A DNA stretch of 64,000 nt from Rhodanobacter sp. FDAARGOS 1247 (lineage in GTDB: Bacteria > Pseudomonadota > Gammaproteobacteria > Xanthomonadales > Rhodanobacteraceae): positions 1,736,001 through 1,800,000 of the forward strand of contig NZ_CP069535.1 of NCBI RefSeq assembly GCF_016889805.1. Reading direction: 5' to 3'. The position numbers and the translations under genes were made by a program. Under the pieces are notes generated by a model. It was not told the origin of the DNA. It was given only the letters and a program-made list of their open reading frames with translations, and ran no database searches. This document shows, piece by piece, positions 1 to 64,000 of the stretch (its first letter is position 1; the number at the start of each line of letters is the position of its first letter).

Positions 1-35
1 CTCTTGATCTCACCCCAAGAGCGACCCCACCCCAA

Positions 36-59
36 CCCTCCCCTGCTTGCAGGGGAGGG
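36..59. repeat. Dispersed palindromic repeat, family 1 (copy 1)
   Basis: Perfect 11-bp inverted repeat (CCCTCCCCTGC / GCAGGGGAGGG) around a 2-nt loop, flanked by CCACCCCAA. The same core recurs at 17855, 24361, 24448 and 62864, always between genes. It resembles the REP-type elements common in Xanthomonadales. Bases 1-298 hold this repeat, a second repeat at 105-153 and the start region of fabV; no gene is evident. Confidence 0.8.
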
Positions 60-104
60 AGCATATCCGGCGACACGAACGCACTCCCCGCAGCCAGCCC
101 CCAA

Positions 105-153
105 CCCGTTCCCCCTGAGCGTGGCCGCGCAGCGGCGGAGTCGAAGGGCCGCC
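105..153. repeat. Dispersed repeat, family 2 (copy 1)
   Basis: About 49 bp beginning CCCGTTC, running through CTGAGCGTGGCC and ending GGAGTCGAAGGGCCGCC. A very similar sequence in the same orientation lies at 11574-11624 after an unrelated gene. Arms such as CTGAGCG...GGAGTCGAAG suggest a REP-like intergenic element of unknown function. Confidence 0.65.
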
Positions 154-298
154 ACAAGGCTTCGACTTCACACCTTCGGCGCCACCCTCAGCCCGAGCAA
201 AATCCTGATAGCCCCCGCACTGCACTCCCTACGGCAGCGCACGGCCGCCCCACTTGGTTAAGATGCCGGTTTATGCATTTGCCAGCAGGAGCCGTCGC

Positions 299-1501
299 GT
301 GATCATCAAGCCCAAAGTCCGTGGATTCATCTGTGTCACCGCCCACCCGGTCGGCTGCGAACGCAACGTGCTCGACCAGATCGCGATCACCGAAGCCGCC
401 GGCCACAGCAAGGGCATCGGTCCCAAGCGCGTGCTGGTGATCGGCGCCTCCACCGGCTACGGCCTGGCCTCGCGCATCACCGCTGCCTTCGGCTACGGCG
501 CCGCCACGCTGGGCGTGTTCTTCGAGAAGCCCAGCAGCGAAGACAAGACCGGCACCGCGGGCTGGTACAACTCCGCCGCCTTCGACAAGGCCGCCAAGCA
601 GGCCGGCCTGTACAGCAAGTCGATCAACGGCGACGCGTTCGCCCACGAAACCCGCGCCAAGGCCATCGAGATCATCAAGAACGAGATGGGCGGCCCGATC
701 GACCTGGTCGTCTACTCGCTGGCCTCGCCCGTGCGCAAGATGCCGGATACCGGCGAAGTCGTGCGCTCGGCGCTGAAGACCATCGGCGAGCCGTTCCACA
801 ACACCTCGGTCGACACCAACAAGGACATGGTGATCGAAGCCACCGTCGAACCGGCCACCGAGCAGGAGATCAAGGACACCGTCACCGTCATGGGCGGCGA
901 GGACTGGGCGCTGTGGATCGACGCGCTGAGCGCCGCCGGCGTGCTCGCCGACCACGCCAAGACCATCGCCTACAGCTACATCGGCACCGAGATCACCTGG
1001 CCGATGTACTGGCACGGCACCCTGGGCCAGGCCAAGCAGCACCTCGACAACACGGCGAAGCAACTGCGCAGCCGCCACCCCGGCCTCGAAGCCTACGTGG
1101 GCGTGATGAAGTCCGTCGTCACCCAGGCCAGCGCCGCCATTCCGGTGATCCCGCTATACGTGTCCATCGCCTTCAAGATCATGAAGGAGCAGGGCATCCA
1201 CGAAAACCCGATCGAACAAGCCAACCGCCTGTTCCACGACCGCCTCTACCGCGCCGACGGCGCCGCCCCCGCCACCGACGACGAAGGCCGCGTGCGCCTG
1301 GACGACTGGGAGCTGCGCGATGAAGTGCAGGACGCCTGCAAGACCCTCTGGCCCACCGTCACCACCGAAAACCTGCGCGAGATCACCGACTACGCGGGGT
1401 ACAAGCATGAGTTCTTGAAGTTGTTCGGGTTTGATCGGGATGACGTGAACTATGACGCAGAGGTGGAGGCGGATCGGCGGTTTGATTGTTTGGAGGGGTG
1501 A
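299..1501 (+). CDS. fabV: Trans-2-enoyl-CoA/enoyl-ACP reductase FabV
   Basis: NADH-dependent reductase catalysing the last step of each fatty-acid elongation cycle, in the cytoplasm. The 400-aa product matches FabV length. An N-terminal nucleotide-binding motif [11 protein letters not shown] is followed by the family's long-spaced active site, Tyr-x8-Lys ([10 protein letters not shown]), which distinguishes FabV from FabI. The GTG start at 299 is preferred over an upstream ATG at 254 because AGGAG at 287-291 lies 7 nt ahead and the protein then begins VIIKPKVRG, as in the family. The gene is monocistronic, ending in a strong terminator at 1565. FabV enzymes are known for intrinsic triclosan tolerance; that is family knowledge, not shown here. 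Confidence 0.96.
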
Positions 1502-1564
1502 GGAGGTGGGGAGTGTTCATCTCTTTTTTGAGATGAACTGGCTGCATCACACGGGCATACTTCC

Positions 1565-1591
1565 AACGGCTCCCGGCTAGGGAGCCGTTTT
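1565..1591 (+). terminator. Intrinsic terminator of fabV
   Basis: Perfect 10-bp stem AACGGCTCCC / GGGAGCCGTT with a 5-nt loop (GGCTA), followed by further T residues. It lies 63 nt after the fabV stop and directly before the next start, so the accessory genes downstream need their own promoter. Confidence 0.85.
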
Positions 1592-1603
1592 GCCGGGGGC
1601 AGT

Positions 1604-2518
1604 ATGAAATTCTGGTTGGGCGTTACTGATAACCGATGGTATGAATTCGTCTGCCGTCAAGCGTTTGATGAAGTCAACTTCTGGCAGCCCTCGGCGCGTG
1701 CGCCGTTTACCAATCTTCCTCCAGGTACTCCATTCTTCTTCAAGTTGAAACGCCCGAACAACCACATTGTTGGCGGAGGGTTTTTCTCGCACTTCACGAC
1801 GCTGCCGCTCTCCCAGGCGTGGGATTTTTTTGGTGAAGAGAACGGGGCTTCTTCGTTTCGCCACTTCGCCGAACTGATCGCATCCAATGCGCATGTAGCA
1901 GCAAGTCCGGAACGTCAGATAGGATGCACGGTCGTTTCGAACGTTTTCTATTTGCCAAGGGAAGCGTGGATTCCCGTCGAAGGCTTGTTCCCCAAACCCA
2001 TAATGGTTGGTAAACAATACGACTCGTCCGAGGAGTTGGGTGCTGCCCTTTGGCAACGGATTCAGTCAGTTTTGCCCTTGGCTGCGTCTGCACAACAGGT
2101 TGGGGAGGATGCGCCGCGTTACGGTACTGAATTTCTTCAGAGAGCGAGGCTTGGCCAAGGAGCGTTCAGGACGCTTGTGCTGGATGCATATGAACGTCGC
2201 TGCGCATTGACGGGCGAATCTACACTGCCCGTGTTGGAGGCTGCGCATATCCGACCGTATGCCGATCAAGGGCGGCATTTGATCTCCAACGGACTACTTT
2301 TGCGCTCGGATTTTCACAAGCTGTTTGACCTTGGCTTGGTCACGGTCCAACCGGACTATCGCATTCGTATCAGCTCAAGGATTCGCGACCAATACTTCAA
2401 TGGCAAGGCGTACTACCGTCTGGACGGGCAGGAACTTGCTCGGCTGCCAGAGCGGCCCATTGACCAGCCGGATCCGGAGGCTTTGCGTTGGCACAACGAG
2501 AACAGGTTCATGCCATGA
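1604..2518 (+). CDS. PUA/EVE-like plus HNH endonuclease, probable modification-dependent restriction enzyme
   Basis: 304-aa protein with two parts. Residues 1-130 (starting MKFWLGVTDNRWYEFV, with PGTPFFFKLK near 40-49) look like a PUA-superfamily (EVE/ASCH-like) fold, which in related enzymes reads modified bases. Residues 195-250 form an HNH nuclease: Cys200, AAHIRPY with His215, Asn229 and His238. PUA-like-HNH fusions are known modification-dependent (type IV) restriction enzymes; assignment here is by pattern, without alignment. GGGGG lies 7-12 nt before the ATG. Its stop overlaps the next start by ATGA, coupling it to the MazG-type enzyme. GC is lower than in fabV, suggesting transfer. 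No partner methylase is present. Confidence 0.72.
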   Translation: MKFWLGVTDNRWYEFVCRQAFDEVNFWQPSARAPFTNLPPGTPFFFKLKRPNNHIVGGGFFSHFTTLPLSQAWDFFGEENGASSFRHFAELIASNAHVAASPERQIGCTVVSNVFYLPREAWIPVEGLFPKPIMVGKQYDSSEELGAALWQRIQSVLPLAASAQQVGEDAPRYGTEFLQRARLGQGAFRTLVLDAYERRCALTGESTLPVLEAAHIRPYADQGRHLISNGLLLRSDFHKLFDLGLVTVQPDYRIRISSRIRDQYFNGKAYYRLDGQELARLPERPIDQPDPEALRWHNENRFMP

Positions 2519-2865
2519 GTATTTTGAATGACGCTTCACTGAGGCAGTCCGTGTTGGATTTCAGATCCGCTCGTGATTGGGAGCAATTCCATACTCTGCG
2601 AACGCTCTCTACTGCATTGGCAGTAGAAGCTGCTGAACTCGCGGAGATTACCCAGTGGACTCCAGATTCTGATCTGGCCAAGCGAGCAATCGAAGCCCGC
2701 GACAAGATCGAGGAGGAGGTTGCCGACCTCTGCATTCTTTTGACCTATCTTATCCACGATATGGCGATCGATGTGGAGGACGTTGTTCGACGAAAACTGG
2801 CGATAAATGGCGCGAAATACCCGGTAGATCGCTTCAAGGGCTCATCTCGCAAATACAACGAATGA
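2515..2865 (+). CDS. MazG-type nucleotide pyrophosphohydrolase (dCTPase/RS21-C6-like)
   Basis: 116-aa all-alpha MazG-fold enzyme expected to hydrolyse a dNTP to dNMP and pyrophosphate. Metal-binding motif ExxE...ExxD is intact: E38/E41 in EAAELAE and E68/D71 in EEEVAD. The N-terminal DFRSARDWEQFHTLR and the C-terminal KLAINGAKYPVDR resemble the dCTP pyrophosphatase DCTPP1/RS21-C6 group more than house-keeping MazG. An ATG at 2515 overlapping the nuclease stop (ATGA) is chosen over 2488, which would overlap 31 bp. The shared operon suggests it acts with the HNH nuclease, perhaps on modified or viral nucleotides; that is inference. Its TGA stop is the first triplet of a tandem repeat. Confidence 0.82.
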   Translation: MSILNDASLRQSVLDFRSARDWEQFHTLRTLSTALAVEAAELAEITQWTPDSDLAKRAIEARDKIEEEVADLCILLTYLIHDMAIDVEDVVRRKLAINGAKYPVDRFKGSSRKYNE

Positions 2866-2901
2866 CAACCAAAGGTGACAACCAAAGGTGACAACCAAAG
2901 G
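2863..2901. repeat. 13-bp tandem repeat, three copies
   Basis: Three exact head-to-tail copies of TGACAACCAAAGG at 2863, 2876 and 2889. The first begins with the TGA stop of the pyrophosphohydrolase gene. Likely slippage product; function unknown. Confidence 0.9.
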
Positions 2902-2958
2902 GAATAATTGAGCCCAACCCTCGTTTTCTACCACGGCCTTTCTCAAGGCTGCAGTCCC

Positions 2959-2977
2959 GCTTAACGCATACGATAGG
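2959..2977 (+). other. Possible degenerate attC 3' end (site A)
   Basis: GCTTAA followed 5 nt later by ACGATAGG, resembling the L'-R' end of integron attC sites (TTAAC...CGTTAGG). The same pattern recurs after the last gene of the island at 5105-5124. No matching R'' arm was found upstream, so this is weak alone. Confidence 0.22.
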
Positions 2978-2988
2978 TAGCGTAAAAC

Positions 2989-3834
2989 ATGCTAGGTCTT
3001 GACTTGCCACCGTCGCTGCTGGCTTTATGGGAAAGCCTCGTCGGCTTCCTAAACTCCACATTTATTAGCGCATTCTTATCAGCGCTTGCTGGTGCCGGAT
3101 TCGGCGCATGGGGAGCTCAGAGAATTACCGAGCGATCTGCTCGCGCTAAAGATTTGCTCGAAGCGCTTAGACAGGCAAATGCAATTGTTGTCTTAGCCTC
3201 AACTATTGCCAATCAGGCGCTTTCGTTAAAGAAGCAGCATGTAAAACCCCTGTCAGATAGATACTTTAGTGATCGCGAAATTGCAAAGGTAACAAACGAT
3301 AACCTGCTTAACGGCGCTCCGGCGCAGACTGTTACCTTACAAGCGGAGCTCAGGAAGATGACTCCGCTGACACTTCCAATCGAAGCGTTGAAGAGTCTCA
3401 CGTTCTCTGCGCAACTTATGCCGGGCAGGGCACTCGCATTGGTCTCTATGATTGAACAGTCGGCCGCAGAGCTTACGCGCGCAGTTGAGGCCAGATCGGA
3501 GATGATCGACAATTTTCACGACGCTAACCTGCCTCCCCACATTTTCTGCCAAGATTACTATGGCCTCGAACGCAAGGACGGTAATGTAAATGCTATGTAT
3601 CACGACACAATGATTGCTGTTGCTCAATACACTAATGACATAGCTTTTTTCTCTGCGGAATTGGCAGAAGAGTTGCAAGCGCATGGGGCCCGCGTGAGGG
3701 AAAAACTGCTTAAGCTACGGAGTGATGTACCGAAAGCAAGCACAGTGGACTTTTCTGGACCAATCGCATCAGGGTTGCTGCCTGCAAGAGAGGACTATGT
3801 CTCTTGGCTTTCTGGGTTTGGGTCGCGGCATTAG
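2989..3834 (+). CDS. Unknown membrane-anchored protein
   Basis: 281-aa protein of unrecognised family. One hydrophobic N-terminal segment (about residues 15-45, FISAFLSALAGAGFGAWGA) is followed by a mostly helical, soluble remainder with a long Ala/Leu/Glu-rich stretch near residues 50-75 and 215-245. This suggests a single-span anchor with a cytoplasmic helical domain. Codon use and GC are clearly lower than in the core genes, pointing to recent transfer. It stands alone between attC-like sequences at 2959 and 3949, as expected of an integron cassette. A weak AGGTAG precedes the ATG. No function can be assigned. Confidence 0.75.
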   Translation: MLGLDLPPSLLALWESLVGFLNSTFISAFLSALAGAGFGAWGAQRITERSARAKDLLEALRQANAIVVLASTIANQALSLKKQHVKPLSDRYFSDREIAKVTNDNLLNGAPAQTVTLQAELRKMTPLTLPIEALKSLTFSAQLMPGRALALVSMIEQSAAELTRAVEARSEMIDNFHDANLPPHIFCQDYYGLERKDGNVNAMYHDTMIAVAQYTNDIAFFSAELAEELQAHGARVREKLLKLRSDVPKASTVDFSGPIASGLLPAREDYVSWLSGFGSRH

Positions 3835-3948
3835 CGGTAAAAAGTTGTCAGGTTCACTTACATCCGCTTGAACGTTTGATATAGCGTCGAGGGTCAGCAA
3901 CTGGGTTGGTGGACACCTATGTCATGTACCGGTTCTTGCCTCTGAAGA

Positions 3949-4009
3949 CACCTTACACTTACTCAAGTCGAAGCCGCTTAGCGGCGCGGTTCAACTCAGG
4001 CATCAGGTG
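3949..4009 (+). other. attC-like recombination site (site B)
   Basis: Outer arms CACCT (3949-3953) and AGGTG (4005-4009) pair. Inside, CGAAGCCGC (3969-3977) can pair with GCGGTTC (3986-3992) leaving one extrahelical G, a hallmark of attC. The central part, TCAAGTCGAAGCCGCTTAGC onward, closely follows the well-known aadA-type attC (remembered as TCAAGCCGACGCCGCTTCGC...). The R' core is degenerate (GCATCAG rather than GCGTTAG). It lies 115 nt after the unknown membrane-protein gene and just before the acetyltransferase gene. Confidence 0.55.
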
Positions 4010-4024
4010 CTGATGGAAGCTTCA

Positions 4025-4555
4025 ATGGCAACCGAGATATCGATCCGGCTAGCGAAAGTCGGAGATGAAGATGCGCCGGCCCTGGTGGGGCAGGCGACCT
4101 TTCTTGAAACGTTCTCCGGCGTGCTGGATGGTACCGCCATCGTCGAGCACTGCCGCGCGGCCCACTCTTCTGCCCAGTACCGGCAGTGGCTCGAGGATCC
4201 GCGTTACACGGTCTGGGTGGCGGAGGTCATTCCTGGCAACGCCCCCGTGGGTTATCTGGTTCTCGCCCCACCCGACCTTCCTCTGGCCGATCCATCTCGC
4301 GACCTCGAGCTGAAACGCATCTACCTGCTTGGTCGCTACCACGGAGGCGGGACCGGCAAGCGTTTGCTTGCGCAGGCCGTGGAGCAGGCTCGCTCCATGG
4401 GCGCGGCTCGCCTTCTGCTTGGCGTCTATGCGGGTAATGACGCTGCCATCGGGTTCTATCGCCGCCAGGGCTTTGGCAACCTCACGGAACGCAAATTCAA
4501 TGTGGGTGGACGAGTCTACGATGACCACGTGTTGAGCCTGTCGCTCAGCACCTGA
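4025..4555 (+). CDS. GNAT-family N-acetyltransferase
   Basis: 176-aa cytoplasmic protein transferring an acetyl group from acetyl-CoA to an unknown amine. The GNAT core is clear: the beta4/alpha3 region ELKRIYLLGRYHGGGTGKRL supplies the pyrophosphate loop (RxxGxG/A type, residues near 98-117), followed by LLLGVYAGNDAAIGFYRRQGF near 138-158, the typical acceptor-side motif. The ATG at 4025 is preferred to a GTG at 4007, as the family sequence begins with ISIRLA. GNAT enzymes are common integron-cassette cargo, and attC-like sites lie on both sides. The stop codon falls inside the outer arm of the downstream site, as often seen in cassettes. Substrate unknown. Confidence 0.88.
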   Translation: MATEISIRLAKVGDEDAPALVGQATFLETFSGVLDGTAIVEHCRAAHSSAQYRQWLEDPRYTVWVAEVIPGNAPVGYLVLAPPDLPLADPSRDLELKRIYLLGRYHGGGTGKRLLAQAVEQARSMGAARLLLGVYAGNDAAIGFYRRQGFGNLTERKFNVGGRVYDDHVLSLSLST

Positions 4556-4603
4556 CAGTTCTTTCGGGCCGAAGCCGCTTCGCAGCTCCGAAACAATGGT
4601 CAG
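4552..4603 (+). other. attC-like recombination site (site C)
   Basis: Outer arms CTGAC (4552-4556) and GTCAG (4599-4603) are complementary; inner arms TTCTTTCGG and CCGAAACAA pair partly. The centre GCCGAAGCCGCTTCGC (4568-4583) is 15/16 identical to the remembered aadA-type attC centre. It begins in the stop codon of the acetyltransferase gene. Together with site B it bounds one cassette-sized unit of about 600 bp. Confidence 0.5.
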
Positions 4604-4684
4604 AGTGCACTTGAATCGCGCGAAGTTAGTAGAAAGCCGGCTCCGAACTCGCGTTCCGCCGATTTCCTTATGGGACGAGTGTGT

Positions 4685-5017
4685 ATGAAATTTTATGGCG
4701 TAATGGGCGGCATTCTCTTTCTCGACCTGTTGTTTTTTTGGGTGCTGACCAGATTTTATGTGCCAATGCCCGGGACCCACGCGATGGTGGTCATGAGAAG
4801 GGCGTTCTTTTCCCCAATTTTTGTCGTTAGTGTGTTGCAACTAATAAAACTCATTTTGAATGTCTCGAAAGGGTATGTTGTCTCAATTCGAGGCATCAGG
4901 TTCGTCAAGTCAGTGGCTGCTGAAGAGCCATTCGGATTTGTCTTCGGTCTACTTTTGGAGCTGGGCATATGGAGCCTTTTGGGCATCGTGATGCTCAACG
5001 TGCTTATGCGTACATAA
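4685..5017 (+). CDS. Small three-helix membrane protein, unknown
   Basis: 110-aa hydrophobic protein with three probable membrane segments (about residues 5-25, 42-62 and 85-108) separated by short loops. The family is not recognised. The start at 4685 is favoured over 4670 because GGGACGAG lies a few bases upstream, while 4670 has no ribosome-binding site. Its base composition is AT-rich relative to the core genes, and it follows an attC-like site by about 80 nt, so it is probably another cassette gene. Function unknown. Confidence 0.6.
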   Translation: MKFYGVMGGILFLDLLFFWVLTRFYVPMPGTHAMVVMRRAFFSPIFVVSVLQLIKLILNVSKGYVVSIRGIRFVKSVAAEEPFGFVFGLLLELGIWSLLGIVMLNVLMRT

Positions 5018-5104
5018 GGGCGTGACAGGGATCGGAACGGAAAGGACGGGTCGGATTCACGTGCGGCCGTTGAAGTTGCAGTAGACCGTCGAAGCAGTCG
5101 CGCC

Positions 5105-5124
5105 GCTTAAGGTCCAACGATAGG
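5105..5124 (+). other. Possible degenerate attC 3' end (site D)
   Basis: GCTTAA...ACGATAGG, the same arrangement as at 2959-2977, lying after the last island gene; CGTTG at about 5078 could pair with CAACG here. It may mark the end of the cassette region. Weak on its own. Confidence 0.22.
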
Positions 5125-5165
5125 CCCGGGAATCCCGGTACCGGTCAAATCCATCGAGAACTTCC

Positions 5166-5561
5166 ATGACCGACCGCCAAGCCACCTGCCGCTGCGGAAA
5201 CCTCGTCGTCCACGCGCGCGGCGAGCCGGTCCGCGTCTCCATCTGCCATTGCCTGGCCTGCCAGAAGCGCACGGGCAGCGCGTTCGGGGTGCAGGCGCGG
5301 TTTCCGCTGGATGCGGTGACGATTGAGGGGCCGAGCAGGGAGTACGCCCAGGCCGGCGACAGCGGCAGCGTCGCCCGGTTCCGGTTTTGCGGCAACTGCG
5401 GCGCCACCGTGTGCTGGGAGGCCGATGGGGTGCCGGGATTTGTCACCGTGGCGGTCGGCGCCTTTGCCGATCCACATTTTCCCCAGCCGCAGGTGTCGGT
5501 GTACGAGGAGCGTCAGCACGCCTGGCTGCGTCTGCCGGAGGACATGGAGCATTTCGATTGA
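5166..5561 (+). CDS. GFA/CENP-V family zinc protein
   Basis: 131-aa protein of the glutathione-dependent formaldehyde-activating (GFA, DUF636) fold. Zinc-binding cysteines are in place: CRCGN near residue 8, SICHCLACQKRTGS near 26-39, and FCGNCGATVCW near 74-84. Family members are small cytoplasmic carbon-sulfur lyase-like enzymes or are uncharacterised; the reaction cannot be deduced. It returns to the high GC of the core genome, so it probably lies outside the AT-rich island. Monocistronic. Confidence 0.88.
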   Translation: MTDRQATCRCGNLVVHARGEPVRVSICHCLACQKRTGSAFGVQARFPLDAVTIEGPSREYAQAGDSGSVARFRFCGNCGATVCWEADGVPGFVTVAVGAFADPHFPQPQVSVYEERQHAWLRLPEDMEHFD

Positions 5562-5686
5562 GGCGTGCGTGGATGGTCGACGGCGTTCGCCTCCTTGTCG
5601 GCCCGGCGGGGTTGATCGTGGAATCATCATGGCACTGACATCGATGATAGGCGCCCATCGCGTCTGCATAATCAAGGAAGGTTCAC

Positions 5687-5980
5687 ATGTTCAGGGCGAT
5701 CGCGCCGCAATGGCTGACCAACGATCTTGGCATCGAAGTATCGAGCAGGGATCGCGACACCATGCAGTACAGGGATGGTGACCACATGTTGCTCCTGCAT
5801 TGCGACACCATTGCGGACGGAGACGGACGTTTCGGAGCCGCCATTCTCTTGCCGCACGATGTCCGCTGGCAGCCACCGTTCGAAGATGAGCGGATCGACA
5901 GCTTCGTCCGGACGAAGATTGCAAGGAATCTGCTGGATGCCTGGGGCGCGGTCGACTATTGGGTGACCATCGAGAGCTGA
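5687..5980 (+). CDS. 97-aa unknown protein, paralog 1
   Basis: Acidic cytoplasmic protein with no recognised domain. It is 73/97 identical to the product of 8184-8477, over full length without gaps, and the 20-odd bases before each start (ATCAAGGA, then TTCACATG or CTCACATG) are also conserved, so the pair arose by duplication. Best-conserved parts are LTNDLG, YRDGDH, GAAILLPHD and LLDAWGAVDY. AAGGAAGG gives a strong ribosome-binding site. Small tandem paralogs are often immunity or stress proteins; nothing here proves this. Confidence 0.75.
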   Translation: MFRAIAPQWLTNDLGIEVSSRDRDTMQYRDGDHMLLLHCDTIADGDGRFGAAILLPHDVRWQPPFEDERIDSFVRTKIARNLLDAWGAVDYWVTIES

Positions 5981-6117
5981 TCTCATGACCTTCCCATGGA
6001 GCTGGCGCCCGCTTCGGTCTGCTCCACTCGCGAAACCCGCTGTCATCGGCCCCGATTGTATTCGCCCGCCATTGGGTCTAGCGTTCCGCGTCGCAGTGCC
6101 TTTGTTCGGGGGAGCAA

Positions 6118-6867
6118 ATGATGAGCGCCATCACGTCCGGATACTTTCCCGCGCGACCGCGTGTGGATCGGCAAGGGTTTCTCCTGTTCACCGCCTTGAT
6201 CTGGCTGGGTGTCGTTTCCGGCTTCGGCACCGACAGCTTCCGCCACCTGCGCAAGTTCGGGCTGGACTATCCCTGGATCGTCCACGTTCACGCGGTCGCC
6301 TTCGTGGGCTATCTGGTGCTGTTCACCACGCAGGTGGCACTGATCCGCAACGACCGGCCGGACATCCACCGCAAGCTCGGCATGGCTGGCGCGGCTCTCG
6401 CGGCGGTGATGCTGGTGCTGGGCCCTGCTGCGGCGATCGTCGTCCACAGCATCCGCTACGCGGCCACCGGCGATACGCCGGAATTCCTGGCCGTCCAGCT
6501 GACCGACATGCTGGGCTTCGCCGGGTTGACGGGAGCAGGGCTGCTGCTGCGCAAGACCTCATCGGCACACAAGCGCCTGATGCTGATGGGGCTGATCTAC
6601 ATCAGCGACGCCGGTTTCGGGCGTTTCCTCAACGGCTTCGCCGCCGCACCCCTCGGCGACGGTCTGGTGGGCACGGCGGTTGCGGTGTATCTGGGCAGCG
6701 ACCTGCTGATGCTGGGCCTGGGCGCCTACGACTTGCTGACGCGTGGCCGCCTGCATCCGGCGTACATCGCGGGTCTGGCCTGGGTGCTGCTGCTGCAGGT
6801 CACCGCGCTGACCCTGCTGCCCAACGCCGCCTGGAAAGCGCTGTCGCTGCACCTGATCGGTCATTGA
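6118..6867 (+). CDS. Multi-span membrane protein (DUF2306-like)
   Basis: 249-aa integral membrane protein with about seven hydrophobic segments (first near residue 20, last near 225). The pattern HxxH-like VHVHAVAFVGYLVLFTTQV near 56-74 and HRKLGMAGA near 85 resembles DUF2306/heme-handling small membrane proteins, in which such His residues may bind heme; this is inferred from pattern only. GGGGGAG precedes the ATG by 4 nt. It lies between the two paralogs, transcribed with them. Confidence 0.75.
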   Translation: MMSAITSGYFPARPRVDRQGFLLFTALIWLGVVSGFGTDSFRHLRKFGLDYPWIVHVHAVAFVGYLVLFTTQVALIRNDRPDIHRKLGMAGAALAAVMLVLGPAAAIVVHSIRYAATGDTPEFLAVQLTDMLGFAGLTGAGLLLRKTSSAHKRLMLMGLIYISDAGFGRFLNGFAAAPLGDGLVGTAVAVYLGSDLLMLGLGAYDLLTRGRLHPAYIAGLAWVLLLQVTALTLLPNAAWKALSLHLIGH

Positions 6868-7235
6868 GTATTCGAGTCCGGGCCTGGTGTTTGCCTTGAG
6901 TGCCAGCCATGCCTGATGCTGCGGCAGATGCAGCGTGGGCTGCCGGGGGATTTCGATGATCGGCCATGTCGCGGAGGCCGCAGGCCTCGATCCGCCGGCA
7001 GCGCGCATGTTGCCCCGGCGGCATGTGGTCGCGGTGGTGGCAGGCCTGGTGGCGGTCACCCAGGTGCCGGAGACGGCGCCGGTAAAGCGTGCGTGGATTG
7101 AAACCCGGATCAGGTTGCACTTTCCCGAGCCAGTCGAAAAAGACGATGTCAGGGGCAATGCGTGGAGCGTCGTTTCTGACCGGGGCGTTGAATCGGAAAG
7201 CAGCGCAGACCAGATCCGACCTTGGAGGAAAGGCG
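6868..7235. other. No confident gene
   Basis: About 370 bases between the membrane protein and the 270-aa gene. Open frames exist on both strands, but none has a convincing start or recognisable domain. A single GCGTGGATTGAAAC at about 7091 mimics the 3' end of a type I CRISPR repeat, but it occurs once. Confidence 0.5.
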
Positions 7236-8048
7236 ATGTGTGAGCACGAGCAGGACGGGGAAGACGACCGCAAGTTTGGCATGGCTCTCGATGACGACGG
7301 CAACATCGTTTTCGTCGGAAGGCCGGACTGGGCGACCAAGGCCAAGGCGATCAAGGTCAACCAGAATGCAAAGAAGGGGCCGGTGGAAGACCGCCGCCAC
7401 ATGTTGCACTGGGACGAGCAACTCAAGCCGATCCTTGCCTCCGTCATGAGTGCGATGTTCAAGGAGTACGGCAAGACCGGAGCGAAGCTGAAAGATGCGC
7501 TGCTCAAACCGCTCAAGGGGCGCTTGCAGCGCGTTACCGGCGACGAGACGGCGATTGCCGAGCGCGTGGCCAAGGAGATCAATGGCGCGGTGATCAACCT
7601 GGTGCCCGATCGCGCCGACATCAACAAGGCGATCGAGATCGTGCGCGAGCGTGTGCGCAAGCTCATTCGCAAACTTACGGACGACGCCGAGCTCACCACC
7701 AAAGTGGGCAAGGCCATGCGCCAGCCTTCGCCCAACGACGCGATCATGGACGTCTATCTCGACGAGGCGTCGCAAGAATTGCTGGGCGGAACCAGCAGCG
7801 ACACGGCGATCAAGTCGCAGATCCAGGACATCTGCTTCCAGATTGTCGGCCTGGTGCAGGCCTGCCGCGCTCCATGCGATTTCGTGATGATGCTGCAGCA
7901 GGTTTCCGACTCGGTCACCTTCGACCTGTCGCAGAAGGCGCAGCGCGAGCAGACCCAGCGTACGCTGGCGTGGCTGCGGAAGATGGAGTCCAACGTGCGC
8001 GATCCCGCGGACAAACGCTACGAGGCGATGCTGACCTTGCTGGACTGA
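7236..8048 (+). CDS. 270-aa unknown cytoplasmic protein
   Basis: No recognised family. The sequence is charged and predicted largely helical, starting MCEHEQDGEDDRKFGMALDD; no signal or membrane segment. Repeated Lys/Asp/Ala-rich helices near residues 90-200 suggest an extended or coiled scaffold. The ATG at 7236 is chosen over 7089 because GGAGG at 7224-7228 sits 7 nt ahead. It lies between the two 97-aa paralogs on the same strand, so a functional link (for example a protein and its small partner) is possible but unproven. Confidence 0.7.
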   Translation: MCEHEQDGEDDRKFGMALDDDGNIVFVGRPDWATKAKAIKVNQNAKKGPVEDRRHMLHWDEQLKPILASVMSAMFKEYGKTGAKLKDALLKPLKGRLQRVTGDETAIAERVAKEINGAVINLVPDRADINKAIEIVRERVRKLIRKLTDDAELTTKVGKAMRQPSPNDAIMDVYLDEASQELLGGTSSDTAIKSQIQDICFQIVGLVQACRAPCDFVMMLQQVSDSVTFDLSQKAQREQTQRTLAWLRKMESNVRDPADKRYEAMLTLLD

Positions 8049-8183
8049 TCCGGGAAGCTTCGAGAAAACGCGACAGAGCGTTTTCCGACGGGTCTGCCCG
8101 ATCGGCTTCCCGTACTGTTCCAGCACCGACAGGTCTCGGGACGGATCGCTTCCGACATGCCCGCATCATCAAGGACGGCTCAC

Positions 8184-8477
8184 ATGTTCAGGGCAACCGC
8201 ACCGCAATGCTTGACCAACGATCTTGGCGTCGAGGTATCCCGGAAGGATCGTTTCACCATGGAGTATCGGGATGGCGATCATGTCCTGTCGTTGTACTGT
8301 GATCCGATTGCATCGGGGGACGGACGCTCCGGGGCAGCCATTCTTCTGCCGCACGATGCCCACTGGCAGCCACCGTTCGAACAGGAGCGGATCGACAGCT
8401 TCGCTAGGGCAAGGATTGAAAAGGACCTGCTGGATGCCTGGGGTGCCGTCGATTACCGGGTATCCATCGAGAGCTGA
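8184..8477 (+). CDS. 97-aa unknown protein, paralog 2
   Basis: Full-length, ungapped paralog of the product of 5687-5980 (75% identity), with 24 scattered substitutions and no frameshift, so both copies appear to be kept by selection. ATG at 8184 is chosen over 8157 by matching its twin. It follows the 270-aa gene by 135 nt and is probably co-transcribed. Function unknown. Confidence 0.75.
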   Translation: MFRATAPQCLTNDLGVEVSRKDRFTMEYRDGDHVLSLYCDPIASGDGRSGAAILLPHDAHWQPPFEQERIDSFARARIEKDLLDAWGAVDYRVSIES

Positions 8478-8567
8478 CCCCACGCCAAGTGGAGGCGTGG
8501 GTCATGCCCGTCCCGGGCACGGTGTCACCGTCTTGCAGGGCAAGGAAGTCGAGGGGCAGGCCGCATT

Positions 8568-9341
8568 TCATTCAGCCGCTGCGCTCCAGTAGCCGGTGGC
8601 CCGGATCCACTCCTTCGGCACCTGCCGGTGTTCGTCCAGCCACTGGCGGATGGCGCGTGCGCGGCGGGACTCGGTGGCGATCCAGTAGAAGCTGTCTCCG
8701 GCCGGAATGGCCATCTGTTGCAGTGCCTGCTCCAGCAGCTGGCTGCTCGCGCCGGGGCGACCGTTGCGTTCCAGCCAGCGGACATTCGGCGAGGCCAGCG
8801 GTTGGCGATCGGCGGCTTCGGGGATTTCGATCAGTGCGTGGACGCGCGCCGACGCGGGCATCTCTTCCAGCCATCGGCCGATCGCGGGGAGCGCGGTTTC
8901 GTCACCGATCAATACGTAGTGCTCGAAGTCATCGGCGACCACGAACGAACCGCGAGGGCCGCCCGCGCCGAGCTGCTGACCCGCGACCGCTTGTTCCGCC
9001 CAGGCGGAGGCGGGGCCGTCGCCATGCAGCACGAAGTCGACGGTCAGTTCGTTGCGCGCGGCGTCGAACCGGCGCGGGGTGTAGTCGCGCATTGGCGAGT
9101 ATTCGCGGCCGGGCGGATAGCTGGGGCCATTGGGACCCATGACCGGCGGCACGATGTCGCCCTGGCTGTTGGGGAAGAACAGTTTCACGTGGTCGTCGGG
9201 CGCGGCGCTGACGAAGCCGCGCAGTTCGTCGCCGCCGAACGTCACGCGCTGCATGTGCGGGCTCAGTCGCTGCACCCGGGTCACCTGCAGCATGCGTTTG
9301 ACCAGGTCGTGTCGCAACTTGCGATGGGTATGGGATGACAT
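8568..9341 (-). CDS. yqjH: Siderophore-interacting protein, YqjH-like NADPH ferric-chelate reductase
   Basis: 257-aa cytoplasmic flavoprotein that reduces ferric siderophores to release iron. Domain order is typical: N-terminal FAD-binding barrel with MRDYTPRRFD (RxYT flavin motif) near residues 83-92, then a C-terminal SIP domain with GDETALPAIGRWLEE near 142-156 and a closing YWSAA. Start at 9341 (MSSHTHRKL) is chosen over an upstream Met by family length. It lies 157 nt downstream of the yqjI-like repressor on the same strand; in E. coli these two genes are divergent neighbours. Regulation by YqjI and metal is expected from the operators at 10172-10222. Confidence 0.9.
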   Translation of the reverse strand: MSSHTHRKLRHDLVKRMLQVTRVQRLSPHMQRVTFGGDELRGFVSAAPDDHVKLFFPNSQGDIVPPVMGPNGPSYPPGREYSPMRDYTPRRFDAARNELTVDFVLHGDGPASAWAEQAVAGQQLGAGGPRGSFVVADDFEHYVLIGDETALPAIGRWLEEMPASARVHALIEIPEAADRQPLASPNVRWLERNGRPGASSQLLEQALQQMAIPAGDSFYWIATESRRARAIRQWLDEHRQVPKEWIRATGYWSAAAE

Positions 9342-9498
9342 CGTGGCTGTCTCCGTGGCATCGGTTGGGCGCTGGCGATGGCTGACGCGGGGAGGGGGCA
9401 TCAGCCGGGTCGTTGGCCGGGTACCAGGCGAGCGCCCGCGGCATCTCGTGACGGGTCGATGGATTGTCGCGGCGCGAGTGACCCGGCGCCGAGCCCGA

Positions 9499-10164
9499 TC
9501 ACTCGCGGCGAGCGCCGGCGGCGATTTCGCGGGCCGCCCGCTCGAGCACGTCCGCGACTCGCTGCGCTTCGGCCTTGTCCCACTCGCTGCGCATCAGCAG
9601 CGCGTGCTTCAGGGCGTGCATGGCCTTGCGCACCGCCATGGGCGCCGACATTTTTGCCGCCATGCGGGCACTGTGGCGGGTGCGTTCGGTCATCGCCTCG
9701 ACCGCTTCGCGGTTCTCGTCGAGGAATTCGCGGCCGGCTTCGGTGATGGAGTAGAGCTTGCGATTGCCCTGTTCGAGCGCGACTTCCGCGTGGCCCATGT
9801 CCTCGAGCATGTTGAGGGTGGGATAGACGGCGCCGGGACTGGGCGTGTAGTGACCGTGGAACATGTCCTCGATCATGCGGATCATTTCGTAGCCGTGGCG
9901 CGGCTGTTGCTCGATCAGCGCCAGCAGCAACAGCTTCAGGTCGCCATGGCCGAACATGCGGCCACCGCCGCCGCCACGTCGCCCGCCGCCGCGCAGGCCT
10001 TCCCAGCCGCCGGGGAAATCCGCGTCGTGGCGTCCGCCGAAGCCGCCACGGCCTGCATGCCATTCGTGCGCATGTTCCCCGTGTGCGACCCCGCATGGAT
10101 CGAAATGATGATGGTGGTGATGACGCTCCCGCAGGGCGTCCAGCAGTCGATGATGCAGGCGCAT
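9499..10164 (-). CDS. yqjI: PadR-family metal-responsive repressor, YqjI-like
   Basis: 221-aa transcriptional regulator. Residues 14-45 are His-rich (six consecutive His, then HGEHAHEWH), followed by a Gly/Arg stretch and the PadR winged helix FGHGDLKLLLLALI...YTPSPGAVYPTLNML near 71-118. This layout, including GRR...FGHG before the winged helix, matches E. coli YqjI, a nickel-responsive repressor with an N-terminal His/Cys extension. The extension here has one Cys, fewer than in E. coli, so metal preference may differ. Palindromic sites in its own leader imply autoregulation, and it probably also controls the downstream reductase. Confidence 0.9.
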   Translation of the reverse strand: MRLHHRLLDALRERHHHHHHFDPCGVAHGEHAHEWHAGRGGFGGRHDADFPGGWEGLRGGGRRGGGGGRMFGHGDLKLLLLALIEQQPRHGYEMIRMIEDMFHGHYTPSPGAVYPTLNMLEDMGHAEVALEQGNRKLYSITEAGREFLDENREAVEAMTERTRHSARMAAKMSAPMAVRKAMHALKHALLMRSEWDKAEAQRVADVLERAAREIAAGARRE

Positions 10165-10171
10165 GGGCAGA

Positions 10172-10222
10172 TTCCGATATATCGAAAGAGTGTCTTACGA
10201 TACATCTTTAGATATATCTAAA
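10172..10222 (-). promoter_or_regulatory. Operators of the yqjI-like repressor
   Basis: Two related palindromes: TTTAGATATATCTAAA (10207-10222, perfect 16 bp) and TTCCGATATATCGAAA (10172-10187, one mismatched pair), centred 35 bp apart, with a half-like TACGATACATCT between. They share the core GATATATC. On the minus strand, TTGATT then about 17 bp lies across the distal site, so binding would block the promoter. The 8 bp between the proximal site and the ATG make it overlap the leader. Confidence 0.7.
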
Positions 10223-10328
10223 TCAATACTTGAGCAAGCGTGCTGGCGGAACCCGGCCATCGACCGGGTCGGATCAGGTACGCGCGTTACATGTCGGGGC
10301 GAATGACCAGGCGGCCTGCGGCCAATCC

Positions 10329-11492
10329 TCAATAGCTCTTGCCGCGCGCCGACACCGGCCAGACCACCTCGACCTTGCCGTGGCGTACGCCGACGTACCA
10401 GTCGTGCAGGTTGCAGGTCGGGTCGCAATGACCGGGAACGAGCCTCAGCTTGTCGTTGATGCGCAGGACATTGTTCACGTCCGCGATCACGCCGTGTTCG
10501 TCCGAGGCGCCGAGGTAGCGCACGTCGTCGCGGCCGTGGATGACGGGCAGGCCGCTGTCCAGCGACATCGACTTGAGGCCGGCATCGCACACGGCCTGGC
10601 CGGGCTTGGCGTGGCTCATCACCGAAGTCAGGACGAACAGCGCGTTCTCCCATTCGCCCTGGTCGATGCGCCTGCCGTCCTCGTCGCGGATGCGTCCGTA
10701 GTCCGCGTCCATGAAGGCGTAGCTGCCGCACTGGAGTTCGTTGTAGACGCCCGATCCGGACTCGAAAGGATACGACCCCGTGCCGCCGCCGGTAACGAGT
10801 CGCGGGGGCAACCCGGCCGCCTTCAGGCCATCGACGATGATCCTCACCATGGCGATGGCCTCGTCGAGCCTGGCCTTGCGGTCCGCGTAGTTTTCCAGAT
10901 GCTGCATGGCGCCCTGGTAGGCCTGGATGCCGCCGAAAGCCAGGGCCGGCGCTGCGTCGATGGCCCTGGCGATCGCGATCGCCTCGCCAGTGGTGGCCAC
11001 CCCGCAGCGGCCTGCGCCGCAGTCGATTTCGACCAGGCATTCGAGAGTGCTGCCGTGTGTTTGCGCGGCGGCGGAAAGCTCGGCCACGTTGGCTTCGTCG
11101 TCGACGCAGACGATGATGCGTGCGCCGTGATGCGGCAGGCGGGCGAGCCGATCGATCTTGGCCGGGTCGCGCACCTGGTTCGACACCAGGATGTCGCGAA
11201 TGCCGCCACGGGCGAAGGCCTCGGCTTCGGACACCTTCTGGCAGCACACGCCCACCGCGCCACCCAGGCGTTCCTGCAGCTTCTGCACGTCGACCGACTT
11301 GTGCATCTTGCCGTGGCTGCGGTGGTGCATGCCGTGCGCTTTCGCGTAGTCGCCCATCTTCACGATGTTGCGCTCCAGCGCGTCGAGATCGAGCACCAGG
11401 CAAGGCGTCTGGATGTCCGCCTCGTCCATGCCGGGCAGGGCGGGGATGTCATAACCGACATCGCCATGGCTGGAATCTGTCCTCGCGTGCAC
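10329..11492 (-). CDS. D-threonine aldolase / D-serine dehydratase-like PLP enzyme
   Basis: 387-aa fold-type III PLP enzyme (alanine-racemase-like barrel plus C-terminal beta domain), acting on D-hydroxy amino acids in the cytoplasm. PLP-Lys region RSHGKMHKS lies near residues 57-65; ITVGGGTG-like VTGGGTGS and the C-terminal metal site PGHCDPTCNLHDW are both present. The latter is diagnostic of the metal-dependent D-threonine aldolase/DSD group. GTG at 11492 is chosen because GGAGAG lies 6 nt upstream; an ATG at 11429 would give 366 aa with intact domains, so the start is not certain. Aldolase and dehydratase cannot be distinguished by sight. Confidence 0.85.
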   Translation of the reverse strand: MHARTDSSHGDVGYDIPALPGMDEADIQTPCLVLDLDALERNIVKMGDYAKAHGMHHRSHGKMHKSVDVQKLQERLGGAVGVCCQKVSEAEAFARGGIRDILVSNQVRDPAKIDRLARLPHHGARIIVCVDDEANVAELSAAAQTHGSTLECLVEIDCGAGRCGVATTGEAIAIARAIDAAPALAFGGIQAYQGAMQHLENYADRKARLDEAIAMVRIIVDGLKAAGLPPRLVTGGGTGSYPFESGSGVYNELQCGSYAFMDADYGRIRDEDGRRIDQGEWENALFVLTSVMSHAKPGQAVCDAGLKSMSLDSGLPVIHGRDDVRYLGASDEHGVIADVNNVLRINDKLRLVPGHCDPTCNLHDWYVGVRHGKVEVVWPVSARGKSY

Positions 11493-11573
11493 GTGGCTCT
11501 CCGCAGCTTTCGGTTGGTGGTGGGGATGGTCATGCGTCCGCAATGACGATCGACTCGGCCGGCACATGTCGTC

Positions 11574-11624
11574 CCCGTTCGCGCTGAGCGTAGCCCGCGC
11601 GGCGGACGGAGTCGAAGCGCCGCC
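11574..11624. repeat. Dispersed repeat, family 2 (copy 2)
   Basis: CCCGTTC...CTGAGCGTAGCC...GGAGTCGAAG...CGCC, near-identical in layout to 105-153. It fills the gap between the histidine kinase stop and the aldolase-like gene. Confidence 0.65.
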
Positions 11625-11635
11625 AGGCAGGGATC

Positions 11636-14104
11636 TCAGCCCGGCAGGATGTCCCGGATCCTGCGCCGCAACACGTCCAGTGAAAACGGTTTGGTCAACA
11701 CGTGCATGTCCGGTTCGAGGTTGCCGTTGCCGACGATGGAATTCTCGGCGTAGCCGGTCATGAACAGGATCTTCAGTTGCGGGCGGGTGCTGCGTGCGGT
11801 GTCGGCCATCTGGCGACCGTTCATGGCGCCGGGCAGGCCCACGTCGGTGATCAGCAGGTCGATCGCGGTGCCGGTCTGCAGGATGCGCAGGCCGGCGCTG
11901 CCGTCGCCGGCCTGCAGGACGGTGTAGCCGGCGTCGGCCAGGACTTCGCAGACCAGTTCGCGGATCGAGGGTTCGTCCTCGACCACCAGGATCGTCTCGC
12001 TTTGCGGCGGCGCTTCGGCCAGGCGCGCCGGTTGCGTGGTTTCGGGGTCGACGGCGGGCTCGTGATGGCGGGGCAGGTAGATGCACAGGGTGGAGCCGGT
12101 GCCCGGTTCGGAATAGATGCGCACCTGGCCGCCCGACTGGCGGGCGAAGCCGTAGACCATCGACAGGCCCAGGCCGGTGCCCTGGCCGATCGCCTTGGTG
12201 GTGAAGAACGGGTCGAAGGCGCGGGCGATGACCTCGGGGGTCATGCCGCTGCCGTTGTCGGTGACGCTGAGCGAGACGTACTGGCCCGGTTCGAGTTCGC
12301 AGGCCGTCGCCGCGTATTCGTCCAGCGAGCGGTTGGCCGTCTCGATGGTGAGGCAGCCGCCGTCCGGCATCGCGTCGCGCGCATTGATGCACAGGTTGAG
12401 CAGGGCGCTTTCCAGCTGCGGCGGATCGACCAGGCTGGGCCACAGGCCGCCGGCGCCGACCACTTCCAGCTGGATCGCCGGGCCGATGGTGCGGCGGATC
12501 AGCTCTTCCATGCCGGCCACCAGCCGGTTGATGTCGGTGGAGCGCGGATCGAGGGTCTGCTGGCGGGAAAAGGCCAGCAGGCGCTGGGTCAGCGAGGCGG
12601 CGCGGCGCACTGCCGTTTCGCTGAGGGCCAGGTAGCGCGGCACGTCCTCGATCTTGCCTTGGTCAAGCTTTGCCCGCGCCGCTTCCATCGCGCCCATGAT
12701 GCCGCCGAGCAGGTTGTTGAAGTCGTGCGCCAGGCCGCCGGTGAGCTTGCCCACGGCTTCCATCTTCTGCGACTGGCGCAAGGCGGCCTCGGTGCGCGCC
12801 AGCGATTCGGCGGCTTCCTTGTCGGCGGTGATGTCGCGCGCGCTGCAGTAGACCTTGTCGTCCTCGGGAATGGCCACCCACGACAGCCAGCGGTAGCCGC
12901 CATCGGCGTGGCGGTAGCGATTCTCGAAGCACAGTGCCGGTTCGCCCAGTTCGATGGCGCGGGCGAACGCCAGCCGATTGCGGGTCAGGTCGTCGGGATG
13001 CAGGAAGTCGAAGAACGGGGTGCGCGCTATGGTCTCTTCCGGCCAGCCCAGCACCGATTGCCAGGCGGGGTTGGACAGCTCGAAGATGCCCTCGGCGTTG
13101 AGTACGCCCATGAGGTCGGTGCTCAGCTGCCAGGTGCGCGCGCGACCGTGCATGCGTCGGGCGACCTGCAGCTCCAGGTCGGCATTGAGCGCAAGCAGGC
13201 GTGCCTCGCTGGAACGCAGCGCGTTTTCCGCAAGAGCGCGTTCGGTGACGTCGGTGCCTTCGACGAAGATGCCGGTGACTTCGCCCAGCGCATTCCTGAT
13301 CGGCTGGTAGACGAAGTCCAGGTAGCGCTGGCTGATCGGCGCACCGGGGGCCGGCTGCATCGCGAACGGCGTCGCCGCTGCCACGTAGGGCTCGCCACTG
13401 TCGTAGACCGTATCGAGCAGGCCCACAAAACCCTGCGCGGCCGCGTCGGGCAGGGCCTCGGCCACCGAACGGCCGAGCACGTTGCGCTCGCCGATCAGGC
13501 GGACGTAGCTGGGGTTGGTCAGCTCGAAAATGTGTTCGGGTCCGCGCAGCAAGGCCATGAACGATGGCGCCTGCTCGAACAGTTCGGCCAGGCGCTGGCG
13601 CTCCTCCACTGCGCGGCGGGACACCAGCACCTGCTCGGTGGTCTCGGTGCATACCACCAGCACGCCGCCCACGCCGCCGGGCGCGGACTCGTCGTCGATG
13701 GGGCTGTAGCTGTAGGTCCAGTAGGTGTCCTCGTCGCGACCGTTGCGCTGCAGGACCAGATGCTGGTTCTCGTGCCAGGTAGCGCTGCCGCCGGCCATCA
13801 CCTGGCTGACCTGGGCGCCGATGTCCGCCCAGATCTCCGGCCAGACCTGGCGGCCGGGCAGGCCAAGCGAGCAGGGATGGCGCTCGACGGTAAGCGTCTG
13901 CGCGTAGGCGTCGTTGTAGAACCAGATCGCCTCGCTGCCCCAGAACATGCCCATCTGGTGGCGCGAATTGAGCATCAGCCGGATGGCGGTACGCAGTGCC
14001 TGGGGCCACAGTTCCGGTTTGCCCAGCGGATGCGATGCCCAGTCGTGGGCACGCATCAACGCACCCATTTCGTCGCCGCCCGCCAGAAATGAAGCATCCG
14101 CCAT
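11636..14104 (-). CDS. Hybrid sensor histidine kinase (PAS-PAS-PAS-HisKA-HATPase-REC)
   Basis: 822-aa cytoplasmic signalling protein without membrane segments. Three PAS-type sensor regions (about 45-160, 175-295 and 325-435, the last with the PAS-like YRHADGGYRWLSWVA), then a dimerisation helix with phospho-acceptor His460 in GGLAHDFNNLLGG, a HATPase domain (NARDAMPDG N-box; DNGSGM; TGLGLSMVYGF) and a C-terminal receiver with Asp754 in LLITDVGLPG and KPF near 805. The HDFNN type of kinase with a fused receiver is common in alpha- and gammaproteobacteria; ligands may be light, redox or small molecules. No LOV cysteine motif was recognised. No response regulator gene is adjacent. Confidence 0.93.
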   Translation of the reverse strand: MADASFLAGGDEMGALMRAHDWASHPLGKPELWPQALRTAIRLMLNSRHQMGMFWGSEAIWFYNDAYAQTLTVERHPCSLGLPGRQVWPEIWADIGAQVSQVMAGGSATWHENQHLVLQRNGRDEDTYWTYSYSPIDDESAPGGVGGVLVVCTETTEQVLVSRRAVEERQRLAELFEQAPSFMALLRGPEHIFELTNPSYVRLIGERNVLGRSVAEALPDAAAQGFVGLLDTVYDSGEPYVAAATPFAMQPAPGAPISQRYLDFVYQPIRNALGEVTGIFVEGTDVTERALAENALRSSEARLLALNADLELQVARRMHGRARTWQLSTDLMGVLNAEGIFELSNPAWQSVLGWPEETIARTPFFDFLHPDDLTRNRLAFARAIELGEPALCFENRYRHADGGYRWLSWVAIPEDDKVYCSARDITADKEAAESLARTEAALRQSQKMEAVGKLTGGLAHDFNNLLGGIMGAMEAARAKLDQGKIEDVPRYLALSETAVRRAASLTQRLLAFSRQQTLDPRSTDINRLVAGMEELIRRTIGPAIQLEVVGAGGLWPSLVDPPQLESALLNLCINARDAMPDGGCLTIETANRSLDEYAATACELEPGQYVSLSVTDNGSGMTPEVIARAFDPFFTTKAIGQGTGLGLSMVYGFARQSGGQVRIYSEPGTGSTLCIYLPRHHEPAVDPETTQPARLAEAPPQSETILVVEDEPSIRELVCEVLADAGYTVLQAGDGSAGLRILQTGTAIDLLITDVGLPGAMNGRQMADTARSTRPQLKILFMTGYAENSIVGNGNLEPDMHVLTKPFSLDVLRRRIRDILPG

Positions 14105-14233
14105 GAAGTCAGGCCATCCGGGTCAGAAAAGCTGCTGCAGGTCGCAGCCGTTGCGGCAGGCTACCATCGCTGCGGCATGGCCGTGAATGCAATGGGGTTG
14201 AGTGGCCCAGGGCTGGTGGGTACTTCACGACAC

Positions 14234-14261
14234 AAAAAACCGGCGCGTCGTCACGCGCCGG
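14234..14261 (-). terminator. Intrinsic terminator of the PepSY gene
   Basis: On the minus strand, perfect 9-bp stem CCGGCGCGT / ACGCGCCGG with a 4-nt loop, followed by six T. It lies 25 nt after the PepSY stop. Confidence 0.9.
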
Positions 14262-14286
14262 GACCGGGCCATCTCGACGCTAGGCA

Positions 14287-14790
14287 TCAGTCGCGCGATT
14301 TGGCCACCACGCTGCCGTCATCCGGATCGACCAGCAGATCGACGTCGTGGCCGTGCGAGGTTTCCGCATCGACGCTCCACAGGCCGTGTTCGTATTCCAC
14401 GTCGTGGATCTTCTGGTAGCCGGCGGCGGCCAGCTTGGCGCTGATTTCGTCCTTGTCCAGCTTCGAGGGCGCGTCATCGACATAGACTTTGCCGTTGACC
14501 GGCCCCACCGCCAGCTTCACCCACTGCTTGTTGCCGCCGCGGGCCTTGCCGTGCCACACGCCATCCTTGAATTTCAGCCCCTTCACTTCCTTGTAGCCGG
14601 CGTCGGCGACCGCGGTCTTGATCGCGTCCTCGCTCAACGCGCCGCTGGGTGGCTGCGTGGTCCAGGTGGAAACCGTGGTGGTGGTCTGGGTGGTCGTGGT
14701 CGCCGACTGGCTGGTGGCGGGCATTTCCTGCGCGAAGGCCGCACCGCAAACCGACAATCCGATCAACAGGGGAAGCAGGCGCTTGATCAT
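14287..14790 (-). CDS. Secreted PepSY-domain protein
   Basis: 167-aa exported protein. Signal peptide at residues 1-20 (MIKRLLPLLIGLSVCGAAFA, cleavage after AFA), then a Thr-rich linker (about 28-45) and two PepSY-like repeats: AIKTAVADAGYKEVKGLKFKDGVWHGKA (shown here split: AIKTAVADAGYKEV near 56-69 and GVWHGKA near 77-83) and EISAKLAAAGYQKI with GLWSVDAE further on. PepSY modules often inhibit proteases or bind periplasmic partners. AAGGAG lies 7 nt before the ATG. It is a single transcription unit with its own terminator. Confidence 0.85.
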   Translation of the reverse strand: MIKRLLPLLIGLSVCGAAFAQEMPATSQSATTTTQTTTTVSTWTTQPPSGALSEDAIKTAVADAGYKEVKGLKFKDGVWHGKARGGNKQWVKLAVGPVNGKVYVDDAPSKLDKDEISAKLAAAGYQKIHDVEYEHGLWSVDAETSHGHDVDLLVDPDDGSVVAKSRD

Positions 14791-14993
14791 GGTGAACTCC
14801 TTGGGCTGTTGAGTACGAACGGTGTCGTCGGCGCAGTGGGCGGGGGCAAGACGTGCACGTCAGGTACCGATTCGCCGGCCGACTCGACGCGCACGATGGA
14901 AGCACCGCGGTCAGGACGGTGGCGTGAAAAGTGACGTGATTTCCGGGTCAATGCAGGTTGCGGTTCACCTTGGGGTTATCCCGCATGCCGCGC

Positions 14994-15033
14994 CGCCTGC
15001 TGCGCCATGCACGACGGCATGGCGCAGCAGGCG
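14994..15033 (-). terminator. Large hairpin after the catalase gene
   Basis: Perfect 17-bp inverted repeat (starting CGCCTGCTGCGCC) around a 6-nt loop, 11 nt after the catalase stop. It has no T-run, so it may act as an RNA-stabilising or bidirectional stem rather than a classic intrinsic terminator. Confidence 0.7.
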
Positions 15034-15044
15034 CCGCGATCGAC

Positions 15045-16544
15045 TCAGCCTTCGCCCATGCCCTCGGCCGGTTCCGCTGCGCTGCCGGCGCGCACCTTGT
15101 CCTCGATCTGCTGGCCGACCGCGGCGTCCACGCTTTTCCAGTACGCAAAGGCGCGTTCCAGCACCGGGCTGCGCACGCCGCCGAGCAGGCTGCCGGCGAC
15201 CTGGTCGACGAACTGGGCACGCTGGGCATCATTCCAGACCTCGCGCACCAGGGTTCCCGCCTGGCCGAAGTCGTCGTCCTGCGCGTGCAGGGTGTACGCG
15301 CTGCGCACCATGTCGCCGTCGGCTTCCCAGCCGTTATCGACCGGGCCGGTGTCGTCCGACCACGGGCGGCCGCCGCTGTTCGGTGCGTGCACCGGTGCGT
15401 TGCCGCTGTGGTGGTAAGCCATCTGGCCGTCGAACATGTACGTGTTCACCGGCACCTTGGGCTGGTTCACCGGCAACTGGTGGAAGTTGGTGCCGATGCG
15501 GTTGCGTTGGGCGTCGGCATAGGCGAACGCGCGACCCAGCAGCATCTTGTCCGGCGACAGGCCGATGCCCGGCACGGTGTTGCCCGGCGAGAACGCGGCC
15601 TGCTCGATCTGCGCGAAGAAGTTCTCCGGGTTGCGCTTCAAGGTCATCGTGCCGACCTTGATCAGCGGGTAGTCCTTGTGCGGCCAGACCTTGGTCAGGT
15701 CGAACGGATTGAAGCGATAATTTTTCGCTTCCGCATACGGCATCACCTGCACCGACAGATCCCACACCGGGAACTCGCCGCGTTTGATCGCGTTGAACAG
15801 GTCGGCGCGGTGGAAGTCCGCGTTCTCGCCCGCCATCGCCGCGGCTTCGGCGTTGTTGAAGAAGGCCATGCCCTGGCGGGTGTGGAAGTGGTACTTCACC
15901 CAGAACTTCTCGCCGGCGGCATTGATCCACATGTAGGTGTGCGAGCCGTAGCCATTCATGTGCCGCCAGGTGCGCGGCAGGCCGCGCTCGCCCATCACGT
16001 AGGTGACCTGGTGAGCGGTTTCCGGATTGGACGTCCAGAAGTCCCATTGCATGTGGTTGTCGCGCAGGCCGGAGTCGGGCAGGCGCTTCTGGCTGCGGAT
16101 GAAGTGCGGGAACTTGATCGGGTCGCGCAGGAAGAAGATCGGCGTGTTGTTGCCGACCAGGTCGTAGTTGCCTTCGTCGGTGTAGAACTTCAGCGAGAAG
16201 CCACGCACGTCGCGCCAGGTATCCGGGCTGCCCGATTCGCCGGCCACGGTGGAGAAACGCGCCAGCATGTCGGTCTTCGCGCCCTTCCGGAACAGCGCGG
16301 CCTTCGTGTAGCGGGACACATCCTCGCTGATTTCGAGTACGCCGAACGCGCCGGCGCCCTTGGCGTGCGGCTGGCGCTCGGGCACCTTCTCGCGGTTGAA
16401 GTGCGCCATCTGTTCGAGGAAGTGCACGTCGTGCAGCAGGATCGGGCCGTTCGGGCCGATGGTCAGCGAATTGCGGTCGCTGATGGCGGGCGCGCCGAAG
16501 CCGGTGGTGGAGCCGCCGCCGGGCTTGTTCGGGTCATGGGACAT
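15045..16544 (-). CDS. Monofunctional heme catalase
   Basis: 499-aa enzyme that converts hydrogen peroxide to water and oxygen. Distal His60 lies in [13 protein letters not shown], the Asn in [10 protein letters not shown], and the proximal heme Tyr in [13 protein letters not shown]. Length of about 500 residues indicates a small-subunit catalase. No signal peptide, so it is cytoplasmic. It is divergent from a zinc alcohol dehydrogenase across a 246-bp region that contains GATAGGCAGTATC (16640-16652), a weak resemblance to half of an OxyR site; regulation by peroxide is likely but not proven. Symbol katA or katE-type cannot be chosen without a tree. Confidence 0.95.
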
Positions 16545-16790
16545 GGGGATTGCCTCCTTCGATGATGGCCAGCCGGGGTAACCCGATCGAGTCTGCCCTC
16601 ATGCACCCAAACAAACCATTCGGTTTTTCCGATCGGGACGATAGGCAGTATCATCCCGGTCCGCGACCCGGCACCGGCTTTCACGGCCGCTGGCCGGATG
16701 GATGGAGAAGATGGGCGATCAGGAATATCGTGTAGGGCTGGTCGCCTGATTCTCCTGTTCCCCCACGATTCCCCAACCCAAGGAAATGCC

Positions 16791-17843
16791 ATGACCACCA
16801 AAGCCTACGGCGCCCATGCTGCCGACAAGCCGTTGCAGTCCCTGGACATCGAGCGCCGCGCGCCCGGTCCGCAGGACGTGCAGATCGAGATCGCCTACTG
16901 CGGCGTCTGCCATTCCGACCTGCATACCGTGCGCTCGGAGTGGGGCGGCACGCTCTATCCCTGCGTGCCCGGTCACGAGATCGTCGGCCACGTCAGCGCC
17001 GTGGGCCATGAAGTCACTGGTTTCAAGCTCGGCGACATCGTGGGCGTGGGCTGCCTGGTCGGCAGCTGCCAGCATTGCGCGGCCTGCGACGAGGGGCTGG
17101 AGCAGTATTGCGAGAACGGTTTCGTCGGCACCTACAACGGCCCCACGCCGGACGCCCCGGGACACACCCTGGGCGGCTATTCGCAGCGCATCGTGGTGGA
17201 CAGGAAGTTCGTGCTGAAGATCCGTCATCCGGAAGAGCAGCTGGCGGCGGTCGCGCCGCTGCTGTGCGCCGGCATCACCACCTATTCGCCCCTGCGGCAC
17301 TGGAAGGTCGGTCCCGGCAGCAAGGTCGGCGTGGTCGGCATCGGCGGGCTGGGCCACATGGGCGTGAAGCTCGCCCACGCGATGGGCGCGCACGTGGTGG
17401 CGTTCACCACTTCGGACAGCAAGCGCCAGGCGGCGCTGGACCTGGGCGCGAACGAGGTGGTGGTGTCGCGCAATGCCGACGAGATGAAGGCGCACGCCAA
17501 CAGCTTCGACTTCATCCTCAACACCGTGGCCGCCAGCCATTCGCTGGATGCCTTCACCAGCTTGCTCAAACGCGACGGCACCATGGTGCTGGTCGGCGTG
17601 CCGGAGCATCCGCATCCGTCACCGAACATCGCCAACCTGATCTTCAAGCGCCGCGCGATCGCCGGCTCGCTGATCGGCGGCATCGCCGAAACCCAGGAGA
17701 TGCTGGATTTCTGCGCCGACAAGGGCATCGTCTCCGACATCGAGATGATCCGCGCCCAGCAGATCGACGAGGCCTACGACCGCATGGTCAAGGGCGACGT
17801 GAAATACCGCTTCGTGATCGACAACAGCTCGCTGGCCGGCTGA
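16791..17843 (+). CDS. Zinc-dependent NADP alcohol dehydrogenase (YahK/CAD type)
   Basis: 350-aa medium-chain dehydrogenase reducing aldehydes or oxidising alcohols. Catalytic zinc ligands: Cys in YCGVCHSDLH (near residue 36) and GHE near 63; structural zinc by four Cys in GSCQHCAACDEGLEQYC near 88-104; Rossmann motif GIGGLGHMG near 177-185. The ATG at 16791 is chosen because AAGGAA precedes it and the upstream frame would encode an unrelated leader. The group includes broad-range cinnamyl-alcohol-type aldehyde reductases. It is divergent from catalase, hinting at a shared oxidative or aldehyde stress response. Confidence 0.93.
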   Translation: MTTKAYGAHAADKPLQSLDIERRAPGPQDVQIEIAYCGVCHSDLHTVRSEWGGTLYPCVPGHEIVGHVSAVGHEVTGFKLGDIVGVGCLVGSCQHCAACDEGLEQYCENGFVGTYNGPTPDAPGHTLGGYSQRIVVDRKFVLKIRHPEEQLAAVAPLLCAGITTYSPLRHWKVGPGSKVGVVGIGGLGHMGVKLAHAMGAHVVAFTTSDSKRQAALDLGANEVVVSRNADEMKAHANSFDFILNTVAASHSLDAFTSLLKRDGTMVLVGVPEHPHPSPNIANLIFKRRAIAGSLIGGIAETQEMLDFCADKGIVSDIEMIRAQQIDEAYDRMVKGDVKYRFVIDNSSLAG

Positions 17844-17854
17844 TCCGCACTGCT

Positions 17855-17878
17855 CCCTCCCCTGCGAGCAGGGGAGGG
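17855..17878. repeat. Dispersed palindromic repeat, family 1 (copy 2)
   Basis: Perfect 11-bp stem CCCTCCCCTGC / GCAGGGGAGGG with a GA loop, followed by CCGGGGTGGGG. It lies 11 nt after the alcohol dehydrogenase stop and could also stop transcription, though it has no T-run. Confidence 0.8.
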
Positions 17879-18048
17879 CCGGGGTGGGGTCGCTCTTGCC
17901 ACCAGGAGGAAGGTCTTCTCTCGAAAGGCTTCCGGCATCCCATCCGGGGATCCGGGTTCCGCCTGCGGGTTACGATGCAAGTTTTTCCGGACATCCCCTG
18001 GCGTTGTAGCATCCGCTTTCCGTCCGTGACTACGTCACAAGGAAAGAC

Positions 18049-18801
18049 ATGCCCATCGTTTTCCTGTTGTCGATTGCCCTGCAGGCGGCCTGTGCCATTC
18101 ATGTGGTACGTAGCGGCCGTCCGTTGTACTGGATCTGGTTGATCCTGGTCGGCTCCTATCTTGGCGTGCTCATCTACGCGCTGGTCGCGATCCTTCCGGA
18201 CTGGCGGCACGATCCTCGCGGCCGCAACGTGGCCAGCAAGACGCTCAAGATCATTGATCCGCAGCGGCGGCGACGTGAGCTGGAACGCCAGCTCGAACTC
18301 AGCAACACGGTGGACAACCGGCGCCATCTTGCCGAGGAAAGTCTGGCGCTGGGTGACTATGCCAATGCGCAGGAACTCTTTCAGAGCCTGCTTACGGGAA
18401 TGTACGTCACCGAACCATACTTCATGCTCGGGCTTGCTCAGGCACAGTTCGGCAACGGCAACTATGCCGATACACGCCAGACCCTGGAGGCGCTGATCGA
18501 GGCCAATCCTGGTTTCAAATCCCCGGAAGGACACCTGCTTTATGCACGCTGCCTGGAAGAACTGGGCCAAACCGAGGCGGCGCTCGACGAGTACCGCGTC
18601 CTTGCCGACAGTTATCCAGGCGAAGAGGGTCGTTTCCGTTATGGTCGTCTGCTTGCAAGAAGCCAGCGCCGTGGCGAGGCACGCGAAGTTCTGCAAACCC
18701 AGATTCGCCGCGCCAGATTGATGCCTGGTTACTATCGGCGCAAGGAACAGTCCTGGCTGAAAGCGGCCAAGATGGAGCTGGCCCAGCTGGGCGACGCCTG
18801 A
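18049..18801 (+). CDS. Membrane-anchored TPR protein
   Basis: 250-aa protein with two N-terminal membrane segments (about residues 3-17 and 25-47, LYWIWLILVGSYLGVLIYAL), then TPR-like helical repeats from about 85 to 225 (for example AEESLALGDYANAQELFQSL and LGQAQFGNGNYADTRQTLEA-like units). TPR domains scaffold protein complexes at the membrane. AAGGAAAG precedes the ATG. No gene partner is obvious; the downstream gene is convergent. Confidence 0.8.
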   Translation: MPIVFLLSIALQAACAIHVVRSGRPLYWIWLILVGSYLGVLIYALVAILPDWRHDPRGRNVASKTLKIIDPQRRRRELERQLELSNTVDNRRHLAEESLALGDYANAQELFQSLLTGMYVTEPYFMLGLAQAQFGNGNYADTRQTLEALIEANPGFKSPEGHLLYARCLEELGQTEAALDEYRVLADSYPGEEGRFRYGRLLARSQRRGEAREVLQTQIRRARLMPGYYRRKEQSWLKAAKMELAQLGDA

Positions 18802-18925
18802 TCGGCGTTCTGCCTTCGGCAACGCTCCCCCGGCGGCAGCCTGACCTTGCGGGACTGCCTGTCCAGCACGGCTGCCGCCGCTGCGGGCTCAACCTGTCCC
18901 CCGCGCCCGAATCGAATCATTGCGC

Positions 18926-19483
18926 TTAACCGCGCCAGTTCGCATGCCGCTCCCAGAACGCCACCGCCTGCCGATACGCCGCGCGGTCCAGCGGCACGCC
19001 CGAGCCGCCTTCCTCCACGCCCAGCGCATTGCGCAGCATGGTGATCGGCACCATCGGAATCTCTTCCGGTTCGGCGGTGTAGAGGCAGCCCACCACGCCC
19101 CAGTCCGCGTCGATCGGCGCGCCTTCCTTCGCCAGCTGCTCGCGGCTGTAGAGGATCGGCAGCAGATAGTTCGCGACCGGCGGATCGATGCCTTCGAACC
19201 AGCGCACCAGCACCGGCAGTTCGTCGGTGCTGCGCGCCTCGTAGGCCGAACGCAGCAGGTGGCGATTGGCCTCGGTGATCGGCGTGGCGGTGCAGCGTGT
19301 GGACGTCCAGTTGCGGTGCACGTGCAGCTTGCAGAACGGGGCGTAGCCGTCGAGTACGTGCAGCGGTGCTTCGGTGTTGAGGCGCCGCTCGAACGCCTCG
19401 GCGCTGCAATCCTGGATCGCGCTGGGTCGCTGGTCGCGCGGGAACAGGCGGGTGCGCGCGAATCGCGTCAGGACGATGGACAT
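18926..19483 (-). CDS. DUF3228 family protein
   Basis: 185-aa soluble protein resembling the DUF3228 family (KLHVHRNWTSTRCTATPITE near 52-71 and EIPMVPITMLRNALG near 142-156). No signal or membrane segment. Function of the family is unknown. It overlaps nothing; it is separated from the upstream SDR gene by 21 nt, so the two form a probable operon. Confidence 0.82.
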   Translation of the reverse strand: MSIVLTRFARTRLFPRDQRPSAIQDCSAEAFERRLNTEAPLHVLDGYAPFCKLHVHRNWTSTRCTATPITEANRHLLRSAYEARSTDELPVLVRWFEGIDPPVANYLLPILYSREQLAKEGAPIDADWGVVGCLYTAEPEEIPMVPITMLRNALGVEEGGSGVPLDRAAYRQAVAFWERHANWRG

Positions 19484-19504
19484 GGGGTGTTCCGGCCAGC
19501 CCGT

Positions 19505-20188
19505 TCAGACGCGGCCGGTCACCGGGATCAGCGCACCGGTGATCGCGGAGGACTGTTCCGACAGCAGGAACACGATCACGTCGGCGAGTTGCTCCGGCCT
19601 GACCCAGCGGGAAAAGTCGGCCTTGGGCATGTCGGCGCGATTGGGAGGCGTGTCGATGATGCTGGGCAGCAGCGCGTTGACGGTGATGTCGCGTTCCTTC
19701 AGCTCCTCGGCCAGCGCTTCGGTGAAGCGCATCACGCCGGACTTGGAGGCGGTGTAGGCGCCGACGCCGGCGCCGGCCTTCACGGCGGACGCCGCGCCGA
19801 TGTTGATGATGCGGCCACCGGCCTGCAGGTGTTCCAGCGCGGCCTGGCTTGCCGCCACGGCGGTGCGCAGATTGACCCGATACAGCAGGTCCCAGGTATC
19901 CACGCTGCCGTCGGCGACGTTTTCGTAGCGGAAGGTGCCCGCGATATTGACCAGCGCGTCGAGGCCGCCGAGCGCATCGGCCGCCGCGGCCAACGCCTGT
20001 TTCGCCGACTGCGGATCAGCCAGGTCGACGCCACCGAGGCAGGTTGCCTGGGCAATGCCGCCGGCCGGCGGATCGGCCCGATCGATGGCCACCACCTTGG
20101 CACCCGCGTCGAGCGCCGCGCGCACCGCCGCCAGGCCGAGTGTGCCGAAACCGCCGGTGATGGCGATGCGTCGCTGCTTCAATTGCAT
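19505..20188 (-). CDS. Short-chain dehydrogenase/reductase
   Basis: 227-aa classical SDR using NAD(P)H on an unknown carbonyl or alcohol. Cofactor motif TGGFGTLG at residues 10-17, NIAG near 82-85, catalytic Ser in NIGAASAV and YTASK (Tyr-x3-Lys) near 145-149. The ATG at 20188 gives the standard SDR length; longer frames have no family support. Upstream of DUF3228 on the same strand, 21 nt apart. Substrate cannot be read from sequence. Confidence 0.88.
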   Translation of the reverse strand: MQLKQRRIAITGGFGTLGLAAVRAALDAGAKVVAIDRADPPAGGIAQATCLGGVDLADPQSAKQALAAAADALGGLDALVNIAGTFRYENVADGSVDTWDLLYRVNLRTAVAASQAALEHLQAGGRIINIGAASAVKAGAGVGAYTASKSGVMRFTEALAEELKERDITVNALLPSIIDTPPNRADMPKADFSRWVRPEQLADVIVFLLSEQSSAITGALIPVTGRV

Positions 20189-20276
20189 GGTGCTCTCCAG
20201 GAATGCCCACCCGACAGGATAGCCGCCCCGCCAGAAGCCTGAAAGCGGCGCGGCACCGAGGCATGCATGCCTTGCG

Positions 20277-22049
<1,773 letters not shown>

Positions 22050-22165
22050 GGGTACTCGCAGATGGGGGCGGGAATGACGCGGGCAATGCCATTCAAGGTG
22101 GGGCGTGGCACGGTCGATTCAATCGTCGTGCTGCCGATTGCCCGGACCGTTGCCGGCTGCGACAG

Positions 22166-22762
22166 TCAATCCAGGCGTTTCGCGCTGCTGCGGCCGCGGC
22201 TGATGTCGCTGATGCGCAGGCAGGCCTCGGCGACGTGGCTGTCCGGCAGGCGCAATTCCAGTTCGACGCCGTCGGCGCCGAACGACTCGTGTTCTACCTC
22301 GGCCTGCAACTCCTTCAGGCGCGCCTTGAGCAGGGCGAGTTCGGCGAAGTCGCAACGCAGGGCCAGCCGTGCCATCGCCACGATCGGGGCGCGCTCGGCG
22401 CGGCGCAGGCATTCGGCGGCGGTGCCGCCATAGGCCCGCACCAGCCCGCCGGCGCCGAGCTTGATGCCGCCGTACCAGCGCGCCACCACCACGACCACGC
22501 CATCCATCTGCTGGCCCTCGATCGCCTGCAGGATCGGCCGGCCGGCGGTGCCGCCGGGCTCGCCGTCGTCGTTGAAGCGATAGTCCTGGCCGATGCGGTA
22601 AGCCCAGCAGTTGTGCGTGGCGGCGGGGTCGGCGACTTCGCGCAGGAAGTCCAGCGCCTGCCCCGGCGTCGTCACCGGGGCGGCGTTGGCGAGGAAACGG
22701 CTTTTGCGGATTTCTTCCTGATGAGCGCAGCGCTGGACCAGGGTCGACAGCGGCTCGCTCAT
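22166..22762 (-). CDS. YigZ/IMPACT family protein
   Basis: 198-aa cytoplasmic protein of the YigZ/IMPACT family. Conserved THNCWAYRIG near 50-59, DDGEPGGTAGRPIL near 64-77 and VVARWYGGIKLGAGGL near 91-106 are present. Function is unclear; eukaryotic IMPACT affects translation control, and bacterial YigZ may bind nucleotides or RNA. ATG at 22762 is chosen because it overlaps the preceding stop as ATGA, showing translational coupling to the sigma-factor operon. Confidence 0.9.
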   Translation of the reverse strand: MSEPLSTLVQRCAHQEEIRKSRFLANAAPVTTPGQALDFLREVADPAATHNCWAYRIGQDYRFNDDGEPGGTAGRPILQAIEGQQMDGVVVVVARWYGGIKLGAGGLVRAYGGTAAECLRRAERAPIVAMARLALRCDFAELALLKARLKELQAEVEHESFGADGVELELRLPDSHVAEACLRISDISRGRSSAKRLD

Positions 22763-23730
22763 GGTTCCTGCAGTTGCGCCTGCAGCTCGGCTGGCAAGGG
22801 CCACTGCGGATGCGCCTGGCGGAATGCGCGCAGCCGCTGCAGCGCCTCGTCATGCTGACCTTGCGCGAACAGTTGGCGGATCTTGTCCAGTTCCTGCGCC
22901 GGCGTATCGCCGGGCCGGGCGGCGGTGGCCTGGTCGCTGGCTGCAGCGCTGGGTGCAACCGGTTGCGCCGACTTGTCGAGCGTGCCGCTGGCTGCCGCAT
23001 TGGCGGACGCTTCCTGCAGCGGTGCGGGCGGCGGCGGTGCCGGTGGTGCGGGCGGTGCGTACTGCACCTGCGGCGCGGGTGCGGCCACTTCGGCGAGCGG
23101 TAGGGGCGCAGCCATCGGTTTGGCCGCGGCCGCGCGTCGGGCCGACTGGAGTCGAGCCGACTGGACCGCGCTGTCCTGCTTCATCTTCTTCGCCGCGGAC
23201 GCCTGCAGCGCGGCGCGCTGATCGGCGAGTCGGGGTGCCGGCGGTGCGGCGGGCGCGACCGTGCCCGCCAGCGGCGCGGTCGCTTCCTGCCTGGCCATGT
23301 CGGAGACGGTGGGCGCGGTCGCCTCCCGGGCGGCGACCGGTGCCGACGGCGGCAGGCTGGATTCGCGCAGTTGCCAGGCCAGGCCGGCCACCAGCACCAG
23401 GCTGGCGGCGCTACCCAGGGCGATCAGCCACGGTGGTGCGCGCCGGCGCCGCGAGGTGCCGTCGATCGAAGGAATCGCCTTTGCCGTGACGGCCGAAACC
23501 GGCTTCGGATGAACCCAGTCGCCGGGCTCGCGGGGACCCTTGCGCCGCTCGGTAACGGTGGGGTCGCCGGATGGGGCGAGGGCCGCGGCGGCCGCACGCA
23601 ACACCGCCGCATCCAGCGCGGGCGAAGGCTCGCTGCGCGGCAGCTCGCGATACAGCGCGGCCAGCTCGGCTTCGCCGGGCAGCGGCTCGTCGGCTGAGGG
23701 CGGATCGTTCGGGGGCAGGGGCGTGGTCAT
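22759..23730 (-). CDS. Putative anti-sigma factor, Ala/Pro-rich, single membrane span
   Basis: 323-aa protein. Residues 1-95 form a cytoplasmic head, then one membrane segment near 98-117 (LIALGSAASLVLVAGLAWQL), then a long Ala/Pro-rich periplasmic region (about 125-265) and a TPR-like end (DKIRQLFAQGQHDEALQRL near 283-301). No zinc-binding anti-sigma motif is visible. It overlaps the sigma-factor gene by ATGA and follows it, the usual position of a membrane anti-sigma factor; that role is inferred from context. Confidence 0.72.
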   Translation of the reverse strand: MTTPLPPNDPPSADEPLPGEAELAALYRELPRSEPSPALDAAVLRAAAAALAPSGDPTVTERRKGPREPGDWVHPKPVSAVTAKAIPSIDGTSRRRRAPPWLIALGSAASLVLVAGLAWQLRESSLPPSAPVAAREATAPTVSDMARQEATAPLAGTVAPAAPPAPRLADQRAALQASAAKKMKQDSAVQSARLQSARRAAAAKPMAAPLPLAEVAAPAPQVQYAPPAPPAPPPPAPLQEASANAAASGTLDKSAQPVAPSAAASDQATAARPGDTPAQELDKIRQLFAQGQHDEALQRLRAFRQAHPQWPLPAELQAQLQEP

Positions 23731-24281
23731 TCGGACAGCACTTCGCGTAATCGATTCATGGCATAGCGCAGGCGCGACTTCACCGTTTCGCGCCCGGCAC
23801 CGGTGACCACGGCAATTTCCTCCAGGCTCAGCTCCTGCTCCAGCCGCAGCAGCACGGCGGTGCGCTGTTCGTCCGGCAACTGCTCGATCGCCAGCTGCAG
23901 GTTGCGTCGGCGTTCGAAGGCGGACAGCGCGTGGTCGGGCTGCTCGCGTTCGGGCGTGGCCAGGTTGGCCAGTGCCAGTTCGGCTTCGTCGCCATCGGCC
24001 ATCGGGCGCTGGCGGCGGGTGCCGTCGATCATCAGGTTGTGGGCGATCTGCAGCAGCCAGGTACTGAACTTCGCCTGCGGCTGGTAGCGCTCGCGGGCGC
24101 CGATCACCCGGCTCCAGGTTTCCTGGAACAGCTCGTCGGTGCGATGCGGATCGCGCACGCTGCGCAGCAGGAAGCGGTACAGCATGCCGCGATGGCGCGC
24201 ATACAGCGCCTCGAACGCGGCGAGGTCGCCACGGGCGTAGGCCAGCATCAGCAGGGCATCGGGATCGACCGCGGCATCCAT
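23727..24281 (-). CDS. ECF-subfamily RNA polymerase sigma factor
   Basis: 184-aa sigma factor with region 2 (AFEALYARHRGMLYRFLLRS near 21-40 and DELFQETWSRVIGARERY near 49-66) and region 4 (AIEQLPDEQRTAVLLRLEQEL near 130-150, followed by the GAGRETVKSRL helix-turn-helix). It should recruit RNA polymerase to a dedicated regulon in response to an envelope signal relayed by the next gene. The start at 24281 is preferred on length; a longer upstream frame passes through repeat DNA. First gene of a three-gene operon with ATGA overlaps. Confidence 0.93.
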   Translation of the reverse strand: MDAAVDPDALLMLAYARGDLAAFEALYARHRGMLYRFLLRSVRDPHRTDELFQETWSRVIGARERYQPQAKFSTWLLQIAHNLMIDGTRRQRPMADGDEAELALANLATPEREQPDHALSAFERRRNLQLAIEQLPDEQRTAVLLRLEQELSLEEIAVVTGAGRETVKSRLRYAMNRLREVLSE

Positions 24282-24360
24282 GGAGTGCGAGGGTAAGGCA
24301 AATCGCCGGGGAGCGGGGAGATCGTGATGTTTCCCCCGAAAAGCGTCACCCCCTCCCAAC

Positions 24361-24383
24361 CTTCCCCTGCATGCAGGGGGAGG
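24361..24383. repeat. Dispersed palindromic repeat, family 1 (copy 3)
   Basis: CTTCCCCTGC AT GCAGGGGGAGG, a slightly diverged copy. With copy 4 it occupies the 301-bp gap 24282-24582 between the sigma-factor gene and the VWA lipoprotein gene; no gene is visible there. Confidence 0.75.
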
Positions 24384-24447
24384 AGAAAGGGCTGGTGGTG
24401 CCGCGCTCATCCTGTCCGACAGATTTCGACGGCGCGGCAAGGCTGCC

Positions 24448-24471
24448 CCCTCCCCTGCACGCAGGGGAGGG
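24448..24471. repeat. Dispersed palindromic repeat, family 1 (copy 4)
   Basis: Perfect 11-bp stem with AC loop, followed by TTGGGGTGGGGT as in copy 1 read on the other strand. It lies 87 bp from copy 3. Confidence 0.8.
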
Positions 24472-24582
24472 TTGGGGTGGGGTGCTCTTGCCGGTTCCAG
24501 TCCCGCTGCGCGGTGGTGGCCGGGGAAGGGCAGCGGGGAGAGCCTGCCCATGACCGCCACCGCCGCAGCGGGGCCGGAAACC

Positions 24583-26412
24583 TCAGCGCGCCGCGGTGTC
24601 GCTGGCGCCGTCATGACCGCGCGTGACCAGCCCGTTGGCCAGTTTCACCAGTTGCACGAAGCCGGCGCGGTAGCCGTCGGCATCGTCGCCGCGGGCGTCG
24701 TTGGCCAGTTTCGCGATCTGGGTGTAGCCGTAGCCGTCCAGGTATTTGCCGCCGCGCAGGGCGTCGGCGAAGGCGGCCACCGCGGCGGCGTAGCGCAGGC
24801 GTTCGCTGGCCTGTGCCTCGGCGTGCGCGGCGATCGGCTGTTCGATCAGCTTGCTGTCCGCTTGCCCCGGCAATTTGTAGCGCAGGCGCAGGAAGGCCAG
24901 TTCGTTGCCGCTTTCATCCGTGGCCACGTGTTTGCCGTAGCGCAGCGGATCGATGCGCGCGGCGTTCGAGCCTTTCGGGGTGATCTCGTAGATCGCGGTG
25001 ACGTTGGCGCCTGCACCGATCTCGCCGGCGTCGACCTTGTCGTTGTTGAAGTCCTCGCGCTTGAGCATGCGCTTCTCGTAGCCGATCAGGCGATATTCCT
25101 GCACCTGCGCGGGATTGAACTCGACCTGGATCTTCACGTCCCTGGCGATCGTCAGCAAGGTGGCGGACATCTCGTCGACCAGCACGCGACGGCCTTCCTG
25201 CAGGCTGTCGATGTAGTGGTGGCTGCCGTTGCCCACATCGGCCAGCATCACCGCCATCGCATCGTTGTAGTTGCCTTCGCCGAAGCCCAGCGTGGTCAGC
25301 GCCACGCCGCTCTTGCGGTGGTCCTCGATGGTGGTCTTCAGCGCTTCCTGGTTCACCGTGCCCACGTTGAAATCGCCGTCGGTGGCCAGGATCACCCGGT
25401 TCACGCCGCCCTTGATGAAGCCCTGTTCGGCCTGCGCATAGGCCAGCTCGATGCCGGCGCCGCCGTTGGTGGAGCCGCCCGCCGACAGCCGGTCGATCGC
25501 CGCGTCGATGGTGGCGTGCTGGTCGCCCGCGGTGGAGGGCAGCACCACGCCGGCGTAGCCCGCATAGCTGACGATGGCCACGCGGTCCTGCCTGCGCAGC
25601 TGGCGCACCAGCTGTTTCAGCGAGGCCTGCAGCAGCGGCAGCTTGTCCGCCTCGTCCATCGAGCCGGAGGTGTCGATTAGGAACACCAGGTTCGAGGCGG
25701 GGATCTGCGCGGCCTGCACGCGGTAGCCCTGGATGCCGACCAGCAGCAGTTGCCGCTTCGCGTTCCATGGCGCGGGCGCCAGCTCGGTGGTGACGCTGAA
25801 CGGCTGCTCGCGACTCGCCGGCGGTGTGTAGCCGTAGTCGAAGTAGTTGATGAATTCCTCCGCCCGCACCGCGTCGGCCGGCGGCAACTGCCCCGCACTC
25901 AGCATGCGGCGCACGTTGGTGTACGAGCCGGTGTCGACGTCGATGCTGAAGGTGGACACCGGCTGCTCCCTGACCAGCTGCACCGGGTTGGTGTCGCGAT
26001 GGGTGTAGTTCTCGGTGTTGATGTCGCCCGGCAGTGGCTGCATCAAGGTCGGCGACGGCATGTAGGCCATGCGTTTCGCGCTTTGCGCGTTGTAGGACAT
26101 CGCGGCAACCTCGGCCAGCGCCGGTGGCGCCGGTGGTGCCACGGGCATGGGGACAACCTGGCCGGCGGCGGATGAAGAGCGATCGGCGGGACTGTCGCTC
26201 GGACTGTTGCCTTGGAGCTTGGCTTGCGCCGTAGCCTGGGGGCTGATTGGCGCGGGCTCTGCCACTGGTTCCACCACCGGCCCGGCCGGTGGCGTGGGTG
26301 CGCTGTCGTTCTTGCGCGCGGGGGTGTCGTTGGCGGGCCGCGACACGCTGCAACCGGTGAGTATCACCAGCAAGGCCAGCAGCAGGCTGTGCAACAGGGC
26401 TTTCAGTTTCAT
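24583..26412 (-). CDS. VWA-domain lipoprotein (YfbK-like)
   Basis: 609-aa lipoprotein: signal with lipobox LTGC (Cys21), an Ala/Pro-rich linker (about 30-105), a YfbK-type N-terminal region (VSTFSIDVDTGSYTNVRRM near 152-170), a von Willebrand A domain from about 240 with an intact MIDAS (Asp247-x-Ser249-x-Ser251 in LIDTSGSMDE) and a C-terminal DUF3520-like domain. It probably faces the periplasm and mediates metal-dependent protein contacts. AGGAG precedes the ATG at 26412. It lies upstream of the sigma-factor operon on the same strand, as VWA/YfbK genes often neighbour ECF genes. Confidence 0.9.
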   Translation of the reverse strand: MKLKALLHSLLLALLVILTGCSVSRPANDTPARKNDSAPTPPAGPVVEPVAEPAPISPQATAQAKLQGNSPSDSPADRSSSAAGQVVPMPVAPPAPPALAEVAAMSYNAQSAKRMAYMPSPTLMQPLPGDINTENYTHRDTNPVQLVREQPVSTFSIDVDTGSYTNVRRMLSAGQLPPADAVRAEEFINYFDYGYTPPASREQPFSVTTELAPAPWNAKRQLLLVGIQGYRVQAAQIPASNLVFLIDTSGSMDEADKLPLLQASLKQLVRQLRRQDRVAIVSYAGYAGVVLPSTAGDQHATIDAAIDRLSAGGSTNGGAGIELAYAQAEQGFIKGGVNRVILATDGDFNVGTVNQEALKTTIEDHRKSGVALTTLGFGEGNYNDAMAVMLADVGNGSHHYIDSLQEGRRVLVDEMSATLLTIARDVKIQVEFNPAQVQEYRLIGYEKRMLKREDFNNDKVDAGEIGAGANVTAIYEITPKGSNAARIDPLRYGKHVATDESGNELAFLRLRYKLPGQADSKLIEQPIAAHAEAQASERLRYAAAVAAFADALRGGKYLDGYGYTQIAKLANDARGDDADGYRAGFVQLVKLANGLVTRGHDGASDTAAR

Positions 26413-26527
26413 CGGGCGGTTCTCCTCTCCAGGTGGTGAAAGGTGAAACGCCGTGAACGGGGAAACGGGGTCAAACCGGGTGCGGCGCGGTAGCATGGCG
26501 CCCCTGCGCGCCATCCACCGGACCGAC

Positions 26528-27001
26528 ATGATCAACAACGACGTACTGCGTTCCATCCGCTACATGCTCGACCTCAGCGACGGCAAGGTGGTCGAGCTGA
26601 TCCACCTGGCCGATGCCGATGCCCCGGTCACGAAGGAAGACGTGCAGGGCTTCCTGAAGAAGGACAACGAGCCGGGTTATCTGGAATGCGGCAACCAGAC
26701 ACTGGCGCTGTTCCTGGACGGCCTGGTGTTCCACCGCCGCGGCAAGGACGACAGCCGCCCGGCGCGGCCGCCGGAGAAGCGCGTCACCAACAACGTGGTG
26801 TTGAAGAAGTTGCGCGTGGCCTTCGAGCTGAAGGACGTCGACATGCACGACATCCTCGAAGCCGCCGGCCTGCCGATCTCCAAGCCCGAACTCAGCGCGC
26901 TGTTCCGCCAGAGCGACCACAAGAACTTCAAGCTGTGCGGCGACCAACTGCTGCGGAACTTCCTGAAGGGGCTGACCATGCGGGTGCGCGGCAACGGCTG
27001 A
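26528..27001 (+). CDS. DUF1456 family protein (YehS-like)
   Basis: 157-aa cytoplasmic protein made of two homologous halves (NNDVLRSIRYMLDLSDGKVV near 3-22; NNVVLKKLRVAFELKDVDMH near 86-105), the usual DUF1456 repeat. The ATG at 26528 is chosen because the duplicated half starts right after it. Function unknown. It is divergent from the VWA lipoprotein gene across 115 bp. Confidence 0.9.
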   Translation: MINNDVLRSIRYMLDLSDGKVVELIHLADADAPVTKEDVQGFLKKDNEPGYLECGNQTLALFLDGLVFHRRGKDDSRPARPPEKRVTNNVVLKKLRVAFELKDVDMHDILEAAGLPISKPELSALFRQSDHKNFKLCGDQLLRNFLKGLTMRVRGNG

Positions 27002-27032
27002 GCGGGAACCCGTTCGGTGTCCTGCTCACCGA

Positions 27033-27446
27033 TTACAGCGACACTGCCGGATAGTGTTCGACATAGGACTCGCCGTTGCAGCCGTAATAGGTCACCTGCC
27101 GTTCGAGCAGGTCGACCTCATAGCGCACCACGCCCGCGTTCCAGCTGGCCAGCAGGAAGTCCGGAAAGCTGCTTTCCCCGGCCTGGTCGGTGCGCAGCGC
27201 GCGGACCAGCGCGGGCTGATCGAAGCCGGGCACATCAGCCATGCCGGACACCAGCGGCGTGCCTTGTTGCAGCACCGCGCCGCGCTCGGTCAGGTACAGA
27301 CTCTGGCAGGCGGGCAGCTGCCACACATTCCGTGTCACGCCCGCGCGCCTCAGCGTTTCGGCGAGGTACGGAAAGCCGCCCACGCGGGGACGAACGGCCA
27401 TGGCTTGCGCTTGCGCGGCTTGAAGGTGGGCCATCGCCTCACTCAT
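27033..27446 (-). CDS. DUF1398 family protein
   Basis: 137-aa cytoplasmic protein with the family signature GGFPYLAETLRRAGVTRNVW near 23-42 and CQSLYLTERGAV near 47-58. Function unknown. It lies 57 nt downstream of the MarR gene on the same strand, so it could be a MarR target co-transcribed from the operator-bearing promoter at about 28035. Confidence 0.78.
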   Translation of the reverse strand: MSEAMAHLQAAQAQAMAVRPRVGGFPYLAETLRRAGVTRNVWQLPACQSLYLTERGAVLQQGTPLVSGMADVPGFDQPALVRALRTDQAGESSFPDFLLASWNAGVVRYEVDLLERQVTYYGCNGESYVEHYPAVSL

Positions 27447-27503
27447 GGGGTTTCTCCTGGTTCGTGCATGGAAGGTTGAGGTCAGGGTGTCGACGCGTGC
27501 TGC

Positions 27504-27977
27504 CTAATCGACAGGTGCCGCGCTGAACGGGTGGGCATCGGCAAGTTTCTGCAGAAGCCTGCGCAGCTCGCTCCGCTCGCTGACGGCCAGGACGGAGAAG
27601 AAGTGGTTGTCGTTGCCGTTGGCGATGTCGGTGAGCGCAGGCAGCAGGCGCTTTCCGGACCGGGTCAGTGCCAGCAACTGCGCGCGGCTGTCCTGCGGGC
27701 TCGGGGTGCGCAGCAACAAGTTCTTGGTCAGCAGCTTGTCCAGCACCTTGGAAACGGCGCCGCGGGTCATGCCCATCGCGTCGGCGAGCGACGCGGCGGT
27801 GATGTCGGGATGCATTTCGACATGGTTGAGTGCGACCCATTCGGCGACGGAGAGCTGCCGTTCCTGCAGGGCGCTGGCGAAAGAGCCGGACACCTGGTTG
27901 GAGACCAGTCGCAGCCAGTAACCCAGGTGGGCATGCAGCGGATTGGGCGGGACTTGTTGCTTCGATGCGTTCGGCAC
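27504..27977 (-). CDS. MarR-family transcriptional regulator
   Basis: 157-aa winged-helix repressor of the MarR family. Recognition region SLADAMGMTRGAVSKVLDKL (about residues 64-83) is followed by the wing SPQDSRAQLLALT. The upstream ATG at 28022 gives 172 aa but lies in front of the likely transcription start, inside the promoter palindrome, so the GTG at 27977 is chosen. Such regulators respond to phenolics, oxidants or metals; the ligand is unknown. Twin palindromes in its promoter imply autoregulation. Confidence 0.85.
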   Translation of the reverse strand: MPNASKQQVPPNPLHAHLGYWLRLVSNQVSGSFASALQERQLSVAEWVALNHVEMHPDITAASLADAMGMTRGAVSKVLDKLLTKNLLLRTPSPQDSRAQLLALTRSGKRLLPALTDIANGNDNHFFSVLAVSERSELRRLLQKLADAHPFSAAPVD

Positions 27978-27991
27978 GTCCGGTTCACCAG

Positions 27992-28038
27992 AAAGGTTCC
28001 ATGGAACGCATATTGTTTCCATGGAACCTTTATGTCAA
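27992..28038 (-). promoter_or_regulatory. MarR promoter with two palindromic operators
   Basis: On the minus strand, TTGACA (28038-28033) is followed by a 17-bp spacer and CAATAT (28015-28010). Two copies of the palindrome TTCCATGGAA, centred 20-21 bp apart (about 28001.5 and 28021.5), lie in the spacer and at the transcription start; flanks extend to AAAGGTTCCATGGAAC and its mirror image. Binding of both would close the promoter. Confidence 0.75.
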
Positions 28039-28063
28039 GTGCCACGCCCGGGCGCCGGTTGCC

Positions 28064-31000
28064 TCAGGACGCCATCGTCTCGTCGGTTGTCACCGTGGCC
28101 TTGCGCTCCTGCTTGCCCCAGCCCACCGACGGGCCCTTGATGGCCGTCCAGACGGAACGCACCACCACGTAGTACATCAGCTGGCGGTAGCCGAAGCGTT
28201 GCAGCACCAGCCACCACAGAAGGCTCCACTTTTCCTTCTTCTCCATCGCGAAGGCGAGTGCGCAGGCGGCCAGGTCGATGGCCATGAAGGCGGCGTAGAA
28301 CACCAGCATGCGGAGCAGGTTGGTGTCGTCGAACTGGCCGCGGTGTTGCAGGTAGTCCAGGCCGGTGCTGACGATCTGCCAGACCAGCACCAGGTCGACC
28401 AGCGGCGAGACCACCGAGAACAGGATCTGGAACAGCCACACCTGCGGCAATGCAATGGTGCCCAGCGAACCGTAGCGGGGATTGAAGGTGGCGTTGCGGT
28501 GCTTCCACAGGCATTGCAAGGTGCCGTAAGCCCAGCGGAAGCGTTGGCGGGCGAGGCCGCGGGCGCTGTCGGGGGCCTCGGTCCAGGCAATCGCCTCGGC
28601 ATCGAACAGGGTCTTGAAGCCGGCCTTCTGCACGGCGATGGTCAGGTCCTGGTCTTCGGCCAGCGTGTCGGCGGGGAAGCCGCCGAGCTGTTCCAGGGCT
28701 TCGCGGCGCCATGCACCCACCGCGCCAGGCACCACGGTGATCGCGCCCAGCGCGGCCAGCGCGCGGCGCTCGAGATTTTGCGCGGTGATGTATTCCAGCG
28801 CCTGCCACAAGGTGATCAGGTTGATCCGGTTGCCGACCTTGGCGTTGCCGGCGACGGCGCCGACCTTGGGATCGGCGAACCAGCGCACCAGGCGCGGGAT
28901 GGTGTCCGGCTCGAACTGGGTGTCGGCGTCAAGCGCCACCACCACCGCGCCGTGGGCTTCGCGCAAGGCGGTGTTGACGGCATGCGCCTTGCCGCCGTTG
29001 GGGATGGTGAGCAGGCGCACCCGCGGCTCGTCGGCGTAGTGCTGGCGCACCACGGCCGAGGTGGCATCGACCGAACCGTCGTCGACCACGATAACTTCGA
29101 GGTTCGCGTAGCGGCTCTTGAGGATCTGGCGGATCGAGCTGGCGATCACCTTTTCCTCGTTGTAGGCAGGAATCAGCACCGAGACCAGGGGCGGCTGTTC
29201 GCCCAGCACGGGTGCCACGCGCCGCTTCTCGCGGGCGCGGTTGAGCAGGGCCAGGCCGCCCAGCAGGATCAGTCGCGCCACGCCCAGCGCGATCGCCGTG
29301 GTCAGCAGCCAGCGGATGAAGTGGCCGAAGAAGCCCAGCGCCAGGAACACCACGCGGTCGGTCCATTGCGACAGCGAGCCGGGCGCGATCGGCGGCATGG
29401 TCTGCGCGCGGGTGAGTCCGGCCAGCTCCGATACGGTGACGAACTGGTAGCCCTGCGCCCGCAGGCTGTCGATGATTCGTGGCAACGCGGCGATCGTCTG
29501 CGAGCGCTCGCCGCCGCCGTCGTGCAGCAGCACCACCTGGCCTTTGCGCTCCACGTTTTTGGTGTTGATGGCGTTCAGCACGTTGTCGACGATGGCGTCG
29601 ACGCCGGGGCGCTGCCAGTCTTCGGCGTCCACGTGCAGGCCGACCGACAGGTAGCCCATCTTCTGCGCGATCTCGATCGGCACCAGTTCGTCGGCGGTGG
29701 TCGGTTCGGCGTCGCCGAAATAGGGCGCGCGGAACAGCCGCATCGAGTGGCCGGTCAGCGCCTCGAACAGCCGCTGGGTCGCGTTGAGTTCCAGCGAGAC
29801 GATGCCTGGCGGACTGTCACCCAGATTGGGGTGGGTGAAGGTGTGGTTGCCCACGTCATGGCCTTCGGCGACTTCGCGTTGCACCAGTTTCGGCGACATC
29901 TCGGCGTTCTCGCCGATGATGAAGAAGGTGGCCGGAACGTGCTTCGCCTTGAGGATGTCGAGGATCTGCGGCGTCCATTCGGGGTCGGGGCCGTCGTCGA
30001 AGGTCAGCGCGATCTTGTGCGGCAGGGTGCCCGCACGCTGGATCACGTAGGAGCTGGGCAGGGCGGTGTAGCTTTCGTCATCGATGCTGGCGTCGTCCTT
30101 GTCCACCTCGATGCTGCGTGCGCCGGCGGAAGGCTGCGAGGCGATTTCCAGCACCTCGCCCTGGCCTTCGATGTCGATGTCCTCACCGGCGCCGATGGTG
30201 CGCAACGGGTCGGGCGCGGACGCGCCATACGGACGGCCAAACACCGACCACACCGACGGATCTTCCGAGCCCAGCCGCCACAGGGCGTAGCCGTAGGGCT
30301 TGTACTCGTCGGCGGCGTGGATCTGGTTGTACGCGGTGACGCCGTCGAGGAACCAGACCTGGTGGGTGCTGCCGTCGTCCTCGTCGTAGGAAAAATGCGG
30401 ATTCTGCGTGTCAGGGTCGAAGGCGATGTCGGCCTGGGCGTCGCTGGCGCGGTCCAACGCGTCCTGGAAGGTCAGCGCCTCGGCATTGTTGCCGTGCGAC
30501 CAGTCGTAGCCATAGCTGCCGATCGCCACGATGGTCTGCTCCGGGTCCAGCTCCTTCATGCGCTTTTCGAGTGTCTGCTCGAACCATTGCTGGCCGGCGA
30601 TGCTGCCCGGCGTCTTGCCGGCCCAGTGTTCGTCGTAGGCCATCAGCACCACGAAGTCGACGATGTCCGCGTAGCCGGCATAGTCCCAGCTGGCGTCGTC
30701 GAACGGCACCGACAGCACGATGCCCCAGCCATGCGGGTCGAACGCGTCGTTGAGTTCGCCGAGGAAGGCTTTCAGGTCGGGTTGCGCGGACTCGGGAAGG
30801 TCCTCGAAGTCGATCGTCACGCCCTGGAAGTGGTTGGCCGCCACGAACGCCACGATCTCCCCGATGCGCGCCTGCCGCCGCGCCGGATCGGCCAGCAGGC
30901 GCGCCAGGCCGGGGCCGTCCCAGTTCGCGTCCACCGCGTTCTGCAGCAGGGGCAGGATCGGCGTGGAGGGCTTCTGCTTGCGGATCAGGTTGATCGCCTT

Positions 31001-31489
31001 CGCATCGACGCTGGTGTGCAGCGCCATGTCCTTGCCGCTCAGGCTCATCCACGACGGAATCACCCAGTCCAGCTGGGGCAGGCTGCGCTTCAGCGAGGAA
31101 TAGCTGCTGTCGTCCCAGTTGACGTAGAAGCCGATCGCCAGCGGCCGGCCGGCCGGCTTGTCCAGCGAAGGCGGCGGCACGTGGCTGGCGGCCGCCTTGC
31201 TCGCATGCGTTTTCGGGGCGTGCAACAGCTTCTGCCGCGCACGCACTTCGGCGGCCAGCTTCGCGGCGGGCTTCAGCAGTTCCGGGGCAGCCGCCTTCAC
31301 GGTGGCCAGGGCATGTCGCGTGCGGGCGTGTTCGCCGATGTGCAGGCCGTCCATGGTCGGGCCCACGAACAGGCTGATCGCGCAGGCCACCACGAACAGG
31401 GTGCTGACCACCCCGGCCAGCAGGGCCAGCCGCGAGACATGGCTGGCGCGCCGGCCGGAGGGGTCGAAGAAGATCGGTTTCTTTTGCAT
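28064..31489 (-). CDS. Trifunctional GH18 hydrolase - polysaccharide deacetylase - family 2 glycosyltransferase
   Basis: 1141-aa membrane protein. A membrane segment (about residues 20-42) is followed by a GH18 glycoside hydrolase domain (about 115-410) with its catalytic motif reading TIDFED at 225-230, a NodB polysaccharide deacetylase domain (about 485-690: TFDDGPD; HDVGNHTFTH), further membrane spans (about 725-790), and a GT2 synthase domain (VVDDGSVD; DADTQ; AEDQDL; QRFRW) ending with more spans. This would make, deacetylate and cut a beta-linked amino-sugar polymer at the inner membrane, like PgaC/PgaB-type functions in one chain. No separate export gene is adjacent. Start at 31489 by signal-anchor position. 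Confidence 0.9.
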   Translation of the reverse strand: MQKKPIFFDPSGRRASHVSRLALLAGVVSTLFVVACAISLFVGPTMDGLHIGEHARTRHALATVKAAAPELLKPAAKLAAEVRARQKLLHAPKTHASKAAASHVPPPSLDKPAGRPLAIGFYVNWDDSSYSSLKRSLPQLDWVIPSWMSLSGKDMALHTSVDAKAINLIRKQKPSTPILPLLQNAVDANWDGPGLARLLADPARRQARIGEIVAFVAANHFQGVTIDFEDLPESAQPDLKAFLGELNDAFDPHGWGIVLSVPFDDASWDYAGYADIVDFVVLMAYDEHWAGKTPGSIAGQQWFEQTLEKRMKELDPEQTIVAIGSYGYDWSHGNNAEALTFQDALDRASDAQADIAFDPDTQNPHFSYDEDDGSTHQVWFLDGVTAYNQIHAADEYKPYGYALWRLGSEDPSVWSVFGRPYGASAPDPLRTIGAGEDIDIEGQGEVLEIASQPSAGARSIEVDKDDASIDDESYTALPSSYVIQRAGTLPHKIALTFDDGPDPEWTPQILDILKAKHVPATFFIIGENAEMSPKLVQREVAEGHDVGNHTFTHPNLGDSPPGIVSLELNATQRLFEALTGHSMRLFRAPYFGDAEPTTADELVPIEIAQKMGYLSVGLHVDAEDWQRPGVDAIVDNVLNAINTKNVERKGQVVLLHDGGGERSQTIAALPRIIDSLRAQGYQFVTVSELAGLTRAQTMPPIAPGSLSQWTDRVVFLALGFFGHFIRWLLTTAIALGVARLILLGGLALLNRAREKRRVAPVLGEQPPLVSVLIPAYNEEKVIASSIRQILKSRYANLEVIVVDDGSVDATSAVVRQHYADEPRVRLLTIPNGGKAHAVNTALREAHGAVVVALDADTQFEPDTIPRLVRWFADPKVGAVAGNAKVGNRINLITLWQALEYITAQNLERRALAALGAITVVPGAVGAWRREALEQLGGFPADTLAEDQDLTIAVQKAGFKTLFDAEAIAWTEAPDSARGLARQRFRWAYGTLQCLWKHRNATFNPRYGSLGTIALPQVWLFQILFSVVSPLVDLVLVWQIVSTGLDYLQHRGQFDDTNLLRMLVFYAAFMAIDLAACALAFAMEKKEKWSLLWWLVLQRFGYRQLMYYVVVRSVWTAIKGPSVGWGKQERKATVTTDETMAS

Positions 31490-31671
31490 GCCAGGGCCGG
31501 ATCGACAAATACCGCAAGGCGCCAATCCGGTCGGGCCCCGACACGGATCGGGAGCGCGGATGTCGCGAGTGCGCAGTATCGCCGATCCATCATGCGCCGC
31601 ATCGCATCGGGGCCCGGGTCAGTCAGCCAGTGTTGCCCTCGCGCCGAGTAGTCGTGGACACGGCCGTGCCA

Positions 31672-33111
31672 TCAGCTGATCACGGCGCCGGGCACCGGCC
31701 GGCGGAAGTCCTCGGGGCGCAGATCCTGGGTCAACCGGAACACGCCTTCGCGCACCTTGCGCGGCAGCACCACGTCGAGCACGGTGGTCTGGTGTGGCCC
31801 GAGGATGGCGAACAGGTCGTCGCGCCGGTCGCTTTGCGCCAGCGCGTGATGGACCAGGCCGGCCAGGTCCACCGGTTGCACGCTGGCGCCGTACGGACGA
31901 TGGCTGGCGACGGCGGGGCGCAGGGTCTTGCGGCTGTTGCGCGGGTCGGCCACGCGGGCGTCGCCGGCGAGCAGGCTGTAGTCGAGGAACAGCGAGATCG
32001 TGGTGCGCTGTTTCGAATTGGCCTGGCGATCGAGCAGGAAGCCTTCCGGTAGCAGGTCGGCGCTGGCCGGCACGCCGGCGGTGAGCAGGAAGCCGGCGCC
32101 GGTCAGTGGTTCGCCGGCCTCGTCGGTGAGCCGCACGATCAGCAGGCTGCGCGGGTCGTGGATGTGCACGCGCGGCGCGAACGGGCCGGCCGGTTCCAGC
32201 TCCACCTTGTCGGCGTCGCGGGCGGCGTTCTCGCGGTCGAACGCGTCGCACAGCGTTTCGTAGTCATCCGCGCTGCGCACCTGCAGGCAGCGCAGGATCG
32301 CCGCCACGGTGTCGGGCGCCGCGGCGGCCATGATGCCCAGGCGGTCGCCGGAGTGCGCGGTGCCGGCGATCAGCTTGAACGCGCAGCGCGGGCCGCGGCT
32401 GAGGTTGAGCGCCAGCGTGTCGATGTCGCCATCGCGGCTGCCTTGCGGCGACAGCACGGCGTGGTGGGCGTTGAGGTTGGCCGCGGCGATGCGCACCACG
32501 CCGTCGGAGCCGTCTTCGCCGGTGTAGCTGTTGAGGTGGTCGTACAGCGTGCGGTCGGGGCGGTCGCCGGTCAGCACGAACGCGAACTGGCCGCGTTTCA
32601 CCGGATCGTCGCCGTGGATGTAGTCGAGGTTGAGCGACAGCGACTGCGCGCTGCCCAGCTCCAGCCAGTCGAGTATCCGCTGGCCCGGCTCCACCCCGTC
32701 GAACCACGACTTGAGCCGGCCCAGCAGGCTCTTGCCCAGTTGCGCCAGGGCGGAACCGAAGTTCGCCGGCGCCAGCATCACCAGGTGGCTGAGCCGGATC
32801 GTGCTGTGCGTGGCGGGCCGGTCGCGCTGGGCGCGCAGCCACTCGCGGATCACCGGGCCGCCGGTCGAGTGCGTGATGCAGGCGAAGCTGGCGTCGAGCA
32901 GGTGCAGGTCGCGCAAGGCGTGGTCGAAACCGCGCACCAGGTCGGCCACGGTCACCGCGTCGTCGAAACTCACGTACTCGGAAAGCCAGATGTCGGCGAA
33001 GCTCAGCGCGACGCCGGCCGCGACCGCGTGCCGCTGCAACTGTTGCGGCAACTGGCCATAGGTGGAGGTGTCGGTGACGCTCCAGCCGTGCACGAAGACG
33101 AGGGTGGTCAT
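31672..33111 (-). CDS. Alpha/beta-hydrolase, lipase-like
   Basis: 479-aa soluble protein. N-terminal alpha/beta-hydrolase fold: oxyanion motif FVHGW at residues 5-9 and nucleophile Ser in CITHSTGGP near 97-105, with Thr rather than Gly before His. The C-terminal 200 residues are of unknown fold (PRVHIHDPRSLLIVRLTDEAG near 320-340). Large lipase-type hydrolases with accessory domains include phospholipase effectors, but no secretion signal or effector neighbours are seen. It is divergent from the YdcF gene. Confidence 0.72.
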   Translation of the reverse strand: MTTLVFVHGWSVTDTSTYGQLPQQLQRHAVAAGVALSFADIWLSEYVSFDDAVTVADLVRGFDHALRDLHLLDASFACITHSTGGPVIREWLRAQRDRPATHSTIRLSHLVMLAPANFGSALAQLGKSLLGRLKSWFDGVEPGQRILDWLELGSAQSLSLNLDYIHGDDPVKRGQFAFVLTGDRPDRTLYDHLNSYTGEDGSDGVVRIAAANLNAHHAVLSPQGSRDGDIDTLALNLSRGPRCAFKLIAGTAHSGDRLGIMAAAAPDTVAAILRCLQVRSADDYETLCDAFDRENAARDADKVELEPAGPFAPRVHIHDPRSLLIVRLTDEAGEPLTGAGFLLTAGVPASADLLPEGFLLDRQANSKQRTTISLFLDYSLLAGDARVADPRNSRKTLRPAVASHRPYGASVQPVDLAGLVHHALAQSDRRDDLFAILGPHQTTVLDVVLPRKVREGVFRLTQDLRPEDFRRPVPGAVIS

Positions 33112-33258
33112 GCGCAGACTCCGATGCGTTGATCCATGCCGGGCGGATTCCCCGTCGCCATGCCTCCGGCATGGCCTGCGATCGCGTCGGCGCGGGGCAC
33201 CGGCATAATGACATCAGCACCCGCCATCATCCACCGACCTGTCCGGAATCACCGATCC

Positions 33259-34020
33259 ATGACCATGAACGCGTTGCTGATCCTGATCGTGCTGGCCAGC
33301 GTCCTGGCATGGCTGCGCTGGCGGCGCAGCAGCCGGGTGCTGTTCGGCCTGGCCGTGCTGCTGTTGCTGGCGACCGGCTGCGGGCCGCTGCCGAGCTGGC
33401 TGCTGGCGCATCTGCAAGCGGAAGTCGTGGCCGACGTGCCGATCGTCTGGGGCCAGCGCAACGCGATCGTGTTGCTGGGCGCCGGCACGGTGCGCGCAGG
33501 CGATGCAGGTTCGGTCGAGGCCAGCCTGTTTGCCTACGGCAGGATCAGCAAGGCGGCGATGCTGTACCGCGCCTGCCGGCAGGCGCCACGCGAGTGCAAG
33601 GTCGAGGTCAGCGGCGGCGATGCGCGTGGACTGGGCCAGCCGGAGGCGGCGATCTATGCGCTGGACCTGCAGCGGCTCGGCGTCGATCCCGCCGACCTGC
33701 TGCTGGAACCGCGCAGCATGAACACCTGGCAGAACGCCCAGTTCAGCGGCCCGTTGCTGAAGGCGTATGGCGCCGATCGCGTGTTGCTGGTTTCGTCCGG
33801 CTTCCACCTGCGTCGGGGCATGCTGTACTTCAACCACTTCGGCATCCATGCCACGCCGGTACGTGCCGACTACGTCAGCGGCGTCGCCTCATGGAAGCCC
33901 TTGTCGTACAACTTCGCGATGGCCGACATGGCGCTGCACGAATACGCCGGCATAGCACGTTACCGCTGGTACAACGCGATGGGCTGGAACGTGGAGGCGA
34001 CCAGGCCCGGCGCGTTGTAG
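33259..34020 (+). CDS. YdcF/DUF218 family protein
   Basis: 253-aa inner-membrane protein. Two hydrophobic segments (about 4-16 and 27-40) precede a periplasmic or cytoplasmic DUF218 domain with AIVLLGAGT near 69-77, VEVSGGDARG near 113-122, LLEPRSMNTWQNA near 146-158 and VLLVSSGFHLRRGM near 171-184. The family includes SanA/ElyC, linked to envelope integrity; the reaction is unknown. Start at 33259 is the first ATG; a second lies 6 bp on. Confidence 0.85.
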   Translation: MTMNALLILIVLASVLAWLRWRRSSRVLFGLAVLLLLATGCGPLPSWLLAHLQAEVVADVPIVWGQRNAIVLLGAGTVRAGDAGSVEASLFAYGRISKAAMLYRACRQAPRECKVEVSGGDARGLGQPEAAIYALDLQRLGVDPADLLLEPRSMNTWQNAQFSGPLLKAYGADRVLLVSSGFHLRRGMLYFNHFGIHATPVRADYVSGVASWKPLSYNFAMADMALHEYAGIARYRWYNAMGWNVEATRPGAL

Positions 34021-34030
34021 GAGCGCGCTG

Positions 34031-35464
34031 CTACGCAGACTCGCGCATCACCATCAGGCGGAGTTCGGTCATGTCCTCGATCGCGTAGCGGATGCCTTCG
34101 CGGCCCAGGCCGGAAAGCTTGATGCCGCCGTACGGCATGTTGTCCACCCGGAAGCTGGGGATGTCGTTGACCACCACGCCACCCTGTTCCAGTTCGTTCC
34201 ACGCGCGCATCGCGTGGTCCAGGCTGTCGGTGAAGATGCCGGCCTGCATGCCGTAGTCGGAGTCGTTGACCATCGCGATCGCCTCGTCGAATTTCCGGTA
34301 CGGGACGAGCAGGGCGAACGGGCCGAACGCTTCCTGGCGACTGGCCTTGGCATCGCTCGGTACGCCTTCCATCAGGGTGGCGTCGAGCATGTTGCCGTTG
34401 CGCTTGCCGCCGCAGAGGATTTTTCCGCCGGTCCGTTTCGCCTCCATGATCCAGCCGTGCAGGCGCTCGGCAGCAGCCTCGTCGATCATCGGGCCGAGGA
34501 ACACGTTCTTGTCCTTCGGGTCGCCGGCCTTGAGTTTCCTGGTGGCGGCGACCAGCTTGCGCTTCAGCGCATCGTAGATGTCGGCGTGGGCGTAGATGCG
34601 CTGCACGCCGATGCAGCTCTGGCCGGACTGGTAGAACGCGCCGAACACCAGGCGCTCGACCACCTTGTCCAGCTTCGGGCCCTGGTCGGCGTCGACGATG
34701 CACGCGGCATTGCCGCCCAGTTCCAGCACCACCTTCTTGCGCCCGGCGCGGGCCTTGAGGTCCCAGCCGATCTGGCCGCCGGTGAACGAGAGCAGCTTGA
34801 AGCGTTCGTCCTCGACCAGCGGCGCGGCGTGCGCGCCATCCAGGGTCAGGATCGAGAACGCGCCCTTCGGCAAGTCGGTCTCGGCCAGCACCTCGCCGAT
34901 GATCAGCGCGCCGATCGGGGTCTTCTCCGCCGGCTTGAGCACGAACGGACAGCCGGCGGCGATCGCCGGCGCTACCTTGTGCGCCACCAGGTTGAGCGGG
35001 AAGTTGAACGGCGTGATGAACGACACCGGCCCCAGCGGCACCCGCCTGGTGTAGCCGTGATAGCCGTCCAGACGGCTGGCCAGTTCCAGGTTGATGGTCT
35101 CGCCGTTGATCCGCACGGCTTCCTCGGCGGCGATCCGGAACGTCTCGATCAGCCGGGTGACTTCGCCGGCGGCATCCCTGATCGGCTTGCCCGCCTCGAT
35201 GCACAGGGCCTCGGCCAGTTCGTCGCGGCGTTCGCTGAAGCGCGCGACGCAGTGCTGCAACACCGCCTGCCGCGCCCACGGCTTGAACTCGCGCATCGGT
35301 CTGGCCGCCTTCACCGCGGCCGCGATCGCCTTCTCGATGGCCTTCGCATCCGGCACCGCGACGCGAGTGGCCAGCTTGCCGCTGTACTTGTCGCGCACGT
35401 CCAGCATCGTCTTCGATGTCTGCGGCCGGTTGGCGAGGTAGTAGGGGTAGGTCTTGTTCAACAT
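34031..35464 (-). CDS. NAD(P)-dependent aldehyde dehydrogenase
   Basis: 477-aa ALDH-superfamily enzyme oxidising an aldehyde to its acid. Catalytic Cys in FYQSGQSCIGVQR near 282-294, general-base Glu in LELGGNAA near 251-258, and cofactor region PFNFPLNLVAHK plus FTGG (SFTGGQIGW) are intact. It resembles glyceraldehyde-3-phosphate/succinate-semialdehyde-type non-phosphorylating ALDHs, but the substrate is uncertain. ATG at 35464. Convergent with the YdcF gene, stop to stop 10 nt apart. Confidence 0.92.
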   Translation of the reverse strand: MLNKTYPYYLANRPQTSKTMLDVRDKYSGKLATRVAVPDAKAIEKAIAAAVKAARPMREFKPWARQAVLQHCVARFSERRDELAEALCIEAGKPIRDAAGEVTRLIETFRIAAEEAVRINGETINLELASRLDGYHGYTRRVPLGPVSFITPFNFPLNLVAHKVAPAIAAGCPFVLKPAEKTPIGALIIGEVLAETDLPKGAFSILTLDGAHAAPLVEDERFKLLSFTGGQIGWDLKARAGRKKVVLELGGNAACIVDADQGPKLDKVVERLVFGAFYQSGQSCIGVQRIYAHADIYDALKRKLVAATRKLKAGDPKDKNVFLGPMIDEAAAERLHGWIMEAKRTGGKILCGGKRNGNMLDATLMEGVPSDAKASRQEAFGPFALLVPYRKFDEAIAMVNDSDYGMQAGIFTDSLDHAMRAWNELEQGGVVVNDIPSFRVDNMPYGGIKLSGLGREGIRYAIEDMTELRLMVMRESA

Positions 35465-35702
35465 GGCGTTGGCCTGCGCTGGCGATCCGTCAAGCATAGG
35501 ACGTCGCGGTGTTCAGAGGCTGTGAGGCGGCCTGCGTGGATGCGCCATGTCGCGGCATCGGCAGCACCATGTCCGTGGCCGGATGCTATGCTCCCGCACC
35601 ACGGGCATGCCGGATTGATGATCGTTGATCATGCGGTTCGTTGAGCGCGTGGTTCGAACGTGGGCACGTGGATGCCTGGTGGATACATGTCATGGAGGAC
35701 CG

Positions 35703-36797
35703 ATGATTATTTCGTTGAACAAGCGATCGATGCGGACGATTGTCCCGTTTCTGATCTTGATGGCGGCGCCGGCCATCGGCATGGCCACGGCGTCATGCAC
35801 GGATAACCTGCATGTAGTCACGGTGAGCGATGGCGCGCGCTTTTTCACGGTGACGTCCACTCGTGCCGGGCTAAGCGTGAAACAGGCGTTCGACGATGTG
35901 CGGAAGATCGCCACCGCCGACGGCTACGTGATCGCCACCGAGCCGGACTACGGCAGCCCGAATCCCAGCATGGGGATCGGCAAGCCGCCGTCTCCCGTTC
36001 CGACGCTGATCCAGGTTCAGCAACCCTCCGGGATTTCATTCACCTCGATTGTGTCCCCCGGCAACGAGAGCAAAGGCGTGCCGGAGCGGCTGTGCGCGAT
36101 GGTCGGCAAGTTCGAGGCCGGTCGGCCCGCCTTGCCGGATCAGGTCGAACCTGCCCGGACGGCGGCGGAAACTCTGGAGCAGTCGCGTACCACGATTCCG
36201 GTGACCAGGCCTGTCGTGAATATCCTCAAGCCGAACGTGCCGTTTGATCTGGCTGCCGCCAAGGCCGCGCTGGAGCCGGGGCACTCGATCATCAGGGGAC
36301 AAGTGTGCGGGAGCTGGCGGGGCAATCTCGTACTGGGAAGCCAGCCGGTGCTGCTGTATCCAGCGACGCCCTACCTGCAGCAGATCCTGGCGCTCGGCAA
36401 GAAGGCAAAGCCCGGCAGGGACCAGGTGCTGACGGACCCGGACCTGGTCGTCGCCCGGATGGAAGCCAAGCCCAACGAGAACGGCGAGTTCCAGTTCTCC
36501 CGGATGAAACTTGGCAGGTATTACCTGGTAACCAGCATTTCGGCGGTGCTCGGTGGCTCTCGCGACGTCTATGCCGGACATGTGGATACGGACTACGGTT
36601 CGGGAAACGTGTACACCAGCCAGAACTTCAGTTACGGGTCGGATGCCGGAATCGAGCGGATCGTGGATGTGAAAAAGGATGGCGATACCGTCAAGGTCAC
36701 CATGCAACCGCACATCAGCCCGTTCAATCATTCCGGGTTGGGCGGATCGATTCTCGGCTGCAGCAAGTTCGGCATGAAGGTGTCCCACGGCATGTAG
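35703..36797 (+). CDS. Secreted protein of unknown function
   Basis: 364-aa exported protein with signal peptide (about residues 9-29, IVPFLILMAAPAIGMATA). The remainder has no recognised catalytic motif; the region near 240-300, PNENGEFQFSRMKLGRYYLV, resembles carboxypeptidase-regulatory-like or transthyretin-type beta modules, and four Cys may form disulfides. GGAGG at 35694-35698 sits 4 nt before the ATG. Isolated gene; no function inferred. Confidence 0.75.
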   Translation: MIISLNKRSMRTIVPFLILMAAPAIGMATASCTDNLHVVTVSDGARFFTVTSTRAGLSVKQAFDDVRKIATADGYVIATEPDYGSPNPSMGIGKPPSPVPTLIQVQQPSGISFTSIVSPGNESKGVPERLCAMVGKFEAGRPALPDQVEPARTAAETLEQSRTTIPVTRPVVNILKPNVPFDLAAAKAALEPGHSIIRGQVCGSWRGNLVLGSQPVLLYPATPYLQQILALGKKAKPGRDQVLTDPDLVVARMEAKPNENGEFQFSRMKLGRYYLVTSISAVLGGSRDVYAGHVDTDYGSGNVYTSQNFSYGSDAGIERIVDVKKDGDTVKVTMQPHISPFNHSGLGGSILGCSKFGMKVSHGM

Positions 36798-36874
36798 TGG
36801 CGCGGTCGCCAGGCGCCATCCCGGCATGGCCGCTGAACAGCAGGGAGGGATTCGAGTGACGGCCGAACGATCCC

Positions 36875-36910
36875 GTCCTCGCCTGCCTGTCCTCGCCTGC
36901 CTGTCCTTGC
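36875..36910. repeat. 14-bp tandem repeat
   Basis: Two exact copies of GTCCTCGCCTGCCT at 36875 and 36889 plus a partial third (GTCCTTGC), between a secreted-protein gene and xseA. Confidence 0.85.
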
Positions 36911-36965
36911 TAGGTCGAGCCAGATCGTCCCGATCAGGGCATGCGCCGCTGCGCCGCTGCGCTGC

Positions 36966-38315
36966 TCAGTCCTCACGCACCCGTAGCCCCAGCTCCCCAT
37001 CCGCCAGTCGCGCGCGCAGCGGGGTGCCGGGCGCGACATTCTTCGCCGAGCGCAGCACGTTGCCGTCGGCGTCGAACACGATCGCGTAGCCGCGTTCCAG
37101 CGTGGCCAGCGGGCTGATCGCGTGCAGGGCGTGGCCGGCGTGGCGCAGGGCGGTTTGCCGTCGTTCGAGGATTTGCGCGATGGCGCCGCGCAGGCGCTGA
37201 TCGTGTTCGGCGATGCGCCGTGCCAGCAGCGGCAGCCGGGCGCCGGGATGTCGTGCCAGCAGTCGGGCCTGCAATCGTTCCAGCCGGGTGCCGCGTTGCT
37301 GGCCCTGTTCGCGCAGCACCACCAGCAGGCGGTGGCGCAGGTGGTGCAGGCGTTCCCGGTCGCGCGCCAGGCGCGCTTGCGGGCGCTGGGCCTGCAGCCG
37401 CGCGAACAGGTGATCGACGCGTTGCGAATGTGCCTGCAGCCGGCGTTGCTGCAGGGTGGCCAGGCGCTGCCGCAGCTGCCGCAGGTGGCGGCCGACCGCC
37501 ACCGCGTCGGGCACCAGCAATTCGGCGGCTGCCGAGGGCGTGGGTGCGCGCAGGTCGGCGACGAAGTCGGCGATGCTGAAATCGATCTCGTGGCCCACGG
37601 CGCTCACCACCGGCACCGCGCTGGCGTGGATCGCCCGCGCCACCGCCTCGTCGTTGAACGCCCACAGGTCTTCCAGCGAGCCGCCGCCGCGGGTCAGCAG
37701 CAGCACGTCGTGGCGTGCGCCGTTTGATGCCTTGCGCAGCATGTTGACGATCGCCGGCGGCGCCTCGCGACCCTGTACCGGCACCGGCAGGATCTCCACA
37801 TCGGCCAGCGGCCAGCGCCGCGCCAGCACGCTGAGCACGTCGCGGATCGCCGCGCCGGTGGCCGAGGTGATCACGCCGATGCGTCGCGCGTAGGCGGGCA
37901 GGGCGCGCTTGCGTGCCGGGTCGAACAGACCCTCGGCGTCGAGCCGTGCCTTCAGTTGCTCGAACTCGCGCTGCAACGCGCCTTCGCCGGCCGGCTCCAT
38001 GTATTCGGCGACCAGCTGGAACTCGCCGCGCGGCTCGTACAGGCCGACCCTGGCGCGCAGCAGCACCTGCATGCCGTCGACCGGACGGAAGCGCAGGGCG
38101 CCGGCCTTCATCTTGAACATCGCGCAGCGTACCTGGGCGCCGCTGTCTTTCAGGGTGAAGTACAGGTGCCCGGACGCAGGCTTGGCCACGTTGGACAGTT
38201 CACCCTCGATCCACACCTGCGGCAGGGCATCGCCCAGCAGGTCGCGCACCAGCCGGTTGAGCGAGCTGGGGGTGAGGATGTGGCGTGTTTCGGTGCGGTC
38301 GTACGGCGCTGACAT
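36966..38315 (-). CDS. xseA: Exodeoxyribonuclease VII large subunit
   Basis: 449-aa subunit that, with XseB, degrades single-stranded DNA into oligonucleotides. N-terminal OB fold (VWIEGELSNVAKPASGHLYF near 34-53), then the catalytic core with ARRIGVITSATGAAIRDVLS near 144-163, LLTRGGGSLEDLWAFNDE near 202-219, and a long coiled-coil C-terminal region rich in Gln/Arg/Leu. Length and ends match the family. xseB is not adjacent, as is common. No signal. Confidence 0.97.
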   Translation of the reverse strand: MSAPYDRTETRHILTPSSLNRLVRDLLGDALPQVWIEGELSNVAKPASGHLYFTLKDSGAQVRCAMFKMKAGALRFRPVDGMQVLLRARVGLYEPRGEFQLVAEYMEPAGEGALQREFEQLKARLDAEGLFDPARKRALPAYARRIGVITSATGAAIRDVLSVLARRWPLADVEILPVPVQGREAPPAIVNMLRKASNGARHDVLLLTRGGGSLEDLWAFNDEAVARAIHASAVPVVSAVGHEIDFSIADFVADLRAPTPSAAAELLVPDAVAVGRHLRQLRQRLATLQQRRLQAHSQRVDHLFARLQAQRPQARLARDRERLHHLRHRLLVVLREQGQQRGTRLERLQARLLARHPGARLPLLARRIAEHDQRLRGAIAQILERRQTALRHAGHALHAISPLATLERGYAIVFDADGNVLRSAKNVAPGTPLRARLADGELGLRVRED

Positions 38316-38412
38316 AAGGGCGCGAGCCTAGCACGACGCACGGTATCAAGTTGTTGGAAAACATCTGCTTGACGCGGTAAGCGCAGGAACAGCATCAAGA
38401 CTGCCCGCCGCT

Positions 38413-39882
<1,470 letters not shown>

Positions 39883-39948
39883 GGGCCGAGTGTAGGCGAT
39901 GGCCTGTCGACGCGGCGCCTTCATCGGCCTTCTGGCATCATCGCGCGC

Positions 39949-41955
39949 ATGCCGATCGAGCAACGCTACGCCGACACCGATGCCTGCGCACGCTACCTGA
40001 TGGACGTGCTGGGGCCGGACCTGCGCATCGCTGCACCGCTGGGCCTGGGCAAGCCGCACGAACTGCTCAATGCGATCTACCGGGCGATCAGCGCCGACGC
40101 CACGCGCTCGATGCGTTTGTATACCGCGCTGTCGCTGACCCGGCCGCAGGCATCGCCGGGGCTGGAGCAGCGCTTCCTGCAACCGTTCCTGGAACGCCAC
40201 TTCGGCGCCGATGCGGTCGATCCGCAGTACGCGCTGGACCAGGCGCGCGACGCGTTGCCGGCCAACGTCGAGGTGCACGAGTTCTACCTGCAGTCGGGCG
40301 CGATGCTGCATTCGGGCAGCGCGCAACGCAGCTACATCAGCCAGAACTACACCCACGTCGCGCGCGACCTGGTGGTGCAGGACATCAACCTGCTGGTGCA
40401 GCTGGTGGCCCGTCGCGAGGGACCCGACGGGGTGCACTACAGCCTGTCGTGCAACCCGGACCTGACCCTGGATTTCCTGCGGCTGACCCAGCTGGCCGGC
40501 AAGCCGCGGCCGATGTGCGTGGCGGTGGTGCATCCGGACCTGCCGTACCTCGGCGGGGACGCCGAGGTGGCCGAAACCTATTTCGACGTGGAGCTGCGGC
40601 CACCGCATTCGCCGCCGCTGTTCGCGCTGCCCCGCGCGCCGGTGGGCCTGGCCGAGTATGCGCTGGGCCTGCATGCCAGCGCGCTGGTGAAGGATGGCGG
40701 CTGCCTGCAGATCGGCATCGGCGCACTGTCCGATGCGCTGGTGAAGGCCTTGCTGCTGCGCCAGCAGAACAACATCCAGTGGCGTCGCGCCTTGGTGGCG
40801 CTGGACCCGGCCGGCGTCACCCACGCACTGGCCGGCTGGCAGGGCGGGCTGGCCCCGTTCGAGGCCGGCCTGTACGGCGCCAGCGAGATGGTGATGGACG
40901 GCTTCATGCACCTGCAGCGGGGCGGCATCCTCAAGCGGCGCAGCTGGGACAACCTGGCGCTGGAACGCGCCGCGGCGGCGGGCCGGCTCAGTCCGGAAAC
41001 GCCGGGCGGGCACTACCTGCGCGGCGCGTTCTTCCTGGGCTCGCGCGAGTTGTATGCCTGGCTCGACGCCACCGAGGCGGCCGACCCGGACGCGATCGAC
41101 ATGTGCGCGGTGTCCAACGTCAACCAGCTCTACGGCACGCACCAGTCGCTGGCCATGCTGCAGCGGCGCGGCGCCCGCTTCTTCAACACCTGCATGATGG
41201 CCACCGCGCTGGGCGCGGTGGTTTCGGACACGCTGGAGGATGGCGGCGTGGTCAGCGGGGTCGGCGGCCAGTACAACTTCGTGGCGATGGCGCACGAACT
41301 GCCCGATGCGCGCTCGGTGCTGCTGCTGCGCGCCACCCGCAGCAGCAAGGGCGGCATCGAGAGCAACATCCGCTGGAGCTACGGCCAGACCACCATCCCG
41401 CGCCACCTGCGCGACATCATCATCACCGAGTACGGCATTGCCGACCTGCGTGGCAAGAGCGATAGCGAGTGCATCGAGGCGATGCTGGCGATCACCGACG
41501 CGCGTTTCCTCGACGCGCTGTGCGCCGAGGCCAAGGCGCACGGCAAGCTGGCCGCGGACTTCGTGATACCCGACAGCTGGCGTCTGCATCGCCCGCTCCA
41601 CCTGCGCAAGACGCTGGCGCCGTTCCGGCAGCACGGCGTGCTGCCCGAGTTTCCGTTCGGCAGCGATTTCAGCGAAGTCGAGCAACGCCTGTTGCCGGCG
41701 CTGGAGTGGCTGAAACACGCTGGCGCCAGCTGGCGCGGCAAGCTCGGCCTGCTGCTGGCCGCGTGTCGACCGGGCGAAGTGGCGCCGGGTGAGGCCGAGG
41801 CCCTGGCGCGGATGGGCCTGGTCGATCCGCTTACGCTGGCCGATCGCCTGCAGCGTCGCCTGTTGCAGGTGGCCCTGCGTCGGCTGGTGCCGACCGATCG
41901 GCCGACGCCTCCGCCGGTGGATCAACCGGCAACTCAGCGGGCGTCGGGTCCGTAG
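39949..41955 (+). CDS. Acetyl-CoA hydrolase/transferase family protein
   Basis: 668-aa protein, longer than the usual 430-550. The family's CoA-transferase fold is recognisable: GLGKPHELLNAIY near 27-39, GIGALSDALVKALL near 256-269, VSGVGGQYNFVAMAHELP near 432-449 and the conserved IITEYGIADLRGKS near 489-502. It would exchange or hydrolyse acyl-CoA thioesters; the acceptor is unknown. A long middle insert and tail beyond the standard domain are present. Its 3' end overlaps the antisense gene ccoS by 125 bp. Confidence 0.85.
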   Translation: MPIEQRYADTDACARYLMDVLGPDLRIAAPLGLGKPHELLNAIYRAISADATRSMRLYTALSLTRPQASPGLEQRFLQPFLERHFGADAVDPQYALDQARDALPANVEVHEFYLQSGAMLHSGSAQRSYISQNYTHVARDLVVQDINLLVQLVARREGPDGVHYSLSCNPDLTLDFLRLTQLAGKPRPMCVAVVHPDLPYLGGDAEVAETYFDVELRPPHSPPLFALPRAPVGLAEYALGLHASALVKDGGCLQIGIGALSDALVKALLLRQQNNIQWRRALVALDPAGVTHALAGWQGGLAPFEAGLYGASEMVMDGFMHLQRGGILKRRSWDNLALERAAAAGRLSPETPGGHYLRGAFFLGSRELYAWLDATEAADPDAIDMCAVSNVNQLYGTHQSLAMLQRRGARFFNTCMMATALGAVVSDTLEDGGVVSGVGGQYNFVAMAHELPDARSVLLLRATRSSKGGIESNIRWSYGQTTIPRHLRDIIITEYGIADLRGKSDSECIEAMLAITDARFLDALCAEAKAHGKLAADFVIPDSWRLHRPLHLRKTLAPFRQHGVLPEFPFGSDFSEVEQRLLPALEWLKHAGASWRGKLGLLLAACRPGEVAPGEAEALARMGLVDPLTLADRLQRRLLQVALRRLVPTDRPTPPPVDQPATQRASGP

Positions 41956-42094
41956 CCGGCTCGTCCAGCAGTGGCAGGACCGCCGGGCTGTCCAGGTCGT
42001 CGAACTGCTGGTGGTTGACCGCCCAGAAGAACAGCCGCACGGCCACGACCACGATCACCAGGGTCACCGGAATCAGCACCAGCAAAATGTTCAT
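41831..42094 (-). CDS. ccoS: cbb3 oxidase assembly protein CcoS
   Basis: 87-aa protein: one N-terminal membrane helix (about residues 2-22, ILLVLIPVTLVIVVVAVRLF), then FWAVNHQQFDDLDSP, the CcoS signature, and a Pro/Ala/Asp-rich tail. CcoS is needed to insert cofactors into cbb3 oxidase. It is the last gene of the cco operon, joined to ccoI by an ATGA overlap. Its tail lies opposite the 3' end of the acetyl-CoA hydrolase gene, so the tail length should be treated with care. Confidence 0.9.
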   Translation of the reverse strand: MNILLVLIPVTLVIVVVAVRLFFWAVNHQQFDDLDSPAVLPLLDEPATDPTPAELPVDPPAEASADRSAPADAGPPATGDAAGDRPA

Positions 42095-44349
42095 GCGGGC
42101 AACTCGCGTGCGCCGGTGGCCGGGTCGGCGCGGTCATCGGCCGTGGCCTCCGGCCGTCCCACGCGCAGCGCGTTCAGCACCACCACCAGCGAGCTGAGCG
42201 ACATGCCGATGCCGGCCAGCCACGGCGGCACCATGCCGAACGCGGCGAACGGCACCGCGCAGAGGTTGTAGGCCAGCGCCCAGCGGCGGCTCTGCGCGGT
42301 GACCTGCTGCAGCTGACGGGCGATCGCGCGCGCGTCGATGAGTCCGTTCAGACGTCCATCCATCAGCAGCAGGTCGGCATGGGCCTGGGCCAGTTCGGTG
42401 CCGGAGGCCAGCGCCGCGGAGACGTCGGCACCGGCCAGCAGCGGCGCGTCGTTGCTGCCGTCGCCCACTGCCAGCGTGGTGTGGCCCTCGGCATGAGCTG
42501 CCTGCAGGCGTTCGAGCTTGTCGGCCGGCGACTGCCGGGCGTGCCAGTCGGCGATGCCCAGGCGGGCGGCCATCGTGGCCACGCGGCTGCTCGCGTCGCC
42601 GCTGGCCATGCTGGTGGTGATGCCGTCCCCGCGCAGCCGTTCGAGCACGTGTTGCGCATCGGTGCGCGGTTGTTCGTCGAGATGGAAGGCCGCGATGACG
42701 CCGTCCGCGTCGGTCAGCAGCAAGGCATCCGCGACACCGGCGGGAGCCGGCTGGCCGCTGGGCGCCAGCGCGTAGTCGGCGCGTCCCAGCCACAGTGCGC
42801 GACCGGCCACCTCGCCCGAAATGCCGGCGCCGGCCACCACCTGCACCGATTGCGCCTGCAGCGGCAAGGCCTGTTGGCGCGCGGTATCGGCCAGGGCGCG
42901 GGCCAGCGGATGCGAGCTTTCATGCGCCAGCGCGGCGGCCAGCTGCAGCACCCGCTCGACGCTGTCGCCGCGCAGGGGTTCGACCGCGCGGTGCTGCAGT
43001 TGCGGCACGGTCAGCGTGCCGGTCTTGTCGAACAGCGCGTAGTCGACCTCGGCCAGCCGGCCCAGCGCATCGCCGCTGGTCACCAGCACGCCGCGCCCGG
43101 CCAGCACGCCGAGCGCCCGGGTCAGCGTGGTCGGGCGGGTCAACGCGAAGGCGCAGGGGCAGGCGACTACCAGTACCGCCACCGCCGCCTCGAACGCACG
43201 CGCCGGATCGACCAGCAGCCAGCCGAGGGCGGTGAGCGCGGTCAGGCCCAGCACCCGCGCCACGAAGCGGCCGACCACGCGATCGCTGGCCGCGATCGTC
43301 GAGCGCGCCTGCCGCGCACGGGTGGCCAGTTCGCCCAGTCGCGCCACTGTGGTGGTGTCGCCACTGTGCTCCACGAGCAATTCGGCGGGGCCGGACAACA
43401 GCACGCTGCCGGCAATCAGGGGTTCGCCGCGCACGCGCCGCACCGGTCGCGATTCGCCCGACAGCAGCGCTTCGTCCAGCTCGACGTGGGCGCTCTGCAA
43501 CACGCCGTCGGCGGGCACGCGAGTGCCTTCGGCGATGTGCACGCGGTCGCCGGGCAGCAGGGTCATCGCAGGCACGGTTTCCAGCTCGCCGTCGGCACGG
43601 CGGCGCTGCGCCAGCAAGGGTGCGCCGTCGATCGCCGCGTCACCCATCGCGCCGCTGCGATGGCGCGAGCGCAGTTCCAGGTAGCGTCCGCCCAGCAGCA
43701 GGAACACGAACATGGTCACCGAATCGAAATAGATCTCGCCGCTGCCGCGCAACGTGTTGAACATGCTGGCCAGGAACACCAGGGCCACCGCCAGCGCCAC
43801 CGGCAGGTTGATGCCGAGCCGGCGTTCGCGCAGTTCCTGCGCCGCGCCGCGGAAGAACGGCAGCGCCGAATAGAACACCACCGGCACGCTGGTCAGCAGG
43901 CCGAGCCAGCGGAACAGGTTGCGCGTGCTGAAGTCGACGAAATCGACCACGCCGATGTAGATGACGAAGGCGTACGTCATCACCTGCATCGAGCACATGC
44001 CGGCCACCAGCAGGCGCTTCAGCGCATCGTGCTGCTCCTGCGAGCGGAGGTCGTCGATGCTGGCGTGCTGCAGCGGCTGCGCCGGGCAGCCGGCCGCGGC
44101 GAAATTCGCCAGCAGGGTGGGCAGCGGCGTGCGGCCGGCATCCAGCACCACGCGCACCCTGCGCGCCGGGCGATCGATGGCGACGCGTTTTACGCCGGGC
44201 AGCGAGCGGATCAGCTGTTCCAGCCGCAAAACCTGCCGCGCATCCGTCATGGATTCGACCGACAGGGCGACCTCGCTGCTGCCGTCGCGACGGAGGCGCA
44301 GCACCTGCGCGGCGAGTTGCGGATGGGCCCACGCCGCGTAGCTGTTCAT
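42091..44349 (-). CDS. ccoI: Copper-transporting P1B ATPase of cbb3 assembly (CcoI/FixI)
   Basis: 752-aa P-type ATPase that supplies copper for cbb3 oxidase assembly. Membrane CPC motif in VVACPCAFAL (about 395-404), phosphorylation motif DKTGTLT near 440-446, TGES-like LSGES near 294-298 and the hinge VGDGSNDAPLL near 634-644 are intact. The N-terminal heavy-metal domain fold is present but its usual CxxC metal-binding pair is missing (VESMTDARQV). Eight membrane segments expected. Overlaps both neighbours by ATGA, so it is translationally coupled within the cco operon. Confidence 0.93.
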   Translation of the reverse strand: MNSYAAWAHPQLAAQVLRLRRDGSSEVALSVESMTDARQVLRLEQLIRSLPGVKRVAIDRPARRVRVVLDAGRTPLPTLLANFAAAGCPAQPLQHASIDDLRSQEQHDALKRLLVAGMCSMQVMTYAFVIYIGVVDFVDFSTRNLFRWLGLLTSVPVVFYSALPFFRGAAQELRERRLGINLPVALAVALVFLASMFNTLRGSGEIYFDSVTMFVFLLLGGRYLELRSRHRSGAMGDAAIDGAPLLAQRRRADGELETVPAMTLLPGDRVHIAEGTRVPADGVLQSAHVELDEALLSGESRPVRRVRGEPLIAGSVLLSGPAELLVEHSGDTTTVARLGELATRARQARSTIAASDRVVGRFVARVLGLTALTALGWLLVDPARAFEAAVAVLVVACPCAFALTRPTTLTRALGVLAGRGVLVTSGDALGRLAEVDYALFDKTGTLTVPQLQHRAVEPLRGDSVERVLQLAAALAHESSHPLARALADTARQQALPLQAQSVQVVAGAGISGEVAGRALWLGRADYALAPSGQPAPAGVADALLLTDADGVIAAFHLDEQPRTDAQHVLERLRGDGITTSMASGDASSRVATMAARLGIADWHARQSPADKLERLQAAHAEGHTTLAVGDGSNDAPLLAGADVSAALASGTELAQAHADLLLMDGRLNGLIDARAIARQLQQVTAQSRRWALAYNLCAVPFAAFGMVPPWLAGIGMSLSSLVVVLNALRVGRPEATADDRADPATGARELPA

Positions 44350-44591
44350 CGCGGCGGGTCGGTGGCTGGTGGCGGCGGCGCGGCGCTATGCGCGCTGACC
44401 GGTACGCCGAACACGGTGTGCGAGGTGTCCAGCGGCGTGTCGGCGTAGCGGGTGCCCACCACGATCAGCCACACGCAACCGGCGATCGATGCCACGAAGA
44501 CGAACGCTCCCAGCCACACGATCGGTTGTCGATACCACGCCGATCCGCGGGCCGATCCGTGCCGGGCGGCGGGGTCATTGCCGTTGTTCAT
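44346..44591 (-). CDS. Small single-span membrane protein of the cco operon
   Basis: 81-aa protein with one membrane helix (about residues 25-47, IVWLGAFVFVASIAGCVWLIV) and a Pro-rich tail. It sits where ccoH (fixH) normally lies, between ccoP and ccoI, but is half the usual FixH length and has only the anchor region. It could be a trimmed CcoH or an unrelated small subunit. Start overlaps ccoP by 17 nt and its stop overlaps ccoI by ATGA, which strongly supports it as a real gene. Confidence 0.72.
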   Translation of the reverse strand: MNNGNDPAARHGSARGSAWYRQPIVWLGAFVFVASIAGCVWLIVVGTRYADTPLDTSHTVFGVPVSAHSAAPPPPATDPPR

Positions 44592-45483
44592 CGACCGGGT
44601 GCGACAGCTGGTAGACGTAGGCGGCGACCACGCGGATCTGGTCGTCGGACAGGCGCGGGCTCCATGCCGGCATGTGGCCCTGGCGTCCTTCGCCGATGGT
44701 CTTCTCGATGTCGGCCACGCTGCCGCCATGCAGCCACACCTGGTCGGTGAGGTTGGGTGCACCCAGCGCCGGGTTGCCCTTGCCATCGGCGCCATGGCAG
44801 GCCGCGCAAGTGGCGAACATCGGCTGGCCGGCGGCGGCCTTCGCCGCGTCGTGCGGTGCGCCGGACAGGCTCAGCACGTACTGCGCCAGGTTCTTGACGT
44901 TGTCCGCGCCCAGGCTGGCCCACGGCGGCATCACGCCGCTGCGGCCGTCGTGGATCGAGGTGGCGATGTCGCTGCCGCTGCCACCGTACAGCCAGTCGCC
45001 GTCGGCGAGGTTCGGCGCGCCCAGCGCCACGTTGCCCTTCGCGCTGCGCTGGTGGCAGGCGGCGCAGTTGTCCTCGAACAGCACCTTGCCCATGGCCAGC
45101 GCATTCGGGTCGCCGGCCAGCTTTTCCACCGGATACAGGCGGAAGCGCTCCATCAGCGGCGCCAGTTTGGCGTCATTGGCGGCCACTTCCTGTTGCAACT
45201 GGCCGTGGGAGGTCCAGCCCAGCGAACCCTCGTGGTTGCCGAAGCCCGGATACAGGTAAAGGTAGAGAAAGGCGAGCGCGAACATGCTGCCGGAAAATAC
45301 GATCCACCAGCGCGGCAACGCTTTCAGCCCTTCCAGGATGGTGCCGTGCGCCCACACGTGTCCGGTGGTGCCATCGGGGCGGGTGGGAATCTTCGCCCGC
45401 GGCGCCCACAGGAACAGCGCGAAGGTGATGCCCATGTTGAGCACCACCAGGAACATCACCCACAACGACCAGCCATTGCTCAT
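44575..45483 (-). CDS. ccoP: cbb3-type cytochrome c oxidase subunit III (CcoP)
   Basis: 302-aa diheme subunit passing electrons from c-type cytochromes to CcoO and CcoN. Two membrane segments (about 7-27 and 60-78) and two CxxCH heme motifs, Cys140-His144 and Cys226-His230, both reading CAACH, each with a downstream Met region. It lies between ccoQ (ATGA overlap) and the small membrane protein. Periplasmic heme domains expected. Confidence 0.95.
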   Translation of the reverse strand: MSNGWSLWVMFLVVLNMGITFALFLWAPRAKIPTRPDGTTGHVWAHGTILEGLKALPRWWIVFSGSMFALAFLYLYLYPGFGNHEGSLGWTSHGQLQQEVAANDAKLAPLMERFRLYPVEKLAGDPNALAMGKVLFEDNCAACHQRSAKGNVALGAPNLADGDWLYGGSGSDIATSIHDGRSGVMPPWASLGADNVKNLAQYVLSLSGAPHDAAKAAAGQPMFATCAACHGADGKGNPALGAPNLTDQVWLHGGSVADIEKTIGEGRQGHMPAWSPRLSDDQIRVVAAYVYQLSHPVDEQRQ

Positions 45484-45665
45484 GGATGATTCTCCCCGTT
45501 ACGGACATCGGTTTCCGGCTCATCTTCCATCGGCAGGTGAGCCATGCGGTTGAAGGTCGGCTTGTGGTACTTGCGCCAGGCCCAGATCCAGATGCCGATG
45601 AAACTGACCATCATCAGCGCGATGAGCACTCCGGTGATGTGACCCCAGATCGGATTGATGGTCAC
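45480..45665 (-). CDS. ccoQ: cbb3 oxidase subunit CcoQ
   Basis: 61-aa protein with one membrane helix (about 8-29, [21 protein letters not shown]) followed by a charged tail, the standard form of CcoQ, which stabilises the CcoNOP complex. ATGA overlaps with both ccoO (45662-45665) and ccoP show tight coupling. Confidence 0.88.
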
Positions 45666-46321
45666 GGCGTGCCTCCATCGCTGGCCGCGGCATTGGCCGC
45701 CGCGGTCGATGCGGGTTCGTTGCGGATGCCCAGCCCCTGCAGGTAGGCGATCAGCGCGTCCAGTTCGGTCTTGCCTTCCACGGCGGCAGGGGCGCCGGCG
45801 ATCTCGGCATCGGAATACGGATCACCCAGCCGGCGCAAGGCGCGCATGCGTGCCTGCACGTCGGCGGCATCGATCTTGTTGTGCGCCAGCCACGGATAGG
45901 CGGGCATGTTCGACTGCGGCACGACCTGGCGCGGGTTCATCAGATGCATGCGCTGCCAGTCGTCGGAATACTTGCCGCCCACCCGCGCCAGATCCGGGCC
46001 GGTGCGCTTGGAGCCCCACTGGAACGGGCGGTCATAGACCGATTCGGCCGCGATGGAGTAATGGCCATAGCGCTCGGTCTCGAAACGCAGGGCGCGGATC
46101 ATCTGCGAATGGCACAGATAGCAGCCCTCCCGCACGTAGACGTCCTTGCCGATCAGCCGCAGCGGGTCGTATGGCTTCACGCCCGGCGGCGCCTTCACCG
46201 AATGCGCTTCCATGAACAGCGGGGTGATCTCGGCCAGACCGCCCAGCGAGACCATGATCGCGATCAGCACGCCGAGCAGGCCGACGTGTTTTTCAATTGC
46301 TTCGAAATGCTTGTAGGCCAT
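45662..46321 (-). CDS. ccoO: cbb3-type cytochrome c oxidase subunit II (CcoO)
   Basis: 219-aa monoheme subunit. N-terminal membrane anchor (about 14-34) and one heme site CYLCH (Cys67-His71), followed by conserved [15 protein letters not shown] near 79-93 and [18 protein letters not shown] near 105-122. It transfers electrons from CcoP to the catalytic subunit. Thirteen nt downstream of ccoN. Confidence 0.96.
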
Positions 46322-46334
46322 GTCGATATCTTCC

Positions 46335-47801
46335 TCAGCCGGCCGCGGGCAATGGCGCGGGCACCTGATGCGGCACCGGCTCGGGGATGGGTACGGGAAT
46401 CGGCTTGATCAGCCGTGCACGGGCGTCGGCGGCGGTGTGCCAGAGGTTCCACGCCATCACCCACATGCCCGACAGGATGCACACGCCGCCCAGCCAGCGG
46501 ATGACGTACATCGGCTTGATCGCGATCAGGCTGTCCAGGAAACCGTAGGTGAGCGCGCCATCCGGGTTGGTGGCGCGCCACATCAGCGCCTCGGTGACGC
46601 CGGCTGTCCACATCGAGCCGACGTACAGCAGGGTGCCGATGATGTGCAGCCAGAAATGGAGTTCCATGCTCTTGCGCGAATGCATCTCCGGGCGGCCCAG
46701 CGCACGGGGCGCCATCGCGTACAGCGAGCCGATGGTGATCATCGCCACCCAGCCCAGCGAACCCGAATGCACGTGGGCGATGGTCCAGTCGGTGTAGTGC
46801 GACAGCGAGTTCACCGACTTGATCGCCATCATCGAGCCTTCGAACGTGGCGGCGCCGTAGAACACCAGCGACATCACCATGAACTTGGCTGCCGGATCGG
46901 TTTTCAGCTTGTGCCACGAACCGTTGAAAGTGAGCAGGCCATTGGCTGCCGAACCCAGGCTGGGCATCAGCAGCACCAGCGAGAACGCCATGCCCACCGA
47001 CTGCACCCAGTCGGGCAGGGCGGTGTACATCAGGTGATGCGCGCCGGCCCACATGTAGACCGAGATCAGCGCCCAGAAATTGACGATCGAGAAGCGGTAG
47101 CTCCACAGCGGCTGCTGCGCCTGCCGCGGCACGAAGTAGTACATCATTCCCAGGAAGCCGGCGGTGAGGAAGAACGCCACCGCATTGTGGCCGTACCACC
47201 ACTGCACCATCGCATCGACCACGCCGGAGTAGATCGAATACGACTTCGTCAGCGAGACCGGGATGACCAGGTTGTTGATGATGTGCAGCAGGCCCACGGC
47301 GATGATGAAGGCGCCGTAGTACCAGTTCGCCACGTAGATGTGCTTGATGCGCCGGCGCGCCAGCGAGCCGAAGAACACCACGCCGAAACTTACCCAGACC
47401 ACCGCGATCAGGATGTCGATGAACCATTCCGGCTCGGCGTATTCCTTGCTCTGGGTCAGCCCCAGCGGCATGGTGGTCATCGCCAGCACGCAGACCAGTT
47501 GCCAGCCCCAGAAGGTGAACCCGGCCAGCTTGGTGAACGCCAGGCGGGCATGGCCGGTGCGCTGCACCACGTAGTAGCAGGTACCCATCAGCGCCGAGCC
47601 GCCGAAGGCGAAGATCACGCCGAAGGTGTGGTCGGGCCGGATGCGGCTGAAGGTCAGCCACGGGATCTCGAAGTTCAGCGCCGGCCACATCAGTTCGGCG
47701 GCGGCGTAGACGCCGACGGACATGCCGGTGATGCCCCATACGGCGGCGGCCAGCAGGAACTGGCGCACGACCCTGTCGTTGTAATACTCGGTGTTCGGCA
47801 T
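46335..47801 (-). CDS. ccoN: cbb3-type cytochrome c oxidase subunit I (CcoN)
   Basis: 488-aa catalytic subunit reducing oxygen to water at a heme b3-CuB centre while pumping protons. Twelve membrane helices; conserved His residues include [11 protein letters not shown] near 209-219, [14 protein letters not shown] near 260-273, and [20 protein letters not shown] (near 333-352), supplying CuB and heme ligands. It begins the operon; an Anr/FNR box lies 55 nt upstream. High-affinity oxidase for low oxygen. Confidence 0.97.
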
Positions 47802-47855
47802 GGGGTTTCCCGGCTGGATAACTGCGCAATTTTAGAAGAAGCATGAGGCGCCGTA

Positions 47856-47869
47856 TTGACCCCGATCAA
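47856..47869 (-). promoter_or_regulatory. Anr/FNR box of the cco operon
   Basis: On the minus strand TTGATCGGGGTCAA, matching the FNR/Anr consensus TTGAT-N4-ATCAA at 9 of 10 positions. Centre is about 61 bp upstream of the ccoN ATG, so a start site near 47821 would give the class II spacing of -41.5. Indicates induction by low oxygen. Confidence 0.8.
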
Positions 47870-48030
47870 GCCGCTGCGGCAATTCGTCCATGGGACGAGC
47901 CTGCAAAAAAGTCCGGGAGTCGGTTCGTGCTGGTTCAGCCTGCGCCGATTTGCCACGGAAGGGCAACCCCGATCGGGTATTCTTGCCGACATCGCCGCGA
48001 ACCATCGCGACCTGTTATCCGGTTGAATCC

Positions 48031-49290
48031 ATGAGTGAGATGGCTGTACAGAAAGCGCACCCGGCCGAGCCGGCGCAACGCCGGCCCAGCGTGGCCGTGC
48101 ATGTGGGCAAGGTGAAGGTGGGCGGCGGTGCGCCGATCGTGGTGCAGTCGATGACCAACACCGACACCGAAGATCCGGCCAGCACCGCGAAACAGATCGC
48201 CGAGCTCGCCCGCGCCGGCTCCGAGATGGTGCGCATCACGGTCAACACGCCGGCCGCGGCCGCCGCGGTGCCGCGCATCGCCGAGCGGCTGGCGATGATG
48301 GGCGTGGACGTGCCGATCGTGGGCGACTTCCACTACAACGGCCACCTGCTGCTGGAGCGCGAGCCGGCCTGCGCCGAGGCGCTGGCCAAGTACCGGATCA
48401 ATCCCGGCAACGTGGGCTTCGGCAAGAAGCACGAAAGCCAGTTCGCCTCGATCATCGAAAAGGCGCTGCGCTACGACAAGCCGGTGCGCATCGGCGCCAA
48501 CTGGGGCTCGCTGGACCAGGGCATGGTCGCCGCGCTGATGGACGAGAACGCGAAGCGCGCCGATCCGTGGGATGCCTCGCACGTGGCGCGCGAGGCGCTG
48601 ATTCGTTCGGCGCTGGACTCGGCGGCGCTGGCCGAGAAGCTTGGCCTGGCGCGCGACCGCATCATCCTGTCGTGCAAGGTCTCCGGCGTGCAGGAGCTGA
48701 TCGCGGTGTATCGCGATCTGGCCATCCGCTGCGATTACGCGCTGCACCTTGGCCTGACCGAGGCCGGCATGGGTTCCAAGGGCATCACTGCCTCGGCCGC
48801 GGCGCTGGCCGTGCTGCTGCAGGAAGGCATCGGCGACACCATCCGCATCTCGCTCACGCCCGAACCCGGCGCCTCGCGCACCGGCGAGGTGATCGTGGCG
48901 CAGGAGCTGCTGCAGACCATGGGCCTGCGCTCGTTCACCCCGCTGGTCACCGCCTGCCCGGGTTGCGGCCGCACCACCAGCGAGTTCTTCCAGGAGCTGG
49001 CCAAGACCGTGCAGGAACACGTGCGCGAGCAGATGCCGCTGTGGCGGGTGAAGTACGACGGCGTGGAAAACCTCACCCTGGCGGTGATGGGCTGCATCGT
49101 CAACGGCCCGGGCGAATCCAAGCACGCCAACATCGGCATCTCGCTGCCAGGCAACGGCGAGGCGCCGGCGGCGCCGGTGTTCATCGACGGCGAGAAGGCG
49201 ATGACCTTGCGTGGCGACAATATCGCCAACGAATTCGTGGGCATCCTCGACGACTACGTGGCGCGCAAGTACACCGCCCGGGCCGGTTGA
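48031..49290 (+). CDS. ispG: 4-hydroxy-3-methylbut-2-en-1-yl diphosphate synthase
   Basis: 419-aa iron-sulfur enzyme of the MEP isoprenoid pathway, converting methylerythritol cyclodiphosphate to HMBPP. N-terminal TIM-barrel ([20 protein letters not shown] near 33-52, [17 protein letters not shown] near 92-108) and C-terminal 4Fe-4S domain with Cys in [12 protein letters not shown] near 309-320 and [16 protein letters not shown] near 351-366. ATG at 48031 is chosen; the upstream frame overlaps the Anr-box region. Divergent from ccoN. Confidence 0.97.
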
Positions 49291-49314
49291 TCGCGGCTGG
49301 AGCGGGTTGGCCGG

Positions 49315-50055
49315 TCAATCGTCCGTGTGGCTTGCCATGCAGGGCTGGAGCAGTTCGGGCGTCAGATCCGCCCAGCTGCCGATCCGTCCGGGCAACCGGC
49401 CCAGTCGCGCCACTTGTTGCAGGTAGGTCGTGCGGGGAATCTCGACGGCGCCCAGGCCCAGCGTATGCGGGTTGCTGACCTGGGTGTCGAGCAGGGGAAA
49501 GCCCATCGCGTGAAGCAGCCGAGCGAGGGCGACCAGCGCCAGCTTCGAGCCGCCGCTTTTGGCGCTGAACATCGACTCGCCGCAGAACAGCCGGCCGATC
49601 GCCACGCCGTAGATGCCGCCGACCAGGTGCTCGCCGTCCCACACTTCAATGCTGTGCGCATGGCCCAGCCGATGCAGTTGCACATAGGCGTCGATCATCG
49701 CCGGCACCAGCCAGGTGCCCGAGTCGTCGCGGCGCGGCTGTGCGCAGGCGCGGATCACCTGTTCGAACGCGTGGTCGACGGTGAGGCGCCAGTGCCGTCC
49801 GCGGAGTTGCCGCCGCAGGCTGCGGTTGAGGTGGACGCTGGCGGTGTCGAAGGTGCAGCGCGGGTCGGGCGACCACCACAGGATCGGCTCGCCCTCGCTG
49901 AACCACGGAAAGATGCCCTGGCTGTACGCGGCCAGCAGGCGCTCCGGACCCAGGTCGCCGCCGAAGGCCAACAGGCCGTTGGGTTCGGTCAGCGCCTCGC
50001 CGGGGTCGGGAAAGCGGTCCCATTGGTGGGCGTCCAGCAGGGGCAGGCGGATCAT
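49315..50055 (-). CDS. aat: Leucyl/phenylalanyl-tRNA--protein transferase
   Basis: 246-aa enzyme that adds Leu or Phe to the N-terminus of proteins with Arg or Lys starts, marking them for ClpAP (N-end rule). Conserved FPDPGEALTEPNGLLAFGGDL near 15-35 (shown in part), YSQGIFPWFSEGEPILWWSP near 44-63, HSIEVWDGEHLVGGIYGVAI near 134-153 and GRLFCGESMFS near 154-164. Its start overlaps the COG3146 stop by ATGA, so both are co-translated. Confidence 0.97.
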   Translation of the reverse strand: MIRLPLLDAHQWDRFPDPGEALTEPNGLLAFGGDLGPERLLAAYSQGIFPWFSEGEPILWWSPDPRCTFDTASVHLNRSLRRQLRGRHWRLTVDHAFEQVIRACAQPRRDDSGTWLVPAMIDAYVQLHRLGHAHSIEVWDGEHLVGGIYGVAIGRLFCGESMFSAKSGGSKLALVALARLLHAMGFPLLDTQVSNPHTLGLGAVEIPRTTYLQQVARLGRLPGRIGSWADLTPELLQPCMASHTDD

Positions 50056-51197
50056 CGGGGTGCCGCCTCGCGCCGGGCATAGGGACTGTGCGCGGCCAGT
50101 TCGGCCGCGTAATCATCGACCGCCGCAGCCTCGTCGGCGAGCGCGTTCGCCACGGCGGCGCGAAAGTCCCGGTTGACCAGGTAATGGCGGGAATGCGTTC
50201 GCGCGGGCAGGAATCCCCGCGCCAGTTTGTGTTCGCCTTGCGCGCCCGGTTCGAAACGCTGCAGGCCCTGCGCGATGGCGTAGTCGATGCCGCGGTAGTA
50301 GCACAGCTCGAAATGCAGCCCCGGCACGTCCACGCTGGCGCCCCAGTAGCGGCCGTACAGCACGTTGCCGCCCTGGACGAACAGCGCCATCGCCACGATG
50401 TGGCCGTCGTCGCGTGCCAGCGCCAGCTGGATCGCCGGCCCCAGTTCGCCCAGCCGAGCGAAGAATGCAGAGGTCAGCGCAGCGTGGTTGCCCTTCATGT
50501 CGAACGTCGCCTCGTACAGCTGGTGAACGCGCGACCATTCCTCATCGCCCAGGCTGTCGCCGGAGCGCCATTCCACGGCCAGCCCGCTGAGCGCGACCTG
50601 GCGGCGTTCGTGCACGATGTTCTTGCGCTTCTTGTGGTTCAGCGCGGCCAGGAACTCGGCGAAATCGCGATAGCCCCGGTTGTGCCAGTGGAACTGCACG
50701 TCCGAACGCGCCAGCCAGTCTGCCCCGAACGCGGCCAGCTCCTGCGCGGGCAGGAAGTTGGCGTGGAGTGATGACAGGCCCAGCCGCTCGGCTTCGTGCC
50801 GCATCGCCTGGACCAGTTCGAGCTGCAGTGCAGGCGCACGTTCGTCGCAACCGGCGAGCAAGCGCGGTCCGGGCACCGGCGAGTAGGGCACGCCGTTGAG
50901 CAGCTTGGGGTAATACTGGCCGCCGGCGCGCTCCCACGCGCTGGCCCAGCTCCAGTCGAACACGAACTCGCCGTGCGAGTTGCCCTTCAGGTACAGCGGC
51001 GCGGCCGCGACCAGCCGTTCGCCTTCGTGCAGGCTGAGGTGGTGCGCCTGCCAGCCCCAGTCGGGGCGAATGCAGCCGCTGCTTTCCAGAGCCTGCAGGA
51101 AAGCGTGCGACACGAACGGATTCGGTTCCGGAAGCAGTGCGTCCCACGCCGCGGCAGGCAGCTCGGCGATCGCGGCGTGGAAGCGGATGTCGTGCAT
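50052..51197 (-). CDS. COG3146/FemAB-like GNAT-fold protein
   Basis: 381-aa cytoplasmic protein of the peptidogalycan-biosynthesis/COG3146 group (double GNAT fold). Conserved PNPFVSHAFLQALESSG near 25-41, VFDWSWASAWERAG near 79-92, GYRDFAEFLAALNHKKRKNI near 179-198 and GLHFELCYYRGIDYAI near 297-312. The family is often the neighbour of aat, and the ATGA overlap supports a shared unit. Substrate unknown. Start 51197 is set by family N-terminus. Confidence 0.87.
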   Translation of the reverse strand: MHDIRFHAAIAELPAAAWDALLPEPNPFVSHAFLQALESSGCIRPDWGWQAHHLSLHEGERLVAAAPLYLKGNSHGEFVFDWSWASAWERAGGQYYPKLLNGVPYSPVPGPRLLAGCDERAPALQLELVQAMRHEAERLGLSSLHANFLPAQELAAFGADWLARSDVQFHWHNRGYRDFAEFLAALNHKKRKNIVHERRQVALSGLAVEWRSGDSLGDEEWSRVHQLYEATFDMKGNHAALTSAFFARLGELGPAIQLALARDDGHIVAMALFVQGGNVLYGRYWGASVDVPGLHFELCYYRGIDYAIAQGLQRFEPGAQGEHKLARGFLPARTHSRHYLVNRDFRAAVANALADEAAAVDDYAAELAAHSPYARREAAPR

Positions 51198-51274
51198 GGG
51201 GTGGGTGTGGGTACCTTGATGCCGGGGATTCGGGAATACGGGGATATGGGTGCGATGCCAGGCCGCTCTTTTGG

Positions 51275-51352
51275 CGTCATTCCCGCGAAAGCGGGAATCC
51301 ATGTGGCTGTTTCGCCAAGACAGAATGGATTCCCGCTTTCGCGGGAATGACG
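51275..51352. repeat. REPIN-like inverted repeat element
   Basis: Two exact 28-bp inverted copies (CGTCATTCCCGCGAAAGCGG...; 51275-51302 and 51325-51352) separated by 22 nt. Each copy contains an inner palindrome ATTCCCGC...GCGGGAAT. Two mirrored REPs around a short spacer is the definition of a REPIN. It lies 78 bp upstream of the COG3146 start; a short GATTCCC x3 tandem follows at about 51392-51412. Confidence 0.8.
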
Positions 51353-51415
51353 GCTGTTCAGAAGAGTGCGCTGAACGCGATGCTCTTGCGATTCCCGATT
51401 CCCGATTCCCGGCCC

Positions 51416-52414
<999 letters not shown>

Positions 52415-52594
52415 CTATTCGCTCCAGCCCAAGCGGCGGTTTCATCGCCATGCGCGGGCTGACGACGACAAAGCGCACGAACCCCGGAAGGATGGGGAAT
52501 ACGCAGCACCGATTCAAGGTGCCGGCAGATCAACGACACCACCGCGGCGGTTGCGCGATGGATTTACAACGTGCTCCCACAGGATTCTTTCTCC

Positions 52595-53659
52595 ATGCGT
52601 ATCGGTATCCCCTCCGAAACCAAGACCCTTGAAGGTCGTGTTGCCCTCGTTCCCGCCGCCGCCGCCGACCTGGTGCGTCGTGGCCATGAAGTGTTCATCC
52701 AGTCCGGCGCCGGACTGAAGAGCGGCTTTGCCGACGAGGCCTATGTCAAGGAAGGCATCAAGATCGTGCCGGACGCCGCGGCCCTGTATGAAGCGGGCGA
52801 GCTGATCGTCAAGGTGAAGGAGCCGATCGCCGGCGACCTGGCCCTGCTGAAGAAGCATCACCTGCTGTTCTGCTACCTGCACCTGGCCGCCGAACCGGCG
52901 CTGACCAAAAGCCTGCTCGACATCGGCCTGACCGGCGTGGCGTTCGAGTCGGTGGAAGAGAACGGCGGCCTGCCGCTGCTGCTGCCGATGTCGGTGATCG
53001 CCGGCCGCATCGCCACGCAGATCGGCACCACGTTGCTGCATCGTCCGCAGGGTGGCAAGGGCAAGCTGCTGGGCGGCATGGCCTCGACCTCGCGCGGCAA
53101 GGTGGTGGTGCTGGGCGGTGGTGCCGCAGGCAAGGCCGCGGCCTCGCTGGCGGCGGCTGCCGGTGCGCGCGTGGTGGTGTTCGACAAGCGCCAGGATCGC
53201 CTGGCCGAAATGATGGAACTGGCCCCCAACGTCACCGCGCTGTACGCCTACGAGTCGTCGGTGGCCGAGGAAGTGCGCGATGCCGACATCGTGGTCGGTG
53301 CCGTGCTGGTGCCCAGCGCCAAGGCGCCGCGGGTGGTCACCGAAGAAATGGTCAAGACGATGGAGCCGGGCAGCGTGCTGGTGGACATCGCGATCGACCA
53401 GGGCGGCTGCTTCGAGACCTCCAGGCCGACCACCTGGAAGGAGCCGACCTACGACGTGCATGGCGTCACCCACTTCTGCGTGACCAACATGCCCGGCGCC
53501 GTGCCGCAGACCTCGTCGCTGGCGATCTCCGCCGCGATCCTGCCTTATGTGCAGCGCCTGGCCGCTGGCAATGAGTGGCGCGAGTTCGAGCCGCTGAAGG
53601 TCGGCATCAACGTCGACGGCGGCAAGCTGGTGCATCCGGCGCTGCAAGGTATGCTCTGA
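52595..53659 (+). CDS. ald: Alanine dehydrogenase
   Basis: 354-aa NAD-dependent enzyme interconverting L-alanine with pyruvate and ammonia. Substrate residues: Lys75 in VKVKEP, His96 in YLHLA, and NAD motif VVVLGGGAAGKAAA near 168-181; IAIDQGGCFETS near 261-272. The ATG at 52595 has AGGA 8-11 nt upstream. It is slightly shorter than the typical 371. Between trxB (divergent) and ftsK, with 30 nt to the chosen ftsK start. Confidence 0.94.
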   Translation: MRIGIPSETKTLEGRVALVPAAAADLVRRGHEVFIQSGAGLKSGFADEAYVKEGIKIVPDAAALYEAGELIVKVKEPIAGDLALLKKHHLLFCYLHLAAEPALTKSLLDIGLTGVAFESVEENGGLPLLLPMSVIAGRIATQIGTTLLHRPQGGKGKLLGGMASTSRGKVVVLGGGAAGKAAASLAAAAGARVVVFDKRQDRLAEMMELAPNVTALYAYESSVAEEVRDADIVVGAVLVPSAKAPRVVTEEMVKTMEPGSVLVDIAIDQGGCFETSRPTTWKEPTYDVHGVTHFCVTNMPGAVPQTSSLAISAAILPYVQRLAAGNEWREFEPLKVGINVDGGKLVHPALQGML

Positions 53660-53689
53660 CCCTTGGCAGTCAGGAAGGGGGCACCCAAG

Positions 53690-56017
53690 GTGGCGCGAAG
53701 CGCAAACGTGAAGCAAAAACCGAGGGAAGGCCTCAGCGAGGAGCTGAAGCGCCGGCTGCGTGAAGCCGGCGCCCTGCTGCTGCTGCCGCTGGCGGTATAC
53801 CTGCTGGTATGCCTGTTCAGCTACAACCCGCATGACCCCAGCTGGACCAATGCGGGCCAGCTGGAGCATGCGCACAATTTCGGCGGCACCGTCGGCGCGT
53901 ACATCGCCGACCTGCTGCGCTGGATCTTCGGCCTGGTGGCCTACTGCTTCCCGCTGCTGCTGCTGTTGCTGGGCGTGCAGGTACTGCGCCAGCGCGCCGA
54001 CGAACGGGTGGTGCATCCGTGGGAACCGGCGCTGCGGCTGATCGGCTTCGTGTTCTTTTTCATCACCGGGCCGGCGCTGCTCTATCTGAATTTCCATGAC
54101 GAACCGGTGCTGCCCCAGGGCGTGGGCGGCATCATCGGCGTGTGGGTCGGCGATGCGCTGCTCAGCGCGTTCGGCGACAAGGGCGCGCCGCTGCTGTTGC
54201 TGGCGCTGTTCCTGATCGCCGTGACCCTGGCCACCGGGCTGTCCTGGTTCCGCGTGATGGACTGGACCGGGCAGGGCGTGCTGAGGCTGGCCGGCTGGCT
54301 GCGCGGCAAGCTGCGCGAGGCGCCGCAGGCGATGGCCGCGCGGCAGGCGCGCACCGAACGCGAAGTGGTGAAGAAGGCCGACGCGGTGCGCCAGGCCAGG
54401 CGCGAGCCGGTGCGCATCGAGGCGCCCCCCGCGCCGGTGACGCGCAGCGAACGGGCCCGGCTGGAAACGCAGATCCCGCTGTTCGTCGGCGCCGCCACGC
54501 CGGGCGAGTTGCCGCCGCTGTCGCTGCTGGACGAGGCGCCGCCCCAAGGGCCAGGTTATTCCGAGGAAACCCTCGAGGTGCTCTCGCGCCAGGTCGAGTT
54601 CAAGCTGAAGGACTTCCGGATCGACGTGAAGGTGGTCGGCGCCTATCCCGGCCCGGTGATCACCCGTTTCGAGATGGAGCCGGCGCCCGGCATCCGCGGC
54701 TCGCAGGTGTCGAGCCTGGACAAGGACATCGCCCGCGGGCTGTCCGTGGTCAGCGTGCGCGTGGTCGACGTGATCCCCGGCAAGAACGTGATCGGCCTGG
54801 AGATCCCCAACACGCACAAGCAGATCGTCTACCTCTCCGAGATCCTGCGTTCGGACAAGTACGACCAGCTGAAGTCGCCGCTGGCACTGGCGCTGGGCAA
54901 GGACATCGGCGGGAAACCCATCGTGGTCGACCTGGGCAAGATGCCGCATCTGCTGGTGGCCGGCACCACCGGTTCCGGCAAGTCGGTGGCGGTCAACGCG
55001 ATGGTGCTGAGCCTGCTGTACAAGGCCAGCCCCAAGGACGTGCGGATGATCATGATCGACCCGAAGATGCTGGAGCTCTCGGTGTACGAGGGCATCCCGC
55101 ACCTGCTGGCGCCGGTGGTCACCGACATGAAGGAAGCGGCCAACGCGTTGCGCTGGTGCGTGGCCGAGATGGAACGCCGCTACAAGCTGATGGCCGCCGT
55201 GGGCGTGCGCAACCTAGCCGGCTTCAACAAGAAGGTGAAGGACGCCGAGAACGCCGGCCAGCCGCTGCTGGACCCCTTGTTCCGGCCCAACCCGGAAATG
55301 CCGAACCTGGCGGCCGAGCCGCTGGAGCCGCTGCCGTACATCGTGATCATCATCGACGAGTTCGCCGACATGATGATGATCGTCGGCAAGAAGGTGGAGG
55401 AGCTGATCGCCCGCCTGGCGCAGAAGGCGCGCGCCGCCGGTGTGCACCTGATCCTGGCCACCCAGCGTCCGTCGGTGGACGTGATCACCGGCCTGATCAA
55501 GGCCAACATCCCCACCCGCATCGCGTTCCAGGTGTCGAGCAAGATCGACTCGCGCACCATCCTCGACCAGTCCGGCGCCGAAGCGCTGCTCGGTCACGGC
55601 GACATGCTCTACCTGCCGCCGGGCACCGCCACGCCCGAGCGCGTGCACGGCGCCTTCGTCGACGACCACGAGGTGCATGGCGTGGTCAACTGGTTGCGCT
55701 CGCAGGGCGCGCCGAACTACATCGAGGGCGTGCTGGAAGAAGTGCAGGCCACCAGCGACGGCAAGTTCATCAACGACTCCGGCCTGCCGCAGGAAGGCGA
55801 GGAAGGCGGCGATGCCGACACCCAGCTGTACGACAAGGCGGTGGCCGTGGTCACGCAGACGCGGCGCGCCTCGATCTCCGGCGTGCAGCGGCATCTGCGC
55901 ATCGGCTACAACCGGGCCGCGCGACTGGTCGAGCAGATGGAGCAGGACGGCGTGGTCAGTGCGCCGCAGCACAATGGCAACCGCGAAGTGCTGGCGCCGC
56001 CACCGCCGAAGAACTGA
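53690..56017 (+). CDS. ftsK: DNA translocase FtsK
   Basis: 775-aa septal DNA pump that clears chromosomes from the division site and activates XerCD recombination. Four membrane helices in the N-terminal 200 residues, a short linker, then the motor: Walker [10 protein letters not shown], Walker [13 protein letters not shown], and C-terminal gamma domain [20 protein letters not shown] near the end, which reads KOPS. GTG at 53690 is preferred to TTG at 53663 because AGGAAGGGGG lies 8 nt ahead. A REPIN-like element follows. Confidence 0.96.
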
Positions 56018-56094
56018 CGTAGGGCGGGCATCGCCCGCCGGTTTCTGCTTTCTTTTTCGACGCGGCAAAAGCGGCGGGCAGTGCCCGCCCTACG
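56018..56094. repeat. REPIN-like inverted repeat, second family
   Basis: Inverted 23-bp arms (CGTAGGGCGGGCATCGCCCG... at 56018-56040; mirrored at 56072-56094, 21/23 matches), spacer 31 nt. Each arm contains GGCGGGC...GCCCGCC. It starts immediately after the ftsK stop and may also act as its terminator. Confidence 0.8.
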
Positions 56095-56151
56095 GATCGG
56101 TTAAGCCGGGACTGTCCACAATTCATTCCATCGCCATTCTCGGGGAATCCG

Positions 56152-56811
56152 ATGAAACGCTTCATGCTCGTCCTGTCCGCTGCCGCGTTGTTGCTGAGTG
56201 CCGCGGCGCAGGCCGCCACCGGCCCGGCGCGGGCACGGCTGGATGCCTTTGCCACCGGCCTGCATTCGCTGACCGGCAATTTCAGCCAGACCCTGACCGA
56301 CATCAACGGCAGCGCCAGCAAGAACAGCTCTGGCACGCTGGCCTTGCAGGCGCCGCGGCAGTTCCGCTGGGACACGGTCAAGCCGTACCAGCAGACCATC
56401 GTCGCCGATGGCAGCCGGGTATGGCTGTACGACCCGGAGCTGGAGCAGGTGACCGTGCGCATCCAGAGCAGCGAGGAGTCGCACAGCCCGCTCACCGTGC
56501 TGACCGACCTCAAGCAGATGGACAAGGACTTCAAGGTCGTCGAGCAGGGCGAGCATGATGGCCTGGTCTGGCTGCGGCTCAGCTCCACCGCGAAGGACCC
56601 GCAGTTCGACTACGCCGATCTCGGCTTCGACGCCAATGGCCTGGCCCGCATGACGTTCCGCGACCAGCTCGGTTCCACCACCGACATCCGCTTTTCCAAC
56701 TGGCAGCGCAACGCACCGATCCCCCCGGCCACCTTCAACTTCGTGCCGCCGAAGGGCGCCGACGTGATCGGCGACCTGCCGGTGATCACCACCCAGCCGC
56801 TGAAAGACTGA
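56152..56811 (+). CDS. lolA: Outer-membrane lipoprotein carrier LolA
   Basis: 219-aa periplasmic chaperone that ferries lipoproteins from LolCDE to LolB. Signal peptide at residues 1-20 (MKRFMLVLSAAALLLSAAAQ, cut after AQA), then conserved LTGNFSQT near 41-48, SGTLALQAPRQFRWDTV near 61-77, DGSRVWLYDPELEQVTVR near 86-103 and VLTDLKQ-type regions. Length and order match the family. Followed 7 nt later by the DUF1275 gene. Confidence 0.95.
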   Translation: MKRFMLVLSAAALLLSAAAQAATGPARARLDAFATGLHSLTGNFSQTLTDINGSASKNSSGTLALQAPRQFRWDTVKPYQQTIVADGSRVWLYDPELEQVTVRIQSSEESHSPLTVLTDLKQMDKDFKVVEQGEHDGLVWLRLSSTAKDPQFDYADLGFDANGLARMTFRDQLGSTTDIRFSNWQRNAPIPPATFNFVPPKGADVIGDLPVITTQPLKD

Positions 56812-56818
56812 TCCGCCG

Positions 56819-57511
56819 ATGCCCGTCCTGCGCCAGTTGCCGGGTTGGGCCTGGGTGGGCGGCGGCGTGCTGGCCTTCATTGCCGGCATCGTCAATGCGG
56901 CCGGCTACCTCGGCTTCCGCCACCAGGCGATCACCAACCTGACCGGATCGACGACCCTGCTGGGCGCATCGCTGGGCACCGCCGATGGACCCGAAATCGT
57001 GCACTGGGGATTGTCGGTCGCGGCCTTCGTTTTCGGTGCCGTGCTCAGCGGGATCATCGTGCAGCAGCACACGCTCAAGCTCGGCCGGCGCTACGGACTG
57101 GCGCTGGTACTGGAGTCGCTGCTGCTGTTTGCCGCCGTGCCCCTGATGACCCGCGGCAATCCGGCGGGAATCTACCTGGCATCGATCGCCATCGGCCTGC
57201 AGAACGGCATGGCCAGCACGTATAGCGGCATGGTGTTCCGTACCACCCACGTGTCGGGCATGTTCACCGACCTGGGCATCTACATCGGGCAACGCCTGCG
57301 CGGCCTGCAGGTCGATACCTTGCGCATCCGCGTCTGCGTGCTGGTGGTCACCGCCTTCACCCTCGGCGGCGCGGCCGGCGCGCTGCTGTTCAAGCTGATG
57401 CAGGAGCGCACCTTGCTGGTGCCGGCGGCGCTGACCGGCCTGTGCGGCCTGGGCTACAGCATCTACCGCCAGTACCGGATCAGCATGGAACGGCGCGCCG
57501 GCGTCGGCTGA
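56819..57511 (+). CDS. DUF1275 (YoaK-like) membrane protein
   Basis: 230-aa integral membrane protein with six probable helices and the DUF1275 motifs GIVNAAGYLGF near 22-32, NLTGSTTLLG near 40-49, GLQNGMASTYSGMVFRTTHV near 125-144 and GMFTDLGI near 146-153. Function unknown. It is 7 nt downstream of lolA, so it shares its transcript. Confidence 0.88.
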   Translation: MPVLRQLPGWAWVGGGVLAFIAGIVNAAGYLGFRHQAITNLTGSTTLLGASLGTADGPEIVHWGLSVAAFVFGAVLSGIIVQQHTLKLGRRYGLALVLESLLLFAAVPLMTRGNPAGIYLASIAIGLQNGMASTYSGMVFRTTHVSGMFTDLGIYIGQRLRGLQVDTLRIRVCVLVVTAFTLGGAAGALLFKLMQERTLLVPAALTGLCGLGYSIYRQYRISMERRAGVG

Positions 57512-57520
57512 TCGAGGCCG

Positions 57521-57592
57521 GCTTTCAACTGGGCAGTTGCTAATCCTGGTCCGCTTTCAGTCGGGTGGTCGCTGATCCTGGCCAGCTTTCAG
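57521..57592. repeat. 32-bp imperfect tandem repeat
   Basis: Units start GCTTTCA at 57521, 57553 and 57585, each about 32 bp (GCTTTCA...GCTAATCCTGGTCC and variants). The third unit contains the stop codon of the GGDEF gene, so the repeat likely spread outward from that gene's 3' end. Confidence 0.8.
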
Positions 57593-60500
57593 CTGGCCAG
57601 GGCGCAGCAGTTGCGGCCGTTGCGCTTGGCCTGGTACAGCGCCTTGTCGGTGCGCGACAACCACGATTCGAAGGCTTCATGCGGCTGCCGCTGGGCGATG
57701 CCGATGCTGGCCGTCACCATCACCGGCGAGCCGTCGTGGACCAGGATCATGCCGGCCAGTTCGACGCGGATGCGTTCGATGATCTCGTGCGCCTGCTGCA
57801 GGTGGGTATCGGGCAGGCACAGCACGAATTCCTCGCCGCCGTAGCGTCCGATCAGGTCGGTGTGTCGGCAATGCCGCCTGATCACCTCGACCGCCTGGCA
57901 GATCACCGTGTCGCCGGCCTGGTGACCGTGCGTGTCGTTGATCAGCTTGAAGCGATCCAGGTCGAACAGGGCCATGCAGGCGACGCCGTCGGGTGATTTC
58001 TCGCTGAGCGTGCGCACCAGTTCCAGGAAGCGCCGGCGGTTGAAGACGCCGGTCAGCCCGTCGGTGCTGGCCAGTTCGTCGAGTCGTCGATTGGCGGCCA
58101 GCAGCGCCTGCGTATGTTCGTCGATCTCGCGCTGCAGCCGGCGCGCCTGATGCCGCAGGTAGAGCGTGCGCAGGTGCACCAGCAGCACGATCAGCCCCAA
58201 AAGCAGGATGGCGGCGGCGATCCGGGTACGCGTGGTCTCGTACCAGTACGGGCTGACCAGCACCGTCAGTTGCGTTTCGGCCGTTCGTGGCTGCAGGCCC
58301 TGGGTGGTCGCCACCAGGCGCAGTCGGTAACTGCCGTGGGGCAGGTTGGTGTAGTTGGCGCTGGGCGCGCTGCCCTTGGGGATGTCGGTCCAGCTCTGGT
58401 CGAAACCTTCCAGGCGGTAGCGATACGTCGTCTCCATCGCGGCCTGGTAGTCGAGCAGGGCGAAGTTCAGGCGCAGGTTGTGGGTGTCGCCGTCGAGCCG
58501 AATGCTGCCGCCATCGCCGGGCAGCTTGCCGAACGGCACCAGCACACCGTTGACCTCGGCGCGGGTGATCGCCAGCGGAGCCAGCGCGCTGGCCGGCGGC
58601 TGCCAGTGCGGGCGGATCACGGTGAGTCCGGCCTGGCCGCCGAACAGCAGTTCGCCGGTGGGTGCGCGGGCGGCGGCGATGCTGACGTAGCTGGCGATGT
58701 GCAGGCCGTCGCGGGCGCCGAGGTTGGCCACCGCCAGGGTCTGGCTGTCGACCCGCGCCACGCCGTTGGAAAGACTGGCCCAGATCTGTCCGCCGTCATC
58801 GGCCAGCACGGTGTTGACGTTGTCGCTGGACAGGCCATCGCCGGTGCCGATGGTCCGCGCGCTCCAGGTGCCGTCGTCCTGCTGGTGCAGCACGCTGAGT
58901 CCGCCCAGCGTGCTGGCCCACACGCGTCCGTCCGCAGCGGACATCAGCGAGCTGATGTAGTCCTGCGGCAGGCTGGTGGGGTCGCCGCGACGGTGCAGCA
59001 GATTGGTGAAGCTGGTGGGCAGGCTGTTGCCGCGGGCGATGCTGATGCCGCGACTGGTGGCGTACCACCACTCGCTGCCCGTGCGCACGATCTCGCGCAC
59101 CGTGTTGCTGGCCAGGCTGGCCGGATCGCCGGCATGGTGGCCGAGATGTTCCAGCGCATGCGTGCGCGGGTCGTAGCGATAGATGCCGTCGTAGGTGCCG
59201 ATCACCACCTTCTCGCCGTCCGGCTTCAGGCCCAGTACGGGCTTGTCGTGCAGCTCCGGCACGATCGAGTTCTCGATCGCCAGCGTATCGGGATCAATCC
59301 TCGCCAGGCCTTGCGTGCCGACCAGGATCGAGCCGTCGGCAGCCTCGGTGATGCTGTGCACGCCGCGCTGGAGCTGGCTGCCAGCCAGGCGCAGGTGATT
59401 CATGCGGCCGGCTTTCAGGTCGATGATGTCGATGTGCCCGGCGCCGAGCCCCAGCCAGATGCGGCCGCGGCTGTCGACGAAGATCGCGCGCACGTTGGAG
59501 GTGCTCAGCGCGTTCGGGTCCAGCGGCGAGGGCAGCAGCGAGAACGCGGTATGGATGCCCCGGTGCGTACGCGCCACGCCCAGGTCGGTGGCGGCCCACA
59601 GGTTGCCGGCACGATCGAGCAGCAGCGACCGCACCGAGTCGCCCGGCAGCGATGAATGCACTGCCGGATCGTGGGCGATCGCGTGGGTGGCGGGATTGCC
59701 GGGCGTGTATTCGATGACGCCGTTGCCGTCGGTGGCGATCCACACCTTGTCGTCGGCCACCTCCAGCATGTCGCGCACGGTGGGGTGGCGTGCACCGTTG
59801 GCGTAGCCGCTGAATCCGGGCACGCCGTGCCAGTGGCCGTCAGCGTCGCGCCAGGCTGCGCCGGCCTGCACGCTGCCCACCCACAATCGCCCGGCGCGAT
59901 CCTGCAGGATGCTCCATATCTGGTCGCCCAGCACGGTGCCGGCGTCCTGGTCGGTGGAGGCCTCGCGAACGAAGGTGTCGCTACCGGCACGGCGCACGAA
60001 CAGGCCGTTGTTGTTGCCCAGCCAGACGTTGCCGTCGCGATCCTGCAGCACGCTGAAATTGCGCGCCGCCGTCGCCTTGCCGGTGTCGACGCGGCGAATG
60101 GCGCCGCTGGCCAGGTCCAGGTGGTCAAGCCCGCCCTCGGTGGCGACCCAGACGCCACCGGCGCGATCGCTGCTGATCGCGTAGACCTTGTGATCGGACA
60201 GCCCCTGCGGACCGACCGGATACACCTTGAAGCTGTTGTCGCTGGGGTCGAACCGGACCAGGCCGCCCGCGTTGGTGCCGATCAGCAGGCCGCCGTCGGG
60301 CAACGCGTACAGCGAACGCACATAGTTGTCGGGCAGGCCGGGGCTGTTGTTGCTGCGGGTGCCCAGCACCTCGATGCGGTACCCGTCGTAGCGGACCAGC
60401 CCGCCGATGGTGCCGATCCAGATCAGTCCGCTGCGATCCTGCACCACGGCCGTGGTGGTGGAGTGCGGAATGCCTTCGGCGATGTCCAGCGTGCTGAACC

Positions 60501-60624
60501 ATGGCGCATCGAACGGCGACCAGGGGTCGGTGCCGCTGGCCCGGGCCGGGGCGAATGCCATCAACAGGCACAGCAGCAGCCCGGCCAGGCTTGCCGCGAC
60601 GCGCCACTGGCTGGCCAATCGCAT
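57589..60624 (-). CDS. Propeller sensor with diguanylate cyclase (GGDEF) domain
   Basis: 1011-aa protein making cyclic di-GMP. Signal peptide or anchor at residues 4-30, fourteen-like beta-propeller repeats of the two-component-regulator type (GLIWIGTIGGLVRYDG-like units from about 50 to 690), a Y_Y_Y domain (YRYRLEGFDQSWTDIP near 745), a membrane helix near 818-840, a coiled coil, and a C-terminal GGDEF domain with GGEEF and the preceding DLDRFKLINDTHGH. It senses a periplasmic signal. ATG 60624 is preferred to the GTG at 60627. No EAL domain. Confidence 0.93.
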   Translation of the reverse strand: MRLASQWRVAASLAGLLLCLLMAFAPARASGTDPWSPFDAPWFSTLDIAEGIPHSTTTAVVQDRSGLIWIGTIGGLVRYDGYRIEVLGTRSNNSPGLPDNYVRSLYALPDGGLLIGTNAGGLVRFDPSDNSFKVYPVGPQGLSDHKVYAISSDRAGGVWVATEGGLDHLDLASGAIRRVDTGKATAARNFSVLQDRDGNVWLGNNNGLFVRRAGSDTFVREASTDQDAGTVLGDQIWSILQDRAGRLWVGSVQAGAAWRDADGHWHGVPGFSGYANGARHPTVRDMLEVADDKVWIATDGNGVIEYTPGNPATHAIAHDPAVHSSLPGDSVRSLLLDRAGNLWAATDLGVARTHRGIHTAFSLLPSPLDPNALSTSNVRAIFVDSRGRIWLGLGAGHIDIIDLKAGRMNHLRLAGSQLQRGVHSITEAADGSILVGTQGLARIDPDTLAIENSIVPELHDKPVLGLKPDGEKVVIGTYDGIYRYDPRTHALEHLGHHAGDPASLASNTVREIVRTGSEWWYATSRGISIARGNSLPTSFTNLLHRRGDPTSLPQDYISSLMSAADGRVWASTLGGLSVLHQQDDGTWSARTIGTGDGLSSDNVNTVLADDGGQIWASLSNGVARVDSQTLAVANLGARDGLHIASYVSIAAARAPTGELLFGGQAGLTVIRPHWQPPASALAPLAITRAEVNGVLVPFGKLPGDGGSIRLDGDTHNLRLNFALLDYQAAMETTYRYRLEGFDQSWTDIPKGSAPSANYTNLPHGSYRLRLVATTQGLQPRTAETQLTVLVSPYWYETTRTRIAAAILLLGLIVLLVHLRTLYLRHQARRLQREIDEHTQALLAANRRLDELASTDGLTGVFNRRRFLELVRTLSEKSPDGVACMALFDLDRFKLINDTHGHQAGDTVICQAVEVIRRHCRHTDLIGRYGGEEFVLCLPDTHLQQAHEIIERIRVELAGMILVHDGSPVMVTASIGIAQRQPHEAFESWLSRTDKALYQAKRNGRNCCALAS

Positions 60625-60831
60625 CACGGATCAAACAGATTGCATGGCAGGCAGGCGCCGCTTGCGCCGACCCGCCAGATTGCCCGTTCGCACGACGCCC
60701 CTGTACCCGACTTCATCCCGCCCCCCGGCTCGTCCGTGCGGACACGAGCCGCAAGGTGCCGCCATTCTAGCGGTATTTTGCGAGGTTCCCGGCATCGGGG
60801 CGGTGGCGGGGCGATGCCTTATCATGACCCG

Positions 60832-62169
60832 ATGCCACGTCCCCATCCCCCCGCCAGCCCCGGCCTGTTCGCCGAACCCGACGCGCTCAAGCCGCTGGCC
60901 GAGCGCATGCGCCCCACCAGCATCGACGAAATCGTGGGCCAGCAGCGCCTGGTCGGCCCGGACAAGGCGCTGCGCCGCGCGCTGGAGGCCGGCAAGATCC
61001 ACTCGATGGTGCTGTGGGGGCCGCCCGGCTGCGGCAAGACCACGCTGGCGCTGCTGGTGGCGCGCTACGCCGATGCGGATTTCCGCGCGATCTCGGCCGT
61101 GCTCTCGGGCCTGCCGGACGTGCGCAAGGCGCTGGCCGAGGCCGAGGTGAACTTCGCCCAGGGGCGGCGCACCGTGCTGTTCGTCGACGAGGTGCACCGC
61201 TTCAACAAGACCCAGCAGGATGCGTTCCTGCCGCACATCGAACGCGGCGTGATCATCTTCATCGGCGCCACCACCGAGAATCCCTCGTTCGAACTGAACT
61301 CCGCGCTGCTGTCGCGCTGCCGCGTGCACGTGCTGGAGCCGGTCTCCACCGCCGACATCATCGCCGCGCTGAAACGCGCGCTGGCCGACAGCGAGCGCGG
61401 CCTCGGCGAGCTGCAGTTGCAGGTGTCCGACACCTCGCTGGAGTCGATCGCCCAGGCCGCCGACGGCGACGTGCGCCGCGCGCTGACCCTGCTGGAAATC
61501 GCCGCCGAGCTCGCCCACGAGCGCACCATCGACGAAGCCACGCTGAGCCAGGTGCTGGCCGACCGCACCCGCCGCTTCGACAAGCAGGGCGAGCAGTTCT
61601 ACGACCAGATCTCGGCGCTGCACAAATCCGTGCGCTCGTCCGACCCCGACGCCGCCGTGTACTGGCTGTGCCGCATGCTCGACGGTGGCGTCGACCCGCT
61701 GTACCTCGCGCGCCGGATGACCCGCATGGCGGTCGAAGACGTGGGCCTGGCCGAACCGCGGGCCTGGCGCATGGCGCTGGACGCGTGGGATACCTACGAA
61801 CGCCTGGGCAGCCCCGAAGGCGAGCTGGGCCTGGCCCAGCTGGCGATCTGGCTGGCCATCTCGCCCAAGAGCAACGCGGCCTACATGGCCTACAACAAGG
61901 CTCGCGACGCGGTGCGCCAGGGTGGCACGCTGGAAGTGCCAATGCACCTCCGCAACGCGCCGACGAAACTGATGAAGGGCATGGGTTACGGCAAGGGCTA
62001 CCAGTACGACCACGACGCCGAAGGCGGCATCGCACTGGACCAGCAATGCCTGCCCGACGAGCTGGTCGGCAGCGTGTTCTACGAACCGGTCGAACGTGGC
62101 CTGGAACTGCAACTGCGCGAAAAACTGCTGGCCCTGCGCGCCGCCCGCGAAAAAGCCCGCGGCGGCTGA
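60832..62169 (+). CDS. rarA: Replication-associated recombination protein RarA (MgsA)
   Basis: 445-aa AAA+ ATPase acting at stalled replication forks. Walker A GPPGCGKT at 63-70, Walker B VLFVDEVHRF near 122-131, sensor 1 GATTENPSF near 151-159, and the C-terminal tetramerisation region (KSNAAYMAYNKARD, LRNAPTKLMKGMGYGKGYQYDHD). An upstream ATG at 60814 would add six residues; 60832 is chosen conservatively. Upstream of serS in the order usual for Xanthomonadales. Confidence 0.95.
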   Translation: MPRPHPPASPGLFAEPDALKPLAERMRPTSIDEIVGQQRLVGPDKALRRALEAGKIHSMVLWGPPGCGKTTLALLVARYADADFRAISAVLSGLPDVRKALAEAEVNFAQGRRTVLFVDEVHRFNKTQQDAFLPHIERGVIIFIGATTENPSFELNSALLSRCRVHVLEPVSTADIIAALKRALADSERGLGELQLQVSDTSLESIAQAADGDVRRALTLLEIAAELAHERTIDEATLSQVLADRTRRFDKQGEQFYDQISALHKSVRSSDPDAAVYWLCRMLDGGVDPLYLARRMTRMAVEDVGLAEPRAWRMALDAWDTYERLGSPEGELGLAQLAIWLAISPKSNAAYMAYNKARDAVRQGGTLEVPMHLRNAPTKLMKGMGYGKGYQYDHDAEGGIALDQQCLPDELVGSVFYEPVERGLELQLREKLLALRAAREKARGG

Positions 62170-62247
62170 TTCCGCTGCTGCACGCTCCCTTGCCGTTGCC
62201 GCGATGCCCGGCATAGATTCGACCCGTCAACCGGGGAGGGGTGAACC

Positions 62248-62826
62248 ATGCGCGTACTCGTGGCGGGTCTGATCGGTGGCATCGTGATCTTCGTATGGGG
62301 CGTGCTGGCGCACATGGCGCTGGGGCTGGGCAACGTCGGCATCCAGTTGCCGGCCAACGAGAACGTGGTGTTGAACAGCCTGCACGAAGGGCTGGGCAAC
62401 CAGCCCGGCGTCTACATCCTGCCGTCGCTGGACCCGAAGCAGATGGGCGACGAGGCGGTGATCAAGGCCTACTCGGCCAAGGCCGCAACCTCGCCGTATG
62501 CGTGGGTGGTCTACCTGCCGCAAGGCGACGACATGATGCAGATGGGCCCGCAAATCGGACGGCAATGGGCATCCGACACGCTCGCCGCGCTGGCGCTGGC
62601 CTGCATCCTCGGACTGGCCGGACTGGGCTTTCGCCGGCGCATCGGCGTGGCGGCCACCGCCGCCGTGTTCGCCTGGCTGAGCACGATGCTGCCGTACTGG
62701 AACTGGTACCGCTTCCCGCTCGACTTCACCCTGGCCGCCCTGGTCGAACAACTCGTCGGCTGGCTGCTCGCCGGCGCCGCGATGGCCTGGTGGCTGGGCC
62801 GCAGCGAACGCAAGCTGGCCAGCTAA
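62248..62826 (+). CDS. Unknown membrane protein
   Basis: 192-aa protein with a membrane segment at residues 3-26, a periplasmic loop (about 30-110) and three more segments (about 113-130, 133-150 and 160-185). No recognised family. GGGGAGGGGTG gives a strong ribosome-binding site. It lies between rarA and serS, where crcB sits in some relatives; it is not CrcB. Confidence 0.75.
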   Translation: MRVLVAGLIGGIVIFVWGVLAHMALGLGNVGIQLPANENVVLNSLHEGLGNQPGVYILPSLDPKQMGDEAVIKAYSAKAATSPYAWVVYLPQGDDMMQMGPQIGRQWASDTLAALALACILGLAGLGFRRRIGVAATAAVFAWLSTMLPYWNWYRFPLDFTLAALVEQLVGWLLAGAAMAWWLGRSERKLAS

Positions 62827-62863
62827 AAAGCCGCCTGCATCTCAGTCGCGGAGCCGGTATTCC

Positions 62864-62890
62864 CCCTCCCCTGCGTGCAGCAGGGGAGGG
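62864..62890. repeat. Dispersed palindromic repeat, family 1 (copy 5)
   Basis: CCCTCCCCTGC ... GCAGGGGAGGG with a 5-nt loop, followed by CCGGGGAGGGGTG. It lies in the 243-bp gap before serS; the rest of the gap shows no gene. Confidence 0.75.
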
Positions 62891-63036
62891 CCGGGGAGGG
62901 GTGAAGCCCCCACGAAATCAAGCAGCCGCCCAACGCACGCTTGAGGCCCCAAGCCAAAAACCTGAGCTCCGCACCCGCGCAAAACCCCCACGCCAACCCG
63001 CGCTACATTGCAGCCACCACCACCCCCCAGCGATAA

Positions 63037-64000
<964 letters not shown>

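Follow-up and report, generated by a model that had tools for sequence, protein, structure and literature searches.

A PUA-HNH nuclease and a DCTPP1-like MazG protein form a conserved two-gene unit with a probable role in defence

Introduction

Why would the gene of a putative modification-dependent nuclease overlap that of a nucleotide pyrophosphohydrolase? The question is raised by a pair of genes in a 64,000-nucleotide stretch of contig NZ_CP069535.1 of Rhodanobacter sp. FDAARGOS 1247 (hereafter the window; genome G000 in our sample), for which a first-pass annotation had proposed that one enzyme destroys DNA carrying modified cytosine while the other removes the modified nucleotide from the pool. 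Type IV nucleases are well known, as are pool-cleaning enzymes, and Lutz et al. 2019 is said to have screened for such modification-dependent enzymes. Here we consider the layout and predicted folds of the two proteins, the extent and history of their pairing, the genes found around them, and the explanations that the evidence allows.

Results

Layout of the gene pair

The pair and its immediate surroundings comprise the following features of the window.

1565..1591, + strand: possible terminator/attenuator hairpin with a 10-bp stem and a short U tail, the enoyl-reductase gene on one side and the nuclease start on the other
1604..2518, + strand: PUA-superfamily (ASCH/EVE-like) and HNH nuclease, 304 aa, ATG to TGA
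1604..2083, + strand: predicted PUA-superfamily sensor domain, about residues 1-160
2201..2350, + strand: HNH (PF13391) part, about residues 200-249, with invariant H215, N229 and H238
2515..2518, + strand: ATGA overlap of the MazG start and the nuclease stop
2515..2865, + strand: MazG-fold dCTP-pyrophosphatase-like protein, 116 aa, ATG at 2515 and stop at 2863-2865

The two ORFs (1604-2518 and 2515-2865) overlap by ATGA just as first annotated, and the same 4-nt start/stop overlap recurs in the relatives L031, L032, L036 and L115. We place the MazG start at ATG 2515 rather than at the head of a longer TTG-started ORF because the N-termini of aligned relatives support it. The genome holds a single match to the nuclease, and one MazG-like match above the family cut-off with a second one below it. 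Upstream of the nuclease lies an enoyl-reductase gene (ORF 254-1501, PF12241), presumably fabV. The intervening hairpin has a z score of -3.33, with none of 200 shuffled sequences equally stable, and is not among the reports of a consensus scan. Behind the MazG gene, a 281-aa ORF (2989-3834) gave no family match over cut-off and only weak PADLOC matches.

Two features of the downstream sequence may be recorded separately. A 13-base unit is repeated exactly three times in tandem at 2863-2901, its first copy overlapping the MazG stop codon. Two small ORFs (5687-5980 and 8157-8477) resemble each other and look like paralogues, and in G801 a stretch related to them stands shortly behind that genome's enoyl-reductase gene.

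Predicted fold and active site of the nuclease

The HNH domain of the nuclease was recognized by PF13391 (E 2.1e-11, residues 200-248), and the rest of the protein had no other Pfam match at E up to 1. The HNH motif is intact, with H215, N229 and H238 invariant in 41/41 aligned rows. The N-terminus takes a PUA-superfamily fold in the predicted structure, as the first-pass annotation had supposed. A whole-chain Foldseek search with the predicted structure placed VcaM4I (6yex, E 5.8e-9) at the top, and ASCH and TagI come next among the fold matches. Among single-domain folds, ASCH scored above EVE, and the list of fold matches included an ac4C amidohydrolase and m6A-reading YTH domains; at the sequence level, the N-terminal domain had no match among solved structures at E up to 1.

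VcaM4I is an EVE-HNH modification-dependent endonuclease (6yex; PMC7897488) and, like our nuclease, consists of a PUA-superfamily sensor followed by an HNH domain. The HNH parts of the two proteins align by sequence (profile E 2.2e-12), whereas the N-terminal domains do not, that of our nuclease being nearer to ASCH in fold, and the domains are placed differently relative to one another (whole-chain rmsd about 20 A). The VcaM4I paper assigns P24, W82 and Y130 to the pocket for flipped 5mC/5hmC (PMC7897488); the profile alignment spans the HNH part only and not the region of this pocket. The string 'MazG' occurs nowhere in the text of that paper.

The model for phosphorothioate-dependent HNH restriction enzymes (NF045808) scored 69.9 bits, short of the NCBI cut-off of 180, and matched residues 174-302 only. 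In PHROGs, the HNH part of the nuclease matches only families without function, the other matches being to pyrophosphatase families.

A DCTPP1-like MazG protein with clade-specific residues

The second protein matches PF12643 (MazG-like). Its best solved matches by sequence are the archaeal pyrophosphatase 4qgp and RS21-C6/dCTPP1, and by fold it also matches dCTPP1, the 5-Me-dCMP complex 6sqw being among the structures found. All aligned relatives retain the metal motif E38-x-x-E41 ... E68-x-x-D71 unchanged, and sequence, fold and motif bear out the initial description of a MazG fold with ExxE...ExxD and RS21-C6/DCTPP1-like ends. We transferred DCTPP1 residue numbers to the MazG rows through sequence alignment to the solved matches, leaving out L120, here as in the 77-row MazG tree, because its extracted piece was 21% filled. 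The equivalents of DCTPP1 W47, E63, E66, W73, E95 and D98 are invariant in 77/77 MazG rows, including the base-stacking Trp47 and Trp73 (W22 and W48 in our protein).

The most conspicuous difference concerns DCTPP1 Tyr102, which corresponds to position 75 and is placed against the deoxyribose by a docking study (PMC4491611). This residue is Leu in all 22 rows of the clade of MazGs encoded behind the nuclease, and Tyr in 51/51 unlinked rows and in 4/4 rows of the other linked group. Besides this change, six further positions are clade-specific by our script's criterion, and together they point to a changed substrate. The equivalent of His38 (position 13) is L, V, A or I in 22/22 clade rows; it is also not His in at least 49/51 unlinked rows, and is therefore no speciality of the clade. 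DCTPP1 itself hydrolyses dCTP (PMC4491611, PMC7162842), with a possible house-cleaning function (PMC7162842). With DCTPP1/RS21-C6, our MazG protein shares the fold, the metal site, both stacking tryptophans, the WEQFH motif and a similar C-terminal end; it differs in the clade-wide Leu and in having its gene paired with a nuclease. By residue comparison, the clade-wide replacement of Tyr102 suggests that the nuclease-linked MazG is not simply an ordinary dCTPase and, with His38 not kept, its substrate may differ from a dCTP-like one.

Conservation of the pair

We gathered relatives from a related-locus scan of genome contigs (37 loci in one scan), from whole-genome searches, which added more, and from plasmid and viral collections. 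L002 and L116 share their genome with L034 and were dropped from the counts. L118 coincides in position with L035 and was counted once among the 45 full-length nuclease relatives, both rows being kept among the 22 clade rows and the 77 MazG rows. Six loci with a split nuclease, a contig-end cut or an unsure start (L031, L061, L063, L065, L069, L070) stand outside the 45, three of which (L031, L061, L063) do have a MazG gene behind the nuclease; L066 and L067 match the HNH part only.

A clustered MazG gene was found in 23 of the 45 relatives, confirming the conserved co-occurrence of the two genes across genomes that the first-pass annotation had proposed to look for. It lies downstream on the same strand in 19 genomes and upstream in 4, in one of which a helicase gene stands between MazG and nuclease; in the remaining 22 the two genes are not clustered. 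Where MazG follows the nuclease, the spacing ranges from a 4-nt overlap to 202 nt and is mostly below 20 nt (start codons are unsure in L052 and L054). By their labels, the linked genomes belong to Pseudomonadota, Bacteroidota, Gemmatimonadota, Actinomycetota and Nitrospinota; these labels may be wrong in places since many of these genomes are metagenome bins. Among 21 loci that match the nuclease only partly, mostly in the HNH part (L010-L030), none had MazG within flanks of about 1.5 kb. In the close relative L031 (346-1331), the nuclease gene is split in two frames and the MazG gene is intact.

For the reverse comparison, we searched 398 genomes of the order for MazG irrespective of the nuclease, and 75 had DCTPP1-type matches. 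In each of the six closest (E <1e-25: G000, G774, G116, G723, G760, G736) the nuclease gene lies immediately upstream of MazG, and none of 24 other MazG loci of the order (L120-L143) has it within 1.5-kb flanks. Since 23 of 45 nucleases have a clustered MazG gene and only 75 of 398 order genomes had a DCTPP1-type MazG, the adjacency is not due to chance. Across 398 genomes of the phylum, our own included, 2 have the nuclease (E up to 1e-40) and 50 have MazG (E up to 1e-12). Two kinds of unlinked MazG locus stand out. At L100 (248-1845), the gene directly behind MazG encodes another HNH protein, of 408 aa and related in the HNH part alone, possibly a further nuclease-MazG pair. At L080, L083, L085, L090, L092, L102 and L104, MazG precedes a conserved protein (311-324 aa, CNxxCxHCH motif) that looks radical-SAM-like to the eye.

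Viral contigs contained eight nuclease loci, the best of which has MazG directly behind it and is also the best viral MazG match; MazG was not found in the flanks examined of the other seven. Phage records gave 9 nuclease matches, none covering more than 80%, and 10 MazG matches. On plasmids, the nuclease matched 298 records, 4 of them over at least 80% of its length, and a profile search found no MazG at these four near-full-length loci (L068-L071). An obligate toxin-antitoxin pair was rejected on the count of 22 full-length nucleases out of 45 without a clustered MazG; because the nuclease so often occurs without it, MazG looks like a helper rather than an obligate antidote.

Phylogenetic history

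In a tree of 77 MazG rows, the 22 rows of MazGs encoded behind the nuclease group together in a single clade (support 100/98). On the nuclease tree (46 rows from 45 genomes), five changes are required to explain where MazG lies behind the nuclease, and placing all such rows in one clade is rejected (p 2e-6). The simplest account would be an old pair with frequent loss of MazG, but the same MazG lineage may instead have been gained repeatedly. The viral loci (L197-L217) are in no tree.

Independent recruitment of a second MazG lineage in L005-L007 and L106 is not established: the MazG tree needs 3 changes, but a single origin for all linked MazG rows is compatible with the data (AU p 0.443 for 77 rows, 0.095 for 50 rows). 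The MazG gene that precedes the nuclease in L005-L007 encodes a protein that, on visual comparison, looks like the MazG found on the chromosomes of related genomes; in these loci the nuclease may therefore just have landed beside a resident MazG.

Genomic surroundings

Neighbours were scanned in selected relatives rather than as a census, and those of the nuclease include HsdM (L036, L110, L112), an Abi_2 protein, a YhcG nuclease, a type ISP enzyme, ResIII-type helicases, a SIR2-fused pAgo and a type IV enzyme; housekeeping-looking genes also occur beside some relatives.

Within the genus, the enoyl-reductase gene is present in 28 of 31 genomes, and in 26 of these 28 the alignment to the window ends at the end of this gene (L166 has too little sequence beyond it to tell), resuming in L148 and L149 beyond window position 5400. 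It continues through the nuclease-MazG pair only in G000 and G797. In G774, from another sample, the pair also stands at the enoyl-reductase site. The pair is accessory in this genus.

Methyltransferases and the mark that is read

A nuclease that cut all DNA containing 5mC should be found in hosts without C5 methyltransferases. We found no such avoidance: C5 methyltransferases occur in 6 of 15 nuclease genomes (including G797, whose nuclease gene is split in the assembly) and in 42 of 101 genomes of the order (including at least 4 of the 15, namely G000, G044, G051 and G058). G000 itself has none. General cutting of 5mC is thus disfavoured, and because nuclease hosts are not short of C5 methyltransferases, a narrower sequence context, 5hmC or another mark is more likely.

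Parallel systems

In genome G035 (L106), one strand carries MazG, an SLFN-g3 helicase and the nuclease in this order, and the opposite strand carries a Nudix gene and a type IV gene that face them. We take the type IV enzymes of the L106 kind to be SauUSI-like and use that label for them; the L106 protein matches the PADLOC model mREase_IV. The five genes form a dense island at L106 1567-8262. Seven of the closest SauUSI-like loci were inspected (L106, L172, L181, L182, L183, L186, L187), and in all except L186 a Nudix gene lies directly upstream of the SauUSI-like gene, which is in pieces in L187 and has an internal stop in L172. In L183 and L187, both plasmids, a MazG gene lies directly downstream of it. 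On the first of these, from Lactiplantibacillus plantarum, Nudix, SauUSI-like enzyme, MazG and an SLFN-g3 helicase with a GIY-YIG domain stand in a row (L183 2571-7966). Ten more distant SauUSI-like loci (L173-L180, L184, L185) have no such Nudix match in the stretches examined. The MutT-type genes beside SauUSI-like enzymes matched several NCBIfam Nudix models, none over cut-off.

MutT homologues beside SauUSI homologues appear in the Fig. 9 legend of Bell et al. (PMC7641849), and according to PMC10742078, 5-methyl-dCTP is a substrate of both E. coli Orf135 and mycobacterial MutT2, the latter also accepting further dNTPs, dCTP among them. As that legend has it, and as in our pair, a type IV enzyme adjoins a nucleotide pyrophosphohydrolase, but the nuclease (PLD-helicase-DUF3427) and the hydrolase fold (Nudix) are unrelated to ours, with MazG added in the two plasmids. 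DCTPP1-type MazGs have a further recurrent neighbourhood, since SLFN-g3 (PF09848) helicase ORFs adjoin 15 of 53 unlinked MazG loci; there the partner is a helicase and not a PUA-HNH nuclease. Seen together, the SauUSI/Nudix loci, the L106 island and the SLFN-g3 loci make the combination of a modified-DNA nuclease with a nucleotide pyrophosphohydrolase look like a recurring theme.

Discussion

The nuclease and the MazG protein are encoded in a real and conserved unit, whose role is probably defensive. The explanation we favour, with a probability of about 0.5, is a two-gene unit in which a type IV-restriction-like defence nuclease is accompanied by its own modified-dCTP pyrophosphatase, with mechanism and substrates that we infer. 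Judging by its fold and by VcaM4I, the PUA-type domain would detect modified bases of incoming DNA, probably by base flipping, and on the same grounds the HNH domain would cut the modified DNA. MazG would hydrolyse the matching modified dNTP, most likely a C5-modified dCTP, to the monophosphate. Such hydrolysis could starve the phage of its special building block, and could also keep modified nucleotides out of host DNA, where the nuclease would then attack. The defence unit draws support from the conserved pairing, the predicted folds, the intact catalytic residues, the dedicated MazG clade with its pocket change and the defence-type neighbours of several relatives. Against it stand the 22 of 45 nucleases and 7 of 8 viral loci without MazG, C5 methyltransferases as frequent as elsewhere, the changes at Tyr102 and His38, the lack of any sequence match (E up to 1) between the N-terminal domain and solved structures, and the unproven recruitment of a second MazG lineage. 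The first-pass interpretation of a nuclease with a pool enzyme is accordingly supported in part, by the conserved pairing across phyla and the predicted PUA fold; its modified-cytosine target stays a conjecture, and the methyltransferase counts go indirectly against general cutting of 5mC.

Several rival readings overlap in part, and their odds do not sum to 1. The N-terminal domain might read another mark, such as phosphorothioate or a modified purine, or might read RNA, with MazG removing a different nucleotide; ASCH as the nearest single-domain fold, the ac4C amidohydrolase and YTH domains in its match list, the Leu at the Tyr102 position and the undepleted C5 methyltransferases would all suit this. 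We nevertheless consider it rather unlikely, since the phosphorothioate model matched the HNH part only and below its cut-off, the best whole-chain match is a 5mC/5hmC enzyme, and the base-stacking tryptophans of MazG are invariant. Alternatively, MazG might contribute nothing direct to defence and serve only to prevent modified nucleotides, whether set free when DNA is cut or synthesised by the cell itself, from entering the host genome. A helper of this sort would show the asymmetry that we see, in which clade MazGs are always nuclease-linked when approached from the MazG side (6/6) and nucleases lack MazG in 22 of 45 cases, and it would agree with the house-cleaning function considered for DCTPP1 (PMC7162842); however, were auto-cleavage a serious risk, those 22 nucleases would hardly manage without a clustered MazG, and we regard self-protection by itself as unlikely.

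It is improbable, in our judgement, that MazG acts abortively, destroying the ordinary dCTP pool after infection with the nuclease as a second effector. Models for such nucleotide depletion are known in the dCTP deaminase and dGTPase defences. The metal-binding residues of MazG are intact and DCTPP1 does hydrolyse dCTP (PMC4491611, PMC7162842), but the two-gene unit contains no evident sensor or regulator, the ORF behind it giving weak matches only, the pocket Tyr102 is changed, and steady translation from a shared mRNA would be expected to drain dCTP constantly. That MazG is a general house-cleaning gene travelling in defence islands with no functional link to the nuclease would fit the SLFN-g3 helicase ORFs beside other DCTPP1-type MazGs (15 of 53 unlinked loci) and the chromosomal look of the MazG in L005-L007. 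A mere passenger would scarcely account for the gene overlaps and short gaps, or for a dedicated clade, present in several phyla, whose specific residues are fixed and whose members are linked in every case sampled; we give this reading little credence.

The pair is not described in the titles and abstract beginnings of the literature searched, a search whose coverage excluded most subscription journals. The earlier statement that no described system has exactly this pair thus held within that literature, but a parallel is already present in the legend that sets MutT beside SauUSI homologues (PMC7641849). We tentatively extend the defence unit to a rule of type IV immunity, possible rather than probable at present: modified-DNA nucleases would recurrently carry a private pool enzyme of one of two unrelated folds, MazG with PUA-HNH nucleases and Nudix/MutT, sometimes with MazG in addition, with SauUSI-like enzymes, and the MazG of the PUA-HNH lineage would be a dedicated enzyme whose new specificity (Tyr102 to Leu) is for the phage's modified nucleotide. 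This rule is stated nowhere in the literature searched.

If MazG is indeed dedicated to the nuclease in this way, its substrate would reveal the mark that the nuclease reads. At 116 aa, the MazG protein makes the idea testable, as its preferred nucleotide should name the base recognised by the nuclease. If real, a conserved unit acting against a modified base at two levels, DNA and the nucleotide pool, would be a new layer of anti-phage defence, and would help to explain how a cell with such a nuclease is spared self-cleavage.
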